From NCBI RefSeq assembly GCF_005576615.1, contig NZ_CP040330.1:186001-250000 (forward strand): a DNA stretch of 64,000 nt. The letters are read 5' to 3'. Source of the DNA: Natrinema versiforme (lineage in GTDB: Archaea > Halobacteriota > Halobacteria > Halobacteriales > Natrialbaceae). The notes under the pieces were generated by a model. The model worked only from the letters and a program-made list of their open reading frames with translations. It did no database searches and was not told the DNA's origin. Below, in pieces: positions 1-64,000 of this stretch. The translations under genes and the position numbers were made by a program. The number at the start of each line of letters is the position of its first letter. The first letter of the stretch is position 1.

Positions 1-1058
1 AGGCCCCCTACACCCTCATGGACTACTTCCCCGACGACTTCCTGACCGTGGTCGACGAGTCCCACGTGACTCTCCCCCAGATCCGGGGCCAGTACGCCGG
101 CGACAAGTCCCGGAAGGAATCGCTGGTCGAGAACGGCTTCCGGCTACCGACCGCCTACGACAACCGCCCGCTCACCTTCGAGGAGTTCGAGGAAAAGACC
201 GACCAGACGCTGTACGTCAGCGCGACGCCAAGCGACTACGAGCGCGAGGAGAGCGAGCGGATCGTCGAACAGATCGTTCGGCCGACCCACCTCGTCGACC
301 CGGCGATCGAGGTGTCGGACGCCAGCGGACAGGTCGACGACCTCATGGACCGCATCGACGACCGGATCGACCGCGACGAGCGCACTCTCGTCACCACCCT
401 CACCAAGCGCATGGCCGAGGACCTGACCGAGTACCTCGAGGAAGCGGGCGTCGACGTGGCCTACATGCACGACGAGACCGACACCTTGGAGCGCCACGAG
501 ATCATCCGCTCGTTGCGATTGGGTGAAATCGACGTGCTCGTCGGGATCAACCTCCTGCGGGAGGGACTGGACATCCCCGAGGTCTCGCTGGTCGCGATCC
601 TCGACGCCGATCAGGAGGGCTTTCTGCGCTCCGAGACGACGCTCGTCCAGACGATGGGCCGGGCGGCCCGGAACGTCAACGGCGAGGTCGTCCTCTACGC
701 CGACGAGCCATCCAACGCGATGGAATCCGCGATCGAGGAGACCCAGCGCCGCCGCGAGATCCAGCAGGAATACAACGAGGAACACGGCTTCGAACCGACC
801 ACGATCGAGAAGGAGATCGGCGAGACCAATCTGCCCGGGTCGAAGACCGACACCAGCGAGGTCTCCGGTCGGGAACTAGAAGACGAGGACGACGCCGCCC
901 GCTACATCGACGAACTCGAGGCCCAGATGGAGGAAGCCGCGGGCAACCTCGAGTTCGAATTGGCCGCTGATATTCGCGACCGGATTCGCGAAGTGCGCGA
1001 GGAGTTCGAACTCGAGGGCAGCGATGATGGAATTGCGCCGCCGAGCGAAGAATTCTAG
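1..1058 (+). CDS. uvrB: UvrABC excision nuclease subunit B (C-terminal part, 5' end outside window)
   Basis: C-terminal 352 residues of the UvrB damage-verification helicase of nucleotide excision repair. The frame is already open at base 3, so the N-terminal ATPase lobe lies upstream of the window. The visible part begins at helicase motif II (DESH in [11 protein letters not shown]), continues through the second RecA-like lobe with [13 protein letters not shown] and the motif VI region QTMGRAARN, and ends in a UVR coiled-coil motif around [16 protein letters not shown], which in the family contacts UvrC. uvrC lies 10 kb downstream on the same strand, so the two are not in one operon here. 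Bacterial-type Uvr proteins are normal in haloarchaea. The stop codon is followed by a strong hairpin. Confidence 0.97.
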
Positions 1059-1083
1059 GCGTAGTGGCCGGCAGACAGGGCCC

Positions 1084-1103
1084 CGCGAGCGCAGGCGCTC
1101 GCG
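1084..1103. terminator. hairpin between convergent uvrB and small zinc-finger gene
   Basis: CGCGAGCGC and GCGCTCGCG form a perfect 9-bp stem with a 2-nt loop, 26 nt after the uvrB stop and before the 3' end of the convergent gene. Archaeal termination depends mainly on T-runs, which are absent here, so a role in termination or 3'-end stability is inference. Confidence 0.4.
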
Positions 1104-1130
1104 GACGCCGTCACACCCTCGAACCGGTAA

Positions 1131-1328
1131 TCACTCGCGCTCGAGGGTGCCCGGAGCCACCGAGCAGCCACAGGGAGAGGCGGTGGCCGTGATGGGGCCG
1201 GTGACGGTCACGACCCAGACGGGGCGACCACAACGAGGGCAGTCGGGAACTGCCCACTCCTCGCCGTCTATCTCGTCGGCCGGCTCACCGGCGGATTCGA
1301 CCGGTTCCGGGCCGGAATCCTTGGTCAT
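1131..1328 (-). CDS. small zinc-finger protein (CPxCG type)
   Basis: Predicted 65-residue acidic protein with a Cys-Pro-x-Cys-Gly knuckle (PDCPRCGRP) and a second Cys pair (PCGCS), a spacing compatible with one bound zinc. Haloarchaeal genomes encode many such mini-proteins, mostly of unknown function. The ATG at 1328 is chosen because GGGGGG (1333-1338) lies 4 nt upstream on the coding strand. The in-frame ATG at 1394 lies only about 17 nt from the TATA box at 1409-1415 and so probably precedes the transcript start. The gene is divergent from the candidate ncRNA at 1439 and may share a symmetric promoter with it. No specific partner or role can be named. Confidence 0.65.
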   Translation of the reverse strand: MTKDSGPEPVESAGEPADEIDGEEWAVPDCPRCGRPVWVVTVTGPITATASPCGCSVAPGTLERE

Positions 1329-1401
1329 CGTTCCCCCCGCGGGTAGCGTGGCTGGTACCGGAGATCGAGGGCTGTCGCTCGTCGTTGATTCCATCGCCGT
1401 G

Positions 1402-1419
1402 CGGGACGTTTATATCCCG
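1402..1419. promoter_or_regulatory. symmetric TATA element between zinc-finger gene and candidate ncRNA
   Basis: TTTATAT at 1409-1415 is flanked by CGGGA (1402-1406) and TCCCG (1415-1419), so the element reads as a TATA box with flanks on both strands. On the plus strand the expected start about 26 nt downstream is G1439, the first base of a long hairpin. On the minus strand it gives a leader of roughly 55 nt for the gene starting at 1328. Confidence 0.5.
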
Positions 1420-1438
1420 GTAGAATGTACGCAATCAT

Positions 1439-1575
1439 GGCTTGCAAATCCCGCTTAGGGGATTGGAAGCCAGTCTCGGGTGTTCTGAGCACCCGGGGCG
1501 TTTCGACGGCCGCCCCCAACCGGTCGTGCGTTCGGAGACGGGCTTCCGGTTGAATGTTGGTTCGTTGTCTCTTAT
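1439..1575 (+). ncRNA. candidate structured small RNA (four consecutive hairpins)
   Basis: Four stem-loops are packed almost without gaps. Arms 1439-1452/1458-1471 form 14 pairs with two mismatches, including one G-U pair, and loop GCTTA. The second is 1477-1482/1490-1495 or slightly longer. The third is GGGGCG/CGCCCC at 1495-1500/1511-1516. The fourth is CAACCGG/CCGGTTG at 1517-1523/1546-1552. A TATA box at 1409-1415 is spaced to start transcription at about G1439. The 3' end is a guess, placed near the pyrimidine-rich GTCTCTTAT. The alternative is a leaderless 38-codon ORF from ATG 1437, but that product would be basic (many Arg) and unlike the acidic proteome. It matches no RNA family I recognise. 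Confidence 0.45.
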
Positions 1576-1802
1576 AACTACTGGTGGTGGATGAGAAAGT
1601 ATCGTCTGCGGCCCGAGTACCGCGGATCGCTACGGGCTGTCGTTCCCGCGGAACGACGAGAGTGCGGATCGGTCACTGCGGCTTGATACGGCAGTCGCCC
1701 GTCTCGACGAGCGGATCGTTCGCTCCGCGAGCCGTTCCGAACGAACCCGGCCCGTTCGGCCGTTTGACCGCTCTCGAGAGCGGGAGAGCGCCGAGTTGCC
1801 GA

Positions 1803-3131
1803 TCAGTCCGTCCGAATCGCGGCGATCGCTCCCTCGGCGAGGGCGTAGACGTCGCCGTCTACCTCGAGTAACGTGTCGATAGCGGCCTCGAGCGAGAGGG
1901 CCCAGCGCTGCGTGCCCGTGTTACTGTCCCACTTTTCCACTCTGTTACTGCCGGCCGACGCCGCGACGAACGCGTCCTCGAGCGCGAGGACTTCCAGCGG
2001 TGCGTAGACGAACTCGTCGGCACTGTGGCTCTTCGACTGCACTGTGACGGACAGCCCGTCCTCCCACGCGACGGTTCCGTCCGGTCGGCGTCCGACGAAC
2101 GTCCCGTCTCCGTGGGCCAGAACGATCAGTTCTGACGTCGTCGTGACGACGCCGCGACCGGATTCGGTCCAATCGACCGTTCCCGTCGACCGATCGATCC
2201 ACGCGGTCGTCGGAAGGCGTTGCTTCCAGCCGGTCAGGTTCCCAGTCGTCCACGGCGTACTCACGAGGACCGCTTCGTCGACGGCGGCCACCGGTTCCAC
2301 CTCCGAGATGTCGAACTCGCTGTCCAGTTCCGTCGACCACCGTTCCCGTCCGGACTCGAAGTCGATCGCGTGGAGGCGGCGCGGCTCGGTTTCGGTCTTG
2401 GTAGCGGCGTACACCGTCCCGTCGATCACACCGCAGTCCCAACTGCGGACTGCGGGGGCTTCGAATCGCCACTGTTCGGTGCCGCCGTCGACGAGCGCGA
2501 GGAATTCCCCCGACGAGTCGTCGGGTATCGACAGCACGATGTTCTCGTCGGCGACGGCTTCCACCAGGCTCCCTTGACCGGCCCGAAACCGCCACTCGGT
2601 GGTCCCGTCGTTCAAGTCGACGCCCCTGTACTCCTCGTCGGTGACGATCCCGAACGTAGCGGTGTACGCGTCGACCGCGCCCCCGTCCCACGTCCACAGT
2701 CGATCTCCCGTTTCCGGGTCGAACCCGACGGTCTTCCGGTCGTCGAAGTCGTAACAGACGAGCGCCGATTCGGCTCGATGGAGGGAGGTGTACCGTTCGT
2801 CGACCTGCCAGCGTTTCGCACCGCTCGAGCGATCGATGGCGACGACGCCGCCGTCGCCGTGGCCGTAGTACCCCGACTCGTCACGTTCGAGGCCGGTAAT
2901 CGACCCGACTCGGTGCCGCCATGCGACCTCACCGTTCGCTCGATCGAGGCCGACGATCTCCCGCTCGGTAGCGATGACTGTCTGCGTTTCGTCGCCATCG
3001 ATAGCTTGGATGTCCGGCGCGTCGTACCGCCACGCGACTGACGGCGACTCGGAACTGGTCGATCCCATGCAACCGGCTCCTGTCGCGACCGCGCTGACCC
3101 CTATCGTTTCGAGAATATCACGGCGACGCAT
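1803..3131 (-). CDS. PQQ-like beta-propeller lipoprotein
   Basis: 442 residues. The N-terminus carries a twin-arginine-type signal (MRRRDILETIGVSA) ending in a lipobox with Cys21 (ATGAGC), so the protein is probably exported folded and lipid-anchored outside the membrane. The rest is a chain of short repeats of the type VVAIDRSSGAKRWQ, VGFDPETGDRLWTW and LHAIDFESGRERWS, which is the PQQ-like (BamB-like) beta-propeller signature. PQQ itself need not bind. Such haloarchaeal lipoproteins are presumed scaffolds or substrate binders of unknown ligand. An AT-rich box (3148-3157) lies about 22 nt upstream of the ATG at 3131, suggesting a leaderless transcript. The 240 bases between it and the candidate ncRNA hold no convincing gene. 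Confidence 0.85.
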   Translation of the reverse strand: MRRRDILETIGVSAVATGAGCMGSTSSESPSVAWRYDAPDIQAIDGDETQTVIATEREIVGLDRANGEVAWRHRVGSITGLERDESGYYGHGDGGVVAIDRSSGAKRWQVDERYTSLHRAESALVCYDFDDRKTVGFDPETGDRLWTWDGGAVDAYTATFGIVTDEEYRGVDLNDGTTEWRFRAGQGSLVEAVADENIVLSIPDDSSGEFLALVDGGTEQWRFEAPAVRSWDCGVIDGTVYAATKTETEPRRLHAIDFESGRERWSTELDSEFDISEVEPVAAVDEAVLVSTPWTTGNLTGWKQRLPTTAWIDRSTGTVDWTESGRGVVTTTSELIVLAHGDGTFVGRRPDGTVAWEDGLSVTVQSKSHSADEFVYAPLEVLALEDAFVAASAGSNRVEKWDSNTGTQRWALSLEAAIDTLLEVDGDVYALAEGAIAAIRTD

Positions 3132-3196
3132 CTCTCACACGTACGAACTATTATTTCAAGAACCTTTACATCCGTACCGAGAGCGGGAGGACCGTC

Positions 3197-4423
3197 TTAC
3201 AACACGCCGAAGCCGAACTCCGCCATGCCGAAGACAGGCCCCCACAGGAAGTGGAGCGCGACGCCGACGACGACGGCAGGTAGGAAGTTGTAGATCGAGG
3301 CGACGATCGCCGCCTTGGCGTCGACGGCCAGCAGCGGGAACAGGGCGTCCCCGTCCTGACAGATCGCGTTGGCGGTGAGCGCGGAGAAGGGGAGCTCGCC
3401 CCCGGCGTAGACGCTCGCCAGCAGGATCTGCGGGCCGCAGCCGGGGATCAGCCCGACGACCGCGCCGCCGATCGGGGCGAGGACGCCGGCCGCCGCGGCG
3501 AGGCTGGCGACGTTCACCCCGGTCAGGAGGACGCCGTACTCGTAGAGCAGGAAGGCCGCGAGCACCCAGACGGTGACGAAGCTCGTCTCCATCGCCGCGT
3601 GGGTGAGCGTGTCGTAGACCGACCCGAAGGAGTCTCGAGCGCGGGCGATCTCCCCTTCGCCGACGTAGTGGCGGCCGATCGCGTAGAGGTACAGCGACAG
3701 CGCGGAGCCGACGATGCCGACGACGGTGAACAGACCGTCGAAGCCGACGCCGAGCGTGATCGGTACCTCGGGGCCGCCGCGGAGCAGGTAGAGCGTGCCG
3801 AGGACGAGTCCCGCGACGGCGATGGCCCACCACGCGACGTGTGCGAGATGGGAGAGCGGCGTGAGCACTCGAGAGCGTCGATCCGGTCCCGTTTCGTGGG
3901 CGTGGGTCGGTGCCGGGCCGCCGTAGTCGTGGGCGGGGTTCGGCCCGACGCCGCCGTTGACCACTGCTCCGCCGTCCGGGGTCGCGTCGGGCGAGAGGTG
4001 CGCGACGGCGGCGTCGATTCTCGAGACGCCCAGCCCAACCGAATCGACGAGGTAGCCGGTCGCGACGGAGGCGACGAAGGCGATGGCGTAGGCGTACAGC
4101 GCCGCTTCGGGAGCCAGCGCGAGGATGACGAACGCCGAGTCACCCGCGGTCGCGCCCAGCGTCGCGACGACGGTGCCGAAACTGACCGTCCCGCGGACGT
4201 ACAGCGGCATGACGACGATCGCGCCGCCACAGCCGGGCGTGAGCCCGAGCAGGCCGCCAAACAGCACCTGCAGTCGCTCGTTGTCCTCGATCGCGGCGAT
4301 CACGGCCCCGTCGGTCCAGTACTGGAGCAGCCCGAACGCGAGCACCGTCACGGCGACGAACGCACTCACCTGCACGTAGCCGTCCCGCAGCGACTCGAGG
4401 AGAACCGTTAGAAGCTCGTTCAT
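3197..4423 (-). CDS. putative 10-TM metal exporter (ArsP_2 / putative manganese transporter family)
   Basis: 408-residue membrane protein with two homologous halves. Each contains a Pro-Gly-Cys-Gly motif in a hydrophobic helix: GLTPGCGGAIVVMP near residue 60 and GLIPGCGPQILLA near residue 320. This repeat and the roughly ten predicted helices fit the family called putative 10TM heavy-metal exporter (Pfam ArsP_2), also named putative manganese transporter. A His-containing loop (AHDYGGPAPTHAHETG, near 170) may bind metal. The promoter carries two overlapping TTAG/CTAA inverted repeats at the expected transcription start, which suggests control by a DtxR/MntR/SirR-type metalloregulator. The substrate (Mn or another divalent metal) is inferred, not shown. 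Confidence 0.75.
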   Translation of the reverse strand: MNELLTVLLESLRDGYVQVSAFVAVTVLAFGLLQYWTDGAVIAAIEDNERLQVLFGGLLGLTPGCGGAIVVMPLYVRGTVSFGTVVATLGATAGDSAFVILALAPEAALYAYAIAFVASVATGYLVDSVGLGVSRIDAAVAHLSPDATPDGGAVVNGGVGPNPAHDYGGPAPTHAHETGPDRRSRVLTPLSHLAHVAWWAIAVAGLVLGTLYLLRGGPEVPITLGVGFDGLFTVVGIVGSALSLYLYAIGRHYVGEGEIARARDSFGSVYDTLTHAAMETSFVTVWVLAAFLLYEYGVLLTGVNVASLAAAAGVLAPIGGAVVGLIPGCGPQILLASVYAGGELPFSALTANAICQDGDALFPLLAVDAKAAIVASIYNFLPAVVVGVALHFLWGPVFGMAEFGFGVL

Positions 4424-4462
4424 GGCCGGTCACTCGCGGGGTGCGAGTTCGCGGCTCGAAGA

Positions 4463-4503
4463 TTAGACATCTCTAAACAAGAGTTTAGCAGCATAGAATA
4501 AAT
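4463..4503 (-). promoter_or_regulatory. promoter with overlapping DtxR/MntR-like operators upstream of metal exporter
   Basis: Read on the plus strand, TTAGACATCTCTAA (4463-4476, 5-bp arms, 4-nt spacer) overlaps CTAAACAAGAGTTTAG (4473-4488, 6-bp arms, 4-nt spacer). The minus-strand TATA box is at about 4497-4503, so transcription should start near 4474, inside the operators. TTAG...CTAA symmetry resembles sites of DtxR/MntR/SirR-family metal regulators. The identity of the regulator is inference. Confidence 0.55.
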
Positions 4504-4649
4504 AGTTGCTGGTGGTGGCAGTCTCTCGAGAGAATCACCGAACGAGCGCTCACGCGGCCTCGTCAGTGTGCCGGTGGTGACGACGACGGATGGACTGGCT
4601 CGCGTAACGGTCGGCGAAACGGGAGCGGCGAGGGCAACGTCTCACGTCG

Positions 4650-5966
4650 CTATTCGTGATCGTCCCGGAGGTGTTCGATCGCGTGAAGCTCGACGACGGG
4701 GAACACTTTGGCGACGGTGAGGAAGAAGAGTCCGACCATTCCGATCGTGCCGATGATCGACAAGATCTCGATCAGGCTCGGGACGTAGACGCCGGGCGTC
4801 GCGTGGTAGATGTCGAACGTCGGGTGCAGAAAGCCCTCGACGACGAACAGCACCTTCTCGATGATCGTCGCGGTGAGGACCGCGATCCCGGAGACGGCGG
4901 CTCGGCGCTTGGTGAACAGTTCCGGGCGGATCGACTGCGCGAAGATGTAGGCGAGCACGACGAAGACCAGACTCATCGCGAAGACGTAGATGGGGGTGGT
5001 GGCTCTGGCGACCGCGGCGTGTGTGAGATCGACGGGAGCCGTGAACAGCCCGGTGATGTTCTGCTGGAGCTGCAGCCACAGGAAGAGCAGACAGAAGAAG
5101 CCCAGCCACAGGAGCAACCCGCGGAAGATGTCGTCGGTGATGATGTGTTCCCAGTCGTAGGCGCGACGGAACACAAAGGAGAGGAGGATCACGCCGCTGA
5201 TCGCCGAGGTCAGCGCGATGGTGAGGAACTGCGGCCCTTGGACGCCCCCGAACCACGTCGGCATGGTCGGAATCACGGCGAACAGCCACGGAATCACGCC
5301 GCCGTGGAGCAAGAGCGGTGCCATGATGATGATCGCGAGCGCGAGCCACCAGACCATCCGTTCGACGGCCGCGTCTTCTCTCTCGGTGTAGCCGATCGTC
5401 ATGAGACTGTAGATCGGACCGAGCCGGTCCGGGAGCTGATCGCGCAGTCGGCTGATATCGTAGCGTAAGGTGAGCGAGAGATAGGTCGCCGTCAGGACGA
5501 AGTAGGCCGTGATGACGGTCACGTCCCATACCAACGGCGATGCGTGGACCGTCACGTGATAGTGGCCGAGGACGCTCGTGACCATCCGGTCCGGCCGGCC
5601 GAGGTGGACGATGATGTAAAAGCCGGCCGCCGAGAGCCCGGCGATCGTCAGCAACTCGGCGAGTCGCGCGACGGGCATGTAGCGGTCCATGCCCAACAGC
5701 CTGACCGCGGCCGAGAGGATAATGCCGCCGTGGGCGATGCCGACCCACCAGATGAACGCGCCGATGTACACTCCCCACGTCGCGCCGCCCCCGCTCCCCC
5801 AGTCGCCGAGGCCGGTGACGGCCAGTCCCCGCTGTAACTGGAAGGCCCAGCCGATCAGGAAGGCGACGAAGGCCAGTCCCGCGACCGCGACCAGTATGAA
5901 ATACGTTTTCGATACCTGTCCGATCGGTCGCAAGATGTCGGCCTCGCTGGGCGTTTTCGTCCCCAT
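4650..5966 (-). CDS. nrfD: NrfD/PsrC-family membrane quinone-interacting subunit
   Basis: 438-residue polytopic protein. It has the NrfD/PsrC hallmarks: WGVYIGAFIWWVGIAHGGI in an early helix pair, HLGRPDRM at the end of a helix, and later WLQLQQNI and VEKVLFVVEGF-like segments. NrfD/PsrC subunits exchange electrons with membrane quinones for molybdopterin reductases or for alternative complex III. No partner Mo-bis-MGD subunit, 4Fe-4S subunit or multiheme cytochrome is next to it in this window, so it is an orphan here. It is followed on the same strand by the metal exporter, separated by that gene's own promoter. No clear SD or TATA decides the start; the chosen ATG begins shortly before the first helix. 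Confidence 0.8.
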   Translation of the reverse strand: MGTKTPSEADILRPIGQVSKTYFILVAVAGLAFVAFLIGWAFQLQRGLAVTGLGDWGSGGGATWGVYIGAFIWWVGIAHGGIILSAAVRLLGMDRYMPVARLAELLTIAGLSAAGFYIIVHLGRPDRMVTSVLGHYHVTVHASPLVWDVTVITAYFVLTATYLSLTLRYDISRLRDQLPDRLGPIYSLMTIGYTEREDAAVERMVWWLALAIIIMAPLLLHGGVIPWLFAVIPTMPTWFGGVQGPQFLTIALTSAISGVILLSFVFRRAYDWEHIITDDIFRGLLLWLGFFCLLFLWLQLQQNITGLFTAPVDLTHAAVARATTPIYVFAMSLVFVVLAYIFAQSIRPELFTKRRAAVSGIAVLTATIIEKVLFVVEGFLHPTFDIYHATPGVYVPSLIEILSIIGTIGMVGLFFLTVAKVFPVVELHAIEHLRDDHE

Positions 5967-6080
5967 CGTGCTACGGTGGAACTCACCGGCGGCTCACTTG
6001 CGTCCCTGCGATGCATTTGCAAGGTCGAGTCGGCGGATCGACCGGCCGCCGGCGGCGACTCGTCCTCGAGGCCGGGCCGG

Positions 6081-6590
6081 CTACAACTCGAGCGTGTAGA
6101 CCACTTCCCGTCGCCGCTCGCCGCCGATCTCGACGTCGTCCTCGTCGGTCAGTTCGAAGCCGTGTTGCTCGTAGAACTCCCGGCCGCCGTCGTTCGAGGC
6201 GAGGTCGATCGCGCGCATCCGCTCCATGTTGAAGTCCCGGAGGTCCTCGCGCAGCCGCTCGTACAGCGCGGTGCCGATCCCCTCCCCCTGATGATCGGGA
6301 TGGACGGACATGCGGAGTACGTCCCCTTCTTCCTCGGAGACGACGCCGTGGGTGAAGCCGACGATTTTGCCGTCCGTTTCCGAGGCGCGTTGCGCCTCGC
6401 GCTTCTCTGCGACGAGAAAAGCGGTTCCCGGTTTCGACAGCGCCGTCTCGAGCGCCTCGTCGCCGTACCACTCGTCGATGGTTTCGTCGATCGTCTCGGC
6501 GTCGAGTTCGTCGTAGGTCTCGTGCCACGTCTCGCGGGCGACGGCCCTGATCCGGTCGCGGTCGTCGAGAGTCGCGGGTCTGATCTCCAT
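6081..6590 (-). CDS. GNAT family N-acetyltransferase (paralogue of 13722-14243)
   Basis: 169 residues from MEIRPATLDDRDRIRAVA. The acetyl-CoA pyrophosphate-binding motif A is VHPDHQGEGIGTALYERL, followed by NDGGREFYEQHGFEL (motif B), the standard GNAT core. The start at 6590 is preferred over an ATG 27 nt upstream because the paralogue at 13722 starts at the equivalent residue (MHVRPATTDD). The two proteins align along their length, both contain REAQRASE and both end in VYTLEL. The codons for that peptide form a perfect 19-nt palindrome present in both genes. The substrate is unknown. Confidence 0.85.
   Translation of the reverse strand: MEIRPATLDDRDRIRAVARETWHETYDELDAETIDETIDEWYGDEALETALSKPGTAFLVAEKREAQRASETDGKIVGFTHGVVSEEEGDVLRMSVHPDHQGEGIGTALYERLREDLRDFNMERMRAIDLASNDGGREFYEQHGFELTDEDDVEIGGERRREVVYTLEL
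6381..6399. repeat. 19-nt palindrome inside GNAT gene (copy 1)
   Basis: CGAGGCGC and GCGCCTCG flank a 3-nt loop. The same 19 nt, read on the coding strand, recur at 13907-13925 in the paralogous GNAT gene. They encode REAQRASE in frame in both. Confidence 0.8.
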
Positions 6591-6706
6591 ACCGCGCGCT
6601 ACGACAGCGAGTGACAAAGTGGTTGCACCGTCTCAGTTAGGTGCCGCCGCGGACCCGCGACGCGAACCGGCGACCCGGGCTCGAGTTCCTGACTCACCGC
6701 TCGCGT

Positions 6707-6892
6707 TCAGCGCCGATTGAGGAAGACGAAGACGGCGATTACGGCGGCCGCGACGCCGATGATCGTCGGGAGGAGCTGTCCGGAGCCCCACTCCCACCCG
6801 AGGACCTGCGTGCCGACGATCGCCACGAGCGCGACGGCGAGGCCGATCGCCGTGAGTAGCGGGGACGAGTTTCGACCGAGCGAACGCGCCAT
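6707..6892 (-). CDS. small two-TM membrane protein
   Basis: 61 residues with two hydrophobic stretches (LLTAIGLAVALVAIVGTQVLG and LLPTIIGVAAAVIAVFVFL) separated by a short WEWGSG turn and ending in NRR, which predicts a helical hairpin with a cytoplasmic C-terminus. A TATA-like AAATTATTATGT (minus strand, 6912-6923) centres about 26 nt upstream of the ATG, so a leaderless transcript is likely and supports the start. It lies between the ArsA/Get3-type ATPase (upstream) and the GNAT (downstream). No function is recognisable. Confidence 0.7.
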   Translation of the reverse strand: MARSLGRNSSPLLTAIGLAVALVAIVGTQVLGWEWGSGQLLPTIIGVAAAVIAVFVFLNRR

Positions 6893-6948
6893 ATCGGCTG
6901 TAAAACGTCTAACATAATAATTTCAGGGGGCAAACCCCGTCCGACCGC

Positions 6949-7932
6949 TCAGTCCGGCAACCGCCGGGCGATCGCCGCAAGCGACTCGCGTCCTTGCACC
7001 TCCCCCTCGAGAGCCGGCAGTGTCGCGACCACGAGGTCCGGAAACGCCGTTCGGATCTCCGCCAGCCGCTCCTCGTGGCGGTCCCGCCGCGACCGACAGC
7101 GCGGGCAGCCGTCGTGGGGGTCCTTGAGCACCCGGTTCACGACCAGCCGTTCGACCGGCACGCCGGTCTCGCGGAGTCGCTCGACGAGGCGTTCCGTCTC
7201 CGCGATGGCCATCGATTCCGGGACGAGCACGACGCGGAACTCGGTTCGCTCGGGATCGACGAGCAGGTCGCGTGCGCGCTCGAGGCGGTCCCGAAACGCC
7301 GCGAGACTCTCCTCTTCGTCGTCGCTGGTGCCGGTCATCATCGACATCGGTCCGAGGACCGCCGTCCGGGCCGCGTTTCCGATCCGCTTTGCCTGGCCGC
7401 GCAGCGAGTGTGCCGTCTCGAGTGCCAGCCCCATCACCTCGGGCATCTCGAACAGTCGCAGGGTGTGGCCCGTCGGTGCGGTGTCGAAGACGACGGTATC
7501 CCACTCGCCGGCGTCGACGTACTCGACCAGCAGATCGAGCGCCGCGATCTCGTCGCTGCCGGCCGGCGCACCCGTCGCGAAGAGCCGCTCGACTTCCGCG
7601 TCCGAGAGACTGATCCCGGCGCTGCGGAGGTCCGCGGCCAGCGTCCGTGCCAGTTTCTCGTAGCGCTCTCGTTGGGTCTCGGGATCGACTTCGACGGCCC
7701 AGAGGCCGCCCGCGGGGTCCGAGTCGGCCCCGTCGACCGCCTCGAGCGCCCCCTCCAGTTCGGTCGGCTCCGGGCCGATCTCGGCCTCGAGCGAGTCCGC
7801 GAGCGAGTGGGCCGGATCGGTGGAGACGACGAGCGTCTCTCGCTCGGCGGCGGCCAACGAGAGGCCGGTCGCGGCCGCACAGGTCGTCTTACCGACGCCG
7901 CCCTTGCCGCCGTAGAAGATGCAGTCGGTCAT
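6949..7932 (-). CDS. ArsA/Get3-family ATPase
   Basis: 327 residues. The deviant Walker A P-loop FYGGKGGVGKTTCAAATG begins at residue 6. The switch I region is STDPAHSLADSL, switch II is FDTAPTGHTLRLFEMP, and a CPRC pair near residue 275 corresponds to the zinc-binding CxxC of the Get3 dimer interface. One ATPase domain is present, as in Get3, rather than the two of bacterial ArsA. In eukaryotes Get3 delivers tail-anchored proteins to membranes. Archaeal homologues are thought to act in protein targeting or as chaperones, and no ars genes surround this copy, so a role in arsenite export is unlikely. A TATA-like GTTTACAG about 30 nt upstream supports the start. Confidence 0.88.
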   Translation of the reverse strand: MTDCIFYGGKGGVGKTTCAAATGLSLAAAERETLVVSTDPAHSLADSLEAEIGPEPTELEGALEAVDGADSDPAGGLWAVEVDPETQRERYEKLARTLAADLRSAGISLSDAEVERLFATGAPAGSDEIAALDLLVEYVDAGEWDTVVFDTAPTGHTLRLFEMPEVMGLALETAHSLRGQAKRIGNAARTAVLGPMSMMTGTSDDEEESLAAFRDRLERARDLLVDPERTEFRVVLVPESMAIAETERLVERLRETGVPVERLVVNRVLKDPHDGCPRCRSRRDRHEERLAEIRTAFPDLVVATLPALEGEVQGRESLAAIARRLPD

Positions 7933-8010
7933 AGCCCACGTCCCACGGCCACGACTGTAAACGAATCCCGCGACGGAAACCGAGTCGCCGCTCTGCGAGG
8001 ACGGTGCCGA

Positions 8011-8964
8011 TCAGATGTCGACGCGGTCGAACCGGTAAAGCGCGACGGCGATCGGGACGACGATCCAGAACAGCAGGATGATACAGGAGAACCAGTCCTG
8101 CAGGAAGAACGGGAAGCCGTTCGGGAACGCGGCCTCGTTGAACGTCGTCCCGATCGAGTCACTCGAGAGGGAACTGAACAGCGTGATCGTGTTCTGGTAG
8201 GCGTTGCCGGGGTCGACCATGTTGATGAACAGCGCCCAGTCGGGCAATCGGGTCGGCTCGACTTGCTGTCCGGCGAAGTTCGTCGTCGTGTAGCTGACTC
8301 CCTCGATGAACCCTCGGTCCATCAGGAGTCCCAGCGCCCTCTGGATCGAGTTCCAGACGATGTAGAACAGGACGAAGACGCCGAACATCGCCGCGCCGGC
8401 CATCGTCGTCGAACGGGTCAGCGACGAGAGCGAGACGGCGATGCTCATGTACGCGAGCCCGTAGACGATCGTCATCGCCAGGAAGGCGATGTACGCCGGG
8501 AAGGAGAACTCCGAGACGGCGAACGCGACGGCGACCATGCCGATGAGAAAGCCGATGATCAGCGACAGGGTGAGCACGGCCGTCCGACCCAGCAGCTTGC
8601 CGAGGAGGACGTCCTTCCGCGAGTGGGGCAGCGACAGCAAGACCTTGATGCTCCCCGTCTCGCGTTCGCCGGCGATGGACTTCCACCCGAGAATGAGCGC
8701 GATCAGCGGGATGACGAGCTTACACACCTGACTGACCAGCGAGATGAATCCGATCGTCGTGAGATCGTCCGGATTCGCCCACGAGATGAAGCCGGCCAAG
8801 GCGGCCATGAGGGTGAAAAAGAACACGCTCAGCCCCCAGAACAGCCACGAGCGGATCGAGTCCTGAAAGTCCTTCTTCGCGACCGCACGCACGCTCTCGA
8901 GGTTGACCGAACTCGAGGCCGATCCGCCCGTCGAATCGGACGCGGTACCGGTTTCGGTACTCAT
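8011..8964 (-). CDS. ABC-2 type transporter permease
   Basis: 317 residues with about six hydrophobic helices, beginning after a charged, Ser/Thr-rich N-terminus. It contains an ERETGSIKVLLSLPHSRKDV segment typical of ABC-2/NosY-like permeases, followed by LLGRTAVLTLSLIIGFLIG. The large loop near residues 215-270 lies outside the membrane in this family. The start codon overlaps the stop of the ATPase gene by 4 nt (ATGA), so the two proteins are translationally coupled and form one exporter. The substrate is unknown; the family includes drug, lipid and Na+ exporters and the copper-related NosY. Confidence 0.9.
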   Translation of the reverse strand: MSTETGTASDSTGGSASSSVNLESVRAVAKKDFQDSIRSWLFWGLSVFFFTLMAALAGFISWANPDDLTTIGFISLVSQVCKLVIPLIALILGWKSIAGERETGSIKVLLSLPHSRKDVLLGKLLGRTAVLTLSLIIGFLIGMVAVAFAVSEFSFPAYIAFLAMTIVYGLAYMSIAVSLSSLTRSTTMAGAAMFGVFVLFYIVWNSIQRALGLLMDRGFIEGVSYTTTNFAGQQVEPTRLPDWALFINMVDPGNAYQNTITLFSSLSSDSIGTTFNEAAFPNGFPFFLQDWFSCIILLFWIVVPIAVALYRFDRVDI

Positions 8965-9887
8965 CGCGCATGCACCCCCGTATCCGTGGTGTACGACTGG
9001 AAGACGTCGTCGAGCGACGCCTCAGTCGTCGTGAAGTCCCGGACCTCGATGCCACGGTCCTCGAGCGTCGAGAGAACCGCCGTCTTCGAGCCGTCGACGG
9101 CGACGACGACCGTCGGCGGGTCCCGGCCCTCGACGGTGGCGTTCGTCACGTCTGGCAGCGAGCGGACCGCCTGCAGGGCGTCGTCGTCGATTCGGTCGAC
9201 GGTGACCCGCAGCGTCGTGCCGCCCTCGACGGAGTCGCGCAGTCCCTCGACGGAGTCGACGGCGACCATCTCGCCGTCCCGGAGGATGCCGACGCGGTCA
9301 CAGACCGCCTCGACCTGCTCCATGATGTGACTCGAGAAGAAGACGGTCGCGCCCCGCTCGTTCTCCTCGCGGACGATGTCTCGCATTTCGCGGGCGCCGT
9401 TCGGGTCGAGTCCGGTGGAGGGCTCGTCCAGAATCAGCAGGTCCGGTTCGCCGACCAGCGCCATCGCGAGCATGAGCCGCTGGGCCATCCCCTTCGAGTA
9501 GCCGCCGGCTTTCTTGTCGATCGCGTCGACCAAGCCGACGCGCTCGAGCAGCGCCTCGGGGTCCGCGTCGGCGTTTTTGGACTCGATCGCGAACTGGAGG
9601 TGTTGGCGGGCGGTCAGCCGGTCGTAGGTCTTGACGCCCTCGGGGAGGACGCCGGTCCGTTGCCGGATGTCCCGGCTGTACTGCTGGGCGTCCATGCCGA
9701 GGACGCTGACCTCGCCCGCAGTCGGGCGGGCGAAATCGAGGATGATGTTGATCGTCGTCGACTTGCCAGCGCCGTTGGGACCGAGGAAGCCGAACACCTC
9801 GCCTTCCTTGACTTGGAAGGAGAGCTCCTCGAGTGCGAGGGTCTGACCGAACGACTTGGTCAGGTTGTCGACTGTAATAGCGGGCAT
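8961..9887 (-). CDS. ABC transporter ATP-binding protein
   Basis: 308 residues. Walker A is GFLGPNGAGKSTTINI near residue 35. The ABC signature is degenerate (YSKGMAQRLMLA), with Walker B and D-loop LLILDEPSTGLDP and H-loop FFSSHIMEQVE. The C-terminal 80 residues form the accessory domain typical of the CcmA/NosF-type ATPases that pair with ABC-2 permeases. It is the first gene of a two-gene operon with the permease at 8011-8964. A 14-nt palindrome (9887-9900) overlaps the start region, and a weak TATA-like CCTTATC lies about 26-30 nt upstream, so repression by an unknown factor is possible. Confidence 0.93.
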   Translation of the reverse strand: MPAITVDNLTKSFGQTLALEELSFQVKEGEVFGFLGPNGAGKSTTINIILDFARPTAGEVSVLGMDAQQYSRDIRQRTGVLPEGVKTYDRLTARQHLQFAIESKNADADPEALLERVGLVDAIDKKAGGYSKGMAQRLMLAMALVGEPDLLILDEPSTGLDPNGAREMRDIVREENERGATVFFSSHIMEQVEAVCDRVGILRDGEMVAVDSVEGLRDSVEGGTTLRVTVDRIDDDALQAVRSLPDVTNATVEGRDPPTVVVAVDGSKTAVLSTLEDRGIEVRDFTTTEASLDDVFQSYTTDTGVHAR

Positions 9888-9900
9888 GTCCGTGTGGACA
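9887..9900. promoter_or_regulatory. palindrome at the start of the ABC exporter operon
   Basis: TGTCC-GTGT-GGACA, a perfect 5-4-5 inverted repeat, begins at the last base of the start codon and covers the predicted transcription start. Its position is suitable for a repressor. The factor is unknown. Confidence 0.35.
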
Positions 9901-9976
9901 CAGCGTTGCCCGATAAGGTTTTTGACATCACGACTACAGCTGAAACCATCGGTTTACGCGCGGTGGGCATCTCGCC

Positions 9977-9994
9977 GATCGTGATTTCACGATC
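9977..9994. terminator. hairpin downstream of the 10031-10300 gene
   Basis: GATCGTGATTTCACGATC is a perfect 8-bp stem with a 2-nt loop, 36 nt beyond the stop of the minus-strand gene at 10031 and upstream of the ABC operon promoter. No T-run follows, so a terminator role is inferred from position only. Confidence 0.35.
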
Positions 9995-10030
9995 CCGAGT
10001 CCGAAACGATCGAGGCGGGTAACATTGCGG

Positions 10031-10300
10031 TTAGATCGGATCGTCCGGATCGTACCGCTCCGCCGTTCGGTCGACCTCCTCGGCGTACCGCTTTCGGGTC
10101 TCGTCGTCCGGTACCGGCTCGAGTTCGTCTTCGGGGATTTCGGTCGCCGCGGTGACGGTCGGCCCGGTCCGCAGCGCCGTCGACGACCGCTCGTGTTGCT
10201 GATAGCGCGAGCCGTCCGGCGTCGCGTAGACGAGGGTTACGAAGTCCCGATCCCCGATCTCCCGTTCGACGAGCCAGCACTGCACCGTCGAGTCACTCAT
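10031..10300 (-). CDS. conserved haloarchaeal hypothetical protein, 89 aa
   Basis: Acidic protein beginning MSDSTVQCWLVERE and continuing FVTLVYATPDGSRYQQHERS, followed by an Asp/Glu-rich C-terminus (PEDELEPVPDDETRKRYAEE). It looks like a small alpha/beta domain without signal peptide or membrane segment. The ATG at 10300 is chosen because the open frame upstream of it turns Arg/Pro/Ser-rich, which is not haloarchaeal coding style. It is divergent from the membrane protein at 10428. I do not recognise a family with a known function. Confidence 0.6.
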   Translation of the reverse strand: MSDSTVQCWLVEREIGDRDFVTLVYATPDGSRYQQHERSSTALRTGPTVTAATEIPEDELEPVPDDETRKRYAEEVDRTAERYDPDDPI

Positions 10301-10427
10301 ACCGACGGGTTCGGCGTCGACCACCGAGAATGTACCGAGTCGGCACGATCGGAAGGCGGGGCCTACTCCCGGGAACGGGCCCCGACGTACTTGGTGGTCG
10401 GCGTCGGAGCGGGGACAACGAGTGCTC

Positions 10428-11138
10428 ATGGCCGACTCTCGGAGCGAACGCGTCGAGCAGTGGCGCGAACACGTCGACGAACTGTGCCACGACGGGGAGA
10501 CCGTCGAGCACCGGGCCGACCTCGAGGGCGCGACGGTCGTCGTCACGAACCAGCGCGTACTGGCGTTTCCGTCCGACTCGAGCGGGCCGACCGTTCGCCA
10601 TGTGGACCGGCCGAACGTCGGGACCATCGCCGTCGAAACCGACCACCGACTGCGCGATCTCTGCGTGGGATTCGTCGCCGCGTTCGTCGGAATCGGACTG
10701 ATCGAACTGACGAGGGGCGTCAGCTTCGCGACGCTGATTCCGGGCGTCGACCTCGGGTGGAGCGAATCGACACCGGGCGCGACACAGCTCGCCGGCGTCG
10801 TCGAGTCCGCCATCGAATTCCTCGAGACCGCCCTCCTGCTGGTCGAATGGGGCGTGCTCCTGGGCGGCGTCGCCGCGCTCGCTCTCGTCGCCCGGTACAT
10901 CCGATCGCGCTCGCGGCGGCTCGTCTGCAGGGTCCACGGCGGGGACGACCTCGCGTTCGCCGTCAGCGACGCGGATCTCGAGGCCGATGCCGTCGCCGAC
11001 CTCGAGCGCGCGATTCGACCGGGAGACGGGTCGGCGCTCGAGGGAGCGGGCGGGAGCGAGAGCGGCAGCCGGAGCGACGGGAGAAGCGACGACGGACGCG
11101 ATCGAGCGATGGGCGACGACCCGGCGGCGAGCGACTGA
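10428..11138 (+). CDS. PH-like domain membrane protein, hypothetical
   Basis: 236 residues. The N-terminal 75 residues (ATVVVTNQRVLAF, VRHVDRPNVGTIAVE) have the pattern of a bacterial PH-like (bPH_2/YdbT-type) domain. Two hydrophobic segments follow (CVGFVAAFVGIGLIELT and VEWGVLLGGVAALALVARYI), then a short alpha/beta stretch, then a disordered Gly/Ser/Asp tail. The ATG at 10428 follows a GGGG stretch 13 nt upstream; a GTG at 10422 is the alternative. It is separated from uvrC by 96 bases including a hairpin, so co-transcription is possible. The function is unknown. Confidence 0.6.
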   Translation: MADSRSERVEQWREHVDELCHDGETVEHRADLEGATVVVTNQRVLAFPSDSSGPTVRHVDRPNVGTIAVETDHRLRDLCVGFVAAFVGIGLIELTRGVSFATLIPGVDLGWSESTPGATQLAGVVESAIEFLETALLLVEWGVLLGGVAALALVARYIRSRSRRLVCRVHGGDDLAFAVSDADLEADAVADLERAIRPGDGSALEGAGGSESGSRSDGRSDDGRDRAMGDDPAASD

Positions 11139-11195
11139 GCGGTCGGCGTCGGCGCGGCAGCGAGCACGACCGTCCAGTGTGCCGACCGGTGTCGA

Positions 11196-11222
11196 GGAGT
11201 CAGGCTGAAACCTCCTGACTCC
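11196..11222 (+). promoter_or_regulatory. hairpin just upstream of uvrC
   Basis: GGAGTCAGG (11196-11204) and CCTGACTCC (11214-11222) make a perfect 9-bp stem with a 9-nt loop, ending 12 nt before the uvrC ATG. It could terminate the upstream transcript or lie in the uvrC leader and affect translation. No T-run follows. Confidence 0.4.
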
Positions 11223-11234
11223 GTAGGGCCGCCG

Positions 11235-12989
11235 ATGAACGCCGACGGGGTTCGCGAGCGGGCCGGGTCGTTGCCGCGAGAGCCCGGCGTCTACCAGTTT
11301 CGCGAGGGAGACACCACGCTCTACGTCGGGAAGGCGGTCGATCTCCGCGATCGGGTGCGGTCCTACGCCGACCCGCGCAGCGCGCGGATCCGGCGGATGG
11401 TCGACCGCGCCGACGACATCGAGATCGCCGTCACCGACACCGAGACCCAAGCGTTGCTGCTCGAGGCGAACCTGATCAAGCGCCACCAGCCGCGGTACAA
11501 CGTCCGGCTCAAGGACGACAAATCGTATCCGATGGTGCAGTTGACCGACCACGCCGCGCCGCGGATCGAGGTCACCCGCGATCCCGACGAGTCGGCGACC
11601 GTGTTCGGCCCCTACACCAGCAAGGGGCAGGTCGAGACGGTCGTCAAAGCCCTGCGAGAGACCTACGGCGTCCGCGGGTGTTCGGACCACAAGTACATCG
11701 GCCGGGAGCGGCCGTGTCTGGACTACGAGATGGGGCTCTGTACCGCCCCCTGTACCCGCGAGATCGACCTCGAGAGCTACGGCGAGGACGTCACCGCCGT
11801 CGAGCGCTTTCTCGAGGGCGAGACCGGCATCCTCGCGGACCCGCTGCGCCGGGAGATGGAAGCCGCCGCGGAGGAACAGAACTTCGAGCGCGCGGCGAAC
11901 CTGCGGGACCGCCTCGAGACCGTCGCGGCGTTCCACGGCGAGGGCGGCGAGGCGGTCCAGTCGGTCGGCGACGAGCAGGGCGTCGACGTCCTCGGCGTGG
12001 CGATCGAAGGCGAGGACGCGACCGTCGCCCGGCTGCGCGCCGAGGACGGCAAACTGGTCGATCGGGATCGGCACACGCTCGAGGCACCCGGCTCCGACGG
12101 GGGAGTCGGTGGCGAGGCGGACGGCGTCCCAGCCGTCCTCGCGGCCTTCATCGTCCAATACTACGCCGAACGCGACCTCCCCGATGCCCTGCTCCTGCCC
12201 GAGCGCCACGACGACGAGGAGGTCGCCGCGTGGCTCGAGGCCGAGGGCGTCTCGGTCCGCGTGCCGGGCGCGGGCCGGGAGGCCAAACTCGTCGAACTCG
12301 CGCTGAAGAACGCCCGGCGCAACGTGGGCCGGCGCGACGAGTGTGGCATGCTCGCGGACGCCCTCGAGATCGAGTCGGCCCGGCGGATCGAGGGCTTCGA
12401 CGTGAGCCACGCGCAGGGAAAAGCGGCAGTCGGCAGCAACGTCACCTTCGTCGACGGCAGCGCCGAGAAGGCCGATTACCGCCGGAAGAAGCTGACCGAC
12501 CAGAACGACGATTACGATAATATGCACGCCTTACTCGAGTGGCGCGCCCGCCGCGCCGTCGAGGACCGGGACGACCGGCCGGACCCCGACCTGCTCCTGA
12601 TCGACGGGGGCGAGGGCCAACTCGAGGCGGCTCGAGACGCGCTCTCGGCGGTCGGCTGGGACGTGCCGGCGGTCGCGCTGGCGAAAGCCGAGGAGCGCGT
12701 GGTCACGCCCCACCGAACGTTTTCGTGGCCGAGCGACGCGCCGCACCTGCACCTCCTCCAGCGCGTGCGCGACGAGTCCCACCGCTTTGCCGTGCAGTAC
12801 CACCAGACGGTCCGGGACGAGGTCAAAACGGTTCTCGACGACGTACAGGGGGTCGGCCCCGAGACGCGAAAGCGGCTGCTCGGGCGCTTCGGCAGCGTCG
12901 AGAACGTCCGGGAGGCGAGTCTCGCGGACCTCGAGAGCATCGAGGGAATCGGCGAGAAGACGGCGGAGACGCTCAAATCGAGACTCTGA
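11235..12989 (+). CDS. uvrC: UvrABC excision nuclease subunit C
   Basis: 584 residues. The N-terminal GIY-YIG endonuclease domain ([20 protein letters not shown]) makes the 3' incision. A Cys-rich segment ([14 protein letters not shown]...CTAPC) follows. A UVR motif for UvrB binding is around residues 200-225 ([20 protein letters not shown]). The RNase H-like 5' nuclease domain ([30 protein letters not shown]) comes next, and tandem helix-hairpin-helix motifs end the protein ([16 protein letters not shown] and [12 protein letters not shown]). The length and domain order are those of bacterial UvrC, as expected for haloarchaeal excision repair. It works with UvrA and with the UvrB encoded at the start of the window. 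Confidence 0.97.
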
Positions 12990-13078
12990 CAGCCGTTGAA
13001 TACGATTTACTGTCTTCGCCCGCTTTTCGGATAGAACGGTCGAGTTCACAGCGAGTAACGACAGAGACGAGTGTCCTG

Positions 13079-13193
13079 CTATCGTGGCAACAGTGAATCG
13101 CCACGTCCTCCCCAACCGATTCGCTCACTCACACGGTTCGTTCGCTCATCCCTCGCACGGCTTTGTTCTGCGGTTCGCCGAGGGCGAACCGCA
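13079..13193. repeat. hairpin-containing repeat-like remnant in uvrC-aSUI1 gap
   Basis: This 331-base gap (12990-13320) has no gene. It contains a phrase of the style CGCCACGTCCTCCCC followed by alternating TTCGCTCACTC/GTTCGCTCATCC, which I associate with ends of haloarchaeal IS200/IS605-type elements (from memory, not searched). It ends in a perfect 11-bp hairpin TGCGGTTCGCC/GGCGAACCGCA (13169-13179/13183-13193). No transposase reading frame is present. Confidence 0.4.
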
Positions 13194-13320
13194 ACACAGC
13201 GCGCGCCACTGCAGTAGCGGGCACCAGTCCGGTTCTCGAGGCGTCACCGAGGCCGGCGTGTAACGCGACCGTTGCGAAGGCAAGGACAGGGCTATCCCCC
13301 GGCCTGATCCATGTGTGAAT

Positions 13321-13617
13321 ATGGCAGACGAAGACGACCTCGACGACTTGCTCGACGAACTCGACAGTCAGGGCGACCTCGAGACCTCCCAGCAGGTGTT
13401 ATCGATCCGGACCGAGAGCCGCCGGTACGACAAGCCGGTGACGATCATCGAGGGCTTCGACCTCACGAAATCCGAGATCGAATCGACCGCCTCGGACCTC
13501 AAGAGTTCGCTCGGGACGGGCGGCACGGTCGACGAGGGCCGGATCGAACTGCAGGGCGACCACCGCGACCGCGTCCCGGATCTGCTCCGGGACCGGGGAT
13601 TCGACGTTCGCGAGTGA
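13321..13617 (+). CDS. translation initiation factor aIF1 (SUI1 family)
   Basis: 98 residues. After an acidic N-terminus (MADEDDLDDLLDELDS) comes the SUI1 fold: IRTESRRYDKPVTIIEGFD, then SSLGTGGTVDEGRIELQGDHRDRV, which contains the conserved TGGTV(D)-I-LQGDH signature of aIF1/eIF1/YciH. The protein binds the small ribosomal subunit near the P site and monitors start-codon selection. The ATG at 13321 is preferred over an in-frame GTG two codons upstream. Length is typical for the family. The gene is monocistronic here. Confidence 0.93.
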   Translation: MADEDDLDDLLDELDSQGDLETSQQVLSIRTESRRYDKPVTIIEGFDLTKSEIESTASDLKSSLGTGGTVDEGRIELQGDHRDRVPDLLRDRGFDVRE

Positions 13618-13721
13618 AGACGGGACGGCCTGCCCCGCTCGCCGCCGCTCGAGGAACGTTCGCCGCCGAATCGGTCGCTTCGGGCAACGGGCTATTTATG
13701 TTCCACGTTCGATAATGACGT

Positions 13722-14243
13722 ATGCACGTTCGACCCGCCACGACCGACGACTTCGAGGCGATCACGGCCGTCGCTCGCGCCACGTGGCACGACACTTACG
13801 ACGAACTCGAGGCGGACGTGATCGACCGGACGGTCGACGACTGGTACACTGACGATTCGATGCCGCTCGAGGCTCCGGGGACGATCGTTCTCGTTGCGGA
13901 AGAGCGCGAGGCGCAACGCGCCTCGGAACGAAGCGGTAACGCCGCTGACAACGACGAGGTCGTCGGCTTCACCCACGCGGTCGCACAGGGCGATAAAGCC
14001 GACATTCTCCGGATGTACGTCCGCCCGGACCGGCAGGGCGAGGGCATCGGATCGCAACTCCACGAGCGACTGATCGCCGAACTCGAGGCCTATGATATCG
14101 AGCGAATTCGGTCGATCGACTTCGCGTTCAACGACGCCAGCCGCGCCTTCTACGAGGGACTCGGCTTCGAACAGACGGACGAGGGCGAGGTCGAAACCGA
14201 CGGCGACTTCTACCCCGAGGCGGTCTACACGCTCGAGTTGTAA
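13722..14243 (+). CDS. GNAT family N-acetyltransferase (paralogue of 6081-6590)
   Basis: 173 residues. Motif A is VRPDRQGEGIGSQLHERLI and motif B is NDASRAFYEGLGFEQ. It aligns end to end with the GNAT at 6081-6590 and shares EREAQRASE, encoded by the same 19-nt palindrome, after which this copy has an extra ~9-residue insert (RSGNAADND). The short spacing to an AT-rich GGGCTATTTATG (about 13690-13700) upstream of the ATG fits a leaderless promoter. It faces ligA across a short tandem repeat. The substrate is unknown. Confidence 0.85.
   Translation: MHVRPATTDDFEAITAVARATWHDTYDELEADVIDRTVDDWYTDDSMPLEAPGTIVLVAEEREAQRASERSGNAADNDEVVGFTHAVAQGDKADILRMYVRPDRQGEGIGSQLHERLIAELEAYDIERIRSIDFAFNDASRAFYEGLGFEQTDEGEVETDGDFYPEAVYTLEL
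13907..13925. repeat. 19-nt palindrome inside GNAT gene (copy 2)
   Basis: Identical to 6381-6399 (read on the opposite strand): CGAGGCGC-AAC-GCGCCTCG, in frame within the coding sequence. Confidence 0.8.
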
Positions 14244-14244
14244 T

Positions 14245-14322
14245 CCGGGCCGCTGAACTGTCTGCCGCGCTGTCGAACTGTCTCCGGGCCGCTGAACTGT
14301 CTGCCGCGCTGTTGAACTATCG
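14245..14322. repeat. two tandem 39-nt repeats between convergent genes
   Basis: Units 14245-14283 and 14284-14322 differ at only a few positions near the end of the second unit. Each unit is itself two similar ~20-nt halves sharing GCTGAACTGTCT / GCTGTCGAACTGTCT. The repeat begins immediately after the GNAT stop and lies before the 3' end of ligA. Confidence 0.85.
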
Positions 14323-14358
14323 CCTCGGCTCCGGGTGTCCCGATTCGCCCGATACTCG

Positions 14359-16942
<2,584 letters not shown>

Positions 16943-17115
16943 CGTCCCCCCGTCGGCCGCGCTCGTCGTTCGGATCGGTCGATCATAGCGTGGGTACGGT
17001 CCGCGACGGCAAAAGTCCGTGCGCGCGAGCCACGGGTGAGACGCGAAACACGATCACCGTGTGACCGGTGTGGTTCTCCGTCTAAAACGGGGCGACCGCG
17101 ATCCGGCGAGCGGTC

Positions 17116-18582
17116 TCAGTCCACGGTTGGCGTCGATTCGCCCGTTGTCTCGGCGGCGTCCCGGTCGGTGTCTTCCGTGTAGACGATTCCCCAACCGGTT
17201 GCCCCCATCAGGATCAGGACCAGCGGCGAGAGGATCCCGAAGAAGTAGTACGGGGCGTACTCGATCACCGGTACGCCGAGCGCCGAGGCCATGAAGGCGC
17301 CGCCCGAGCCCCACGGCACGAACGCCGATGTCGTCGTCCCCGACGCTTCGACCGCCCGCGAGAGGTTCCGGCTGTCGAGGTTGTACTCGTCGTACAGGTT
17401 CTGCAGCGTCATGCCGGGCACGACGATCGCCATGTACTGCTCCGCGGCGAGGAAGTTCATCGCGACCGTCCCCACGGCCGTCCCGGCGGTCAGTCCGGCG
17501 ACGCTGCTGACGGCCCGGCCGATATGGTACGCGATCGCCGCCAGCACGCCGGTTTCCTGCAAAATCCCGCCCAGCGCCAGCGCGGCGACGACGATCGAGA
17601 TCACCCACACGGAGCCCTCGAGGCCGCCGCTCGCGAGCAGTTCGTCCGTAAGGTCGACTCCTGTTTCGGGGCCGGTCCCGAAGTGGATGGTTTCCCATGC
17701 GGCGGCGAAGCCGACGCCCTGCAGCGTGGTACTGACCGCGACGCCGGCGAAGATACCGGCTCCGAGCGACGGCAACGCCGGGAAGCCATACAGCGCGAGC
17801 GCGAACGTGATGATCAGCGGGACGAAGGTGATCGGCGAGATGACGTAGCTACTCGAGAGTCCGCCTTGAATCTCGGCGACGCGGCCGGCGGGGATCGTCC
17901 CGCTCGCGCTCAGGCCCAAGACGACGAACAGGAGCAGCGAGATCACAAAGGAGATCGCGGTCCCGGGACGCATCGCGCGGATGTGATCCATCAGGTCCGT
18001 GTTCGTCACCGCGGCGGCGAGGTTCGTGGTGTCGGAAAGCGGCGAGTTCTTGTCGCCGGTGTAGGCTCCCGACAGGACGGCGCCGGCCGTCATCGCCTCC
18101 GAAATCCCGAGCCCGGAGCCGATCCCGATCATCGCGACGCCGAGGGTCCCAGCCGTCGTCCACGACGACCCGATCGCGAAGGCGACGACCGCCGAGAGGA
18201 CGACGGTAAAGGGGAGGAATATCCGCGGCGACAGGAACTCCAGCCCGTAGTACATGAGCGTCGGGATCGTCCCGGAATCGATCCACGACGAGATGAGCAT
18301 GTAGATGACGAACAGGATGAGAATGGCTTGAAGCCCGGTCAGAATACTGCGCCCGATCCCGTCGTAGAGGTCGCCCCACGAGTAGCCGAAGTAGTACCGT
18401 CCGAACAGTCCCGCGAAGGCGATCCCCCACAGCAGCGGCATCTGCGGGTCCATATCGAGCCAAATCATCCCGACCGAGAGGAACAAGAGCATTCCCGTGA
18501 TGGGGACGAGCGCTTCCCCCAACGACGGCTGCTTGTCCTCTGGGATTTCGTCGTAGGTCTTCGGTGTGAAATCCAGTCCCAT
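17116..18582 (-). CDS. nhaC: Na+/H+ antiporter, NhaC family
   Basis: 488 residues with about eleven hydrophobic helices. It has the NhaC-type motif SGAYTGDKNSPLSDTTNLAA near the middle, and SGTTTSAFVPWGSGGAFMA toward the C-terminus. In the family it exchanges Na+ (or, in relatives, malate/lactate with Na+) for protons, important at high salt. The ATG at 18582 is chosen because a clear TATA box (minus strand, 18613-18623) puts the transcript start near 18592, which excludes the in-frame ATG at 18630. A 12-nt palindrome, CGGGTCGACCCG, covers that start site. Confidence 0.88.
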   Translation of the reverse strand: MGLDFTPKTYDEIPEDKQPSLGEALVPITGMLLFLSVGMIWLDMDPQMPLLWGIAFAGLFGRYYFGYSWGDLYDGIGRSILTGLQAILILFVIYMLISSWIDSGTIPTLMYYGLEFLSPRIFLPFTVVLSAVVAFAIGSSWTTAGTLGVAMIGIGSGLGISEAMTAGAVLSGAYTGDKNSPLSDTTNLAAAVTNTDLMDHIRAMRPGTAISFVISLLLFVVLGLSASGTIPAGRVAEIQGGLSSSYVISPITFVPLIITFALALYGFPALPSLGAGIFAGVAVSTTLQGVGFAAAWETIHFGTGPETGVDLTDELLASGGLEGSVWVISIVVAALALGGILQETGVLAAIAYHIGRAVSSVAGLTAGTAVGTVAMNFLAAEQYMAIVVPGMTLQNLYDEYNLDSRNLSRAVEASGTTTSAFVPWGSGGAFMASALGVPVIEYAPYYFFGILSPLVLILMGATGWGIVYTEDTDRDAAETTGESTPTVD

Positions 18583-18585
18583 GTT

Positions 18586-18623
18586 CGGGTCGACCCGAGT
18601 TTGCGACAGCGGGTATAAATAAA
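18586..18623 (-). promoter_or_regulatory. nhaC promoter with palindrome at the transcription start
   Basis: The minus-strand TATA box TTTATTTATA lies at 18613-18623. The perfect 12-nt palindrome CGGGTCGACCCG lies at 18586-18597, covering the expected start and ending 4 nt before the ATG. This arrangement suggests repression by an unidentified regulator. Confidence 0.5.
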
Positions 18624-18720
18624 CCGTCATTCGCCGGTCGACTTCCGGCGTCGCAGCGACCGAACCGAGCCGGCGACCAGACCCAGTACTTTACCCGTCG
18701 GAGAGCCTACGACCGAGTAG

Positions 18721-19596
18721 ATGGGACAGGGAACGGAGTTCGGACTGGTCGACCTCGAGGAAGCCGATACCCCGGGCGACGAGTGGGAGGAGATCGACGT
18801 CTCGGACACCGAGGCGGACCGGATCGCCCGCAAACGCGACCGCGAGTTCGAGCAGTTCGAGGAGCGGATCAAAGACGCCGAGCAGTTCAAGGTCGAGCAG
18901 TCGGTGTTCGACGACGCGACCTTCGCGGCGTTGTACAAGCTCGTCCAGGACGGCTACGTCGAGGCCTTCGGTGGGCCGCTCTCGACGGGCAAGGAGGCCA
19001 ACGTCTACCACGCGCTGGGCGACGACCGCGAGGTCGCGGTCAAGATCTACCGAATCAACGCCTCGAACTTCCGGCAGATGCGTGACTATCTCGAGGGCGA
19101 TCCCCGATTCGAGGGACTGGGCGGGAAGAAGAAAGACGTCGTCCTCGCGTGGACGAAAAAGGAACTGGCGAACTTAGAGCGCGCGAAAGCGGCCGGCGTG
19201 CGGGTACCGGAACCGATCGCGACCGAGCGCAACGTGCTGGTCATGGAGTACATCGGAACCGAAGACGGCCGCGCGAAGCGGCTCGGCGAGGTCCAGATCG
19301 AGAACCCCCAGACCGCCTACGAGGTCATGCGCGAGTACATGCGCCGGCTCTACTCGGCCGGCCTGATCCACGGCGACCTGAGCGAGTACAACGTCGTCTT
19401 CGACGAGGACGAGGGCCAACTCGTCTTCATCGACCTCGGACAGGCCGTCACCGTCCACCACCCCAACAGCCGCGAGTTCCTCGAGCGGGACTGCCGAAAC
19501 GTCGCGAGTTTCTTCTCCCGGCAAGGCCTCGAGGTGACCGAGGACGACCTCCTCGAGTTCGTCACGAGTCCGGAACCGGACCCGTCTCGAGACTGA
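18721..19596 (+). CDS. rio1: RIO1-type serine/threonine protein kinase
   Basis: 291 residues. The flexible ATP loop is STGKEANVYHAL, the ATP-contacting lysine is in VAVKIYR, the catalytic loop is IHGDLSEYNVVFDE and the metal-binding motif is VFIDLGQAV. The RIO1 family lacks the APE loop of ordinary kinases, and this sequence fits that. RIO1 acts in late maturation of the small ribosomal subunit. A TATA-like ACTTTACCC about 26 nt upstream indicates a leaderless mRNA. The KH-domain (Dim2-like) gene, its usual archaeal neighbour, lies 2 kb downstream with trpS and a phosphodiesterase gene in between. Confidence 0.94.
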   Translation: MGQGTEFGLVDLEEADTPGDEWEEIDVSDTEADRIARKRDREFEQFEERIKDAEQFKVEQSVFDDATFAALYKLVQDGYVEAFGGPLSTGKEANVYHALGDDREVAVKIYRINASNFRQMRDYLEGDPRFEGLGGKKKDVVLAWTKKELANLERAKAAGVRVPEPIATERNVLVMEYIGTEDGRAKRLGEVQIENPQTAYEVMREYMRRLYSAGLIHGDLSEYNVVFDEDEGQLVFIDLGQAVTVHHPNSREFLERDCRNVASFFSRQGLEVTEDDLLEFVTSPEPDPSRD

Positions 19597-19644
19597 TTCT
19601 CGAGGCGATCCCCGAAATCTTCTTTACCACCGACTGAAAATGGG

Positions 19645-19709
19645 CGGACAGTGATCTCCGCTCTCGAGTGGCAGTGGCGCTGGCAGCCCCTCTCGAGAGC
19701 GGACAGTGT
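19645..19709. repeat. inverted repeat with flanking direct repeats upstream of trpS
   Basis: CCGCTCTCGAG (19658-19668) and CTCGAGAGCGG (19692-19702) are a perfect 11-bp inverted repeat with a 23-nt loop. GCGGACAGTG occurs at 19645-19654 and again at 19700-19709. The structure sits in the 223-base gap between rio1 and trpS. It may be a terminator-type hairpin or the remnant of a small insertion. Confidence 0.55.
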
Positions 19710-19819
19710 CGTCGCGGCGGACGACGCGGCCTAACCCGGCGACCGCGGCGGTGGCGCTCCCTTCGCTCGTTTTCCGTTTGAATCGTCTTCCAGCCGCTGC
19801 AGTCGACTCCGAGACACGA

Positions 19820-21043
19820 ATGACAGACTCACGCGAAACCGCAGATACCACCGAAACGACACGCACGGATTCGAGTTCGCCCGCTGACCAGTTCACCGTC
19901 ACTCCCTACGCCGTCGACGGTGAGATCGACTACGAGAAACTGCTCGAGCGGTTCGGGGCCGACCGGCTCACCGACGAGCAGATCGAACGCTTCCCCGACC
20001 ACCCGCTGCTCAGACGGCGGACGTTCTACGCGGGCCGAGACATCGACGAGTACCTCGAGGCCGCCGCGGCCGGCGATCCGCACGCGATCGTCACCGGTCG
20101 CGGCCCCTCGGGACCGATGCATCTGGGCCACGTCCTCCCGCTGTACCTCGCGAAGCGGTTCCAGCGGAAGACCGGCGCGACGGTCTATATCCCGCTCTCC
20201 GACGACGAGAAGTTCCTCGCGAAGGACCAGTCGTTCGACGCCATCGGCGAGCACACCCGCGAGAACCTGCGCGATATCCTCGCCGTCGGCTTCGATCCCG
20301 ACCGGACGCGGATCGTCGTCGACACCGCCGACGCGGACGTGGTCTACCCGATCGCGGTCCGCCTCGCGAAGCACCTCACGCCGGCTACGGTCGAGGCCGT
20401 TTACGGCGAGCAGGACACCGTCGGCCTACAGTTCTATCCCGCCGTGCAGGCGACTCACCTCCTGCTCCCGCAACTCGTCGCGGGCCGGCAGCCGACGCTG
20501 GTCCCCATCGCCATTGATCAGGACCCTCACGTCCGCGTCTGTCGCGATGTCGCCGCAAAGGAGGCGCTGCCGGTCGAAAAGCCGGGTGCGCTGCTCGGCC
20601 GGTTCCTCCCGAGTCTCGAGGGACCGGGCAAAATGAGTTCCTCCGGCGACGCACCGTCGATCGAACTCACCGCCGATCCCGAAACGGTCGCCGAGACGAT
20701 TCGGACCCACGCCTACACCGGCGGCCGGGCAACCATCGAGGAACACCGCGAGAAGGGCGGTGACCCGACCGTCGACGTCCCCTTCCAGTACCTCCGATAC
20801 TTCTTCGAACCCGACGACGCCGAACTCGAGCGCATCGCGGCCGACTACCGGTCTGGCGACCTGCTCAGCGGGGAGTTGAAGGAACTCGCGATCGAGCGAA
20901 TTACAGCGTTTCTCGCCGATCACCAGCGCCGGCGCGAAGAACTGGGATCGATCGAGGCCGAACTCGAGCCCTACCGACTGACGGACGGAGAGCGGCAGCG
21001 GGCGCTCGAGCGGGCCGGCGTGCCGACGGGACTCGATCGATAG
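19820..21043 (+). CDS. trpS: tryptophanyl-tRNA synthetase (copy 1)
   Basis: 407 residues. It is a class Ic synthetase: the HIGH-like motif is GPSGPMHLGHVLPLYLA, tryptophan/adenylate pocket residues follow around YIPLSDDEKFLAKDQSFD, and the KMSKS-like motif is GKMSSSGDAPS. The ATG at 19820 begins MTDSRETADT, an acidic disordered leader; the open frame upstream is basic and not coding-like. It attaches Trp to tRNA-Trp. A second, longer TrpRS is encoded at 46065-47645; haloarchaea commonly have two. Which one is the main enzyme cannot be told from sequence here. Confidence 0.9.
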   Translation: MTDSRETADTTETTRTDSSSPADQFTVTPYAVDGEIDYEKLLERFGADRLTDEQIERFPDHPLLRRRTFYAGRDIDEYLEAAAAGDPHAIVTGRGPSGPMHLGHVLPLYLAKRFQRKTGATVYIPLSDDEKFLAKDQSFDAIGEHTRENLRDILAVGFDPDRTRIVVDTADADVVYPIAVRLAKHLTPATVEAVYGEQDTVGLQFYPAVQATHLLLPQLVAGRQPTLVPIAIDQDPHVRVCRDVAAKEALPVEKPGALLGRFLPSLEGPGKMSSSGDAPSIELTADPETVAETIRTHAYTGGRATIEEHREKGGDPTVDVPFQYLRYFFEPDDAELERIAADYRSGDLLSGELKELAIERITAFLADHQRRREELGSIEAELEPYRLTDGERQRALERAGVPTGLDR

Positions 21044-21117
21044 CCGTTCGATCGCGCAGTGTCTCCCGAATCGGCGTTCCCCGAACGCCTTAGTGGCTCG
21101 CTCCCACGCGAACGCGT

Positions 21118-21618
21118 ATGAACATCGGCATCGTCTCCGACACTCACGATAACGTCGAAGCCATCGAACGGGCGACCGAGGTCTTCGCCGAGGAGGGCGT
21201 CGAGATCGTCGTTCACTGCGGCGATTTCGTCGCACCCCTGATGATCGATTACTTCGAGGGGTTCGAACTCCACGGCGTCCTCGGGAACAACGACGGCGAC
21301 GTCGCGAACATCCAGGCGGCGTTCGACCGGCTCGGCGACGAGAGCCGACTCCACGGCCGCTTCGCCGACCTCGAGTTCGACGGGCTCTCGTTCGCAGTTC
21401 TCCACGGCGAGAGTAAGGCGGAGGTCGCGGCGATCGCGGCCGGCGACAGCTACGATTTCGTCTGTTACGGACACCACCACGAGCGCGAACTGTCGGAGGA
21501 CGGGCGGACGACGGTACTCAATCCCGGTGCGCACGTGCTGGCGTCCGAGGCGGATCGAACGGTCGCGATCGTCGACACCCGCTCGGAGTCGGTGCGGTTC
21601 CGTTCGGTCCGCGAGTAG
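21118..21618 (+). CDS. YfcE/MJ0936-family metallophosphodiesterase
   Basis: 166 residues with all calcineurin-like metallophosphoesterase motifs of the YfcE type: SDTHDN (residues 7-12), HCGDFV, GNNDGD, LHGES and YGHHHERE, ending in NPGAH. Two divalent metals are bound by the Asp/His/Asn residues. Members cleave phosphodiesters in vitro and the physiological substrate is not known. A TATA-like CCTTAGTGG about 26 nt upstream of ATG 21118 supports a leaderless start. Confidence 0.9.
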   Translation: MNIGIVSDTHDNVEAIERATEVFAEEGVEIVVHCGDFVAPLMIDYFEGFELHGVLGNNDGDVANIQAAFDRLGDESRLHGRFADLEFDGLSFAVLHGESKAEVAAIAAGDSYDFVCYGHHHERELSEDGRTTVLNPGAHVLASEADRTVAIVDTRSESVRFRSVRE

Positions 21619-21671
21619 CGGGCTTCGACCGCGCCGCGCCTCGAGACGCGTGTGACGGTGCCACGGAACAC

Positions 21672-21717
21672 CCGGTACTCGCGGACCAAGCGCTTAACCT
21701 CGACCAGCGAGTACCGG
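21672..21717. promoter_or_regulatory. 11-bp inverted repeat flanking the TATA box of the KH gene
   Basis: CCGGTACTCGC (21672-21682) and GCGAGTACCGG (21707-21717) are perfectly complementary. The TATA-like CTTAACC (about 21692-21698) lies between them, and the second arm ends 5 nt before the ATG. This fits an operator or an mRNA-independent DNA hairpin. The pheA promoter has a similar arrangement. Confidence 0.5.
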
Positions 21718-21722
21718 ACTGT

Positions 21723-22280
21723 ATGCAGCACGTGAAGATTCCGCAGGACCGCATCGGCGTTCTCATCGGTGAAGGAGGCGAGACGATGCGCGAGATCGAG
21801 GCGGAAGCCGAAGTGCGACTCGACATCGACTCGGAGAACGGCTCCGTCGCCGTCGAAACCGTCGGCGATCCCGTACTCGGCCTCAAAGGCCCCGAGATCG
21901 TCCGCGCCATCGGCCGAGGCTTCGCACCGGAGGACGCCCTGCGACTGCTCGAGGACGACATGATGTTGTTCGACGTGGTCGACATCGACGCCGCCTCGCG
22001 CAACAAGACCGACATGAAACGCAAGAAGGGCCGGCTCATCGGCGAGGGCGGCCGGACCCGGGAACTGATGGAGGAACTGACCGGTGCCGATGTCGTCATC
22101 TACGGCTCGACGCTCGGTGTCATCGGCGCGCCACAGGAGGTCGACGTCGTCCGCAGCGCCGCCGAGATGCTGCTCGACGGCGCGCCCCACGGCGCGGTCT
22201 ACTCCTTCCTCGAGGAGAAGCACAACGAGATGAAACACAAGGGAATGGAGTACCACCGGTTCCCCGGCGGTCAGTCCTGA
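21723..22280 (+). CDS. KH-domain RNA-binding protein (Dim2/Pno1/Krr1-like)
   Basis: 185 residues with two KH domains. KH1 carries IGVLIGEGGETMREIE (GxxG loop near residues 16-19) and KH2 carries KGRLIGEGGRTRELMEELT. Both match the archaeal Dim2/Pno1 family, which binds pre-16S/18S rRNA near the 3' end and cooperates with RIO kinases and the Nob1 nuclease in small-subunit maturation. The rio1 gene is 2.1 kb upstream on the same strand. A TATA box about 28 nt upstream gives a leaderless mRNA, and an 11-bp inverted repeat brackets it. Confidence 0.92.
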   Translation: MQHVKIPQDRIGVLIGEGGETMREIEAEAEVRLDIDSENGSVAVETVGDPVLGLKGPEIVRAIGRGFAPEDALRLLEDDMMLFDVVDIDAASRNKTDMKRKKGRLIGEGGRTRELMEELTGADVVIYGSTLGVIGAPQEVDVVRSAAEMLLDGAPHGAVYSFLEEKHNEMKHKGMEYHRFPGGQS

Positions 22281-22427
22281 TCCGTCTGTTCGCCCCGATT
22301 TCTGCTCCGTCGACCGTCTTCTCCCGCGCTCGGAGGAGTCGCCGTGTGAACCGCTTTTCGACCGATAGCTGAACCCGTTCGAATCCCCGCCGACACGTCA
22401 TCTGTGCGGTGGTTCTCACACAGTGCA

Positions 22428-22520
22428 AGTATAAATACCCGAACAGCCACCGGTTCGAAAACGCACGACAGGGGCCACCTCTAGCGCCCCTACCTATTCA
22501 ATAGGGTAAGATTTATATAG
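22428..22520 (+). promoter_or_regulatory. thermosome promoter region
   Basis: Two TATA boxes are visible: GTATAAATAC near 22428-22437 and ATTTATATAG near 22511-22520. The second gives a start about 6 nt before the ATG. Just upstream of it CCTATT-C-AATAGG (22493-22505) is a perfect palindrome at the BRE/activator position. Thermosome genes are heat-inducible in haloarchaea; the role of this palindrome is inference. Confidence 0.5.
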
Positions 22521-22546
22521 AATAGCAAACAATCCCTCGAGTGACT

Positions 22547-24223
22547 ATGGCTCAACAGCAGATGGGCAACCAGCCCCTTATCGTACTCTCGGAGGACAGC
22601 CAGCGCACCTCCGGGGAGGACGCGCAGTCGATGAACGTGCAGGCCGGGAAGGCGGTCGCCGAATCGGTTCGGACGACCCTCGGCCCGAAGGGGATGGACA
22701 AGATGCTCGTCGACTCCTCGGGCAACGTCATCGTCACCAACGACGGTGTCACCCTGCTCTCGGAGATGGAGATCGACCATCCCGCGGCCGACATGATCGT
22801 CGAAGTCGCCGAGACCCAGGAAGAGGAAGTCGGTGACGGCACCACCAGCGCGGTCGTCATCGCCGGCGAACTCCTCAGTCAGGCCGAGAACCTGCTGGAC
22901 CAGGACATCCACGCGACCACCCTCGCACAGGGATACCGAGAGGCCGCCGAAGAGGCCACCGAGGCCCTCGAGGAAATCGCCATCGATGTCGACGAGGACG
23001 ACACCGAGATCCTCGAGCAGATCGCCGCGACGGCGATGACCGGCAAGGGCGCGGAGAACGCCAAGGACCTGCTCTCCGAGCTCATCGTCGAGGCCGTTCG
23101 CGCGGTCTCCGACGACGACGGCGTCGACACGGACAACATCAAAGTCGAGAAGGTCGTCGGCGGCTCCATCGAGAACTCCGAGCTCGTCGAGGGCGTCATC
23201 GTCGACAAGGAGCGCGTCTCCGAGAACATGCCGTACTTCGCCGAGGACGCCAACGTCGCGATCATCGGCGGCGACCTCGAGATCAAGGAGACCGAGATCG
23301 ACGCCGAGGTCAACGTCACCGACCCCGACCAGCTCGAGCAGTTCCTCGAGCAGGAAGAGGCCCAGCTGCGAGAGATGGCCGAGCAGATCGCCGACGTCGG
23401 TGCTGACGTCGTCTTCGTCGACGGCGGCATCGACGACATGGCCCAGCACTACCTCGCACAGGAGGGCATCATCGCCGTCCGCCGCGTCAAGTCCAGCGAC
23501 CAGGGTCAGCTCGCACGCGCGACCGGCGCAACGACGGTCTCGAGCGTTGACGACCTGACCGAGGACGACCTCGGCGTCGCCGGCAGCGTCGCCCAGAAGG
23601 AGATCGCCGGCGACCAGCGCATCTTCGTCGAGGACGTCGACGACGCACAGGCCGTCACCCTGATCCTCCGCGGTGGCACCGAGCACGTCATCGACGAGAT
23701 CGACCGCGCCGTCGAGGACTCGCTGGGCGTCGTCCGAACGACCATCGAGGACGGCAAGGTCCTCGCCGGCGGCGGCGCGCCCGAGATCGACCTCTCGCTC
23801 GCGCTCCGTGACTACGCCGACTCCGTCGGCGGCCGCGAGCAGCTCGCCGTCGAAGCCTTCGCCGACGCGCTCGAGGTCATCCCGCGCACGCTGGCCGAGA
23901 ACGCGGGCCTCGATCCCATCGACTCGCTGGTCGAACTCCGCAGTGCCCACGACGGCGGCGACACGGGTGCCGGCCTCGACGCCTACACCGGCGACACCAT
24001 CGACATGGACGCCGAGGGCGTCTACGAGCCGCTCCGCGTGAAGACCCAAGCTATCGAGTCCGCCACCGAGGCGGCCGTAATGCTGCTGCGCATCGACGAC
24101 GTCATCGCCGCGGGCGACCTCGCGGTCTCCCACGACGACGATGACGAAGAGATGCCGCCGGGCGGCGGTGGTATGGGCGGCGGCATGGGCGGTATGGGCG
24201 GCGGCATGGGCGGCATGATGTAA
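22547..24223 (+). CDS. thsA: thermosome (group II chaperonin) subunit
   Basis: 558 residues. ATP-binding and hydrolysis motifs of group II chaperonins are present: [18 protein letters not shown], and [16 protein letters not shown] with the catalytic Asp, and later [15 protein letters not shown]. The apical region begins around [11 protein letters not shown]. The C-terminus is a Gly/Met repeat tail ([18 protein letters not shown]), as in GroEL and some haloarchaeal subunits, pointing into the cavity. The protein forms a double ring that folds proteins. ATG 22547 ([10 protein letters not shown]) is preferred to a GTG two codons upstream. The stop codon is followed after 2 nt by a hairpin-rich repeat. 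The subunit type (alpha) is my best guess. Confidence 0.95.
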
Positions 24224-24225
24224 AA

Positions 24226-24410
24226 CGAAGTTTTGCTCTGTCGTTCGAGAGAGCAAAGCTCTCTCGTGATGACGAAAGGCGCTTCGCGCCTTTCGAACCA
24301 CGGGCCAGCAAGCTGGCCCTCGGCAAAAATTCGATTAAAAGCACTCCTCCCTCCGTTTCGGCCCCTTCGGGGCCTCCACATCGGTCGTCGGCCCGCTCGG
24401 GCCTGCGGCC
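24226..24410 (+). repeat. hairpin-rich repeat element, copy 1, directly after the thermosome gene
   Basis: The element opens with CGAAGTTTTGCTCTG (24226-) and contains perfect hairpins at 24246-24266, 24273-24295 and 24302-24319. It closes the outer stem with GCAAAAATTCG (24323-24333) and continues AAAAGCACTCCTCC, then two more hairpins at 24360-24374 and 24390-24403. The opening, the closing and the AAAAGCACTCCTCC phrase recur at 40695-40853, also starting right after a stop codon. The hairpin sequences themselves differ between copies. Confidence 0.8.
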
Positions 24411-24654
24411 CTCGCGGTGGGAGTCGTCGTACATCACCGCTCCAGCTACCGTCTCCGCCGTTTCGAGTCGGCCCATCTTTGCTTTTTGCCGTTTCGCGTC
24501 GCTTCGATTCCTCTCGAGTGAGCAGAGCGTACGATTCTGAGACTGGCTCGAGTCCCCGTGAGCAGTGATAGCGTAGCATGTATCGGACGGTCCCGTATCC
24601 CACGCTGCCGTCGAGTCACGACGAACTAAGTGCGAGCCCGCAATATTCGCGGGT
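24411..24654. other. intergenic stretch without recognisable gene
   Basis: No acidic reading frame is present. The only visible element is CCCGC...GCGGG (24638-24654) around AATATT directly before the next start codon. It may be part of that gene's promoter. Confidence 0.4.
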
Positions 24655-25647
24655 ATGAACACGCTCCTTCTGGACAGCGACGACGTCGACGAGCACGCCG
24701 CGCTCGCGGCCGTCATCGACGCGGTCGAGGAGGCCTTCGGGGCCTTCGAGCGCGGGACCACGCAGATGCCCGCGAAATCGTACATCGACCTCCCACAGTA
24801 CAACGGCGACTTCCGGTCGATGCCGGCGTACCTCGATACGGGCGACTGGGACGCCGCCGGGATCAAGTGGGTCAACGTCCACCCCGACAACCCCGAGGAT
24901 CACGGGCTGCCGACCGTGCTGGGGACGATGATCTACTCCGACCCCGAGACCGCGTTCCCGCTTGCCATCATGGACGGGACGACGCTCACGATGAAACGAA
25001 CGGGTGCCGCGGCGGCCGTCGCCACCGACTATCTGGCCGTCGAGGACGCCACGACGCTCGGACTCGTCGGAGCCGGGGTTCAGTCGTACACCCAACTCGA
25101 GGCGATCAGCGAGGTGCGGCCGATCGAGGAGGTCGTCGTCTCGGACCCCGACGAGGACCGCGTCCGGCGGTTCGTCGAGAGCTACGAGGACCGGTTCGAC
25201 GTTCGCGGCGGCTCGATTTCGGAGGCGGGTCACTGCGACGTCTTGTCGACCGTGACGCCGGTCGAGGACCCGATCGTGGGACTCGAGGATGTCGGCGAGC
25301 AGACGCACATCAACGCGATCGGGGCCGACGCGGCGGGGAAACACGAACTGAGCGACGACCTACTGGGTGCGGCGCGGATCGTGATCGACGATCACGAGCA
25401 GTGTACTCACTCCGGCGAGATCAACGTCCCTTACGGCGAGGGGGCCCTGACCGACGCGGACATCCACGGCGAAATCGGCGAACTCGTCGTCGGTGCGAAA
25501 GCGGGTCGAACGGAGGAGACGGGCGTCTCCGTCTTCGACTCGACCGGGCTCGCCATTCAGGATGTCGCGGCCGCCCGCGTGGTCTACGAAAACGCTCGCG
25601 AGACCGATTCCGGATACGACTTCGGGATGATCGACACCGACCAGTAA
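24655..25647 (+). CDS. ornithine cyclodeaminase / alanine dehydrogenase family protein
   Basis: 330 residues of the OCD/mu-crystallin family. The NAD(H)-binding Rossmann motif is LGLVGAGVQSYTQLEAI. The substrate-binding region includes MPAKSYIDLP and TLTMKRTGAAAAVATDYL, and INAIGADAAGKHEL follows the Rossmann fold. Archaeal members include alanine dehydrogenase, which interconverts alanine and pyruvate with NAD, and that is the most likely role; ornithine cyclodeaminase is the alternative. A second member of the family is encoded at 48211-49140. The ATG is preceded by AT-rich sequence within a small inverted repeat. Confidence 0.85.
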   Translation: MNTLLLDSDDVDEHAALAAVIDAVEEAFGAFERGTTQMPAKSYIDLPQYNGDFRSMPAYLDTGDWDAAGIKWVNVHPDNPEDHGLPTVLGTMIYSDPETAFPLAIMDGTTLTMKRTGAAAAVATDYLAVEDATTLGLVGAGVQSYTQLEAISEVRPIEEVVVSDPDEDRVRRFVESYEDRFDVRGGSISEAGHCDVLSTVTPVEDPIVGLEDVGEQTHINAIGADAAGKHELSDDLLGAARIVIDDHEQCTHSGEINVPYGEGALTDADIHGEIGELVVGAKAGRTEETGVSVFDSTGLAIQDVAAARVVYENARETDSGYDFGMIDTDQ

Positions 25648-25700
25648 CGGTTCCGACCGCCGGTCTGCGACCAGCGCCGAATCCCGAGTGTCGTCTCGCG

Positions 25701-25722
25701 AAAAATACGGAACGCGGTTTTT
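25701..25722. terminator. paired T-run terminators between convergent genes
   Basis: TTTTT at 25718-25722 lies downstream of the plus-strand dehydrogenase gene. AAAAA at 25701-25705 gives a T5 run on the minus strand downstream of the sugar porter. T-runs are the usual archaeal terminators. Confidence 0.55.
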
Positions 25723-25730
25723 CTCGGCCG

Positions 25731-27227
25731 TTAGTCGTCCGTCTCGACGGCGGGGGACCGTTCGCTGGTCTCGCTACCGAACGCCGTTTCGCGGAGGTCG
25801 GCTTCGATTTCCTCGAGCGACCGCCCTTTCGTTTCGGGGACGAGCCGGTAACAGAAGACGAGCGCGAACAGCGAGAGCACGCCGTAGAGCCAGAACGTGC
25901 CGGTCTGGCCGATGCCGTCGACCAGTCGGAGGAAGGTCAGCGAGACGATCAGGTTGCCGGCCCAGTTGACGACGGTGACGACGCCCATCGCCGTCCCGCG
26001 GACCTCCATCGGGTAGATCTCGGAGATCATTAGCCAGAAGACCGGGCCGAGTCCGATCGCGAAGAAGGCGACGTACAGCATCAGGCTCCCGGTCGCGACC
26101 CAGCCGATCGCACCCGAGAGGCCGGGCAGGTAGAACACGATTCCGAGGACGGCGAGCATGACGGTCATTCCGGCCAGTCCGGTCAGCAACAGCGGACGGC
26201 GGCCGGAGCGGTCCATCAGGAACACTGCGACGACGGTCATGACGACGTTGACGGCACCGATTCCCACGGTCGCGAGGATCGAGGCGGTGTCAGCGAAGCC
26301 GGTCGACTCGAGGATCGTCGGCGCGTAGTACATGACCGTGTTGATACCGGTGACCTGCTGGAACGCCGCGAGCCCGACGCCGACGATCAGCATCGGCCGC
26401 ACCCACGGCTCGAACAGGTCCTGCAGCGTCCCGGACTCGGTGCGTACCGTCTGCTTGATCTCGCGGAGTTCGTCCTCGACGTGGCTCTCGACGCGAGTGG
26501 TTGCCAGCACCTCGCGGGCGTCCGATTCGCGTCCGTGCTCGTAGAGCCACCGGGGACTCTCCGGCATGAACAGCATTCCGAGGAACAGGACGGTCGCGGG
26601 GACCATGCCGAGACCGAGCATCCAGCGCCACCCGCCGCCGCTTGCGAACACCTCCTCAGGGACCGTTCCGAGGCCGACCCAGCGCCACAGTTGGGCGCTG
26701 GAAAACGCGTAGTTCACGAGGTAGGCGATGAGGATACCGCTGGTGATCGTCAGTTGATTCAGCGAAACCAGCGAGCCGCGGATCTTGGGCGGTGAGATCT
26801 CCGAGATGTACAGCGGTCCGACGACCGACGCGAAGCCCACGCCGATCCCGTCGACGATTCGACCGACGATCAGGATCTCGACGGTCGGGGCGATCGCCAT
26901 GATGAACGACCCGACGAAGAAGATGACGGCACCGACGAGGATGAGCCGTCGCCGACCGAGCCGATCGGCGAGCCGACCGCCGAGGGCCGCGCCGACGATT
27001 GCACCGATCATTGCGCCGCTGACGACGATCCCCTCGACGAACGAGGCGTTCATCGACACGCCAAACACCGTCGTCAGTTCGAACGTGTTCCGGATGTACA
27101 ACATCGCGCCGGAGATAACGCCGGTGTCGAATCCGAACAGTAACCCGTTGAGTGCGGCCAAGGCCGCGACGACGTAGACGAACGAATTCCGGCCGCTGCC
27201 GGTCGTTCCTGAGTGTGTCGTAGACAT
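25731..27227 (-). CDS. sugar porter family MFS transporter
   Basis: 498 residues with 12 hydrophobic helices. Sugar-porter signatures are all present: GGRLADRLGRRRLIL after helix 2, PESPRWLYEHGRE before the central loop, FQQVTGINTVMYYAPTI in helix 7, DRSGRRPLLL, and PETKGRSLEEIE near the C-terminus. It probably imports a hexose or pentose with H+ or Na+. The insert SSAQLWRWVGLGTVPEEVFASGG between helices 5 and 6 is longer than usual. Upstream of the ATG an AT-rich stretch with TGTGT...ACACA symmetry (27232-27260) may contain the promoter and an operator. The substrate is not deducible. Confidence 0.9.
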   Translation of the reverse strand: MSTTHSGTTGSGRNSFVYVVAALAALNGLLFGFDTGVISGAMLYIRNTFELTTVFGVSMNASFVEGIVVSGAMIGAIVGAALGGRLADRLGRRRLILVGAVIFFVGSFIMAIAPTVEILIVGRIVDGIGVGFASVVGPLYISEISPPKIRGSLVSLNQLTITSGILIAYLVNYAFSSAQLWRWVGLGTVPEEVFASGGGWRWMLGLGMVPATVLFLGMLFMPESPRWLYEHGRESDAREVLATTRVESHVEDELREIKQTVRTESGTLQDLFEPWVRPMLIVGVGLAAFQQVTGINTVMYYAPTILESTGFADTASILATVGIGAVNVVMTVVAVFLMDRSGRRPLLLTGLAGMTVMLAVLGIVFYLPGLSGAIGWVATGSLMLYVAFFAIGLGPVFWLMISEIYPMEVRGTAMGVVTVVNWAGNLIVSLTFLRLVDGIGQTGTFWLYGVLSLFALVFCYRLVPETKGRSLEEIEADLRETAFGSETSERSPAVETDD

Positions 27228-27398
27228 TGCTACTCTGTGTAAATTATTGTCTCACACTGTAGTTAACAAATCTAACGATATGCGTCCGTCGTAGCCGGAG
27301 TCGACGCTCTCCCGCACGGAAAGTCTCGGCGGCTTTCCGGTGTCTGGCCGGTATTACCGCGTCGAAATCGGTCGTACAGGCCTCTCACCGAGACTCGG

Positions 27399-28163
27399 TT
27401 ACGTTCCGATTCGGCGCGGAATCGAGCCCGTCATCGACAGTTCGTCGGCGTAGTGGACGACCGGATCGCCGGTCGGCGTCGGCAGGCCGTTGGCCTCGAA
27501 CAGCGTGTTCTCGTGGATCGTCACCGCGGCCGGCTGGAGCGGCCACGGATCGTGGGCGATCTCGCCGGTCAGGACGCCGTCGGCTTCCGGAGCGTAGAAC
27601 CGGCGACGAGCCGTGAGCCAGTGCTCGAGCGTGTTCGGCTCGGCGGTGAAGACCTCGCCGTTCGGGCAGTAGGTCGCAGCGAACCGGGCGGCGGTATCGC
27701 CCGCCGACTCACTCGATCGGCGCTCGCTTTCGAAGGCGACGTGATTATCCTCGGTGGCTCCGACGCGCATCTTGGCGCGATAGACGGGTAATCTGGTCGT
27801 TCGACCGACGCTCGTCGCGACGAGCGAGTTCCCGATGTCGATGCTGAAGAAAAACAGGCCGGGATCGCCGCGATACCGGACGTAGGTCCGGACGTTGAGT
27901 TCGGGAAAGGCGAGCCGGGTGATCGACGGCGTCCCCCGGAGCCCTACGTTCGTGAGCACGAACGGGAGCACGCTCAGCCACGCGCGGCCGTCTCGAGTCT
28001 CGAGGGTCACCTGTCCGGGGACGTGGGGCCGGAGGTCGTCGGGATCGACCGGCCAGTGGACGAACAACCCGTCTCGCCATATCATCGAGGCGACGTGTGG
28101 TGCTTTCGGCGACGACCCGTCTGCGAACGACCATCGGAAGGGATCCGTACGTTGTGCGTTCAT
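27399..28163 (-). CDS. DUF2071 (YqjF-like) family protein
   Basis: 254 residues. The family signature is evident: IWRDGLFVHWPVDPDDLRPH at the start, then WLSVLPFVLTNVGLRGTP, FPELNVRTYVRYRGDPGLFFFS and a beta-rich C-terminal half. Members are soluble beta-barrel-like proteins of unknown biochemical role, often in stress or metabolic islands. It lies directly downstream of the opsin gene on the same strand, but a TATA box (CTATTTTATAC, 28206-28216) about 45 nt upstream indicates its own transcript. No link with opsin signalling can be claimed. Confidence 0.8.
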   Translation of the reverse strand: MNAQRTDPFRWSFADGSSPKAPHVASMIWRDGLFVHWPVDPDDLRPHVPGQVTLETRDGRAWLSVLPFVLTNVGLRGTPSITRLAFPELNVRTYVRYRGDPGLFFFSIDIGNSLVATSVGRTTRLPVYRAKMRVGATEDNHVAFESERRSSESAGDTAARFAATYCPNGEVFTAEPNTLEHWLTARRRFYAPEADGVLTGEIAHDPWPLQPAAVTIHENTLFEANGLPTPTGDPVVHYADELSMTGSIPRRIGT

Positions 28164-28257
28164 CCTCGACCAACAGTTGCTGTCCGGACCCTACGACGAG
28201 CCGGCGTATAAAATAGATAGTCTGCTGTCAGATCCGATGGTGTTTCGGCCGGCGTCG

Positions 28258-29019
28258 TCAGTCCGCCGGATCGACCGCGGTCCCGTCGGTCTTCTCGAGG
28301 GTGACGCCGTCCGAGCCGTCGTCTCCATCGGACGACTCGGTCGCCGCGATCACCTGATCGACGGCGTCGGTTGCCCGGAGTAACAGGACGCCGAACCCGA
28401 TCCGGGTGAGGGCGTCGATGTACGCCGTGACGAAGATTCCGCCGAAGGCGTCGAGCAGTCCCAGTCCCTGCCGCGAGACGAATCCCATGACCAGGTAGAA
28501 GACCCAGAGCAACAGGAGCAGGTTCCGGAGCTTCCCGAAGAGGAGCACTCGTTCGCCGCTCTGCTGGCCGGAGCGTGTCGTAATCGGCCAGATCATCAGG
28601 TACATGAGAGCCCCGAGCGAGGCGAACGTGACGCCCATCGCGGCCGTACTCAACGACCCCTCGATGAAATACCGGACGGCCGTCGAGCCGACCCACGTCA
28701 CGGTCAGGACGGAGACCGCGGCCAATTGCCGACGGGTGGCTCCGGCGATTCGGCCGGCGACGACGACCATGATGACCGTCGCGACCAGATAGTCGATGTA
28801 TCGGGTCATCGGAATCGGCTGTCCTCCCGCCGTCGTGATTCGGAACAGCTCGAGCGACATCCCGACGTTCGAGAGCGCGAGCGTCCCGGTGACGATCGGC
28901 GCCGGAAGGTAGTACCGCCGTTTCCCCGCCGGCATCCGGGCGATCCACGCGAGGAAGCCGACGGTCGCAGCCGCCATCGCGTAGAACGCGAAGCGGTAGA
29001 GTTGGAGTTCGGGGATCAT
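28258..29019 (-). CDS. opsin homologue lacking the retinal-binding lysine (sensory rhodopsin II-like)
   Basis: 253 residues, seven hydrophobic helices. The closest recognisable relative is sensory rhodopsin II, with which it aligns at an offset of +1 to the Natronomonas numbering. Helix C reads TRYIDYL, keeping Arg73 and the counterion Asp76 (SRII Asp75). Helix F reads LLWVFYLVMG, keeping Trp172 and Tyr175. Helix G reads AYIDALTRIGFG, keeping Tyr200, Asp202 and Thr205, but the Schiff-base lysine (SRII Lys205) is Arg206 (codon CGG, minus strand 28404-28402). Other pocket residues differ too: Trp76 to Tyr77, Pro175 to Leu176, Trp178 to Gly179. The start overlaps the transducer stop by 4 nt. A covalent retinal chromophore cannot form, so light sensing is doubtful. 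A role as a membrane subunit of the transducer is inference. Confidence 0.9.
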   Translation of the reverse strand: MIPELQLYRFAFYAMAAATVGFLAWIARMPAGKRRYYLPAPIVTGTLALSNVGMSLELFRITTAGGQPIPMTRYIDYLVATVIMVVVAGRIAGATRRQLAAVSVLTVTWVGSTAVRYFIEGSLSTAAMGVTFASLGALMYLMIWPITTRSGQQSGERVLLFGKLRNLLLLLWVFYLVMGFVSRQGLGLLDAFGGIFVTAYIDALTRIGFGVLLLRATDAVDQVIAATESSDGDDGSDGVTLEKTDGTAVDPAD

Positions 29020-31268
29020 CGCGCGTCACCTCCCTGTCCGACGGGAGTCGTAGTCGCACCGGTCGGCGTCGCCGCGACGGTGAACTCGTCGACGGCGTCG
29101 GCCAGATCCGCGGCCCGCTCGTCGAGTCGGGTCGCCTCGTCGGAGACGTCCGTAATCGTCGCGGTCGTCTCCTCGGCGGCCGCCGCGACCTGCTGGGCCT
29201 GCGACGTCGTCTCGTCGGCGACGCTCGCGACGTCCTGGACGATCGTCGCCAACTCCTCCGCGGAGCTGGCCTGTTCGTCGGTCGCCTGATCGATCTCCTG
29301 GACGCCGGCCGTTACCTGTTCGATCTCCGTCTCGATCCGTTCGAGTTTGTCCGTGAGGGAGTCGACCCGGTCGGTCGCCGACCCGATCGTCGATTCGGTC
29401 TCCTCGATCTGCGTCGCGCTCTTCGTCGCCCGCTGCTGTATCGATTCGATCATTGTTTCGACGTCTTCGACTGCCGTCTGGGTCTGCTCTGCGAGTTCCT
29501 TGACCTCGTCGGCGACGGCCTGGAACCCACCGCTCTCGCTCGAGGCGCTCTCGGATCGCGCGGACTCGATGGCCGCGTTCAACGCGAGCATGTTGGTCTG
29601 GCCGGCGATCTCGTCGATCAGTTCGACGATCTCTTGGATCTGTTCGGCCTCCTCGTCCAGCGAGCGGATCGTCTCCGCGAGCGCTTCCGTCCGTTCGCTC
29701 GCCGCGTGCATCTCCGCGGTCGTCTCCTCGGCCGCCCGCTTCCCGTCCGTGGCCAGTTCGCCGACCTGTCCGGTCTGTTCGGCGATGGTACTCGTCGCGG
29801 CAGCGACCTCCTCGACGGTCGCCGACATCTCCTTGACCTCGGTCGTCGCGACCGACAGGTCCTCGGCCTGCTTCGAGGACCCGTCCGAAATCTCCTGGAC
29901 CGACGAACTGACCTCCTCGCTCGCTCGTCGGATCTCGTCGGAACTGCTCTGGACCTCGGTACTCGTCCGGGCGACCTCCGCCGAGATCGCCTTGACCTGC
30001 CCGACCGTCTCCTCCAGATCGGCGATCATCTCGTTGAACGCCTCGGCGATCGAGACCATCGCCTCGTGGTCCGTCTCGGGCTCGAGGCGGTTCTCGAGGT
30101 CGCCGTCGGCACACGCCGACATGACCTCGCTGTAGCGTTCGGCCTCGGCCTCGAGTTTACGGTTGTACTTCTCGGTCTGCTGTTGGGCCTCGCGAGCGCG
30201 TTCGCGTTCCTTCTCGAGATCGGAGAGCGTCTCCATGAGCGAGTTCCGCATCGAGTCGAAGGAGCCGTAGAGCGTCCCGACCTCGTCGATCCGGTCCGTC
30301 TCGAGGTCGACCTCGAGGTCGCCGTTCCCCATCCGCTCGGCCTTGGACGCGAGCCGACGGAGGTTCAACGAGATGTTGCCGCCGAGAACGACGCCGACGA
30401 GCCCGAGATGGAGGATGAAGATCAGCAGTAGTGCAAGCACCGACGAGGTCGCGGTCCCCTGTGGCCCGTAGACGGCCGCCGCGGTATCGTAGGTCGTGAC
30501 CGTCAGCGACTCGCCGCCGCTGTCGATCGTCGCCGCCGTCCCCGCGAACTCCGTCTCCGAGCCGTCGGGGGTGCCGGTCGCGACCCCGTCCGAATCCGGT
30601 GTGACCGCGGCGAGGACGGCGTCGTCGCCGACCGGGGCCTCCTCGCCGACCGCCGCGATCGTCTCGCCGTCGGCGTTCGTGACGACCGTTCGACGCGAGT
30701 CGCCGTCGGTCTCGAGAACGGACGCGAACGCGCTCGTGGGGGCCGAAACGGCGACGTATCGCTCGTCTTCGCCCTCGACGCTCGAGACGAACGAGAGCAC
30801 CGAGTCCCCGCTCCCGACCGCGTCGTGGGTGCGGGGGCCGTCGGTCGCGCCCTGCACACCGGCCGTCTCGAAGAAGTTCCTGTCGACCGCGCCGTCCGCG
30901 CTGCTCGCGCGTATCTCGCCGTCGCCGTCGAGATAGTGAATTTCAGCGATCCGATCCCCGCGAGTCGACTGGGCCGTCGCGAGTCGATCGCTGATCTCGT
31001 CGTCCGTTCCCGCTCGGACGGTCGCGTCCGCGGCGAGCCCGTTCGCCGTTTCGGCCGTCGTCTCGAGCCAGTTCGCTGCGACGTCGCTCCGGTCGTCGGT
31101 GCGATCGCTGAAGTGGTCTTCCGCGGCCGGGCCGACCGTGCCCGAGACGTGTCCCAAGAAGAGCGCGGAGACGGCGATCGTCATCACGGCGACCAGCAGG
31201 AAAATGAGACCGATCTTTACACTGTACGTTTCTCTGAGCCGATCAGGGAGATAGTCCTCGAGTGCCAT
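29016..31268 (-). CDS. methyl-accepting transducer (HtrII-like) paired with the opsin
   Basis: 750 residues. TM1 is at about 18-40 (IGLIFLLVAVMTIAVSALFL). A large acidic extracellular domain covers about 41-275, with Cache-like pattern IAEIHYLDGDGEIRASSADG. TM2 is at about 276-297, followed by a HAMP domain (RRLASKAERMGNGDLEVDLE), a second HAMP-like segment near 380-420 and the MCP signalling hairpin, whose tip is DEIAGQTNMLALNAAIESAR and FQAVADEVKELAEQTQ. Such transducers control CheA/CheY and flagellar switching. The start at 31268 begins MALEDYLPDR; the open frame upstream is not acidic. Gene order transducer-then-opsin with ATGA overlap is that of sensory-rhodopsin operons. Glutamate/glutamine-rich methylation regions are present. 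Confidence 0.93.
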   Translation of the reverse strand: MALEDYLPDRLRETYSVKIGLIFLLVAVMTIAVSALFLGHVSGTVGPAAEDHFSDRTDDRSDVAANWLETTAETANGLAADATVRAGTDDEISDRLATAQSTRGDRIAEIHYLDGDGEIRASSADGAVDRNFFETAGVQGATDGPRTHDAVGSGDSVLSFVSSVEGEDERYVAVSAPTSAFASVLETDGDSRRTVVTNADGETIAAVGEEAPVGDDAVLAAVTPDSDGVATGTPDGSETEFAGTAATIDSGGESLTVTTYDTAAAVYGPQGTATSSVLALLLIFILHLGLVGVVLGGNISLNLRRLASKAERMGNGDLEVDLETDRIDEVGTLYGSFDSMRNSLMETLSDLEKERERAREAQQQTEKYNRKLEAEAERYSEVMSACADGDLENRLEPETDHEAMVSIAEAFNEMIADLEETVGQVKAISAEVARTSTEVQSSSDEIRRASEEVSSSVQEISDGSSKQAEDLSVATTEVKEMSATVEEVAAATSTIAEQTGQVGELATDGKRAAEETTAEMHAASERTEALAETIRSLDEEAEQIQEIVELIDEIAGQTNMLALNAAIESARSESASSESGGFQAVADEVKELAEQTQTAVEDVETMIESIQQRATKSATQIEETESTIGSATDRVDSLTDKLERIETEIEQVTAGVQEIDQATDEQASSAEELATIVQDVASVADETTSQAQQVAAAAEETTATITDVSDEATRLDERAADLADAVDEFTVAATPTGATTTPVGQGGDAR

Positions 31269-31566
31269 AGTGTCAAACGGCGGGTGGGTAGCGCGAGGCT
31301 GCCCGACGCCTTCGTTATCCGTGGTCACCCGCGCCAATTGAATGTATCGGTTGGAGTGACTATCACAGCTGATAATTAATCGCTGCCTCGTCTGAGTGCT
31401 GCCGACAGGTGGTAGCAACCGGACCTCTGTTCGGCGACAAGTATGAAAAATAAACGATAATTCTGTTTCCGGGCGAGTGATACCGGCACGGTCGGAGCGA
31501 CTCGCCGTGATCGACCCGATCCGATTCGGGAGAAGCCGTCGATCCCGGGGTCGCCGAGGAACGGGC
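31269..31566. other. intergenic region between leuS and the transducer-opsin operon
   Basis: No gene seen. On the minus strand TTTTT (31446-31450) within a T-rich stretch is a likely leuS terminator. ATTAATTATC (about 31371-31380, minus strand) is the best TATA candidate for the transducer, giving a leader of about 80 nt. Confidence 0.45.
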
Positions 31567-34215
31567 TCAGTCGTCGATCTCGATCGCTGGCCGACCGGGC
31601 TCAGCGTTCGCGAGCACGTCCTCGTCGGCGTCCTCGGCTCGGACGACGCGAACCGGCGCGTCGAACTCGCGTTCGATCAGCCACGCGGCGGACTCAAGGG
31701 CCGCGTGTTCGGCCTCCGGACCGAGCGTCATCGAGAGCGCTTCCCGCTCTGCCTGCAGGTCCTGTCCGTAATCGGCGGCCGCGTCGCCCTGGTCGCGGAT
31801 GTGTGACTCCTGCATGAGTTCGCCGATCAGGTTGTCGGCGTCGCTCTCGATCGCGATCTCGAGGGCGTCGTACTTCCAGTCGGGCGCGATGACGACGTCG
31901 ATCGCGTTCGGATCCTCGATCCCGGCGACCTCGACGATGTCGCGGATGTCCTCGCGGGTGTTCGCGACCAGCCGACGGCGTTTGGCGACGTAGTCGCGGT
32001 CGACCTCGGCGGTCGGCCACTCGGCCTCGGCGACGAACCCGTCGTTGCCGAGCGTCTCGTAGAGTTCTTCGGTGAGGTGCGGTGCGACCGGCGAGAGCAG
32101 TCGGACGACGGCCGACAGCCCGCGCTCGTACGTCTCGGCGTGGGGGTCGGTGTACTCCGCGTACTGCCGGAGCGTTCGAACGAGATCCTGGGTCTCGCGC
32201 AGCGCCTTGTTGAACGTCAGCTCGTCGTACTCGCCGCTGGCGATAGCGATCGTCGCGTCGATCTCTGCGTCGACGTAGCTCGCGATCGCGTCGTCGTCGC
32301 CGTCGGGCTCGTCGGCGATATAGCCCTCGACCATCCCCTTCAACCGGTCGAGGAAGGCGTAGGTCGATCGAACGCCCTCCTCGCTCCAGTCGAAGTCCCG
32401 CTCGGGCTGGGCGGCCTGCATCATGAACAGCCGTGCGGTGTCGGCGCCGTACTCCTCGACGATCCGCTGGGGGGAGACGACGTTGCCCTTCGACTTGGAC
32501 ATCTTCTCGCCCTCAAGTTGGACCATCCCCTGTGCCAGCAGGTTCGTGAACGGCTCGCGGTGCTCGAGTCCCTCGTGGTCCGCCAGGACCTTCGTGAAAA
32601 AGCGGGAGTACAGCAGGTGCATCACGGCGTGTTCGATGCCACCGACGTACTGGTCGACCGGCATCCAGTCGTTGGCCTGCTCGCGGTCGAACGGGGCCTC
32701 GTCCAGTCCGGGCGAGACGTACCGCAGGAAGTACCACGAGGAGTCGACGAAGGTGTCCATCGTGTCCGTCTCGCGGGTCGCATCGCCGCCGCAGTCCGGA
32801 CAGGTCGTCTGCTTCCACTCCTCGGCGGCGTCCAGCGGATTCCCGGTGGTGTTGATGAACTCCGGCAGTTCGACCGGCAGGTCTTCCTCGGGCACCATCA
32901 CGGGACCGCAGTCGTCGCAGTGGATCACCGGAATCGGCGTTCCCCAGTAGCGCTGGCGGGAAATTCCCCAGTCGCGGAGCTGATACTGCTCGGTCCACTC
33001 GGCGCTGTCGATGTCTTCGGTCAGGCGATCGCGGGCGGTCTCGCTGTCGAGGCCGTCGTACTCGCCGGAGTTGATCAGGACGCCGTCTTCCGTGTAGGCG
33101 CCTTCCGCTACGTCGGGTGCGGTCGGCTCCTCGTCGCCCTCGGGTTCGGGGGCGATGACGGGGACGATGTCGATACCGTGTTTCTCGGCGAACGCGTGGT
33201 CGCGCTCGTCGTGGCCGGGAACGGCCATCAGCGCGCCGGTCCCGACGTCCGAGAGGACGAAGTCCGCGACGTAGACGGGAATTTCCTCGCCGGTGACGGG
33301 ATTCGTCGCGGTCAGGCCCGTCTCGACGCCGTTGGGCTCGTCGCCCTCGGGGTCGGCTTCCGCCTCGATGAAGTGCCGAACGTCGGCGTCTTCTTCCGCC
33401 AACTCCTCGCTGATCGGGTGGTCGGGTGCGAGCGCGAAGAAGGTCGCGCCGTGGATGGTGTCGACGCGGGTGGTGAAGGCTTCGACCGAACCGTAGCCGT
33501 CGATGCTGAACTCGAGTTCCGTCCCCTCCTGCCGGCCGATCCAGTTGCGCTGCATCTGGCGCACCGAGTTGGGCCACCCCTCCAAGTCGTCGATGTCCTC
33601 GAGCAACTCGTCTGCGTACTCGGTGATCTTCAGGAACCACTGCTCGAGTTCGCGCTGTTCGACGGGGGTGTCACAGCGCCAGCAGAGTTCGGCTTCGCCC
33701 TCAACCTGCTCGTCTGCCAACACCGTCTCGCAGTGGGGACACCAGTTGACTTCGGCGTCGCGGCGCTCGACCAACCCTTCCTCGTGGAATCGGGAGAAGA
33801 GCCACTGGTTCCACTGGTAGTAGTCGGGTGTACAGGTGGTGATCTCTCGGTCCCAGTCGTAGCCAAACCCCATCGACTCCATCTGATCGGTCATGGTCTC
33901 GATGCAGTCGATGGTCCAGTCGCGCGGGTTCGTGTCGCGCTCTTTGGCCGCGTTCTCAGCGGGGAGGCCGAACGCGTCCCACCCCATCGGGTGAAGGACG
34001 TCGTCGCCGCGCATCCGGCGGTAGCGGGCGTACGCGTCCGTAATGGTGTAATTACGGACGTGACCCATGTGGAGTTTGCCCGAGGGGTACGGGTACATCC
34101 CGAGGACGTACGTCGGATCCTCGACGTCGTCGGGCGTCCGATAGACGTCCGCATCGTCCCACGCCTCTTGCCAGCGCCGTTCGACCGTCGCGTGGTCGTA
34201 TCCCGCGTCGCTCAT
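31567..34215 (-). CDS. leuS: leucyl-tRNA synthetase
   Basis: 882 residues. The HIGH motif is GMYPYPSGKLHMGHVRNYT, followed by GWDAFGLPAENAA. An editing CP1 domain lies near residues 220-410 and the KMSKS motif is GEKMSKSKGNVVSP. The form of the HIGH region and the length resemble bacterial LeuRS; haloarchaea are known to carry a bacterial-type enzyme. Zinc-type Cys pairs are present (CPHCETV...CWRC). The start MSDAGYDHATVERRWQ is conserved in the family. Directly before the ATG the coding strand reads TATATAAGCAAATG, a TATA-like string too close to serve this start. A better TATA is GGTATAGGG about 33 nt upstream. Confidence 0.96.
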   Translation of the reverse strand: MSDAGYDHATVERRWQEAWDDADVYRTPDDVEDPTYVLGMYPYPSGKLHMGHVRNYTITDAYARYRRMRGDDVLHPMGWDAFGLPAENAAKERDTNPRDWTIDCIETMTDQMESMGFGYDWDREITTCTPDYYQWNQWLFSRFHEEGLVERRDAEVNWCPHCETVLADEQVEGEAELCWRCDTPVEQRELEQWFLKITEYADELLEDIDDLEGWPNSVRQMQRNWIGRQEGTELEFSIDGYGSVEAFTTRVDTIHGATFFALAPDHPISEELAEEDADVRHFIEAEADPEGDEPNGVETGLTATNPVTGEEIPVYVADFVLSDVGTGALMAVPGHDERDHAFAEKHGIDIVPVIAPEPEGDEEPTAPDVAEGAYTEDGVLINSGEYDGLDSETARDRLTEDIDSAEWTEQYQLRDWGISRQRYWGTPIPVIHCDDCGPVMVPEEDLPVELPEFINTTGNPLDAAEEWKQTTCPDCGGDATRETDTMDTFVDSSWYFLRYVSPGLDEAPFDREQANDWMPVDQYVGGIEHAVMHLLYSRFFTKVLADHEGLEHREPFTNLLAQGMVQLEGEKMSKSKGNVVSPQRIVEEYGADTARLFMMQAAQPERDFDWSEEGVRSTYAFLDRLKGMVEGYIADEPDGDDDAIASYVDAEIDATIAIASGEYDELTFNKALRETQDLVRTLRQYAEYTDPHAETYERGLSAVVRLLSPVAPHLTEELYETLGNDGFVAEAEWPTAEVDRDYVAKRRRLVANTREDIRDIVEVAGIEDPNAIDVVIAPDWKYDALEIAIESDADNLIGELMQESHIRDQGDAAADYGQDLQAEREALSMTLGPEAEHAALESAAWLIEREFDAPVRVVRAEDADEDVLANAEPGRPAIEIDD

Positions 34216-34346
34216 TTGCTTATATACCTCTAGGGCGGGACGCCACCCTATACCTTTCCATACCGCGGCCCACCGGGCCGTCGAACGGCTCCAGCGCCGG
34301 TCTCTCGAGAGCAACGCTTACGGCGACCCGCCCCCAGCTCGAGCTC

Positions 34347-34820
34347 GTGGGCGAACTCGCACGCGAGACCCAAGAACGCCTCCGCGACGCGTTCGCCGAG
34401 CGCCGCCCCGGCCTCGAGTGGCGCGTCGAACACCGACTCGCCGGAACGCCCGTCGACGTCGCGGGGATCGGCGACTCGAATCTCGCGCTCATCGAACTCG
34501 AGTGGCGGCGGGCCGATCCCGCCGACAACGCGGCGAAGCTGTTTCGCCACCTCGAGGCGGGGCTGCTCGACGAGTACGATTCGATCACCGTCTGTCACTG
34601 CTTTACCGAGTACTACGACCTCGCCTCGGGCGGCGTCTCCTCGAAGCGGGCAAACGCCGAGTTCGTCGGCGCGATTGCGGCCCGAGCCGTCGAGCGGTTC
34701 GCGTATCACCCCGTCGAACTCCCCCTCGAGCCGCCGAAACGGGGCGGCGACCGCCCCGACGACCTTCCCGGGGCCGTCGATGCCACCGTCGAATCGATCG
34801 ACGCACGCCTCGAGTTCTAA
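34347..34820 (+). CDS. hypothetical protein, possible PD-(D/E)xK-like fold
   Basis: 157 residues starting with GTG at 34347. The core reads VDVAGIGDSNLALIELEWRR then ADPADNAAKLFRHLEAGLL, a beta-strand pair with Asp and Glu followed by a helix, which recalls PD-(D/E)xK nuclease-like folds, although the lysine position is Trp/Arg. SITVCHCFTEYYDLASGG follows. There is no signal peptide or membrane segment. It is divergent from leuS and upstream of the SDR gene, with a separate promoter for the latter. I cannot assign a function; the nuclease-like fold is a guess. Confidence 0.6.
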   Translation: MGELARETQERLRDAFAERRPGLEWRVEHRLAGTPVDVAGIGDSNLALIELEWRRADPADNAAKLFRHLEAGLLDEYDSITVCHCFTEYYDLASGGVSSKRANAEFVGAIAARAVERFAYHPVELPLEPPKRGGDRPDDLPGAVDATVESIDARLEF

Positions 34821-34883
34821 CGTCGACGAGGCCCGCGACGCGTGGGCGGAACGTTTTATCCTCGTCCCCGCAACTCTCGAGTC

Positions 34884-35654
34884 ATGGTAGCAGATTCCAC
34901 TGTCTTCGTCACGGGAGCGAGTCAGGGTCTCGGCCGCGAAATCGCCGTCGCGTTCGCCGATGCGGGCGCGAACGTCGTTCTCGCAGCCCGGAGCGACGGC
35001 ATCCACGAAACCGCGGACGCGATCGACGCGCCCGAGCGGACGCTGGCCGTCGAGACCGACGTAACCGATACCGAATCGGTCGCCGACGCTATCGACGAGA
35101 CCGTCGAGACCTTCGGCGGACTGGACTGTCTCGTGAACAACGCGGGGATCGCCGGCCCGACCGCGCCGATCGAGGAAACGACCGACGGCGAGTGGCTCGA
35201 GACGCTGGACGTCAACGTCGTCGGGATCGCCCGCGTTACGCGCGCGGCGGCACCACACCTGCGCGAGTCAGAGCGGGGGAGCGTCGTCAACATCTCCTCG
35301 ATCGGCGGTAAGCGACCGTACGCGAACCGGACGCCCTACGCCGCCTCGAAGATGGGCGTGATCGGGCTGACCCGGGCGCTGGCCGCCGAGTTCGGCGACG
35401 ACGGCGTCACCGTCAACGCAATCTGTCCCGGCCCGGTCGAGGGCGATCGGATCCGGGGCGTCTTCGAGCGACAGGCCGAGGAAGCGGATGTCCCCGTCGA
35501 GGCCGTCGAGGACGAGGTGCTCGAGAGTCTCATGATCGACGATCTCGTCCCGCCCGAGGAAGTAGCCGAGGTGGCCGTCCACCTCGCGAGTTCGGCATCG
35601 CAACACGTCACCGGACAGGATATCAACGTCTCCTCGGGCGGGGCGTGGTACTAG
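34884..35654 (+). CDS. short-chain dehydrogenase/reductase (SDR family)
   Basis: 256 residues of a classical SDR. The cofactor motif TGASQGLGREIA (TGxxxGxG) is at residues 10-21, CLVNNAGIAG (NNAG) follows, then the catalytic Ser in NISSIGG and the catalytic YxxxK in YAASKMG. INVSSGGAWY ends the protein as in FabG-like members. The residue at the end of beta-2 (ARSDG) with Arg suggests NADP preference, which is an inference. A TATA-like GTTTTATCC about 27 nt upstream of ATG 34884 indicates a leaderless mRNA and excludes the longer in-frame start at 34842. The substrate is unknown. Confidence 0.9.
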   Translation: MVADSTVFVTGASQGLGREIAVAFADAGANVVLAARSDGIHETADAIDAPERTLAVETDVTDTESVADAIDETVETFGGLDCLVNNAGIAGPTAPIEETTDGEWLETLDVNVVGIARVTRAAAPHLRESERGSVVNISSIGGKRPYANRTPYAASKMGVIGLTRALAAEFGDDGVTVNAICPGPVEGDRIRGVFERQAEEADVPVEAVEDEVLESLMIDDLVPPEEVAEVAVHLASSASQHVTGQDINVSSGGAWY

Positions 35655-35693
35655 TCGGATTACCGGCTCGAGCGGCGGTCCAGTCCGGTCGAA

Positions 35694-36113
35694 CTACTCG
35701 ATGTCGATCTGTCGCGAGTCCTCACCGCTCGACACCTTCGGTAGCCGCACCGTCAACACGCCGTTCTCGAAGCCGGCTGCGACTTCCTCCTCGTCGACCG
35801 GTTCCGGGAGGCGGATCCGCCGGCTCGCCGAGGTTTCGGTCCGCTCGCGCCGGATATAGCGCCCCTCGGCGTAGTCGTCCGCGTCGGTCCGGTTGGCCTC
35901 GAGGCGGAGCGTGCCGTTCGACAGCGTCAGTTCGATGTCGTCGGTCTCGTAGCCGGGCAGGTCGGCCGTGACGACGTACTCCTCGTCCGTGTCGGCGACG
36001 TCGACCGGGACCGACCCGGGGACCTGCAGGCCACCGGCGGTCATTCCCTCCTCGACCTGACGGCTGACGCGGTCGAGCATTTCCTCGATGTTGTCGAACG
36101 GATTGCGTCGCAT
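35694..36113 (-). CDS. Hsp20/alpha-crystallin small heat-shock protein
   Basis: 139 residues. The alpha-crystallin domain spans about 35-130, with VVTADLPGYETDDIELTLSN and the conserved AAGFENGVLTVRLPK (A-x-x-x-x-G-V-L) near the end. The N-terminal arm (MRRNPFDNIEEMLDRV) is typical of the haloarchaeal class. It is a holdase chaperone that binds unfolding proteins. AGAATTTATCC on the minus strand about 26-30 nt upstream of the ATG is a TATA box. It is convergent with the SDR gene, with 39 bases between stops. Confidence 0.92.
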   Translation of the reverse strand: MRRNPFDNIEEMLDRVSRQVEEGMTAGGLQVPGSVPVDVADTDEEYVVTADLPGYETDDIELTLSNGTLRLEANRTDADDYAEGRYIRRERTETSASRRIRLPEPVDEEEVAAGFENGVLTVRLPKVSSGEDSRQIDIE

Positions 36114-36176
36114 ACTCGGTCGTAGGAGCCCGACGGGGATAAATTCTGCCCGCAGCGTGACGACAGAAGATATCGA

Positions 36177-36632
36177 CTACTCGGGGAGGGTCACGAGGCC
36201 GTCCTCGAGCGCATCGAGCAAGACCTCGCGCGCGTGGCCGTCCGGATCGACGCCCTCGTAGACGGCTTTGACCTCGCCGTCGGCCAGCAGGAACGTCGTC
36301 CGCGCGGTCGCGCCGTCTCGCAGTTCGACGTCGAAGGCCTCGGCGACCTCCCCGTCGGGGTCCGCGAGCAGGTCGAACTCGAGGCCCTCCGAGTCACAGA
36401 AGGACCGATGGGAGTCGACGTCGTCCGTCGAGACGCCGTAGACGTCGACGCCGGCGTCCAGATACGTCTCGCGCTCGCGCTGGAACTGGTTCGCCTCGAT
36501 CGTACAGCCGGGCGTGTCGTCCCGCGGATAGAAGTAGAGGACCGTCGGCTCCTCGAAGTCGGGGCTGACGGCGTCGCCGTCCTGATTCGGCGCGGTCACG
36601 GTCGGCGCGTCGTCGCCCGCAGCGAGTACCAT
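36177..36632 (-). CDS. bcp: thiol peroxiredoxin, Bcp/PrxQ type
   Basis: 151 residues. The peroxidatic Cys is in PRDDTPGCTIEANQF near residue 45, and a second Cys lies in HRSFCDSEGLEFD (about residue 82). The thioredoxin-like fold ends in VLLDALEDGLVTL. It reduces hydroperoxides using thioredoxin-type donors. The ATG at 36632 (MVLAAGDDAPTV) is chosen because upstream in-frame sequence is Ser/Thr/Arg-rich and not conserved in the family. It is downstream of the tRNA-like locus and upstream of hsp20 on the same strand, separated by 63 bases, so the two stress genes could be co-transcribed, although hsp20 has its own TATA. Confidence 0.93.
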   Translation of the reverse strand: MVLAAGDDAPTVTAPNQDGDAVSPDFEEPTVLYFYPRDDTPGCTIEANQFQRERETYLDAGVDVYGVSTDDVDSHRSFCDSEGLEFDLLADPDGEVAEAFDVELRDGATARTTFLLADGEVKAVYEGVDPDGHAREVLLDALEDGLVTLPE

Positions 36633-36759
36633 ACTCGTGGTACCGGGAGACGAGGAAAAACAAGTTGCGGTCGGTCGCCTCGCCATCGGCCGGGTAGTCT
36701 GCTCCGTTCGCGCCTCAAGTACTTCGCCGTGATTTACAGCTCGTGAGGAGTCTCCGAAC

Positions 36760-36768
36760 TTATTATAG
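36760..36768 (+). promoter_or_regulatory. TATA box of the tRNA-His-like gene
   Basis: TTATTATAG lies 36-44 nt upstream of the first tRNA base, the usual distance for a haloarchaeal tRNA gene with a short 5' leader. Confidence 0.6.
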
Positions 36769-36803
36769 ATCTGCCGTCGTAGCCGTGAGTGCAGCGTGCT
36801 CGT

Positions 36804-36876
36804 GTCCGGGTTGGGGTAGTGGCCTATCCTTCAGCCTGTGCGGCTGAGACGCGTAGTTCGATTCTCGCACCCGGAC
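36804..36876 (+). tRNA. tRNA-His-like (anticodon GTG)
   Basis: 73 nt. The acceptor 36805-36811 pairs with 36869-36875, and G36804 opposes C36876 as the G-1:C73 pair characteristic of tRNA-His. The D stem is 36814-36817/36826-36829. The anticodon stem is TCAGC/GCTGA with loop CTGTGCG, giving GTG at 36838-36840. The T loop is TTCGATT (36857-36863). A TATA box lies upstream and TTTTT (36877-36881) follows directly. Oddities: position 37 is C rather than a purine, and the T stem pairs only if T36854 is bulged (GCG-T-AG against CTCGC). It may be functional or degenerate. No CCA is encoded. A 28-nt copy of the 3' end lies at 36965-36992. Confidence 0.65.
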
Positions 36877-36964
36877 TTTTTCGCGACGAGTAAAACGAGA
36901 GCGGAAACGCCGGACAGCGAGATCGAATCAGACGAGTCGCGCGCAGCGAAGCGAGCACGTCTCG

Positions 36965-36992
36965 GCGTGGTTCGATTCTCGCACCCGGACTT
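36965..36992 (+). repeat. duplicated 3' end of the tRNA-His-like gene (att-like)
   Basis: These 28 nt match 36851-36878 (T arm, acceptor 3' strand and two following bases) with one mismatch, 114 bp downstream. Duplication of a tRNA 3' end is the usual scar of integrase-mediated insertion. No integrase or other gene is found between the copies. Confidence 0.75.
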
Positions 36993-37084
36993 CGACGCCG
37001 TGATAGCCGTACCGTCTCGAGTCGGTAATGGAGAGTCCTGCCAAATCCGGTTCTCTTATACCCGTCGTGCCGATTGCTTCGAGT

Positions 37085-37243
37085 ATGATCGACACCGTCC
37101 TTCACACCGGTTCGGAGCACCCCAATCTTCTCTGGATTCTCGTCCCGAGTTTCCTCTCGTTCGTCGCGGGGCTCGGCGCGGCGACGTACGCCGACCGCAT
37201 CCGTACGTGGATCGGCCGCGAGAACGCCGCGACGACCGATTGA
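37085..37243 (+). CDS. small single-TM protein, 52 aa
   Basis: MIDTVLHTGSEHPNLL, then one hydrophobic helix (WILVPSFLSFVAGLGAATYA), then a charged tail ADRIRTWIGREN. CTTATACCC centred about 25 nt upstream of ATG 37085 is a TATA box, so a leaderless mRNA starting at this codon is likely, and a longer in-frame start at 37028 is excluded. It is convergent with pheA. The function is unknown. Confidence 0.65.
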   Translation: MIDTVLHTGSEHPNLLWILVPSFLSFVAGLGAATYADRIRTWIGRENAATTD

Positions 37244-37266
37244 CGCTCCGTTTCGAGCGACCGCAC

Positions 37267-38079
37267 TTACTCGACGACGTGTTCGGTATCGTACGAGCCG
37301 AGCCGCCGGACCCAGCCGTTCTCCGCGAGGTCCTCGAGATCAGCGATCGCGTCCGCCGTCCGCGACTCGTAGAGCCCGGCCTCGAAGTCGATGTGGAAGA
37401 CGTAATCGCCCAGCCGCTGGCCGCTCGGCCGCGATTCGACGCGGGTCAGGTTGATGTCCCGGTCCGCGAACGGCTCGAGCAACTCGAGCAGCAATCCGGG
37501 GTAGTTCGCGTTCGGGTAGACCACGAGCGAGGTTTTCCCGCCGCCCGTCGAGCGTTCGTCGGCGGGCGCGAGCGCGAAAAAGCGCGTCGCGTTCGAGTCC
37601 TGATCCTGAATGTCCTCGGCTAACACCTCGAGGTCGCCACTCGCGTTCGCCGGGTGGCCGATCCCCGCGACCGAGGGATCGTCGCGGGCGAACTCGACGC
37701 CCTGTGCCGTGCTCGCGACGGCCTCTAGGGTGGCGCCGGGGTACTCGCGGTCGAGGTAGGACCGACACTGGGCCAGCGCCTGCGAGTGGCTGGCGACGGT
37801 GTCGAACTCCGGACCCTGCGCGAGTAAGGCGTGCCTGATCGGGGTGACGATCTCGCGGACGACGGCGACCTCATAGTCGGCGACGGCGTCGAGGCTCTCG
37901 GTAACGCTGCCCTCGATACTGTTCTCGATCGGGATGACGCCGCGGTCGTACTCGCCGCTCGCGACGGCGTCGACGATCGCCGTGACCGACTGCCGGAAGT
38001 CGATCTCGTCGTCGTCGGCGATCGCGCTCGCCGCTCTGTGAGAGTAGGTCCCTTCGGGTCCGAGCGTAACTGCAGTCAT
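37267..38079 (-). CDS. pheA: prephenate dehydratase
   Basis: 270 residues. The periplasmic-binding-like catalytic domain begins TLGPEGTYSHRAA, with GVIPIENSIEGSV and IRHALLAQG. The conserved Thr-Arg-Phe is in DSNATRFFALAP. A C-terminal ACT domain (KTSLVVYPNANYPGLLLELL, then NLTRVESRPSGQRLGDYVF) senses phenylalanine; ESRP is the family Phe-binding motif. It converts prephenate to phenylpyruvate in Phe biosynthesis, as a monofunctional enzyme. An inverted repeat brackets the TATA-like sequence just upstream of the ATG. Confidence 0.95.
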   Translation of the reverse strand: MTAVTLGPEGTYSHRAASAIADDDEIDFRQSVTAIVDAVASGEYDRGVIPIENSIEGSVTESLDAVADYEVAVVREIVTPIRHALLAQGPEFDTVASHSQALAQCRSYLDREYPGATLEAVASTAQGVEFARDDPSVAGIGHPANASGDLEVLAEDIQDQDSNATRFFALAPADERSTGGGKTSLVVYPNANYPGLLLELLEPFADRDINLTRVESRPSGQRLGDYVFHIDFEAGLYESRTADAIADLEDLAENGWVRRLGSYDTEHVVE

Positions 38080-38080
38080 T

Positions 38081-38120
38081 ACCCGACGATAGCAGGGAAC
38101 GGGTCAAAAGACCGTCGGGT
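38081..38120 (-). promoter_or_regulatory. 8-bp inverted repeat flanking the pheA promoter
   Basis: ACCCGACG (38081-38088) and CGTCGGGT (38113-38120) are perfectly complementary. One arm abuts the start codon, the other lies at the BRE position, with a T-rich TATA candidate between. The layout matches the KH-gene promoter at 21672-21717, but the sequence is unrelated. Confidence 0.45.
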
Positions 38121-38177
38121 TTTCCGACGCGCGGATCGACCGTCGATCGGTGCGGCCGCGATCGGTCGCAGTCCGTC

Positions 38178-39491
38178 TCAGTCGTCGGTCGGCGCGCCGG
38201 ACGGACGCTCGCTCGAGACGAGCCAGCCACCTGAGGTCGCCCGCTCGGCGACGTGGGGCTGGAAGACCCACGCGCACAGGAGGACGATGGGGAGCATCGT
38301 CGCCGCGACGACGGAGTAGCCGGTGTGCAGACTCGGCATCAGCGGCGCGGCGTAGACGAGCGGGTAGACGATCCCGCCGACGGTACCGACGCCGCCGACG
38401 ACGCCGGCAACGCTCCCCGAACTGTTGGGGAACATGGCCGGAACCTGCGCGAAGATCGCGCCCTCGGCGAACGCACAGCCCATCCCGACGACGAAGCCGG
38501 CCCCGACGGCCAGCATGACCTCGCCGGTCAGGCCGGCCAGGGTCATGCCGACCATCGCGACGACGATGAAACACAGCGAGACGAACGTCCACTGCTCGCG
38601 GTATCTGCCGGTGAAGATCGGCAGGATGTTCTTCTCCTTGCGGGCCAGCAGGTCGCTGACGTAGCCGCCGATCGGTCGCAACAGGCCGGCCGCGACGGAG
38701 AACGTCGCGGCGAACGTGCTCGCGAGCACGAGGTTGTTCGTGTTGAACCCTTCGCGGTAGTAGGTCGCGAGCCAGCCGTTCATCGAGAGCTCGAGGCCGA
38801 AGCTCATCACGTAGGCCAGCGCGAGCACGACGGTTCCGTAGCGCGTGGCGGTGTAGAGCCAGTCTCTGAGATTCGCGCTCGCCTTGGTCGCCTGCCGTTT
38901 CTCCTCGCTCTTCGCGGCCTCGCCGAGCACGAAGTAGGTGATCGCGAGCAGGATCGAGACGATTCCGGTGTAGAAGAACGCGGCCCGCCAGTTGCTCTCG
39001 AAGAGGGGGCCGCTCCAGCTCTCGCCGAACACGCGGGGGAGGATGAGCGCTCCGCCGGCCGCGCCGGCGTTGCCGATGCCGGCGTAGACCCCTTCGGCGG
39101 TTCCCAGTTCACCCTCCTCGAACCACTCGGAGACGTGCTGGATGCCGATGACGAACGTGATCCCCGCCGTCGCGACGATCATCCGCTCGACGAAGAAGAC
39201 GGTGTACGACTGCGCGAACGCCGACGCGATCGAGAACACGCCGACGTACGCTAACACGATCGCGAACACCGTCGGCGCGCCCCAGCGGTCGGAGAGCCAG
39301 CCGGTCAGGATCCGACCGAACGGGGCCAGCCAGATGTTCGCGCTGGCCAGCAGGCCGAGTTCGGCCACTGAGAGGCCGAACTCGTCGGCCATCGGGCCGG
39401 TAAAGGGGGCGAAGGAGAACCAGATCAGGAACGAGAAGTTGAATCCGATCGTCGCCAGCACCAGCGTCCGCCACTTGGTCATCTTGATCAC
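38178..39491 (-). CDS. narK: NarK-type nitrate/nitrite transporter (MFS)
   Basis: 437 residues, 12 hydrophobic helices. NNP-family nitrate signatures are present: [20 protein letters not shown] in helix 5 and [18 protein letters not shown] in helix 11. Helix 2 has [13 protein letters not shown]. It imports nitrate or exchanges nitrate and nitrite. No nitrate or nitrite reductase gene is in this window, so assimilation versus respiration cannot be decided. Met4 (MTKWRTL) is an alternative start. A TATA candidate (AAACTATTGTG, minus strand about 39560-39570) would give a leader of about 45 nt. Confidence 0.88.
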
Positions 39492-39950
39492 GACCAGTCA
39501 CCCCGGATGCCGCCGGTGACTCCACAGTCTGCTCGCGTCCACGACCACGGCGAATGTGGCACAATAGTTTTTGATATTCCGTGTATCTTCCTCCTTCTCT
39601 CGATCAATGAACTCTTCCCTTCGATGTTTCTCCACATGTGTCACTCGGATGGTCCGGCGACTGCCGTATATACTTGATTATTAGAACCCATCCAACTATA
39701 GGGCAGTGATGGCACAAACTCAGCTAGTACTATCCCGTTTATACTTCGAACAAACGTAACATTTTCAGCAATGATGGACAGATTCTAAAATTAGACGTTG
39801 CTCCTTCGTCGAGGCATCCGCTCCGTATTCATCCCCTCTCCGTGCGCTCCGCTAGTGCTGTGACCTCTCAGCGCCGCTCTCGATCCCTGCCGACCGAGAC
39901 GTATCGCTTCCGGTCGATCTGCTGCCGGAGAAAGCTACCGATCGGCCGCC
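39492..39950. other. 459-base gene-poor, AT-richer region
   Basis: GC content drops visibly between about 39555 and 39850. A TATA-like GTATATACTTG (39661-) is followed by ATG 39709, opening only a 16-residue frame (MAQTQLVLSRLYFEQT) before TAA. No longer frame, tRNA or clear hairpin array is seen. It could be a decayed foreign insert or an unannotated RNA. Confidence 0.4.
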
Positions 39951-40259
39951 TCACTCCTCGAGGTGTTCGATTCCTTTCTTCGCGACGTTGGCCTCCGTGA
40001 TCTCGTTTGGCATCCAGTCCGGCTTGTCGTCGGGGGCCGTCTCCTCCCACGCCCAGCCGTCGTAGATGTGGACCTTGTCCGTTCCTTTCTCTCGGAGCTG
40101 TAACTCGACCCGTTCCGCATCCTCCTCGCTCGAGCCCGGCTCGAGCCGTCGGGCCGCTTTGAGCGCCGCCTGTCGGGGCGTGTTGCCCGAGAAGACGCTC
40201 GACTCGTCACCGCCCGATTCGCGCAGTGCAAAGTTCCGTTTACCGTCTTCGCGTACCAT
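39951..40259 (-). CDS. non-histone chromosomal protein MC1
   Basis: 102 residues. The MC1 fold signature is clear: RNFALRESGGDESSVFSGNTP, RQAALKAARRL, REKGTDKVHIYDGWAWEE, then KPDWMPNEITEANVAKKGIE. MC1 is a monomeric architectural protein that binds and sharply bends DNA in haloarchaea and Methanosarcinales. This copy is more acidic than methanogen MC1, as expected for a halophile. Its promoter (CACTTAAATATAC on the minus strand near 40331-40343) closely matches that of the divergent AbrB-like gene, suggesting joint control. The leader is about 50 nt. Confidence 0.93.
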   Translation of the reverse strand: MVREDGKRNFALRESGGDESSVFSGNTPRQAALKAARRLEPGSSEEDAERVELQLREKGTDKVHIYDGWAWEETAPDDKPDWMPNEITEANVAKKGIEHLEE

Positions 40260-40327
40260 GATTTTCGCCTCCGTGTCAATTCAGCACACGATCCGACATA
40301 AAGATATCCCCGCAAATCGACCGACTG

Positions 40328-40470
40328 CGGCGGTATATTTAAGTGAGTTGCGTGACCATTTCCCCCGCAGTAGCTGCGTTTCGAGTGCGTCGCCGTCTCG
40401 TATTTCCGGCACACTGGTCGCGTCCCGAAGTCATTCGTTGTGGCGTCGAAAACACTTAAGTATATCCTGC
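40328..40470. promoter_or_regulatory. two matched divergent promoters (MC1 and AbrB-like)
   Basis: Plus strand CACTTAAGTATATCC (about 40454-40468) and minus strand CACTTAAATATACC (about 40330-40343) share BRE and TATA sequence almost base for base and point away from each other. Confidence 0.55.
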
Positions 40471-40496
40471 GGCGAAGTTCGGAATAGAATCCCGCG

Positions 40497-40694
40497 ATGG
40501 TACGGAAAAAGAAGCTGAGTCCAAGCGGTGCGAAAGACGACGACGGTAACTACCACAACGTCCACCTCAACCTCCACGAGGACGAACTCGAGGTCGCGGG
40601 CATGGATATCGGCGACGAGGTCTTCGTCCGAGTCCGGGACGGCAAAATAATCATCCAGAAAGCAGACGACGACGACGTCGAACACGAGTTCTAA
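40497..40694 (+). CDS. AbrB/SpoVT-like small DNA-binding protein
   Basis: 65 residues. The basic start MVRKKKLSPSGAK and an acidic core NLHEDELEVAGMDIGDEV-FVRVRDGKIIIQKA give the beta-alpha-beta pattern of swapped-hairpin AbrB/MazE/SpoVT domains, where the phrase LGLKxGDxVxV...GxIxI is typical. Such proteins dimerise and bind DNA as transition-state regulators or antitoxins. No toxin gene is adjacent, so antitoxin function is unlikely. Its promoter is a near-copy of the divergent MC1 promoter. The stop codon is followed immediately by the second hairpin-rich repeat. Confidence 0.7.
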   Translation: MVRKKKLSPSGAKDDDGNYHNVHLNLHEDELEVAGMDIGDEVFVRVRDGKIIIQKADDDDVEHEF

Positions 40695-40853
40695 CGAAAT
40701 TTTGCTCTGCGGTCTATCGCGCTTGCGGCTTCGCCGCAAGCGCGATGTCACTCGGCAAAATTTCGATCAAAAGCACTCCTCCTTCCTCTCCGCTCACTTC
40801 GTTCGCTCCGAGTCAGTCGTCGGCCCGCTCGCTCCCTGCGGTCGCTCGCGGAA
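40695..40853 (+). repeat. hairpin-rich repeat element, copy 2, directly after the AbrB-like gene
   Basis: It begins CGAAATTTTGCTCTG (40695-), contains a perfect 14-bp hairpin at 40716-40746 with a TTC loop, and closes an 11-bp outer stem with GCAAAATTTCG (40755-40765). It continues CGATCAAAAGCACTCCTCC and CGTCGGCCCGCTCG, matching copy 1 at 24226-24410. The outer stem is perfect here and has one mismatch in copy 1. Confidence 0.8.
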
Positions 40854-40927
40854 CAGTACGCTGGACCACAGCGACCGCAAACCGGAGCTGGACCCGAGAA
40901 AACCGCCTTTCGCTCTCTTTCGGCCGA

Positions 40928-42640
40928 TCAGCGCAGCGCCTCGAGATCGAACTCGAAGGCCGAGACCGGCACCTCGAGGTCGTGTTCGACGAGTACCTTC
41001 GGGTGGACCTCGCCGATCACGCCGACTTCCTCGCCGTCGATGACGACCGCCGCGGTTCGACCCGAAATGAAGGTCGGGTGGTCGGTCGGCGGCGTCTCGA
41101 GGTCGACGTCGAAGTTGCGAGCGAGCGCCTGCAGGCGCGCCTTGGCGTCCTCGTAGCCGGCCTCGTGGTGGGCGAGGACGGCACCGACGCGGCGGCTCTC
41201 TGCGACGCCGGTGTTTTCGCTCTCGTCGACCTCGGCCGCGAAGCCGATCTCGGCGAGGTTCTGCGGATACGAGCGGTGCGTGTTCCGCTCGAGGACCATC
41301 AGCAGCGAGGGCGTGACCCAGGTCCGCAGCATGGTGAAGTCCTCGCTGTAGGGCTCTTTGATGGTCGCCGGCTCGCCGGCTCCGTAGGCATCGTCGCCGG
41401 GCGCGATATCGAGCCGGTCGTAGTTCTCGCCCTCGCTGATCATGTGGAAGTTCAGCATGTCCTCGAAGCTGAGGCCGACGAGTTGCTCGCGGACCGACCG
41501 CTCGAGCCGGGAGCGCTCGTGGCGGCCGCCGACGGTCCCGATGTCGGGATAGCGCGGCTCGAGTTCGTTGAAGCCGTAGGCCCGCCCGAGGTCGTCGATG
41601 ACGTCCAGCGGGTGGAGCACGTCGACGCGGTAGGGCGGGATCGTGACCTCGTAGACGAGGTCACCGTCGTCGTTCTCCTCTTTCGTGGCCCCGAGACCGG
41701 ACCGCTCGGCGAGGTCGATCACCTCGTCGGGATCGAGCCCGATGCCGAGGATGGTCTCGATACGGTCGTGAGCGACCGTCTTCGTCTTCATCGAGAGGTC
41801 GGGCCGGACGAGTTCGTAATCGGGGTACTCGACGCGCACCTCCTCGATGGTGGCCCCGCGGGCCGACAGCGCGTAGCAGACGATGTTCAGCATCTTGTCG
41901 ATCGTCCACTGGTCGGTGCCCGTCATCTCGACGAACAGGTCACGGGAGTCCGTCGAGACCTCGGTCCGGCGGCCGTTGATCACCGGCGGGAACGAGAACA
42001 GCCCGATACTGTCGTAGATCGCCGGATACCGCTCGTACTCGCTGACCAGGTCGGCGTAGGTCTGCCCCGTCTGGTGGCGCTCGAGCACGTCGGCCGGCGT
42101 CATCTCTTCGTCGGAATCGAGCGGGACGAACCGGTCCTCGTCGGGTTCGACGCCGACGTACTGAATCGTCGGGTTGCCCTCGGTCGCGGAGTTGCCCTTC
42201 AGCATCGTCAGGTCGTGAATCCCGATCGCGCCCTTCGCGCGCTTGCGCCCCATCGTCGCGTGGAGCTTCTCTTGGAGTTGGATGAGCGACTCGAGGCTCT
42301 CCTCGTCCAAATCGATGTCGCGGACGACCGCGCCCGTGACGTAGGGTCGCTCGTCGGGGACCGATTCGTCCACTTCGATGGTCCACTCCGGCGAGTTCGG
42401 CGAGGGGACGTGGGTCCCTCGCGCGTCGCCGTACTGGTAGCGCATCGAGCGGGCGACCCCCTCGACGGAGAGCCGGTCGAGCCGGTCGGGCGCGAACTCG
42501 AGTTCGAACGCCCCCTCCTCGGTGCGGCCCTCGAACTCGAGGCCGAGGCCGAACAGGTCGTCGATCAGTTCGTCGTCGCTCTTCTCGTCGTGACCGGTCA
42601 GGTCACGCAGTTCGTCGGGGTCGATATCGACCGTGGGCAT
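40928..42640 (-). CDS. pheT: phenylalanyl-tRNA synthetase beta subunit
   Basis: 570 residues of the archaeal/eukaryal-type beta subunit. The N-terminal region begins MPTVDIDPDELRDLTG, with FELEFAPDRLDRLSVEGVAR and the B3/4 editing region near HATMGRKRAKGAIGIHDL. The B5 domain and the degenerate catalytic core (SFEDMLNFHMISE ... MLRTWVTPSLLMVLERN) follow. With PheS it forms the (alpha-beta)2 enzyme that charges tRNA-Phe and removes mischarged Tyr. Its ATG overlaps the pheS stop by one base, so the genes form one operon. Confidence 0.96.
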   Translation of the reverse strand: MPTVDIDPDELRDLTGHDEKSDDELIDDLFGLGLEFEGRTEEGAFELEFAPDRLDRLSVEGVARSMRYQYGDARGTHVPSPNSPEWTIEVDESVPDERPYVTGAVVRDIDLDEESLESLIQLQEKLHATMGRKRAKGAIGIHDLTMLKGNSATEGNPTIQYVGVEPDEDRFVPLDSDEEMTPADVLERHQTGQTYADLVSEYERYPAIYDSIGLFSFPPVINGRRTEVSTDSRDLFVEMTGTDQWTIDKMLNIVCYALSARGATIEEVRVEYPDYELVRPDLSMKTKTVAHDRIETILGIGLDPDEVIDLAERSGLGATKEENDDGDLVYEVTIPPYRVDVLHPLDVIDDLGRAYGFNELEPRYPDIGTVGGRHERSRLERSVREQLVGLSFEDMLNFHMISEGENYDRLDIAPGDDAYGAGEPATIKEPYSEDFTMLRTWVTPSLLMVLERNTHRSYPQNLAEIGFAAEVDESENTGVAESRRVGAVLAHHEAGYEDAKARLQALARNFDVDLETPPTDHPTFISGRTAAVVIDGEEVGVIGEVHPKVLVEHDLEVPVSAFEFDLEALR

Positions 42641-44166
42641 CAGTAGGTCACCTCCGTCTCGCGAAGCAGTTCCAGGTCACACAGCGTCCCGTGGATGTCC
42701 CGGATGTCCTCGAAGCCGTACATCAGCATGAGCAGTCGCTCGAGGGCGAGTCCCCACGCCATCACGTCGCACTCCACACCGAGGGGCTCGAGCATCTCCT
42801 CGCGGAAGATCCCCGAGTTCCCGATCTCGACGAGTTCGCCGGTCGTCGGGTGGGTGCCGAACAGCTCGAACGACGGCTCGGTGTAGGGGTTGTAGTGGGG
42901 TTTGAACCGGATGTCCTCGATGCCGAACTGGGCGTAGAACTCCTCGAAGGTACCCATCAGATCGCGCACCGAGAGGTTCTCGGCCATCACCCAGCCCTCG
43001 ATCTGGAAGAACTCGAGCAGGTGCGTCGGGTCGAGCGTGTCGTTGCGATACACTTTCTCGACGCTGAAATAGCGCTGTGGCGGCTCGAGGTCGCCGATCT
43101 CCTCGCCCGAGAGGTAGCGCGTCGACAGCGAGGTGGTGTGCCCGCGCAGTGCGAGCGCCCGCGCGAAGTCCTCGTCCCACGGCGAGTGATAGCCCTCGCC
43201 GTCCTCGCCGACGCCCTCCTTGTGCGCCCGCTCGACGCGGTCGACGAGGTCGTCCGGAAGCTCGTCGATGTGGGTCGGCTGCTCCAAGGCGAACCGGTCC
43301 CAGTGCGTGCGCGCCGGATGGTCCTGGGGCATGAACAGGCAGTCGTTGATCCAGAAGTCCGCGTCGACGTGGGGACCTTCCATCTCCTGAAAGCCCATCC
43401 CGACGAGAACGTCCTTGACGCGCTCGGACGTCTGGCGCAGGATGTGGACCTTGCCGCCGTCGAACTGTTCGGCGTCGGCCTCGACGTTGTACTCGGAGAA
43501 CTCGACGTCCTCCCACTCGCCGCTCGTGAGCAGTTCGGGAGTGACCTGTCCGACCGTCTCGGCGGTCTCGATCCCCGCCATCAGCTCCGTGACGGCGTGC
43601 TCGGTCAGGGTCGCCTCGCGGACCGTCGACTCGCGTCGGTCCAGCAGACCGCGGCGCTCGAGCGACTCGAGGGTCTCCGAATCCACGTCGACGCTGTCGA
43701 CCGGCGCGTCGTCCGCGTCGGCGAGTTCCTCGAGCGCGGTCGCCTCGGCGTCCGCGTCCGGATCGGCGTCGGGATCGGCGGTGATCTCGCCGCTGTCGAT
43801 CACGCCGTAGCCCTTGCGCGCGTAGTTCGAGAGCGCGATGTCGACCGCGCCGCCCTCGAGCCCCGACGCGCCGATGACCTGTCCCATCGAGACGGGGTCG
43901 GCGTCGGCCCCGGCCTCGAGTGCGGCCTCGTAGAGCCGAACCTCGGGAAGGCTGTCGGTGACGTACTCGCGCCCCTCGTCGGTGAGCGCGACCGTTTCGT
44001 CGACGCGTTCGCTGACGGCGAGTAGCCCCTCGTCCTCGAGTTCGAAGACGGCCCCGGTGACGGTTTCGGGGGGGAGCTCGGTCGCCGCGGCGAGGGCATC
44101 GACGGACGTTGCCTCGTCCGCAGTCGCGGCCTCTAAGACCGCGACCTGTTGTGCTGGCAGTTGCAT
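42640..44166 (-). CDS. pheS: phenylalanyl-tRNA synthetase alpha subunit
   Basis: 508 residues. The N-terminal part (MQLPAQQVAVLEAATADEA...) contains winged-helix-like domains typical of archaeal/eukaryal PheS. The class II catalytic core has motif 2 RYFSVEKVYRNDTLDPTHL and motif 3 MAWGLALERLLMLMYGFED. It is the catalytic subunit, paired with PheT encoded immediately downstream. The start MQLPAQQVAVLEAA is typical of haloarchaeal PheS. Just before the ATG the coding strand reads GGATAAGCGAATG, resembling the leuS start region. Confidence 0.96.
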   Translation of the reverse strand: MQLPAQQVAVLEAATADEATSVDALAAATELPPETVTGAVFELEDEGLLAVSERVDETVALTDEGREYVTDSLPEVRLYEAALEAGADADPVSMGQVIGASGLEGGAVDIALSNYARKGYGVIDSGEITADPDADPDADAEATALEELADADDAPVDSVDVDSETLESLERRGLLDRRESTVREATLTEHAVTELMAGIETAETVGQVTPELLTSGEWEDVEFSEYNVEADAEQFDGGKVHILRQTSERVKDVLVGMGFQEMEGPHVDADFWINDCLFMPQDHPARTHWDRFALEQPTHIDELPDDLVDRVERAHKEGVGEDGEGYHSPWDEDFARALALRGHTTSLSTRYLSGEEIGDLEPPQRYFSVEKVYRNDTLDPTHLLEFFQIEGWVMAENLSVRDLMGTFEEFYAQFGIEDIRFKPHYNPYTEPSFELFGTHPTTGELVEIGNSGIFREEMLEPLGVECDVMAWGLALERLLMLMYGFEDIRDIHGTLCDLELLRETEVTY

Positions 44167-44540
44167 TCGCTTATCCGAATTGGCGTGGGTCGGTCAGTTA
44201 GCGGTTCCGACTCGAGTCGACTCGAGACCGTTGCAGTCGCCGTCGTGACGTGACGACCGATCCCATCTCTCGAGCCGACGGCGCTGACGCGGACGGTTTC
44301 GCCGCGAGCGACTGATATGGCCGCCCTCGGATCCACCGGCCCGGGTTACCGGGCGAAGAAGAAGAAGCCGGACCCCAGGACCGAACGCGGTGGCTGATCG
44401 CCGACACCGACTGCGTGGGATCCGGTTGCCATACGCGGAGGATACGACGAACAGTATAAAAACGTTGTGTTACGAGTCACCACACGACACTCGGCTGTCA
44501 GTGGCTACTATAGCCCCCTTCGACGTCCCGGCGACCCGCG
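44167..44540. other. 374-base intergenic region upstream of pheS
   Basis: It contains the pheS promoter area and, for the gene ending at 44541, a minus-strand T5 run (44457-44461) that could terminate it. A plus-strand TATA-like AGTATAAAAAC (44452-44462) has no credible acidic frame downstream. CTCGAGTCGACTCGAG (44210-44225) is a perfect palindrome. No gene recognised. Confidence 0.4.
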
Positions 44541-45929
44541 TCAGCTGTTCGATATCCGCGTCGTCTCGAGCGAGCCGGTCTCGACCCATTCGAATCCCGA
44601 CTGCTCGGCGGCGGCGCTCCTCTCGGGAACCGTTACGGGCCCACACCGGTCGGCGAACTCGATTCGGGTCTCCGCGGACTCGGTCGCCGGCAGTTCGGGG
44701 AGGAACTCGTCGTCCTCGAGCAGCCCGCGGACGGAGACGTTGCCGCCCGCGTCGAGCGCCGCACCGAGCGCGCGGTAGCGGTCGTCTTCGGACGGACTGT
44801 CGAGATCCGTTCCAAACGAGTCGTTGCCGACGCGGGCGGTCGTACTGGTTCCGGAGAGCGTCCCGAACTCGTCCGTCTCGTCGGTTCGACTCGAGTCGTC
44901 GACCGCGCTCGAATCGTCGGCCGAACTCGAGTCGCCGGACCCTGCGGTTCCGGAGTCCCGCTTCTCGGACGGGTCGGTCTCGGTACTCCGACGCCGCGAG
45001 ACCGACGGAGTCCCACGAATTTCGAACCCGTCGATCTCGCTCGAGGGGGCCGCCGTTCGCTCCGAGGGTTCCGACGGTGACGCAGTCGCCGCGTCGCTCG
45101 AGCCGCCGGTCGCCGTCGCCCTCGAATCTGCCCCCGAGTCCCCACCCGGACCGGTGGCCTGCTCCGTGCCCGGGCCCGCGCTCGGTTCCGCTTCGTCGAT
45201 GAGCGAGTCGACGGTCGGAGCCGGATCCGTCGGTCGGCGAGCGCCGCCCTCGAGCGCCCACGGCGGCCACGGGTCGCCGTCGCCAGCGGTGGCTCCGAGC
45301 GGTGGTGCTGTCCCGCCGTCGACATCGGTGTCGGGAACGTACGCCTCGAGCCCGTACTTCGGCAACAACGGCCGATCGAACGCGCCGATTCGCGGGCCGT
45401 AACGATCCCGCAGCCGCTCGAGTTCGCTCGTTTCGACCAGCGCGGCCCGCCAGCGGTCGATACCCGACGAGAGGAGGACGAACCGCGCGTCGGTCGCCGC
45501 GAGGACGGTTTCGTTGATCGTCCACAGGACGGCGGGGAAGTTATCGCCCGCGAGCGGCGTTTCGGGGTACGTAACGGCGGCCTCACGGCTTCGATCGTAC
45601 GGATCGGTCGCGGTCAGTGCCAGTCCGTCCCGCGTCCCCGTGACCGAGAGCGACCACCCGATCGCCTCGAAGACGGTGGTGAGTTCGCGCTCGAGGGCCG
45701 CCTGCGAGTAGCGGGCCGCACAGTCGATCCCGCGGTCGCTCCGGCAGATCGTTCGCCGGAGTACCGTCGTCCGGTCGACCGGTGTCGCGAGCGCGTCGGC
45801 CAGCGCCGACTCGAGACTGTCGCTCTCGGCCGCGGTTCGTCGAATGTCTGCCGCCGTGACGCCGACTGCACCGAGGACGTCGGCAGAGACCAGTAGGTCG
45901 CGGTCCGAGTCACGGGAGGGCCGAGCCAT
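44541..45929 (-). CDS. haloarchaeal hypothetical protein with long disordered middle
   Basis: 462 residues. An N-terminal globular part (about 1-210) has VSADVLGAVGVTAADIRRTAA, a Cys pair (CRSDRGIDCAARY) and LTTVFEAIGWSLSVTGTRDG. A disordered Ser/Thr/Asp/Gly-rich linker covers about 215-365. A short C-terminal globular part contains ALGAALDAGGNVSVRGLLED and RIEFADRCGPVTVPERSA. There is no signal peptide or membrane helix. A TATA box (TAGATATATAGG, minus strand near 45955-45966) puts transcription start 3-5 nt before ATG 45929, excluding the in-frame start at 45950. I do not recognise the family. Confidence 0.7.
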   Translation of the reverse strand: MARPSRDSDRDLLVSADVLGAVGVTAADIRRTAAESDSLESALADALATPVDRTTVLRRTICRSDRGIDCAARYSQAALERELTTVFEAIGWSLSVTGTRDGLALTATDPYDRSREAAVTYPETPLAGDNFPAVLWTINETVLAATDARFVLLSSGIDRWRAALVETSELERLRDRYGPRIGAFDRPLLPKYGLEAYVPDTDVDGGTAPPLGATAGDGDPWPPWALEGGARRPTDPAPTVDSLIDEAEPSAGPGTEQATGPGGDSGADSRATATGGSSDAATASPSEPSERTAAPSSEIDGFEIRGTPSVSRRRSTETDPSEKRDSGTAGSGDSSSADDSSAVDDSSRTDETDEFGTLSGTSTTARVGNDSFGTDLDSPSEDDRYRALGAALDAGGNVSVRGLLEDDEFLPELPATESAETRIEFADRCGPVTVPERSAAAEQSGFEWVETGSLETTRISNS

Positions 45930-46064
45930 CGATAGCTCACGGTTCCACAACCGGCCCTATATATCTACGTCAGACATCAAAACGCATCTCGGGTCGGATT
46001 CGAAAAAACCGGCAGCGTCGAGCCAGCGCTGGTGTTCGGCGGTTCCGTGCCGAGTCGATCCGGC

Positions 46065-47645
46065 TCAGCGACGGCGCGGCGACTCGAGTTCGATGTCGGC
46101 CGCCTCGAGCAACTCCTCGACCTCGTCGCGTTTCTCTTGGTGCTCCTCAAGGAACTCCGTCATGAGTTGGGCGGCCTGTTCCTTGCAGTCGCCACAGAGG
46201 CGCTCGCCGCCGACGCACTCGTCGTAGACGCGCTTTGCGAACTCGTCGTCGTCGCCGGCCAGCAGGTAGGCGTAGAGTTCGTAGACGGGACACTCGTCGG
46301 CTTTCCCGCCTTTCTCGCGCTGTTCCTCGGCGGTCTCGCGGCCGCCGGTGGTCGCGGCCTTGACCTTGTCGTAGCCGTCCTCGGGGTCATCCAGCAGCGA
46401 GATGTGACTCGCCGGGATCGAAGAGGACATCTTGCCGCCGGTCAGCCCGGTCATGAAGCGGTGGTAGATCGACGAGGGCGGCTGGAAGCCATAGCCGCCG
46501 TTGTCGACTTCGACCTCGCGGGCGAGTTCCTCGGCCTCGGCGAGGTCCAGTTCGAACGCGTCGACGTGGCTCTCGTAGACTCGTTTTTCGCCCTCGATGG
46601 TGTCGATCAGGGCGTCGAACGCGTCGTCGGTGGCCCGCCGGTCGAAAAAGCGGGTGCGCGGCCGGACCGGTTCCATCCCCGCCTCGTTCAGTTTCGTCAG
46701 GACCGAACTCAGCGTGTCGGCGCTGACCCCGAGCTCCGACAGCGGCGTCTCCTCGAGCGCCTCGGCGACGTGGACACAGCGGAGGTCGTCGTCGTCGAAG
46801 TCGGCGGGGTCGAGTCGCTCGTAGAACTCGGCGACCAGCGCGCGCTCCTCGGGCTCGAGTTCGAAGCTGGCGTAGGCGTCACTGACCTTGAAGAATCGCA
46901 TCCGCTCGGCGAGGTCCCGCGCCAGCCGAACGTGGGGGTCTTGATCCGGCCCCACGGGGATCACGGTCGGCTTGGGCTCCTCGAGTTGCGGGTAGAGGAT
47001 GTCGGCCATCTGGGTGACGACCGACTGCATGTGCGAGACGTCGGTCTCGCCGTCGAAGCCGTAGATCGCCTGAAACTCCGAGAAGTTGGCGTCGGCACCG
47101 AGTTCGAAGGCCAAGTCCTGTAGCTCGCGGTTGGTCGACTGCCGGTAGAGGGTCCCTTCCTCGAGATCGAAGCCGAGCGCGAGCAGGGAAAGCAGGTAAT
47201 CCCGGGCGTGCTCGTCGATCTCCGCCCACGACATGCCACGGGCGGAGTTGGCCTCGAGGTCGGCGATCAGGGCGTAGGCGTCGGCCCCCTGTTGTTGGTG
47301 CCAGATGATCTCGTCGAAGACCAGCTTGTGCCCGATGTGGGGGTCACCGGTTGGCATGAAACCCGAGAGGACGGCCGCCGGCTCGTCGTTCTGCAGTGCC
47401 TCCGCGACCGGGCGGTAGTCCCGGTGACCGAAGATCACGCCGCGGCGCATCAGGTAGTGGGGATTCGGCACCTCCTCGAGCACCTCGTCGAACTCCTCGA
47501 TGCCGAACTCCTCGAAGAGGTTCCGGTAGTCGGAGACGCTCGAGGATCCCCAGGGGTCGAGGGCGACGTCGTCTGCACCTGCTGTCCCTCCGTCGGGTCT
47601 CGGTTCCCCTGACTCGGACTCCTCGAGTGGGTCGTCTCCGGTCAT
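46065..47645 (-). CDS. trpS: tryptophanyl-tRNA synthetase (copy 2)
   Basis: 526 residues, longer than copy 1. The HIGH-like motif is GFMPTGDPHIGHKLVFDEII and the KMSKS-like motif is LTGGKMSSSIPASHISLLDD. YGFQPPSSIYHRFMTGL precedes it, as in archaeal/eukaryal TrpRS. A C-terminal Cys pair (LCGDCKEQ) follows. The N-terminus is an acidic disordered stretch (MTGDDPLEESESGEPRPD). The ATG at 47645 is chosen because the upstream frame is basic. It is divergent from the ogt gene, with a palindrome CCGAAATTTCGG between them. Two TrpRS genes per genome are usual in haloarchaea. Confidence 0.93.
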   Translation of the reverse strand: MTGDDPLEESESGEPRPDGGTAGADDVALDPWGSSSVSDYRNLFEEFGIEEFDEVLEEVPNPHYLMRRGVIFGHRDYRPVAEALQNDEPAAVLSGFMPTGDPHIGHKLVFDEIIWHQQQGADAYALIADLEANSARGMSWAEIDEHARDYLLSLLALGFDLEEGTLYRQSTNRELQDLAFELGADANFSEFQAIYGFDGETDVSHMQSVVTQMADILYPQLEEPKPTVIPVGPDQDPHVRLARDLAERMRFFKVSDAYASFELEPEERALVAEFYERLDPADFDDDDLRCVHVAEALEETPLSELGVSADTLSSVLTKLNEAGMEPVRPRTRFFDRRATDDAFDALIDTIEGEKRVYESHVDAFELDLAEAEELAREVEVDNGGYGFQPPSSIYHRFMTGLTGGKMSSSIPASHISLLDDPEDGYDKVKAATTGGRETAEEQREKGGKADECPVYELYAYLLAGDDDEFAKRVYDECVGGERLCGDCKEQAAQLMTEFLEEHQEKRDEVEELLEAADIELESPRRR

Positions 47646-47695
47646 TACGTGCGTTTTGGCGCGGCAGCGCGCAAAAGCCTTCGGCTTCGCCGTCA

Positions 47696-47707
47696 CCGAA
47701 ATTTCGG
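47696..47707. promoter_or_regulatory. palindrome between divergent trpS copy 2 and ogt
   Basis: CCGAAATTTCGG is a perfect 12-nt palindrome in the 104-base divergent promoter. It could be a TATA-like core shared by both directions or an operator. Confidence 0.35.
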
Positions 47708-47749
47708 CCACCGAGAGTAATGTCGGTGCGGACCGAACCTCGCTTACCG

Positions 47750-48145
47750 ATGCAGATTCAGCTCTTCGGGCACGAGCAGGAGATCGACGCCTCGGCGATC
47801 GATGCGGAGCCGGCAGCGATCCACGAGCAGGTGCGGGAGTACGAGGCCGGTGCGCGGACGGCGTTCGACCTCGAGATCGAGTTTCCCGACGACTTCACGG
47901 GCGACGTGATGCGGGCGATGTCTGAGATTCGGCCCGGCGAGACGCGAACCTACGGCGAGGTCGCCGCAGACCTCGAGACGGCACCGATCGCGGTCGGGCA
48001 GGCCTGTGGCCGCAATCCGACTCCCGTGATCGTCCCCTGCCACCGGATCGTCGGCGCGGACTCGCTCACCGGGTACGCGGGCGGACTGGCGTTGAAACGG
48101 CGGCTGCTCGAGCACGAGGGGGCCGCGATTCCGGGCGACTCGTAA
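47750..48145 (+). CDS. ogt: methylated-DNA--protein-cysteine methyltransferase (Ogt/MGMT type)
   Basis: 131 residues. The active-site motif is TPVIVPCHRIVGADSLTGYAGGLALK, with the alkyl-accepting Cys in PCHRIV. RPGETRTYGEVAADL and AVGQACGRNP (the arginine-finger/helix-turn-helix region) precede it. It repairs O6-alkylguanine by a suicide transfer to Cys. The ATG at 47750 (MQIQLFG) fits the promoter spacing better than ATG 47720; starting there the N-terminal domain is short compared with the 150-170 residue norm, so 47720 remains possible. Confidence 0.92.
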   Translation: MQIQLFGHEQEIDASAIDAEPAAIHEQVREYEAGARTAFDLEIEFPDDFTGDVMRAMSEIRPGETRTYGEVAADLETAPIAVGQACGRNPTPVIVPCHRIVGADSLTGYAGGLALKRRLLEHEGAAIPGDS

Positions 48146-48210
48146 CTGTTCGGCTCCCGATCGGGTCCCGCGCCGCACCTGTTATGGTCGCTCCGACTGA
48201 TACGTCGGTC

Positions 48211-49140
48211 ATGACTGATTTTCCCGTCCTCACCGACGCCGACGTCTATTCGCAGTTCGACTACGAGCAGGTCGTCGACGCCATGCGCGACGCGTTCGCC
48301 GAGCGGGCCGCCGGGACGCTCGAGGCCCCGCCCCGCTGGCACGTCGACGCCGGCGAGGGGGATCTCGTGTTCACCGCGGGAGCCGCGACCGGACCCGCGA
48401 ACGCGACCGGCTTTCGGGTCTACGAGACCTTTCCCGACGCCGGCGACGAGCACACCGAACTGGTCGCGGTCTTCGACGCGACGACCGGCGCGTTCGAGGG
48501 GCTGGTCGTCGGACACGCGATCGGCGGGCTTCGAACGGGCGGTATCGGCGGCGTCGCGGTCGACTGCCTCGCCCGGGACGACAGCGAGACGGTTGGCATC
48601 CTCGGCTCGGGGTTTCAGGCTCGAACGCAGGTCGGCGCGGCGTGTGCGGCCCGCGACTTCGAGGACGTGTTGGTCTACAGCCCGACCCGCGAGAGCCGCG
48701 ATTCCTTCGCCGAGACGGTCGACGGCGAGGTTGAGCCGCCCGTCCGCGCACTCGACGACCCCGAACCGGTCGTCCGCGGGGCCGACGCGCTCGTCTGTGC
48801 GACGAACAGTGAGGAACCAGTGTTCGACCCCGATTGGCTCGAGGCGGGCACCCACGTCACGACGATCGGCCCGCGATTCGAAGACGCTCACGAACTCCCG
48901 CTCGAGGTCGTTTCCCGCGCCGATGTCGTCGCGACCGACTCGCTCCCGCAGGTCGACGCCTACGACCGGCCGTACGTCGCGTCGGGCGCGGACCGCGAGC
49001 GGATGGTCGAACTCGCCGACGTACTCGAGAATCCCGACTGCGGACGGCAGCGCGAGGAGGAGATCACGCTGTTTTGCTCGGTCGGGCTGGCGGGGACGGA
49101 GGTCGTGCTCGGAAAGCGATTCCTCGAGCGGTTCGCGTAG
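48211..49140 (+). CDS. ornithine cyclodeaminase/mu-crystallin family protein
   Basis: 309 residues. The Rossmann motif is TVGILGSGFQARTQVGAACAA. The substrate half has APPRWHVDAGEGDLVFTAGA and GLRTGGIGGVAVDCLA, and the C-terminal part reads THVTTIGPRFEDAHELPL. It belongs to the same family as the protein at 24655-25647 but is clearly divergent and lacks the Met-Lys-Arg (TMKRTG) segment of that copy, having LRTGG instead. The exact reaction is not deducible; ornithine cyclodeaminase, delta-pyrroline-2-carboxylate reductase and alanine dehydrogenase are the known options. GTTATGG about 26 nt upstream supports leaderless ATG 48211. Confidence 0.82.
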   Translation: MTDFPVLTDADVYSQFDYEQVVDAMRDAFAERAAGTLEAPPRWHVDAGEGDLVFTAGAATGPANATGFRVYETFPDAGDEHTELVAVFDATTGAFEGLVVGHAIGGLRTGGIGGVAVDCLARDDSETVGILGSGFQARTQVGAACAARDFEDVLVYSPTRESRDSFAETVDGEVEPPVRALDDPEPVVRGADALVCATNSEEPVFDPDWLEAGTHVTTIGPRFEDAHELPLEVVSRADVVATDSLPQVDAYDRPYVASGADRERMVELADVLENPDCGRQREEEITLFCSVGLAGTEVVLGKRFLERFA

Positions 49141-49194
49141 CTCGGACAACGGACCGGCGAGACGATTTTGCGACCGACCAGCGGCGGACTGGCG

Positions 49195-50349
49195 TCAGTC
49201 GACTCGACCGGCCCGGTCGGCTGCCGATCGCAACTCCGCGAGTCGATCCGATTCGACGCCGGCGAGGACGACCGCCGCGAAGACGCGGTCGCCGTCGGCT
49301 CGCGGCGCGTCGCCGCCGAGAATGCCGGAACCGCCGATTGCCGACTCGAGGGTCCGCCGGCCCTCGGCGATCGCCCGGCGGTTGAGCCACGCCGGTGGCC
49401 CGCCGACGATCAGCAGTCCGCGGTCGGCCGTTTCGGGGTCGCACTCGAGTGTGAGCTTCCCGCGGATCCCCTTTCGAACCACGGTCTCGACGGCGCTGAC
49501 CGCCTCGCTGGTCTCGACGTCCGGCTCCGCCGACAGGAGCCCGAGACCGAACCGCGAGCCGCTCGTCTCGACCGTCTGATCGCCGTAGCCGAGCGCAACG
49601 ACGGCCGACTGGTCGCCGACGATCCGGCGGATGTCGCTCGCGTCGATGACGGTCTGGGCGACCGATTCCCCCGAATCACTGCCGCCGGCGAAGACGGCCG
49701 CGACTCGTGTCGCCAGTTCGCGGTTACAGCGGTCGCGACCGTCTGCGAGCGTCTCTCCGGGGCGGAGCCAGTCCTCGTTGTCGAACGTGATGATCGCGCT
49801 CGCGACCCCGTCGAGTCGCTCGAGGGTGGCGACGGCGTTCGCCGCCGCGGTCGGTCGCGGCGGCGTATCCGCAGTAGCGTTCGGCTCGCCCGCGTGAGGG
49901 CCGGTTCCCGACGGCTCTGCCGCGGCGTCGAACTCGCGGGCGGCCGGCAGCGTCGCCAGAACGTAGACCGGCGCGTCGGACCGTTGCTGGAGCGCCGACA
50001 CGAGCGCCGGGACCGCACCGCCGCCGGTCGCCCCGCCGAGACCGACCGCGACGAGAACTCCGTCGGCCGCACCCGGTGTGGCTCGGTCCGCGCTCTCGAG
50101 GAGGTCGTCGACGTGATCCCGGCCGAGAGTCCGACCCCGCTCGAGATCGCCCTCGAGGCCGCCGTCCGACTCGCCGGGGCCGTACCGAAACCGGTGCGAT
50201 TCGGGGATGACGGTCCGGTTCAGGTCGCTCTCGTCGGTATCGAACGCGAAGACGTCGGTGAGAAACGAGCGGTCGGTCGGCTCCGCGGCCCGGATCGCGT
50301 CGGCGATCCGACAGCCCGCGCCGCCGACGCCGATCACCTCGAGTTGCAT
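49195..50349 (-). CDS. CetZ/FtsZ-like tubulin-superfamily protein with altered signature
   Basis: 384 residues. It starts MQLEVIGVGGAGCRIADAI, the glycine-rich first strand-loop of FtsZ/CetZ. The tubulin signature is VGLGGATGGGAVP, where FtsZ and CetZ have GGGTGTG, so two positions differ. A nucleotide-contact strand AIITFDNEDWL and a C-terminal domain (RRIVGDQSAVVALGYGDQ) follow. Haloarchaea have FtsZ1, FtsZ2 and several CetZ proteins controlling division and shape; this looks like a divergent member. Whether it still binds GTP is open. No clear NxDxxD T7 synergy loop is seen, which would argue against GTP hydrolysis in filaments. Confidence 0.75.
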   Translation of the reverse strand: MQLEVIGVGGAGCRIADAIRAAEPTDRSFLTDVFAFDTDESDLNRTVIPESHRFRYGPGESDGGLEGDLERGRTLGRDHVDDLLESADRATPGAADGVLVAVGLGGATGGGAVPALVSALQQRSDAPVYVLATLPAAREFDAAAEPSGTGPHAGEPNATADTPPRPTAAANAVATLERLDGVASAIITFDNEDWLRPGETLADGRDRCNRELATRVAAVFAGGSDSGESVAQTVIDASDIRRIVGDQSAVVALGYGDQTVETSGSRFGLGLLSAEPDVETSEAVSAVETVVRKGIRGKLTLECDPETADRGLLIVGGPPAWLNRRAIAEGRRTLESAIGGSGILGGDAPRADGDRVFAAVVLAGVESDRLAELRSAADRAGRVD

Positions 50350-50488
50350 GGTGCGTTCCTCGTCCGTCGGGGTTTTCAGGATTCCGCTCGCCCGGATCGT
50401 CGCCGAACCGGGTCGGCGTGGATTTCGGTGGCCGCCGGCGGCAGCGGGGCTGAGAACCGACGACTGATGGACCGCTAAGCTAATCCGC

Positions 50489-51559
50489 TCAGGGTGTCAG
50501 CCGCTCGAGCGACCACCAGTCGATCCCTTCGACCCCCATGGCGTCGTCGTCGACGAGCGCGAACACCATCGTCTTCCGGACGCCGTGGGCGAGCCGAACG
50601 TCGAGCGCCAGATCGCGCGGTTCGAAGACGTAGTCTGCGGGATGGACCCGGACGAGCAGTTCGGAGTGCCCCAGATCTTCGACGGACTCTACGTCGGCGT
50701 AGGTCCGGAAGTCCGCCCCGAACTTGTACCCCGTCTTGGGCACCACGTCGCGCTCCCGCAGGGCCGTGTAGACGGTCAGCCGGCGATCGAACCGCTCGCC
50801 TTCGACCTCGCGGCCCCGCTCGCGGACCGTCTCGGGCTCGAGGTCGATCGCCCCCCGTTCGGCGAGGTAGGCCGCCTCGAGCAGGGAACACTGCAGCGTC
50901 GGCTCGTCGTACTCTCGCCCCTCGAGGGGCTGGCCGTAGAAGGTCCGCTCGTAGAGCTCGAGCGGGGGCTCCCAGACGACGACCCGGTCGGCGAGCAGGT
51001 CGGCCGCACAGCCCTCGGGCAGTGACGCGTCGGGGGTCGACGTCCCGGTCGGATCCCGTCGGCCGACCTCGAAGTAGGTGATTTCGCTCTCCTCGTCGAC
51101 GACCGCCAGTACCCCCTCCCGGAGTTCGCTGGCCGGAATATCCGTTCGCTCGCCGATGATGCGCAGGGCGTAGGCAATCTCGCCGTCACCGGGCCCCTTT
51201 CCACGCGGGAAGACCGCGAAGTCGGCCTCGCCGCTCGGCGGCTCCTGCACCCACGGCTCCGCGGCCGGCGAGAGGTAGAACCCGCGGGACCGCAGATCCG
51301 CGTAGACGAGGAACCGAACGCCGAAATCCTCGCCCGGTTCGCGCGCGACGAACTCCCGGAACCCCAGCCGCTCGCCGCTCTCGGCGTCGACGACCGCCTC
51401 GAGGTCGCCCCGGTAGAGCAGGTGTGCCGCCTCGACGGGTGCGAGGGCGATCTCGTTGCCCTCGAGCGGATAGCCGTAGCCTCGCGAGTCGTGATACCGC
51501 TGGCGAGCGTCGCTGCCCACGCGAACGACGCCGTCGTCGAACCGCCCCTCGAGTGCCAT
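50489..51559 (-). CDS. endA: tRNA-splicing endonuclease EndA (fused two-repeat type)
   Basis: 356 residues made of two EndA-like repeats. The N-terminal repeat (about 1-165) has YGYPLEGNEIALAPVEAAHL and is catalytically degenerate. The C-terminal repeat has YGQPLEGREYDEPTLQCSLL, the catalytic Tyr in TGYKFGADFRTY, His in LVRVHPADYVFEP and Lys in VRKTMVFALV. This is the haloarchaeal fused form in which two chains make the functional enzyme. It removes introns at bulge-helix-bulge motifs in tRNA precursors. The ATG at 51559 (MALEGRFDDG) lies about 26 nt from CACTTAATCC, a TATA-like box, so the mRNA is probably leaderless. Confidence 0.94.
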   Translation of the reverse strand: MALEGRFDDGVVRVGSDARQRYHDSRGYGYPLEGNEIALAPVEAAHLLYRGDLEAVVDAESGERLGFREFVAREPGEDFGVRFLVYADLRSRGFYLSPAAEPWVQEPPSGEADFAVFPRGKGPGDGEIAYALRIIGERTDIPASELREGVLAVVDEESEITYFEVGRRDPTGTSTPDASLPEGCAADLLADRVVVWEPPLELYERTFYGQPLEGREYDEPTLQCSLLEAAYLAERGAIDLEPETVRERGREVEGERFDRRLTVYTALRERDVVPKTGYKFGADFRTYADVESVEDLGHSELLVRVHPADYVFEPRDLALDVRLAHGVRKTMVFALVDDDAMGVEGIDWWSLERLTP

Positions 51560-51634
51560 AGCCGGCTGTTGGCCGGCCGGGATTAAGTGGCTGCGGATCG
51601 ATTCCCGAGAGCGAGTGTCACGGCATACGGGTGC

Positions 51635-51782
51635 GCCACCGCTTCGGTGGCGACCGGCTCGAGAACCCCGACGAAATTCAGGGATCGCTCTGCAGTCTCC
51701 CTCGAAAGCCCCTGACGGGCTCGACTCGCGCGCCACCCCTGCGCTCCGCATCTCACTTCGTTCGAGTGCGGTGCTCGGGGTG
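51635..51782. repeat. hairpin pair in the gap upstream of endA
   Basis: The 332-base gap 51560-51891 holds no gene. A perfect hairpin GCCACCG-CTT-CGGTGGC lies at 51635-51651. A long imperfect hairpin has outer arms CACCCC/GGGGTG (51734-51739/51777-51782) and inner CCGCA/TGCGG. The following phrase CCTTTCAGTCCCACCC looks to me like a phrase repeated in haloarchaeal genomes (from memory). No open frame or TATA box is convincing here. Confidence 0.45.
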
Positions 51783-51891
51783 TCGGGCGTCGCCGACCCC
51801 GCCAGCCCCTTTCAGTCCCACCCGCCGCAGCGGCGGCTGATCGGGCGGCTATCGCACGGTGGATTTCCGCCGTTGCGTTCGATCATGTCGT

Positions 51892-52668
51892 TCAATCGTC
51901 GGCGACGGAGTCGGCCTCGAGTGGCCCCTCGAGGGCTCGATCGCAGGTCGCGTCGAGACACCGAACGCCGCTGGCGGTTTCGAAGGTCGGGAGGCCACAA
52001 CCACACTCGCCGTCGACGACGCCGGCGGGGACGGCGAAGCCGGTGTCGCAGTCGGGGTAGTGTTCGCAGCCGGCGATGAGGCCGCCGCGGCGGAGGATTC
52101 TGAGGTCGCCGTCACAGCCCGCTTCCGGACACGCCCACTCGCGGTCGAACTCCGCCTTGACCGCGGCGTCGAGGGACTCACAACCTCTGTCGAGGCAGAC
52201 AGTGAAGGCGAGCCCCCGTTCGACGCGCATCTTCGGGAGCCCGCAGTCACAATCACAGCGCTCGTCGCGGATCGTCGCGTCCGCCGGCACGCCGTAGCGG
52301 TTGCCACAGCCCACGCAGTGGACGCCGCTCGAGCGCACGAGCGCGCCGTCGCAGTCGGGACACTCCCCGACGGGTGTGCCGGCCGCCGAGGACGGGTAGT
52401 GGGCGAACCCCTCCTGTTCGTGGGCGGCGATCCGCAGCGTCTGGGTGTCCTTCTTCGCGACGAGGGAGAAGCCGTCTCGGCGCTCGCTCGAGACGCTGTC
52501 GGCGCGGGTGAGCCACGCGACGGGCTGGTAGCCGTCGCTGTCGTGGACGAGGACGGTGTTGTCGGGTTTGACGATCGTCGTCACTCGGCCGCGGTACTCC
52601 TCCCGGTCGGCGTCCTCGGCGATGACGGTGCAATCGCCCGCGAGCACGCGGATCGCGTCGTCGATCAT
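51892..52668 (-). CDS. NucS N-terminal-like domain fused to zinc ribbons
   Basis: 258 residues. The first ~60 residues (DCTVIAEDADREEYRGRVTT, VKPDNTVLVHDSDGYQPVAW) resemble the N-terminal DNA-binding half of NucS/EndoMS (DUF91). The rest has no NucS nuclease domain. Instead there are several Cys4 modules: CPDCDGAL...CVGCGN, CDCDCGLP...CLDRGC, CPEAGC...CEHYPDCDTGF (topoisomerase I type) and ECGCGLPTF...CLDATC. It may bind single- or branched DNA. A TATA-like GTTTAAGTAC about 26 nt upstream of ATG 52668 indicates a leaderless mRNA. Function is inferred only at the level of DNA binding. Confidence 0.78.
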   Translation of the reverse strand: MIDDAIRVLAGDCTVIAEDADREEYRGRVTTIVKPDNTVLVHDSDGYQPVAWLTRADSVSSERRDGFSLVAKKDTQTLRIAAHEQEGFAHYPSSAAGTPVGECPDCDGALVRSSGVHCVGCGNRYGVPADATIRDERCDCDCGLPKMRVERGLAFTVCLDRGCESLDAAVKAEFDREWACPEAGCDGDLRILRRGGLIAGCEHYPDCDTGFAVPAGVVDGECGCGLPTFETASGVRCLDATCDRALEGPLEADSVADD

Positions 52669-52780
52669 GGCTGCGGTTGGCCGCGGTTTCGTACTTAAAC
52701 CCGCGGACGATCGCCGACGGATTCCGATTTCGAATAAAATTGATGCTGGCGGTCGAACGCTTCGCTCGAGAACGACGGCC

Positions 52781-53482
52781 TTACTCCCCGGTCGGTCCTG
52801 CAACGGTACCGTTTCTATCGCCCGCTTGATCACCGGGCCGGTCGTCGACGGGGCCGTCGCTCGGGCCGCCGACGCCGGGTTCGCTCCCGCTCGAGCGGTC
52901 GATGTCGTCGCCGGCGATCGAGCGAGCGATCGCCGCGGTGTCCGGCCCGCCGAGTTCGCCGGCGCGCTCTCGCAGCGTTCGGATCGACTCGAGGTCGATC
53001 CCGTTGGCAGCGAGTGCATCTGGGGGTAACTCCGCCGCCGTCGTCTCGGCCGTTGTGGCCCGTCGCTCGATCGACTGCATCTCAGCGACGGTCTTTGCGA
53101 CTTCCGCGCGGTAGCGACCCTCGCTGAGGTTGCCGGCCTCACGGGACTCGTTCAGCGTCTCGAGTCTGTCCTCGAGTTCCTCGAGACGCGCGTCGGCGGT
53201 CTCGTGGTGTTCCGCGACGATCGCCGCTTTCGTCCCGTTCGACGCCGCGTTCGCGATTCGGACGCCGAAGGCCCGTTCCGAGACGTTGCCCTCTATTTCG
53301 GCGTTCTGGACGCCGATGGCGGCGGCGAACCGCTCGCCGGGTTTGATCGATTCGTTCGCTTCACTCGCATCGGTCTCGTCTTGGACGCCGCCGCTCGAGG
53401 CGACGCTCGCCGCGGCGAGGGGGACCGCGACCGTCGCGACGACGAGGATCGCTGCCAGCGTGATCGACGTAGTTCGGTTCAT
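52781..53482 (-). CDS. secreted helical protein
   Basis: 233 residues. A signal peptide begins MNRTTSITLAAILVVATVAVP and ends near AAASVASS. The mature part is mostly helical and acidic (ADARLEELEDRLETLNESRE, MQSIERRATTAETTAAELPP), ending in a Gly/Pro/Asp-rich tail. It contains several N-x-T/S sequons. Start MNRTT is shared with the secreted protein at 56176-56655, and both genes have the motif CGGTTTAACGCCG (plus strand) upstream. It is probably released or surface-bound; no lipobox is seen. The function is unknown. Confidence 0.75.
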   Translation of the reverse strand: MNRTTSITLAAILVVATVAVPLAAASVASSGGVQDETDASEANESIKPGERFAAAIGVQNAEIEGNVSERAFGVRIANAASNGTKAAIVAEHHETADARLEELEDRLETLNESREAGNLSEGRYRAEVAKTVAEMQSIERRATTAETTAAELPPDALAANGIDLESIRTLRERAGELGGPDTAAIARSIAGDDIDRSSGSEPGVGGPSDGPVDDRPGDQAGDRNGTVAGPTGE

Positions 53483-53550
53483 TGGTGTCTGTTGTCTCCG
53501 CTCGCTGCTAGCCACTTGGGACAGTGACTTGGGCTCACCGACCGTCAACG

Positions 53551-53563
53551 CGGTTTAACGCCG
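53551..53563 (-). promoter_or_regulatory. promoter motif shared by two MNRTT secreted-protein genes (copy 1)
   Basis: CGGTTTAACGCCG (plus strand; CGGCGTTAAACCG on the coding strand) lies 69-81 nt upstream of the start at 53482. The identical 13-mer lies at 56764-56776, upstream of the second gene. The TTAAA core could be the TATA box. Confidence 0.5.
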
Positions 53564-53651
53564 TTTTCGATCCGTTGCCCTCTGTCGATTTCGGCGGGTT
53601 TCTCGGCTTCGAACTGTCGTCCGCTCGAAGCCGCGACAGCCGCGGCCGGCG

Positions 53652-54779
53652 TCACGAGGCTCCGCCGTCCGCACCGCCGGCCCCGTCCGTCCCTTCGCCG
53701 TCTTCATCGGGGAGCGAAAGCACGTTCTCGCGACCGAGCCGGAACGACTCGAGTTCGTCGTCCTCGCGCAGTCCGCTGACGACCTTGCTGGTCTTCGCGT
53801 CGGTCCAGCCGAGTTCCTCGACGACCGCCTGCTGTTTCATGCGGCCGCCGCGCTCTCTGACGAGTCGGAGGACCTGCTCCTCGTTGGTAAGGAGTTCCGG
53901 GTCCGCCGCCTCGGTCGCGCTCGAGCCGACCGATCCGGCGGTCGTCGCCGCGGCCGTCGCGGCCGCCGAGTCGGGCGCGTCATCCGGCCGGCCCGAGTCC
54001 CCGTCGCCGCCGGCCGCTCCACCCGCCGCACTTCGATTGCGGTACCACCACGCGCCGGCCGCGCCGAGGCCGGCTACGACGATTGCGGCGGCCGCGAGCA
54101 GCGCCGCGTTCGGCCCCGTGTCCGCGGTGACGACCACCCGCGGCTCACCGGAGACGAAGTCGGTGTCCCCGCCCCGCCAGATCACTGCCTGCTCGCGTTC
54201 GTCGTCCGGGGCCGGCGTCGCCGAGACCAGTTCGTAGTCGGCCGGCCACTCGATCAGCAGCCGAGTGCCGTCGTCGAGGTAGAACCCCTCGATCGCGTCG
54301 CCCGCGCGGAGTTCGTCGCCGTCGACGGCCGCGAACCCGTCCCAGCGGAACGTATACCGGACGACGCCGTATTCGCGCGCGAGGGACTGGCGCGCGGTCG
54401 TCACGTCGAACCCGTCGGCAGCCATCTCGCGGCCAGTCGCGTTACTCGCCGTCGAAACGGTCTCGCTCATCCGATCGGCGAACGATTGCGTGTGGTTTTC
54501 GGGGTCGTCCCGAATGTCCGCCCGCAGCGATTCGAACGCCGTCTCGCTCTCGTTGTCGTCGAGCCGGACCCAGAACTCGAGGGTCCACTCGGCGGTCCCG
54601 TTGGGCTGTACCGCGACGTCCATTCGGACTTCGTCCGCGTCGATCCCGTCCTGCTGGAGTGCGAACGGCTCCGGTTGGGACTGTCCGCTCTGTGTCGCTC
54701 CGGCCGCGGCTGCGATCGGTCCCGTCCCGGCGAGAAGCACCGCGACGATCACGACCGTCACGCCGGCGCGAACGTTCAT
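53652..54779 (-). CDS. membrane-anchored protein with cytoplasmic winged-helix domain
   Basis: 375 residues. A signal sequence (MNVRAGVTVVIVAVLLAGTG) is followed by an extracellular beta-rich domain (about 45-215; VAVQPNGTAEWTLEFWVRLD). A TM helix follows (ALLAAAAIVVAGLGAAGAWW), then a disordered Ala/Gly/Asp linker. A C-terminal winged helix (TNEEQVLRLVRERGGRMKQQ, VVEELGWTDAKTSKVVSGLR) has MarR-like features and resembles the DUF7343/DUF4897-type regulators of haloarchaea. It may sense something outside and act on DNA directly. It sits in the secreted-protein island, whose genes are plausible targets. Confidence 0.78.
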   Translation of the reverse strand: MNVRAGVTVVIVAVLLAGTGPIAAAAGATQSGQSQPEPFALQQDGIDADEVRMDVAVQPNGTAEWTLEFWVRLDDNESETAFESLRADIRDDPENHTQSFADRMSETVSTASNATGREMAADGFDVTTARQSLAREYGVVRYTFRWDGFAAVDGDELRAGDAIEGFYLDDGTRLLIEWPADYELVSATPAPDDEREQAVIWRGGDTDFVSGEPRVVVTADTGPNAALLAAAAIVVAGLGAAGAWWYRNRSAAGGAAGGDGDSGRPDDAPDSAAATAAATTAGSVGSSATEAADPELLTNEEQVLRLVRERGGRMKQQAVVEELGWTDAKTSKVVSGLREDDELESFRLGRENVLSLPDEDGEGTDGAGGADGGAS

Positions 54780-54891
54780 ACGAGGGAGTTCTTGCCACAT
54801 CGGTTAAATCATGCGAAACTCGAGGACGACAGATTCAGCCACGATACCTGCTGGATACGGCCGACCTGTCCCGATACATGTCACTCGGTGG

Positions 54892-55140
54892 TCAGCTACT
54901 ATCGCCGTTCGGAGCGCCCGCATCACCGCCGGGGGTTAGTCCGCGAACGACCTCACCGAGGGCCTCGAGCGCGCCGTTGACGAAGTCGGATATCGTCCCC
55001 AAGATATCGGAGACGAACTCCGGGACCGGGTCCGGGAGATCGTCCGGGGGACCGTCAGCTGTCTGTGCCGTCGCAGCGCCCGTCGCGCTGATGAGAAGCG
55101 TTACCGAAATCGCGATCGTGAGTAGCGTTCGTCTCTGCAT
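54892..55140 (-). CDS. small secreted protein, 82 aa
   Basis: Signal peptide MQRRTLLTIAISVTLLISAT with cleavage near ATAQT. The mature part is DLPDPVPEFVSDILGTISDF followed by VNGALEALGEVVRGLTPGG. This core aligns with DLPEQVPEHVSGIHDRISSF...TPGDD in the secreted protein at 56176-56655, so the two are paralogues. The ATG at 55140 directly precedes the signal peptide. The amphipathic helix in the mature part is the only structural feature. Function unknown; a small surface peptide or bacteriocin-like protein cannot be excluded. Confidence 0.7.
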   Translation of the reverse strand: MQRRTLLTIAISVTLLISATGAATAQTADGPPDDLPDPVPEFVSDILGTISDFVNGALEALGEVVRGLTPGGDAGAPNGDSS

Positions 55141-55242
55141 CACGATCGGAGCGTGGTCACTCGAGCCCTTCAACCGGTTAGTTCGTGGACCCGATTTGCC
55201 CCGATTTGCGCCGAGTATCGATCGCTTTCGACGGTGACGGAC

Positions 55243-55593
55243 CTACGCACCGGGGACGCCGAACGCGCCGACGCCGAGTCTCAGAACGGCGTTGAGCACG
55301 AAGAGGATCGCGAGCGCGGCGAGCCACGCGATGAATCCGATGGCCGCGGCCGTCCCCCAGCCGCCGGGATACCGCCAGTTGATTACCCAGACCCACGCGA
55401 TCAGCGCGAGTATCGGGCCGAGAAGCGGGATCCACGAGGTTAGTGCCCACGCGATCGCGCCGAGAACCGCGGTGACGATCGCGTACGAGTAGTCCTCGAC
55501 GTCGACGATGAACCGCGCGCTGGCGAAGATCGCCAGCGCACCGACGAGGAGCGCGACGACGAAGGCGACGAGCGAGCCGATGATTGCAACCAT
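55243..55593 (-). CDS. four-TM membrane protein (paralogue of 55780-56154)
   Basis: 116 residues with four hydrophobic helices, including LVAFVVALLVGALAIFASAR, AIVTAVLGAIAWALTSWI and AAAIGFIAWLAALAILFVLN, ending GVGAFGVPGA. The layout, the D-x-Y-(S/G)-(Y/H)-A segment after helix 1 (VEDYSYAIVTAVLGA) and the ending match the next upstream gene. AT-rich GGATAATTATAG about 20-26 nt before the ATG is the likely TATA box. Function unknown. Confidence 0.7.
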   Translation of the reverse strand: MVAIIGSLVAFVVALLVGALAIFASARFIVDVEDYSYAIVTAVLGAIAWALTSWIPLLGPILALIAWVWVINWRYPGGWGTAAAIGFIAWLAALAILFVLNAVLRLGVGAFGVPGA

Positions 55594-55779
55594 ACGAAAC
55601 GCTTCGGTGGCCGGATAATTATAGCCGTGTGGTGGCGCCTCGAGGTGCCGGTAGCACGGACCGACTCGAGTCTCACGAGCGATCGCTCGGATCGGATCGC
55701 CGGGCTACCGAGTCGTGTCCGTAGAATACGGCCGGCCTACCGGGACGTGGGTGGAGGAAAGCGCCAGCGGGAATGTGAT

Positions 55780-56154
55780 TCAGGTACCCGGCACGCCGAG
55801 CGCCGAGACCGAGCCGATGCCGACCAGTTCCAGGGCCGCGAGGACGACTACCGCGGCGGCCCACGCGGCCGCGCCGACGCCGAGCGAGCGCAGCCAGCCG
55901 AGCCGGTAGCGCCGCTTGACGACCGCGATCCACGCCGTGAGCGCCAGCAGGCCGCCGAGCAACGGCACCGGCTCGAGCAGGGTCCACGCCAGCGCGCCGA
56001 GCAGCGCGGTCAGCACCGCGTGGCCGTAGTCACGGGCGTCGGCGACGACGTGGGTGCCGACGTGGAGGGCCACGCCACCGATCAGCAGGCTCACGGCGAA
56101 CGCCAGCAGCTGGTCCTCGAGCCCGATCGATGCCGGCTGAGCGAGTGGCGGCAT
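55780..56154 (-). CDS. four-TM membrane protein (paralogue of 55243-55593)
   Basis: 124 residues with four hydrophobic helices: LLAFAVSLLIGGVALHVGTH, HAVLTALLGALAWTLL, LLGGLLALTAWIAVV and VGAAAWAAAVVVLAALEL. It ends SALGVPGT, against GAFGVPGA in the paralogue. ADARDYGHAVLTALLGALAW parallels VEDYSYAIVTAVLGAIAW. The pair probably arose by tandem duplication. It is 21 bases downstream of the secreted protein gene at 56176, so the two may be co-transcribed. Confidence 0.7.
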   Translation of the reverse strand: MPPLAQPASIGLEDQLLAFAVSLLIGGVALHVGTHVVADARDYGHAVLTALLGALAWTLLEPVPLLGGLLALTAWIAVVKRRYRLGWLRSLGVGAAAWAAAVVVLAALELVGIGSVSALGVPGT

Positions 56155-56175
56155 GAGAGTCGATGAGATGGCGGA

Positions 56176-56655
56176 TTATTCGTCGCCGTCGGCCGACTCG
56201 TTGCTGTCGTCGCTCTCTTCGTCGGTGCTCTCCTGTGACTCGTCGCCGTCGTCGGCGGTCTCGTCGGTGTCGTCAGCTGCGTCACCGCCGTCGTCAGTGG
56301 CGTCGTCGTCCGACTCGTCGTCACCCGGCGTCACCTCGCTGACAGCGTCGCCGAGCGAGCCGTCGAGATCGCCGCTCAGGAACGACGAAATCCGATCGTG
56401 GATTCCGGAGACGTGTTCGGGGACCTGCTCGGGGAGGTCAGCGTTCGGCCCCTGTCCGTTCTCTTCGCCGGCTGTAGCGCCGGCAGCGGCTCCGTTCCCG
56501 GCTCGTTCGTCCGCGTGTTCGTTCGCCTGTTGTTCGTCGGTGCTATCCGCGCCCGTATCAACGGACACGGGTGCGTTTCCGGGCGCCGCGGCGGCGAACC
56601 CGGTCGCCATGATCAGTGCGGCACAGGCAACTGCGATGAGCGTTGTTCGGTTCAT
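56176..56655 (-). CDS. secreted acidic protein with Asp-rich tail
   Basis: 159 residues. Signal peptide MNRTTLIAVACAALIMATGF, cleaved near AAAAPG. The mature part has an acidic/Ala-rich stretch, the conserved core DLPEQVPEHVSGIHDRISSF...GDAVSEVTPGDD shared with the 82-residue protein at 54892-55140, and a C-terminal run of Asp, Glu and Ser of about 45 residues. ATG 56655 is chosen by analogy with MNRTT of the gene at 52781. A possible three-codon longer start (MRA) exists. The upstream motif CGGTTTAACGCCG is shared with that gene. Confidence 0.72.
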   Translation of the reverse strand: MNRTTLIAVACAALIMATGFAAAAPGNAPVSVDTGADSTDEQQANEHADERAGNGAAAGATAGEENGQGPNADLPEQVPEHVSGIHDRISSFLSGDLDGSLGDAVSEVTPGDDESDDDATDDGGDAADDTDETADDGDESQESTDEESDDSNESADGDE

Positions 56656-56763
56656 AGCTCGCATCCGACTCTCGGTGGCCGTATCGACTTGAAGGGGGGA
56701 TGTCGTGAACACGGATTTCGAGCGTTTGAATCCGTTTCCCGATCGTTTTCGCCGGTTTGGCCC

Positions 56764-56776
56764 CGGTTTAACGCCG
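56764..56776 (-). promoter_or_regulatory. promoter motif shared by two MNRTT secreted-protein genes (copy 2)
   Basis: CGGTTTAACGCCG, identical to 53551-53563, 109-121 nt upstream of the start at 56655. Confidence 0.5.
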
Positions 56777-56825
56777 CCAGATCGGGGTTGAGACGGTGGT
56801 CGGTGCGTGAGCGGAGTGAGAGGCA

Positions 56826-56954
56826 ATGAGTGACTCGAGCGGCCGCGGGCCCGACGGCGAGGGACCGGCCGACGGCGACCGGCGTCGGGTGAGACGCCGC
56901 GCCGACACAACGGATTTCACCGTTGCTCGCGACGATCACGTATGGACGATATGA
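56826..56954 (+). CDS. possible 42-residue leader ORF of the DJ-1 gene
   Basis: MSDSSGRGPDGEGPADGDRR then an Arg-rich segment, ending HVWTI. A purine-rich GGAGTGAGAGG lies just upstream. It overlaps the start region of the DJ-1 gene, with ATGA at 56951-56954 if the second Met of that gene were used. The composition is half acidic, half basic, and a leaderless start at 56942 for the next gene competes with it. Weakly supported. Confidence 0.25.
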   Translation: MSDSSGRGPDGEGPADGDRRRVRRRADTTDFTVARDDHVWTI

Positions 56955-57535
56955 CCGCCGAAATCGTGCTGTTCGACGGCTTCGACGAACTCGACGCCAT
57001 CGGCCCCTACGAGGTCCTCGAGAACGGGGCCGACGCCGGCGCGTCGATCGAGACGCGGCTGGTGACCCTCGAGGAGACCGCGCTCGTGACGGCGAGTCAC
57101 GGGCTCCGCGTCGAGCCCGACGGGGTCCTCGGCGAGCCCGACCTGCTCGTCGTTCCCGGCGGCGGGTGGACCACCGAGGGCGGCGTCCGAGCCGCCGTCG
57201 AGGACGGGCGCTTGCCGGAGGCCGTCACCGCGCGGCACGCGGACGGCGCGACGGTCGCGTCGGTCTGTACCGGCGCGATGATACTTGCCGACGCCGGCCT
57301 GCTCGAGGGGCGGCCCGCGACCTCCCATCAGGTCGCGATCGATGATCTCGAGGCGTACGCCGGAAGCGTGATCGACGACCGGGTCGTCGACGACGGCGAC
57401 GTGCTCACCGCCGGCGGGGTCACCGCGGGGATCGATCTCGCGCTGTGGCTGCTCGAGCGGGAGTTCGGCGCGGAAATCGCCGAGGCGGTCGAGACCGAGA
57501 TGGAGCACGAACGGCGCGGTGCGGTCTTCGGCTGA
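56942..57535 (+). CDS. DJ-1/PfpI family protein (isonitrile hydratase-like)
   Basis: 197 residues. The flavodoxin-like fold starts EIVLFDGFDELDAIGPYEVL, typical of the AraC-N/isonitrile hydratase branch. LLVVPGGGWTTEGG and the nucleophile elbow ASVCTGAMILADAGLL (reactive Cys near residue 104) follow, then ATSHQVAIDDL and TAGGVTAGIDLALWLLERE. The known roles of the branch include isonitrile hydration and glyoxalase-like activity, so the substrate is open. The start at 56942 fits a TATA-like sequence about 25 nt upstream; Met4 is the alternative. Confidence 0.85.
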   Translation: MDDMTAEIVLFDGFDELDAIGPYEVLENGADAGASIETRLVTLEETALVTASHGLRVEPDGVLGEPDLLVVPGGGWTTEGGVRAAVEDGRLPEAVTARHADGATVASVCTGAMILADAGLLEGRPATSHQVAIDDLEAYAGSVIDDRVVDDGDVLTAGGVTAGIDLALWLLEREFGAEIAEAVETEMEHERRGAVFG

Positions 57536-57586
57536 GTGTCGTTCGGGCCAAACGGCTATACGCGGCGATCGAATACCTCGCCGTAC

Positions 57587-58237
57587 ATGCCTGCTGTGTT
57601 GTTCGATATGGACGGCGTGCTCGTCAACAGCGAAGACTACTGGGTCGACTTCCAGCGCGAGGACATCTTCCCCGCGGCCGTCCCCGACGAGGACGTCGAT
57701 GTCGCCGAGACGAGCGGGATGAACTTCCGCGAGATCTACGACTACCTCGACGCGGAGTACGGCACCGCTATCTCCCGCGAAGAGTTCATCCGGCGCTTTA
57801 CCGAAGCCGCCGAGGAGATCTACACCGACCGCGTCGAGCTACTGGGCGGTCTCCGCGACCTCCTCGCCGAACTGGACGACCGCGGCGTCCCGACCGCGCT
57901 CGTCTCCTCCTCGCCCCACGACTGGATCGGAATGGTCACGGAACGCTTCGACCTCGAGGGCGCGTTCGACCGCGTCATCAGCGCCGACGACATCGACGCG
58001 GCGAGCAAACCGGCCCCCGATGTCTTCGAGTACGCGGCCGACGAAATCGGCGTTCCCGCCGCGGACTGTGTCGTCGTCGAGGACTCGGCGAATGGAATCG
58101 AGGCGGCCGCTCGAGCGGGGACGATCGTCGTCGCCTACCGGATCGACGCCCACGGCGACATCGACCGCTCGCCGGCGGACGAGATCGTGGACTCGCCGGC
58201 CGAACTTCGAGAACGCGTCCTCGAGACGGCAGCGTAA
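57587..58237 (+). CDS. HAD-superfamily hydrolase (beta-phosphoglucomutase/phosphatase type)
   Basis: 216 residues. HAD motif I is VLFDMDGVLVNSE (nucleophile Asp8), motif II is ALVSSSPHDW, motif III Lys is in AASKPAPDVFEYA and motif IV is CVVVEDSANGIEAA. The helical cap of subclass IA sits between motifs I and II. The HAD-IA subfamily includes beta-phosphoglucomutase and 2-phosphoglycolate or sugar phosphatases. GCTATACGC 26-27 nt upstream of ATG 57587 makes a leaderless mRNA likely. A terminator hairpin and T8 run follow the gene. Confidence 0.9.
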   Translation: MPAVLFDMDGVLVNSEDYWVDFQREDIFPAAVPDEDVDVAETSGMNFREIYDYLDAEYGTAISREEFIRRFTEAAEEIYTDRVELLGGLRDLLAELDDRGVPTALVSSSPHDWIGMVTERFDLEGAFDRVISADDIDAASKPAPDVFEYAADEIGVPAADCVVVEDSANGIEAAARAGTIVVAYRIDAHGDIDRSPADEIVDSPAELRERVLETAA

Positions 58238-58242
58238 CGCTG

Positions 58243-58328
58243 CCCGCGATCGCTTGCGACCGCGGGTGATCGCTGTGCTCGTTTTCTCGATCCCCATTGG
58301 CGCCGGCTCTCCCGCGACCGTTTTTTTT
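58243..58328 (+). terminator. hairpin and T8 run after the HAD gene
   Basis: CCCGCG...CGCGGG (58244-58266) follows the stop codon, and TTTTTTTT lies at 58321-58328. The eight-T run is the longest in the window and a likely strong archaeal terminator, insulating the operon that follows. Confidence 0.65.
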
Positions 58329-58329
58329 C

Positions 58330-58358
58330 GATATTTCCGCTCGAGCTGTTGAAATATC
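58330..58358. promoter_or_regulatory. inverted repeat upstream of the AAA-ATPase operon
   Basis: GATATTTC (58330-58337) and GAAATATC (58351-58358) are perfect 8-bp arms 13 nt apart, 68-96 nt upstream of the first start codon. TATA candidates are GGTTTAGTAT (58394-58403) and CATATAAC (58409-58416). It is an operator candidate. Confidence 0.45.
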
Positions 58359-58425
58359 CACCACTGTCGGGAAACGAATACAACGGTCGCAAGGTTTAGT
58401 ATGCGAGCATATAACTCACTCTACA

Positions 58426-59544
58426 ATGACGCTCTTACCGGTCGATACCGACGTTCTGGAAGACGTCTGTCGCGACATCGCCCAGGACAACTACGGATTT
58501 ATCTACGTCTCCGATCAGAAGAACGAGATCAAGTCCGCCTACGAAAGCGCCGATATCGGTCTCGTCAACGCGCGGTCGCTCTCCTCGAGCGACATGCGCA
58601 AGGCGCTGACCGAAATGACGGCCGACGAGTTCATCGACCTCGAGCAACTCCGGGACGGCGTCTTCTACGTGGATCCGTTCGGCGTCAAGGGAAACATGAA
58701 CATCACCCGGGAACTGACCAACCTGTTCGGCCAGCGGCTGGTCGTCACCGGGGAGACCCTGCGCTCGCGGTTCTCGCTCGCGATCGACGACATGGAGTTC
58801 TTCGCCGACGAACTCGCCGACCGGAACTACGTCCGGCGGATCACCGCCGGCAAACGCGACTACTACACGATCGGTCCCCAGCTCAAGGAACACGCCGACG
58901 ACGTCGGCCTGGACTCGCGGCTCGAGCGGGAGGCCTCGAACGGGAAGATCGCCCACGGCGACCTCGAGAGCGTCATCGACGTCGATGCGACGTCCGACGT
59001 GATCCGGTATCTCGACCGCGAGGGATATATCGTCGACCTCGACGGGGAGTATCTGGTCGAGGAGGCGATCGACGAGTACGCCCGGTATCTGGCCGAACGG
59101 ATCGAAGACGACGTGGAGGCCGAGTTCGCGGACTCGAGTTACGTGCTCCGAACCGGCGAGTTCGAGCAGGTCGTCGAAAACGAGATCGCCAGCCGGTTCG
59201 ATGTCCTCTCGACGGCTCGAAGCGTCCGCAGCGAGATCCTCGAGAGCACCCGCGACTCGGTGGTCGACCGGCTCGGGCTCGATCGGGGCCGGGAGATGGT
59301 CGAGGCTGTCGGCCCCTTCGAGGACGTGGTCGAGGACCACGCCAGACGGATCCGAACCGACCTGAAAGCCGAGCAGGACCAGTTGCCCGGCACGCTGCCG
59401 GAGTGGGTCGAACTGGCCGAGGAACACTTCGAAGAACTGCAGGTGAGCAACGCGACGGAAGTCAACGAGTACGTCCGCGACGCGGTTCGGGACCGCTACC
59501 GGTGCCTCGTCAACGAGGAGGAGTTCGGCGGTATGGCCGCCTAA
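58426..59544 (+). CDS. tandem winged-helix-like protein, first gene of AAA operon
   Basis: 372 residues, soluble, acidic, predicted mostly helical with small beta-hairpins. Successive segments have winged-helix pattern: MNITRELTNLFGQRLVVTGE, FFADELADRNYVRRITAGKR-DYYTIGP, then GKIAHGDLESVIDVDATSDV-IRYLDREGYIVDLDGEYLVE. The C-terminal 130 residues are helical (RDRYRCLVNEEEF near the end). The order and phrasing resemble the N-terminal winged-helix array of UFL1-type proteins, judged by eye only. It is followed after 72 bases by a coiled-coil protein gene. I do not recognise a characterised archaeal family. Confidence 0.72.
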   Translation: MTLLPVDTDVLEDVCRDIAQDNYGFIYVSDQKNEIKSAYESADIGLVNARSLSSSDMRKALTEMTADEFIDLEQLRDGVFYVDPFGVKGNMNITRELTNLFGQRLVVTGETLRSRFSLAIDDMEFFADELADRNYVRRITAGKRDYYTIGPQLKEHADDVGLDSRLEREASNGKIAHGDLESVIDVDATSDVIRYLDREGYIVDLDGEYLVEEAIDEYARYLAERIEDDVEAEFADSSYVLRTGEFEQVVENEIASRFDVLSTARSVRSEILESTRDSVVDRLGLDRGREMVEAVGPFEDVVEDHARRIRTDLKAEQDQLPGTLPEWVELAEEHFEELQVSNATEVNEYVRDAVRDRYRCLVNEEEFGGMAA

Positions 59545-59616
59545 CGGGCCGGAACGTATAATCGAACGCGACACACAGTCATCCTGAACGACCGACGCGA
59601 CCGCAACAGAGACACA

Positions 59617-60675
59617 ATGCCTCAAAAGTACGAATTCGAACGCATCGAAAGCGACGGACGGGAGTTCGTGATCGCCGACCCAGTCAACCAGACCGACGAC
59701 CCGGTTCGCCTCGACGCCCGCTGGATCGAGGGCGACGACATCGAAGGCGAGTGGGAGCGGGCCATCCGGGCGATCATCAAGACCGATCTGCTGGGATCGA
59801 TGGAACTCAAGGAGGGGAACGGGCGGATCGACCGCAGACGGGCGATCGAGACGCTCGCTTCGGCCAGCGACGAGGAGGGCGACATCGTCACGAGCGAACA
59901 GCAGGCCGAGGCGCTGCTCGAGTTCCTCGCCCACGAGGACATCCTGGACCTGCAGGGCGGACAGGTCGTGATGCTCCGCAACCCCAGCGACAACCCCGAG
60001 GAGATAAACGGCCGGATGATCCTCAACTGGGCGGCCGCGATCGACGCCTGCGTCGAGAAGATCTCCGAGACGATCGACCGGGTCGACGGCGCGAAGGAGA
60101 AACTCGAGAACCGGATGGCCGACATCGACCAGAGTTCCGGGAAGATCGACGAACACCTCGAAGAGACCGCACAGGAACTGAAGAGCCTCGGTACCGGCGC
60201 GGGCGTCCCGAAAGACCCGTCGTCGCTCCCGGAAGAGGAGCGGGAACGCTTCAAACAGCTCAAGCGGAAGCTGATCTACCACAAGAAGATGAAGGAGGCC
60301 GATCAGGAGAACTTGGCCGAGAAGGTCGAGAGCGGTGCCGATAGGCTGGCCGACAACATCGAGATGCTGGAGTCGGCCAAGACGACGCTCGGGAACAAGC
60401 GCGAACAGGTCCGGACCCAAGCGCTCAAGAAGCAGACGTTCCCCGACGAGGCGATGAACATCGTCGACAACATGGGGGAGCTGACGACCCAACTCGCCGG
60501 CGTCGGCGGCTTCGAGGAGGAGCTAGAGAACACGGCAGACCACGAGCTAGACTCGATGGCCGACGACATCCTCAGCGATATCGGCTCGCTCGGCGAGACC
60601 GCACAGCAGACGGCCGGCGAGGAGGTCGAGGAGACAGACCCCGAAACCGAGGCCAGCGAACTCGGGATGTCGTAG
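59617..60675 (+). CDS. winged-helix plus coiled-coil protein (ESCRT-III-like layout)
   Basis: 352 residues. The N-terminal domain (about 40-125) looks like a winged helix (WERAIRAIIKTDLLGSMELK...EALLEFLAHEDILDLQGGQV). Two long helices follow: about 137-192 (ACVEKISETIDRVDGAKEKL, ENRMADIDQSSGKIDEHLEE) and about 206-272 with a basic patch (FKQLKRKLIYHKKMKEADQE). Shorter acidic helices end the protein (EDELTTQL-like NIVDNMGELTTQLAGVG, then a DILSDIGSLGETAQQ tail). The hairpin of long helices and the acidic C-terminal helices are the layout of ESCRT-III/CdvB proteins; sequence identity is not claimed. An internal TATA (CGTATAATC, 59559-) suggests a second promoter. The stop is one base from the next gene. 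Confidence 0.72.
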   Translation: MPQKYEFERIESDGREFVIADPVNQTDDPVRLDARWIEGDDIEGEWERAIRAIIKTDLLGSMELKEGNGRIDRRRAIETLASASDEEGDIVTSEQQAEALLEFLAHEDILDLQGGQVVMLRNPSDNPEEINGRMILNWAAAIDACVEKISETIDRVDGAKEKLENRMADIDQSSGKIDEHLEETAQELKSLGTGAGVPKDPSSLPEEERERFKQLKRKLIYHKKMKEADQENLAEKVESGADRLADNIEMLESAKTTLGNKREQVRTQALKKQTFPDEAMNIVDNMGELTTQLAGVGGFEEELENTADHELDSMADDILSDIGSLGETAQQTAGEEVEETDPETEASELGMS

Positions 60676-60676
60676 G

Positions 60677-61405
60677 ATGCGCGCAGACTCGTTGCTGCAG
60701 GGGGTTCGTCGGGTCGACGAACAGGGGGAGCGGCTCCTCTCCGTGCGGACCTTCTCGGGTTCGGAACCCGCACTGTGGGTCGACATCGCAATGGCTGCCC
60801 TCGTCGATCTCGCCGAACTACTTCGCGCCGGGGCACCGTTCCCGCCGCGACTCGAGACTGAGATCGAAGCCGAGGCCGGCGATCGAGCGGGCCGTGACTG
60901 CCTGCCAGACGGCGGCTCCGATCGAACGGCAACGGAGTCGGAGGACGGTCCGGAAGACCGGGACGACCTCGTCCGACTGGTCCTCGAGACCGGGTACGAG
61001 CGCGGGTCGACGCCGATCGAGCGTCTCGAGCCGGCGGTCGCCGACCGCGTCGCGGCCGCCGAGCGCCTCGAGACCGTCGACTCGCGGGTGATCGTGCCGC
61101 TGTCTCCCGCCGCGCCGTATGCACGCAACTGGCGACCGCTCATCGAGACCTTACTCGAGCGACTCGAGGGCGTCCGCGAGGACTTCGAGCGGATCGTCCG
61201 TCGGGTGCGGGCCGGCGACGCCGACGGGCCGCTCGCAACCGGCTGCGAGGCGATCACCCAGATGCTCGAGACGCTCTCGCTGGTCGTTCGCCGGGCCGAC
61301 GCCGACGCGCGGTACGTCCGCGACCGGGCGGACCACCAGCAGGACGAACTGTTATCGACGATCGAGGACGCGACGACGCAGCTACGGAGTGACGACAATG
61401 CATAA
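60677..61405 (+). CDS. helical protein in AAA operon, hypothetical
   Basis: 242 residues. An N-terminal helical part (MRADSLLQGVRRVDEQGERL...ALWVDIAMAALVDLAELLR) is followed by an acidic disordered insert (about 60-100), then a helical C-terminal half (WRPLIETLLERLEGVREDFE, AITQMLETLSLVVRRADADA). There is no signal peptide or catalytic motif. Its stop overlaps the start of the AAA ATPase gene by 8 nt, so translation is coupled. It is probably an adaptor or structural subunit. No family recognised. Confidence 0.68.
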   Translation: MRADSLLQGVRRVDEQGERLLSVRTFSGSEPALWVDIAMAALVDLAELLRAGAPFPPRLETEIEAEAGDRAGRDCLPDGGSDRTATESEDGPEDRDDLVRLVLETGYERGSTPIERLEPAVADRVAAAERLETVDSRVIVPLSPAAPYARNWRPLIETLLERLEGVREDFERIVRRVRAGDADGPLATGCEAITQMLETLSLVVRRADADARYVRDRADHQQDELLSTIEDATTQLRSDDNA

Positions 61406-63161
61406 CCTGACGCCAATACTGAAGCGAGATCAGCCGACGTCCCGGATCAAGATTGGAGCGAAGAAGGTCGGGCCCAACACCGACACCGTCGAGATTCGCC
61501 ACAACGACAGGCGGGCCTTCTTCTACGTCGAACCGGTCGACGACTCGATCATCGACGGGATCGGGAACAAGGTCCGGATGCACCAGAACGTCGAAACCGT
61601 CTTCGGCGGCATCGACCGGGGCAAGGACTTCCTCGTCGATTCCGACGTCTCGAAACGCGACGTCGTGGAGTGTTCGTCGGCGAAGATCCACACCAGCGAG
61701 ATCATCCCCGACGACCTCGAGCCGTTCCTCCGGGAGAACGACTACCTCCTCCATCGGATGGAGGAAGTCGTCCCGAAAGGCGACGAACTGGCGACCTTCG
61801 AGGTCGCGGCGATGGAGCCGACCGATTACGCCACGCTCCGGGTCACGCCGAATACCGACCTCGAGTTCATCGACGCCGGGGAACTCCGGGAGCTTCGCGC
61901 GACCAGAACGGCGGCGGGTCGCGGCCCCGGTCCCGGCGGGGCCGGCGAGGAGGGGGCTGACGACGAGGAGGTTCAGGTCTCGCTCGAGCCGAAGAAGCCG
62001 ACCGTCAGCTTCGAGGCGGACGTCGCCGGGCTGCCGGAGGTCAAGCGGACCGCGGAGAACCTGCTCGCGCTGTTCGATCCCGACGTTCGCGACGAGGTCA
62101 TCGACCGCTACGGCGACGAGTTCGCCTCGCGGGGCAACAGCATGCTGCTCTATGGACCGCCGGGCTGTGGCAAGACGCTCATCTCGGAGGCGATCGCCTA
62201 CGAGGCGAAGTTCAACTCCCGCATCGAGGAGAGCTACGGCGAGGTCAAGTTCCTCGAGATCAAGGGCAGCGACGTGCTCTCGAAGTACTCCGGGGAGTCG
62301 GAGAAACGCGTCGAGGCGATCTTCGAGAAGGCCCACGGGATCGCACAGGACGGCTTCGCGGTCCTCTTTTTCGACGAGGTCGACACCCTCATTCCGGACC
62401 GCGGTGACGACTCCTTACAGCGCCACGAGCGGTCGCTGACAAACGCCTTCCTGCAGGAGATGAACGAGATCGAGGACAACCTGCTCGTGATCGGGGCGAC
62501 GAACATGCCGTTTACCATCGATCCGGCGGCGACCCGCCGGTTCCCGATCCAGCAGTTCATTCCCCAGCCCGACGAGACGGTCATGGCGGAGGTCTGGCGC
62601 AAACACCTCTCCGAGATGGCCGGCACGACGGCGGTCGATTACGATCGTATCGGGGAGCGATCGAAGGGGTACACCCCGGCCGAGATCGCCGACCGCGTCC
62701 TCGGGAGCGAACTCCAGCGCGAACTCGTCGAGAGCGTCCACCTCCCCGATCGGGAGCCGATCGAACCGGACACCGACTACTTCCTCGAGCGCCTCGAGGC
62801 GACCGAGCCGAAGACGATCCGCCAGTACGTCGCGAGCGTGCGGACCCAGATCGACGACCTCGAGGGCTACCCCGAACTCAAACGCTACGTCGAGGAGCAG
62901 GCCGACCGGCTGGGGATGTCCCTCGGTTCAGAGCCGTCGTCGCTCGGCCAGTTGCTCGGCGGCGACCCGGCCGCGACGGACGGGGCCGCGACGCCGGCGG
63001 AGGTGGCTACGACGGACGGAACCGCGACATCGTCGGACGAACCGCCCTCGGAGCCGGCGGCGACGGACGACTCGAGTTCGGACATGGCGGAGATCGACAT
63101 CTCGGAGCCCGACGAGGCGGACGGGGACGCCGGCTCGAGCGGAGGTGAGGGCGATGAGTGA
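61398..63161 (+). CDS. AAA+ ATPase with Cdc48/VAT-like N-domain, single AAA module
   Basis: 587 residues. The N-terminal ~165 residues (RIKIGAKKVGPNTDTVEIRH, DGIGNKVRMHQNVETVFGGI) have the double-psi-barrel/4-stranded barrel look of the Cdc48/VAT N-domain. A Gly-rich linker is near 172-190. One AAA module follows: Walker A GPPGCGKT (253-260), Walker B VLFFDEVD with Asp326/Glu327, sensor 1 GATNMP near 366-371 and arginine finger RRF (380-382). The C-terminal ~80 residues are acidic and disordered. Cdc48 has two AAA rings; a single ring with an N-domain is closer to proteasome ATPases or Vps4 in architecture. It overlaps both neighbours by 8 nt. Confidence 0.9.
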   Translation: MHNLTPILKRDQPTSRIKIGAKKVGPNTDTVEIRHNDRRAFFYVEPVDDSIIDGIGNKVRMHQNVETVFGGIDRGKDFLVDSDVSKRDVVECSSAKIHTSEIIPDDLEPFLRENDYLLHRMEEVVPKGDELATFEVAAMEPTDYATLRVTPNTDLEFIDAGELRELRATRTAAGRGPGPGGAGEEGADDEEVQVSLEPKKPTVSFEADVAGLPEVKRTAENLLALFDPDVRDEVIDRYGDEFASRGNSMLLYGPPGCGKTLISEAIAYEAKFNSRIEESYGEVKFLEIKGSDVLSKYSGESEKRVEAIFEKAHGIAQDGFAVLFFDEVDTLIPDRGDDSLQRHERSLTNAFLQEMNEIEDNLLVIGATNMPFTIDPAATRRFPIQQFIPQPDETVMAEVWRKHLSEMAGTTAVDYDRIGERSKGYTPAEIADRVLGSELQRELVESVHLPDREPIEPDTDYFLERLEATEPKTIRQYVASVRTQIDDLEGYPELKRYVEEQADRLGMSLGSEPSSLGQLLGGDPAATDGAATPAEVATTDGTATSSDEPPSEPAATDDSSSDMAEIDISEPDEADGDAGSSGGEGDE

Positions 63162-64000
63162 CGGCTACCGGCAGGTCGGCTCCTTCGAGAGCGGCCGCGT
63201 CGACGCCGTCGGCGTCGGCGACGGGGCGATCGCGCTCGGGACCGACGACCGCGTCGTCGTGGCCACGGGCGGAGACAGCCTCGAGATCGACCACGGCGAA
63301 CGGGTCGTCGACCTCGCGCTGGCCGATCGCGTGCTCGTCCTCTCGGCGGACGCGTTGACGACCTACTCGCGGGACGGCGACCGGATTCGACAGCAGCCGG
63401 TCGCGGACGCCCACGCGATTGCCGCCGTCCCCGAGACGGGACTCGTTGGCGTGCTCGGGCCGGACCGGCTCCGCGCCGTCGATATCGCGACCGGCCGCGA
63501 GCGGTTCGATATCGAGCGCACCCGGCCGGGCGGGCCGGCCGACGACGGCCTGCTCGGCACGCCCTCGGGCTTCGTGATCGCGACGTGGTCGTTCCTGACC
63601 CGGATCGACCCCGACGGCGAGGTCGCCTTCGACCGGAACCTCGAGGCCGTCGTGCGGAGTCTGGGGCGGTGTGACAACGCGATCGTCGCCGCCCTGCAGA
63701 ACGATCGGCTCGTCTCGGCCGACCTCGAGACCGGCGAGTCGTGCTGGCAGACGGAACTCGCGGCGGACCACGTCGCGCCGGTCGGCGACTCGTCGGTGCT
63801 GGTGACCACGGCGGACGGCATCCGCGCGGTCGACCCCGCGGGCGAGACGACCTCGGTTTCGGGCCTCTCGAGCGGCGACGGCTACGCGACGGCCGACGGG
63901 TCGCTCGTCTGTGCGATCCGGGACGGAACGGTGTCGATCCACGCGCACAGCCGCGACCGACTCCGGCTCGCGGTCCCGACCGACGGCGTCGGCGTCGGCG
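63154..64000 (+). CDS. cytoplasmic beta-propeller protein (cut by window end)
   Basis: At least 282 residues. ATG 63154 overlaps the AAA gene stop by 8 nt, and the frame is open to the last base. Repeats of PQQ/WD-like blades are visible: VGVLGPDRLRAVDIATGRER, LVSADLETGESCWQTELAAD, SVLVTTADGIRAVDPAGE and GSLVCAIRDGTVSIHAHSRD. There is no signal peptide, so unlike the lipoprotein at 1803-3131 it should be cytoplasmic. In an operon with an AAA ATPase it may be the substrate- or partner-recognition subunit. That is inference. Confidence 0.8.
   Translation, partial: MSDGYRQVGSFESGRVDAVGVGDGAIALGTDDRVVVATGGDSLEIDHGERVVDLALADRVLVLSADALTTYSRDGDRIRQQPVADAHAIAAVPETGLVGVLGPDRLRAVDIATGRERFDIERTRPGGPADDGLLGTPSGFVIATWSFLTRIDPDGEVAFDRNLEAVVRSLGRCDNAIVAALQNDRLVSADLETGESCWQTELAADHVAPVGDSSVLVTTADGIRAVDPAGETTSVSGLSSGDGYATADGSLVCAIRDGTVSIHAHSRDRLRLAVPTDGVGVG

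Follow-up and report, generated by a model that had tools for sequence, protein, structure and literature searches.

What does a microbial rhodopsin do once it has lost its Schiff-base lysine, and why is such a protein encoded beside a chemotaxis transducer? The question is raised by an opsin gene in the window, which is the whole stretch of 64,000 nucleotides of Natrinema versiforme DNA analysed here. Of the 170 haloarchaeal opsins surveyed by Becker et al. 2016, 48 (nearly 30%) lack the lysine; these opsin-related proteins (ORPs) were divided into two groups (PMC4915679). In group A, which occurs mostly in Halorubrum, the lysine is replaced by arginine, and a HAMP/MCP transducer gene is adjacent in 15 of 16 cases. 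Group B has leucine or another hydrophobic residue at the site and an adjacent transducer gene in 17 of 32 cases (PMC4915679). Transcription was seen for eight of nine ORPs, two ORPs that were expressed formed no retinal pigment, and a non-light sensory function was proposed for the family (PMC4915679). The sequence-only reading of the window held that, to its knowledge, no lysine-less opsin had been described in a haloarchaeal transducer operon. This remark was wrong, because such proteins, including the arginine-bearing group A, were published in 2016 (PMC4915679). The kind of protein is already known, and the interpretation given in that reading matches the one of Becker et al. Our literature search found no paper naming the stimulus of any ORP. 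The evidence as a whole is best explained if the ORP encoded in the window is a retinal-free receptor subunit of its transducer, which we consider likely.

The product of the gene is assigned by Pfam to Bac_rhodopsin (E = 1.2e-16). In a PDB sequence search its best match is the sensory rhodopsin II (SRII) of N. pharaonis (E 1.7e-16), the Schiff-base lysine K205 of which aligns to Arg206. The translation agrees with the open reading frame and the helix G motif YIDALTRIGFG given in the sequence-only reading. The AlphaFold2 model of the ORP, calculated with a 129-sequence alignment, has a pLDDT of 93.8, and its best fold matches in the PDB are SRII/HtrII complexes (Foldseek TMt 0.88–0.92); a prediction from 15 close orthologues was poor, with a pLDDT of 49. 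A search of the genome with Bac_rhodopsin (PF01036) detected a single opsin gene, that of the ORP. The four-nucleotide overlap ATGA (29016–29019) joins it to an upstream gene on the same strand that encodes a transducer (Htr) with HAMP and MCPsignal domains, in agreement with the earlier assignment of the opsin to a transducer operon. The start of the Htr gene was placed at the ATG that matches the orthologue alignment; the listed open reading frame starts at TTG 31418. The features of the locus are summarized in Table 1.

Table 1. Positions of the ORP gene, its neighbours and selected codons and domains in the window.
Feature	Position	Strand	Basis or conservation
DUF2071 protein gene, downstream of ORP in 23/23 orthologous loci	27399..28163	(-)	Pfam, gene-order comparison
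ORP gene (253 aa) for a type-1 opsin without the lysine, Arg subclade of group B	28258..29019	(-)	Pfam, PDB search, tree
Arg206 codon CGG at Schiff-base lysine position (SRII K205)	28402..28404	(-)	Arg in 23/23 orthologues
Asp202 codon (SRII D201)	28414..28416	(-)	invariant in clade
Tyr200 codon (SRII Y199, hydrogen-bonds HtrII N74)	28420..28422	(-)	Tyr in 130/130 ORPs
Asp190 codon (SRII T189, contacts HtrII E43/S62)	28450..28452	(-)	Asp in 22/23
Asp76 codon (SRII D75 counterion position)	28792..28794	(-)	clade: Asp 18 / Glu 5
Arg73 codon (SRII R72)	28801..28803	(-)	invariant in clade
Transducer (Htr) gene: TM1, extracellular domain, TM2, HAMP, MCP signalling domain	29016..31268	(-)	Pfam HAMP + MCPsignal
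MCP signalling domain of transducer	29220..29753	(-)	Pfam
Transducer His at HtrII N74 position	30408..30410	(-)	His in Natrinema, Asn in Haloterrigena relatives
Transducer extracellular domain, ~220 aa, between TM1 and TM2	30468..31133	(-)	orthologue alignment

A search for orthologues among 60 relatives identified 14 from the same genus, and a wider search added eight from two related genera. The 14 same-genus orthologues are full length, share 55–78% identity, and contain no stops. Together with the window copy, the 22 orthologues, each from a separate genome, form a clade of 23 members, hereafter B-Arg. All 23 have arginine at the lysine site, an intact frame, and an adjacent Htr gene. A contig search with the single protein as the query gave no match, and one with an alignment as the query gave 10 named loci; the named relatives with an orthologue are Natrinema salsiterrestre, N. 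ejinorense, N. gelatinilyticum, and Haloterrigena salina. The gene order Htr-ORP-DUF2071 is common to all 23 loci. LeuS is located upstream of the three genes wherever the flank extends that far, and an MFS gene is located downstream in many loci.

The residue alignment to SRII confirms the replacement of lysine by Arg206, which had been read from the CGG codon, and the additional pocket changes W76 to Y77, P175 to L176, and W178 to G179, as well as the retention of the equivalents of D75, Y174, Y199, D201, and T204. In SRII numbering, which is used below for alignment positions, W76, P175, W178, and G112 are all replaced in the clade, and V108 is changed to tryptophan in every member. The two ends of the pocket differ in conservation. 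At the Schiff-base end, residues 72, 76, 201, and 205 are invariant and residue 75 is Asp or Glu. At the ionone end, most residues (109, 112, 127, and 130) are variable.

The binding of SRII to HtrII is mediated by helices F and G and includes hydrogen bonds between Y199 and N74 and between T189 and E43/S62 (PMC3274258). Tyr199 is conserved in all 130 ORPs, and 101 of them have Asp at position 189. The residue that corresponds to HtrII N74 was measured in 99 distinct ORP transducers, all of which have Asn or His, and in 35 canonical transducers, of which 15 have Asn and the others Ser, Gly, or Thr. Within B-Arg, the FG loop and helix F of the opsin are the most conserved, followed by helices B and G, and helices D and E are the least conserved. 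The TM1 and TM2-HAMP segments of Htr are homologous to those of NpHtrII (E = 2.6e-27) and are separated by about 216 more residues. The retinal-free seven-helix ORP would use its helices F and G to dock to the transmembrane segments of Htr, which is encoded in the same apparent operon. A conformational change of the ORP would then be transmitted to the HAMP domain, the MCP domain, and a Che kinase.

The extracellular domain of Htr, which has no match in Pfam even at E = 10, is 61–78% conserved within the clade, comparable to the ORP. It is missing from all 13 group A transducers measured and from 22 of 28 transducers of the rest of group B; some canonical transducers carry a domain of similar length. 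Where the domain is missing, the ORP is thus the only evident input to the transducer. The B-Arg transducer has its own conserved extracellular domain, and thus the B-Arg complex probably receives two inputs, one from the ORP and one from this domain. The same domain allows a different role for the opsin, that of a structural or regulatory partner that affects the assembly, stability, or gain of the transducer and is not itself a sensor, with the ligand recognized by the extracellular domain. Such a role agrees with the presence of the domain in the clade and its ORP-like degree of conservation. It also agrees with the variability of the hydrophobic pocket positions 109, 112, 127, and 130, because of which no single ligand pocket is evident. 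However, group A ORPs and the majority of the remaining group B ORPs have no extracellular domain beside them that could be the sensor, and a scaffold would not obviously need the charged core formed by residues 72, 75, 201, and 205, which is conserved in the ORP. A purely auxiliary function is therefore conceivable but on the unlikely side.

The phylogenetic position of the clade was determined from NpSRII and 181 further opsin sequences, most of which come from a set of 392 genomes of the order. Trees were built without columns 75, 76, and 205; one contains 159 rows, and a second, more careful one contains 89 rows. The ORPs are separated from the lysine-bearing opsins with support of 100 in the 159-row tree and 100/100 in the 89-row tree, a placement that the sequence-only reading had left to alignment and tree building. 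B-Arg is one clade (100/100) within group B (96, and 100/93 in the careful tree), and group A is one separate clade (100/100) with arginine in all members. In having arginine in 23 of 23 members, B-Arg deviates from the leucine or hydrophobic residue published for group B. It has the arginine of group A in common with that group, but neither its placement nor its loss of R72 and change of W76 to Asp. Because B-Arg is located inside group B and yet has arginine, arginine occurs in both groups, contrary to the published description of group B. It is improbable that the clade belongs to group A of Becker et al., which would make arginine the marker of a single lineage. Both have the arginine, and a single Arg clade was not strictly rejected by the AU test (p = 0.07), but the careful tree places B-Arg inside group B, apart from group A. 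Furthermore, R72, Y76, and G178 are characteristic of group B, whereas group A proteins mostly do not have R72 and mostly have Asp76. With B-Arg inside group B, arginine may be the ancestral state of ORPs that was lost later in most of group B, or it may have arisen twice. Haloterrigena, which carries B-Arg (for example, H. salina), is included in the group tree of Becker et al., and therefore some B-Arg members were probably in their set.

Group B also includes small lineages in which the lysine is replaced by His, Thr, or Val. The ORPs with histidine include L042, L045, L049, L056, and L064, and for one of these, from Halorientalis marina (L056), the transducer gene is located downstream instead of upstream. 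Thr or Val occupies the site in two ORPs that branch early in group B (L061 and L016), both from the metagenome-assembled genome Halobacteriales archaeon QS_1_68_20.

The residue at position 205 is associated with an acid in helix C. Among the 182 aligned rows, Asp or Glu at position 75 or 76 accompanies arginine in 71 of 72 sequences, lysine in 49 of 52, and histidine in three of seven. It accompanies a non-ionizable residue (Leu, Phe, Val, Ile, Ala, Met, or Thr) in none of 51, of which 49 have Gly at position 75. Many group A proteins carry the acid at position 76, not 75; Becker et al. list the change of W76 to Asp for group A and refer in their text to neither a counterion nor a salt bridge (PMC4915679). 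The association of Arg205 with the acid corresponds to only one or two independent evolutionary contrasts on the tree, too few for a statistical test. Moreover, Asp or Glu at position 75 is also the ancestral state, and a retained acid is therefore less telling than a newly gained one. Nevertheless, the pattern is suggestive of an Arg-acid pair that substitutes for the protonated Schiff base together with its counterion. According to the title of Spudich et al. 1997, cited in PMC5292967, SRII signals constitutively once the salt bridge between the protonated Schiff base and Asp73 is disrupted; an Arg-acid pair would therefore be a natural switch. Arg206 may form a permanent interhelical ion pair with Asp76, probably with the participation of Arg73 and Asp202, and the breaking of this pair by a ligand, proton, or voltage would induce the same helix movement as light does in SRII. 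We put forward this ion pair and its trigger tentatively. It is more speculative still that the arginine and the helix C acid are a hard-wired form of the Schiff base/counterion switch, by which an ancient photoreceptor was turned into a chemical, proton, or voltage receptor that triggers a similar transducer.

The ORP could still be a light sensor if retinal were bound non-covalently or if another chromophore, such as an apocarotenoid, were used. The equivalents of D75, R72, Y174, and D201 from the photoreceptor core are kept, and an alternate chromophore is, according to Becker et al., an untested possibility for ORPs (PMC4915679). Nonetheless, the ORP contains no substitute lysine inside the retinal pocket: its only lysines are K33 in a loop, K163 at the cytoplasmic end of helix F, and K243 in the tail, which removes a concern attached to the sequence-only reading. 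The replacement of W76, P175, W178, and G112, the tryptophan at position 108, and the failure of two family members to form a pigment with retinal (PMC4915679) also argue against light sensing. Among 29 genomes of the genus, brp (PF15461) is present in all 19 with a lysine opsin and in none of the 10 without, which comprise eight ORP-only genomes, including that of the window, and two genomes without an opsin. The two-domain crtY has the same distribution. As the window genome lacks brp and crtY, it cannot synthesize retinal by the known route, and it encodes no other opsin. The absence of the two genes from the ORP-only genomes of the genus extends the eight ORP-only species without crtY and brp that were reported in 2016 (PMC4915679). 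Light sensing is thus highly improbable, and we infer that the ORP senses something other than light. Failure to bind retinal has been seen experimentally in other members of the ORP family, and in B-Arg the retinal-free state is predicted from the sequence.

The window genome also encodes a short single-domain protein that matches the lycopene cyclase (CarR) domain model, at G000:C2:1225280-1225519 (-). The short CarR-domain protein is encoded in all genomes of the genus, with or without crtY, by a gene distinct from crtY.

The arginine codon is CGG in 15 members of the clade, CGA in six, and CGC in two, and the dN/dS of the closest orthologue pairs is 0.15–0.44. The ORP gene is under purifying selection. 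Since the 22 further orthologues all have arginine, encoded by three different codons, Arg206 is due neither to chance nor to error. A sequencing error at this codon, or a sensory rhodopsin that lost its lysine recently and is decaying into a pseudogene, had nothing in its favour beyond the initial view of a single sequence, and both are rejected as next to impossible given the arginine, written with three synonymous codons, in all 23 orthologues, the lack of internal stops, dN/dS well below 1, and the conserved gene order. The proposal of the sequence-only reading that the signalling surface was kept and the chromophore released, leaving a light-independent receptor subunit, is supported by the arginine in 23 of 23 members and by the ORP-only genomes without brp and crtY. 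It also fits Y199 and its Asn or His partner on the transducer, the conservation of helices F and G, and the purifying selection.

The output of the complex may differ among the genomes. The che cluster of the window genome (L196 5582-14841) encodes CheW, CheY, CheB, CheA, two CheC-like proteins, and CheD, and archaellins are present. CheF (PF04283), which is known to connect CheY to the archaellum, was found in the H. volcanii control and in none of the 29 Natrinema genomes, several of which have archaellins; either CheF is divergent in this genus or CheY is connected to the archaellum by other means. An archaellin match is absent from six of the 15 ORP genomes (G011, G015, G020, G022, G023, and G028), all of which keep the ORP-transducer operon and a CheA. 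Because of these six genomes and the lack of a detectable CheF, the output need not be swimming, which hints at a non-swimming output in the archaellin-less ORP genomes. The CheA frame of the window genome (L196:7999-11829 (-)) encodes 1277 amino acids, of which about 600 separate the P2 domain from the dimerisation domain, and is very acidic overall, with about 30% Asp and Glu.

The arginine-bearing subclade of group B, the Arg-acid association, the conservation on both sides of the docking interface, and the possible dual-input transducer are new here. B-Arg is a good place to find the stimulus of an ORP because it offers a single opsin gene in a genome without the retinal-synthesis genes, one linked transducer, and, in the ORP, a fixed charge pair accessible to mutation, and the SRII/HtrII structure can guide the design. 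Should opsins be able to act as chemoreceptors, the function of the type-1 family would be nearer to that of GPCRs than assumed.

Type-1 opsins without the retinal lysine also include Rh-noK of betaproteobacteria and most freshwater FArhodopsins (PMC10308929). Unlike the window ORP, Rh-noK and FArhodopsins have no chemotaxis transducer. We know of no MCP partner of the fungal lysine-less opsins. The fungal proteins lost the lysine independently and are unrelated to the haloarchaeal clade in the tree of Becker et al. (PMC4915679). The SRII/HtrII system of N. pharaonis is the closest solved fold and resembles the window system in the order of the transducer and opsin genes, the homologous TM1, TM2, and HAMP segments, the retained Y199 and D75, and the transducer contact residues, which are kept in the cognate Htr. 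The window ORP differs from SRII in the missing Schiff-base lysine, the altered retinal pocket, and the additional extracellular domain of its transducer. The greatest similarity is to the ORPs of Becker et al. 2016, which are likewise type-1 opsin homologues without the K216/K205 lysine, form a clade apart from the lysine opsins, and have an altered pocket (W178 to Ala or Gly, among others) with Y199 kept. ORPs are often adjacent to a transducer gene, and in the window clade this is so in 23 of 23 loci. Compared with the published group B, B-Arg is distinguished by the arginine together with Asp or Glu at position 75, the retained Y174, and a transducer with a conserved extracellular domain.
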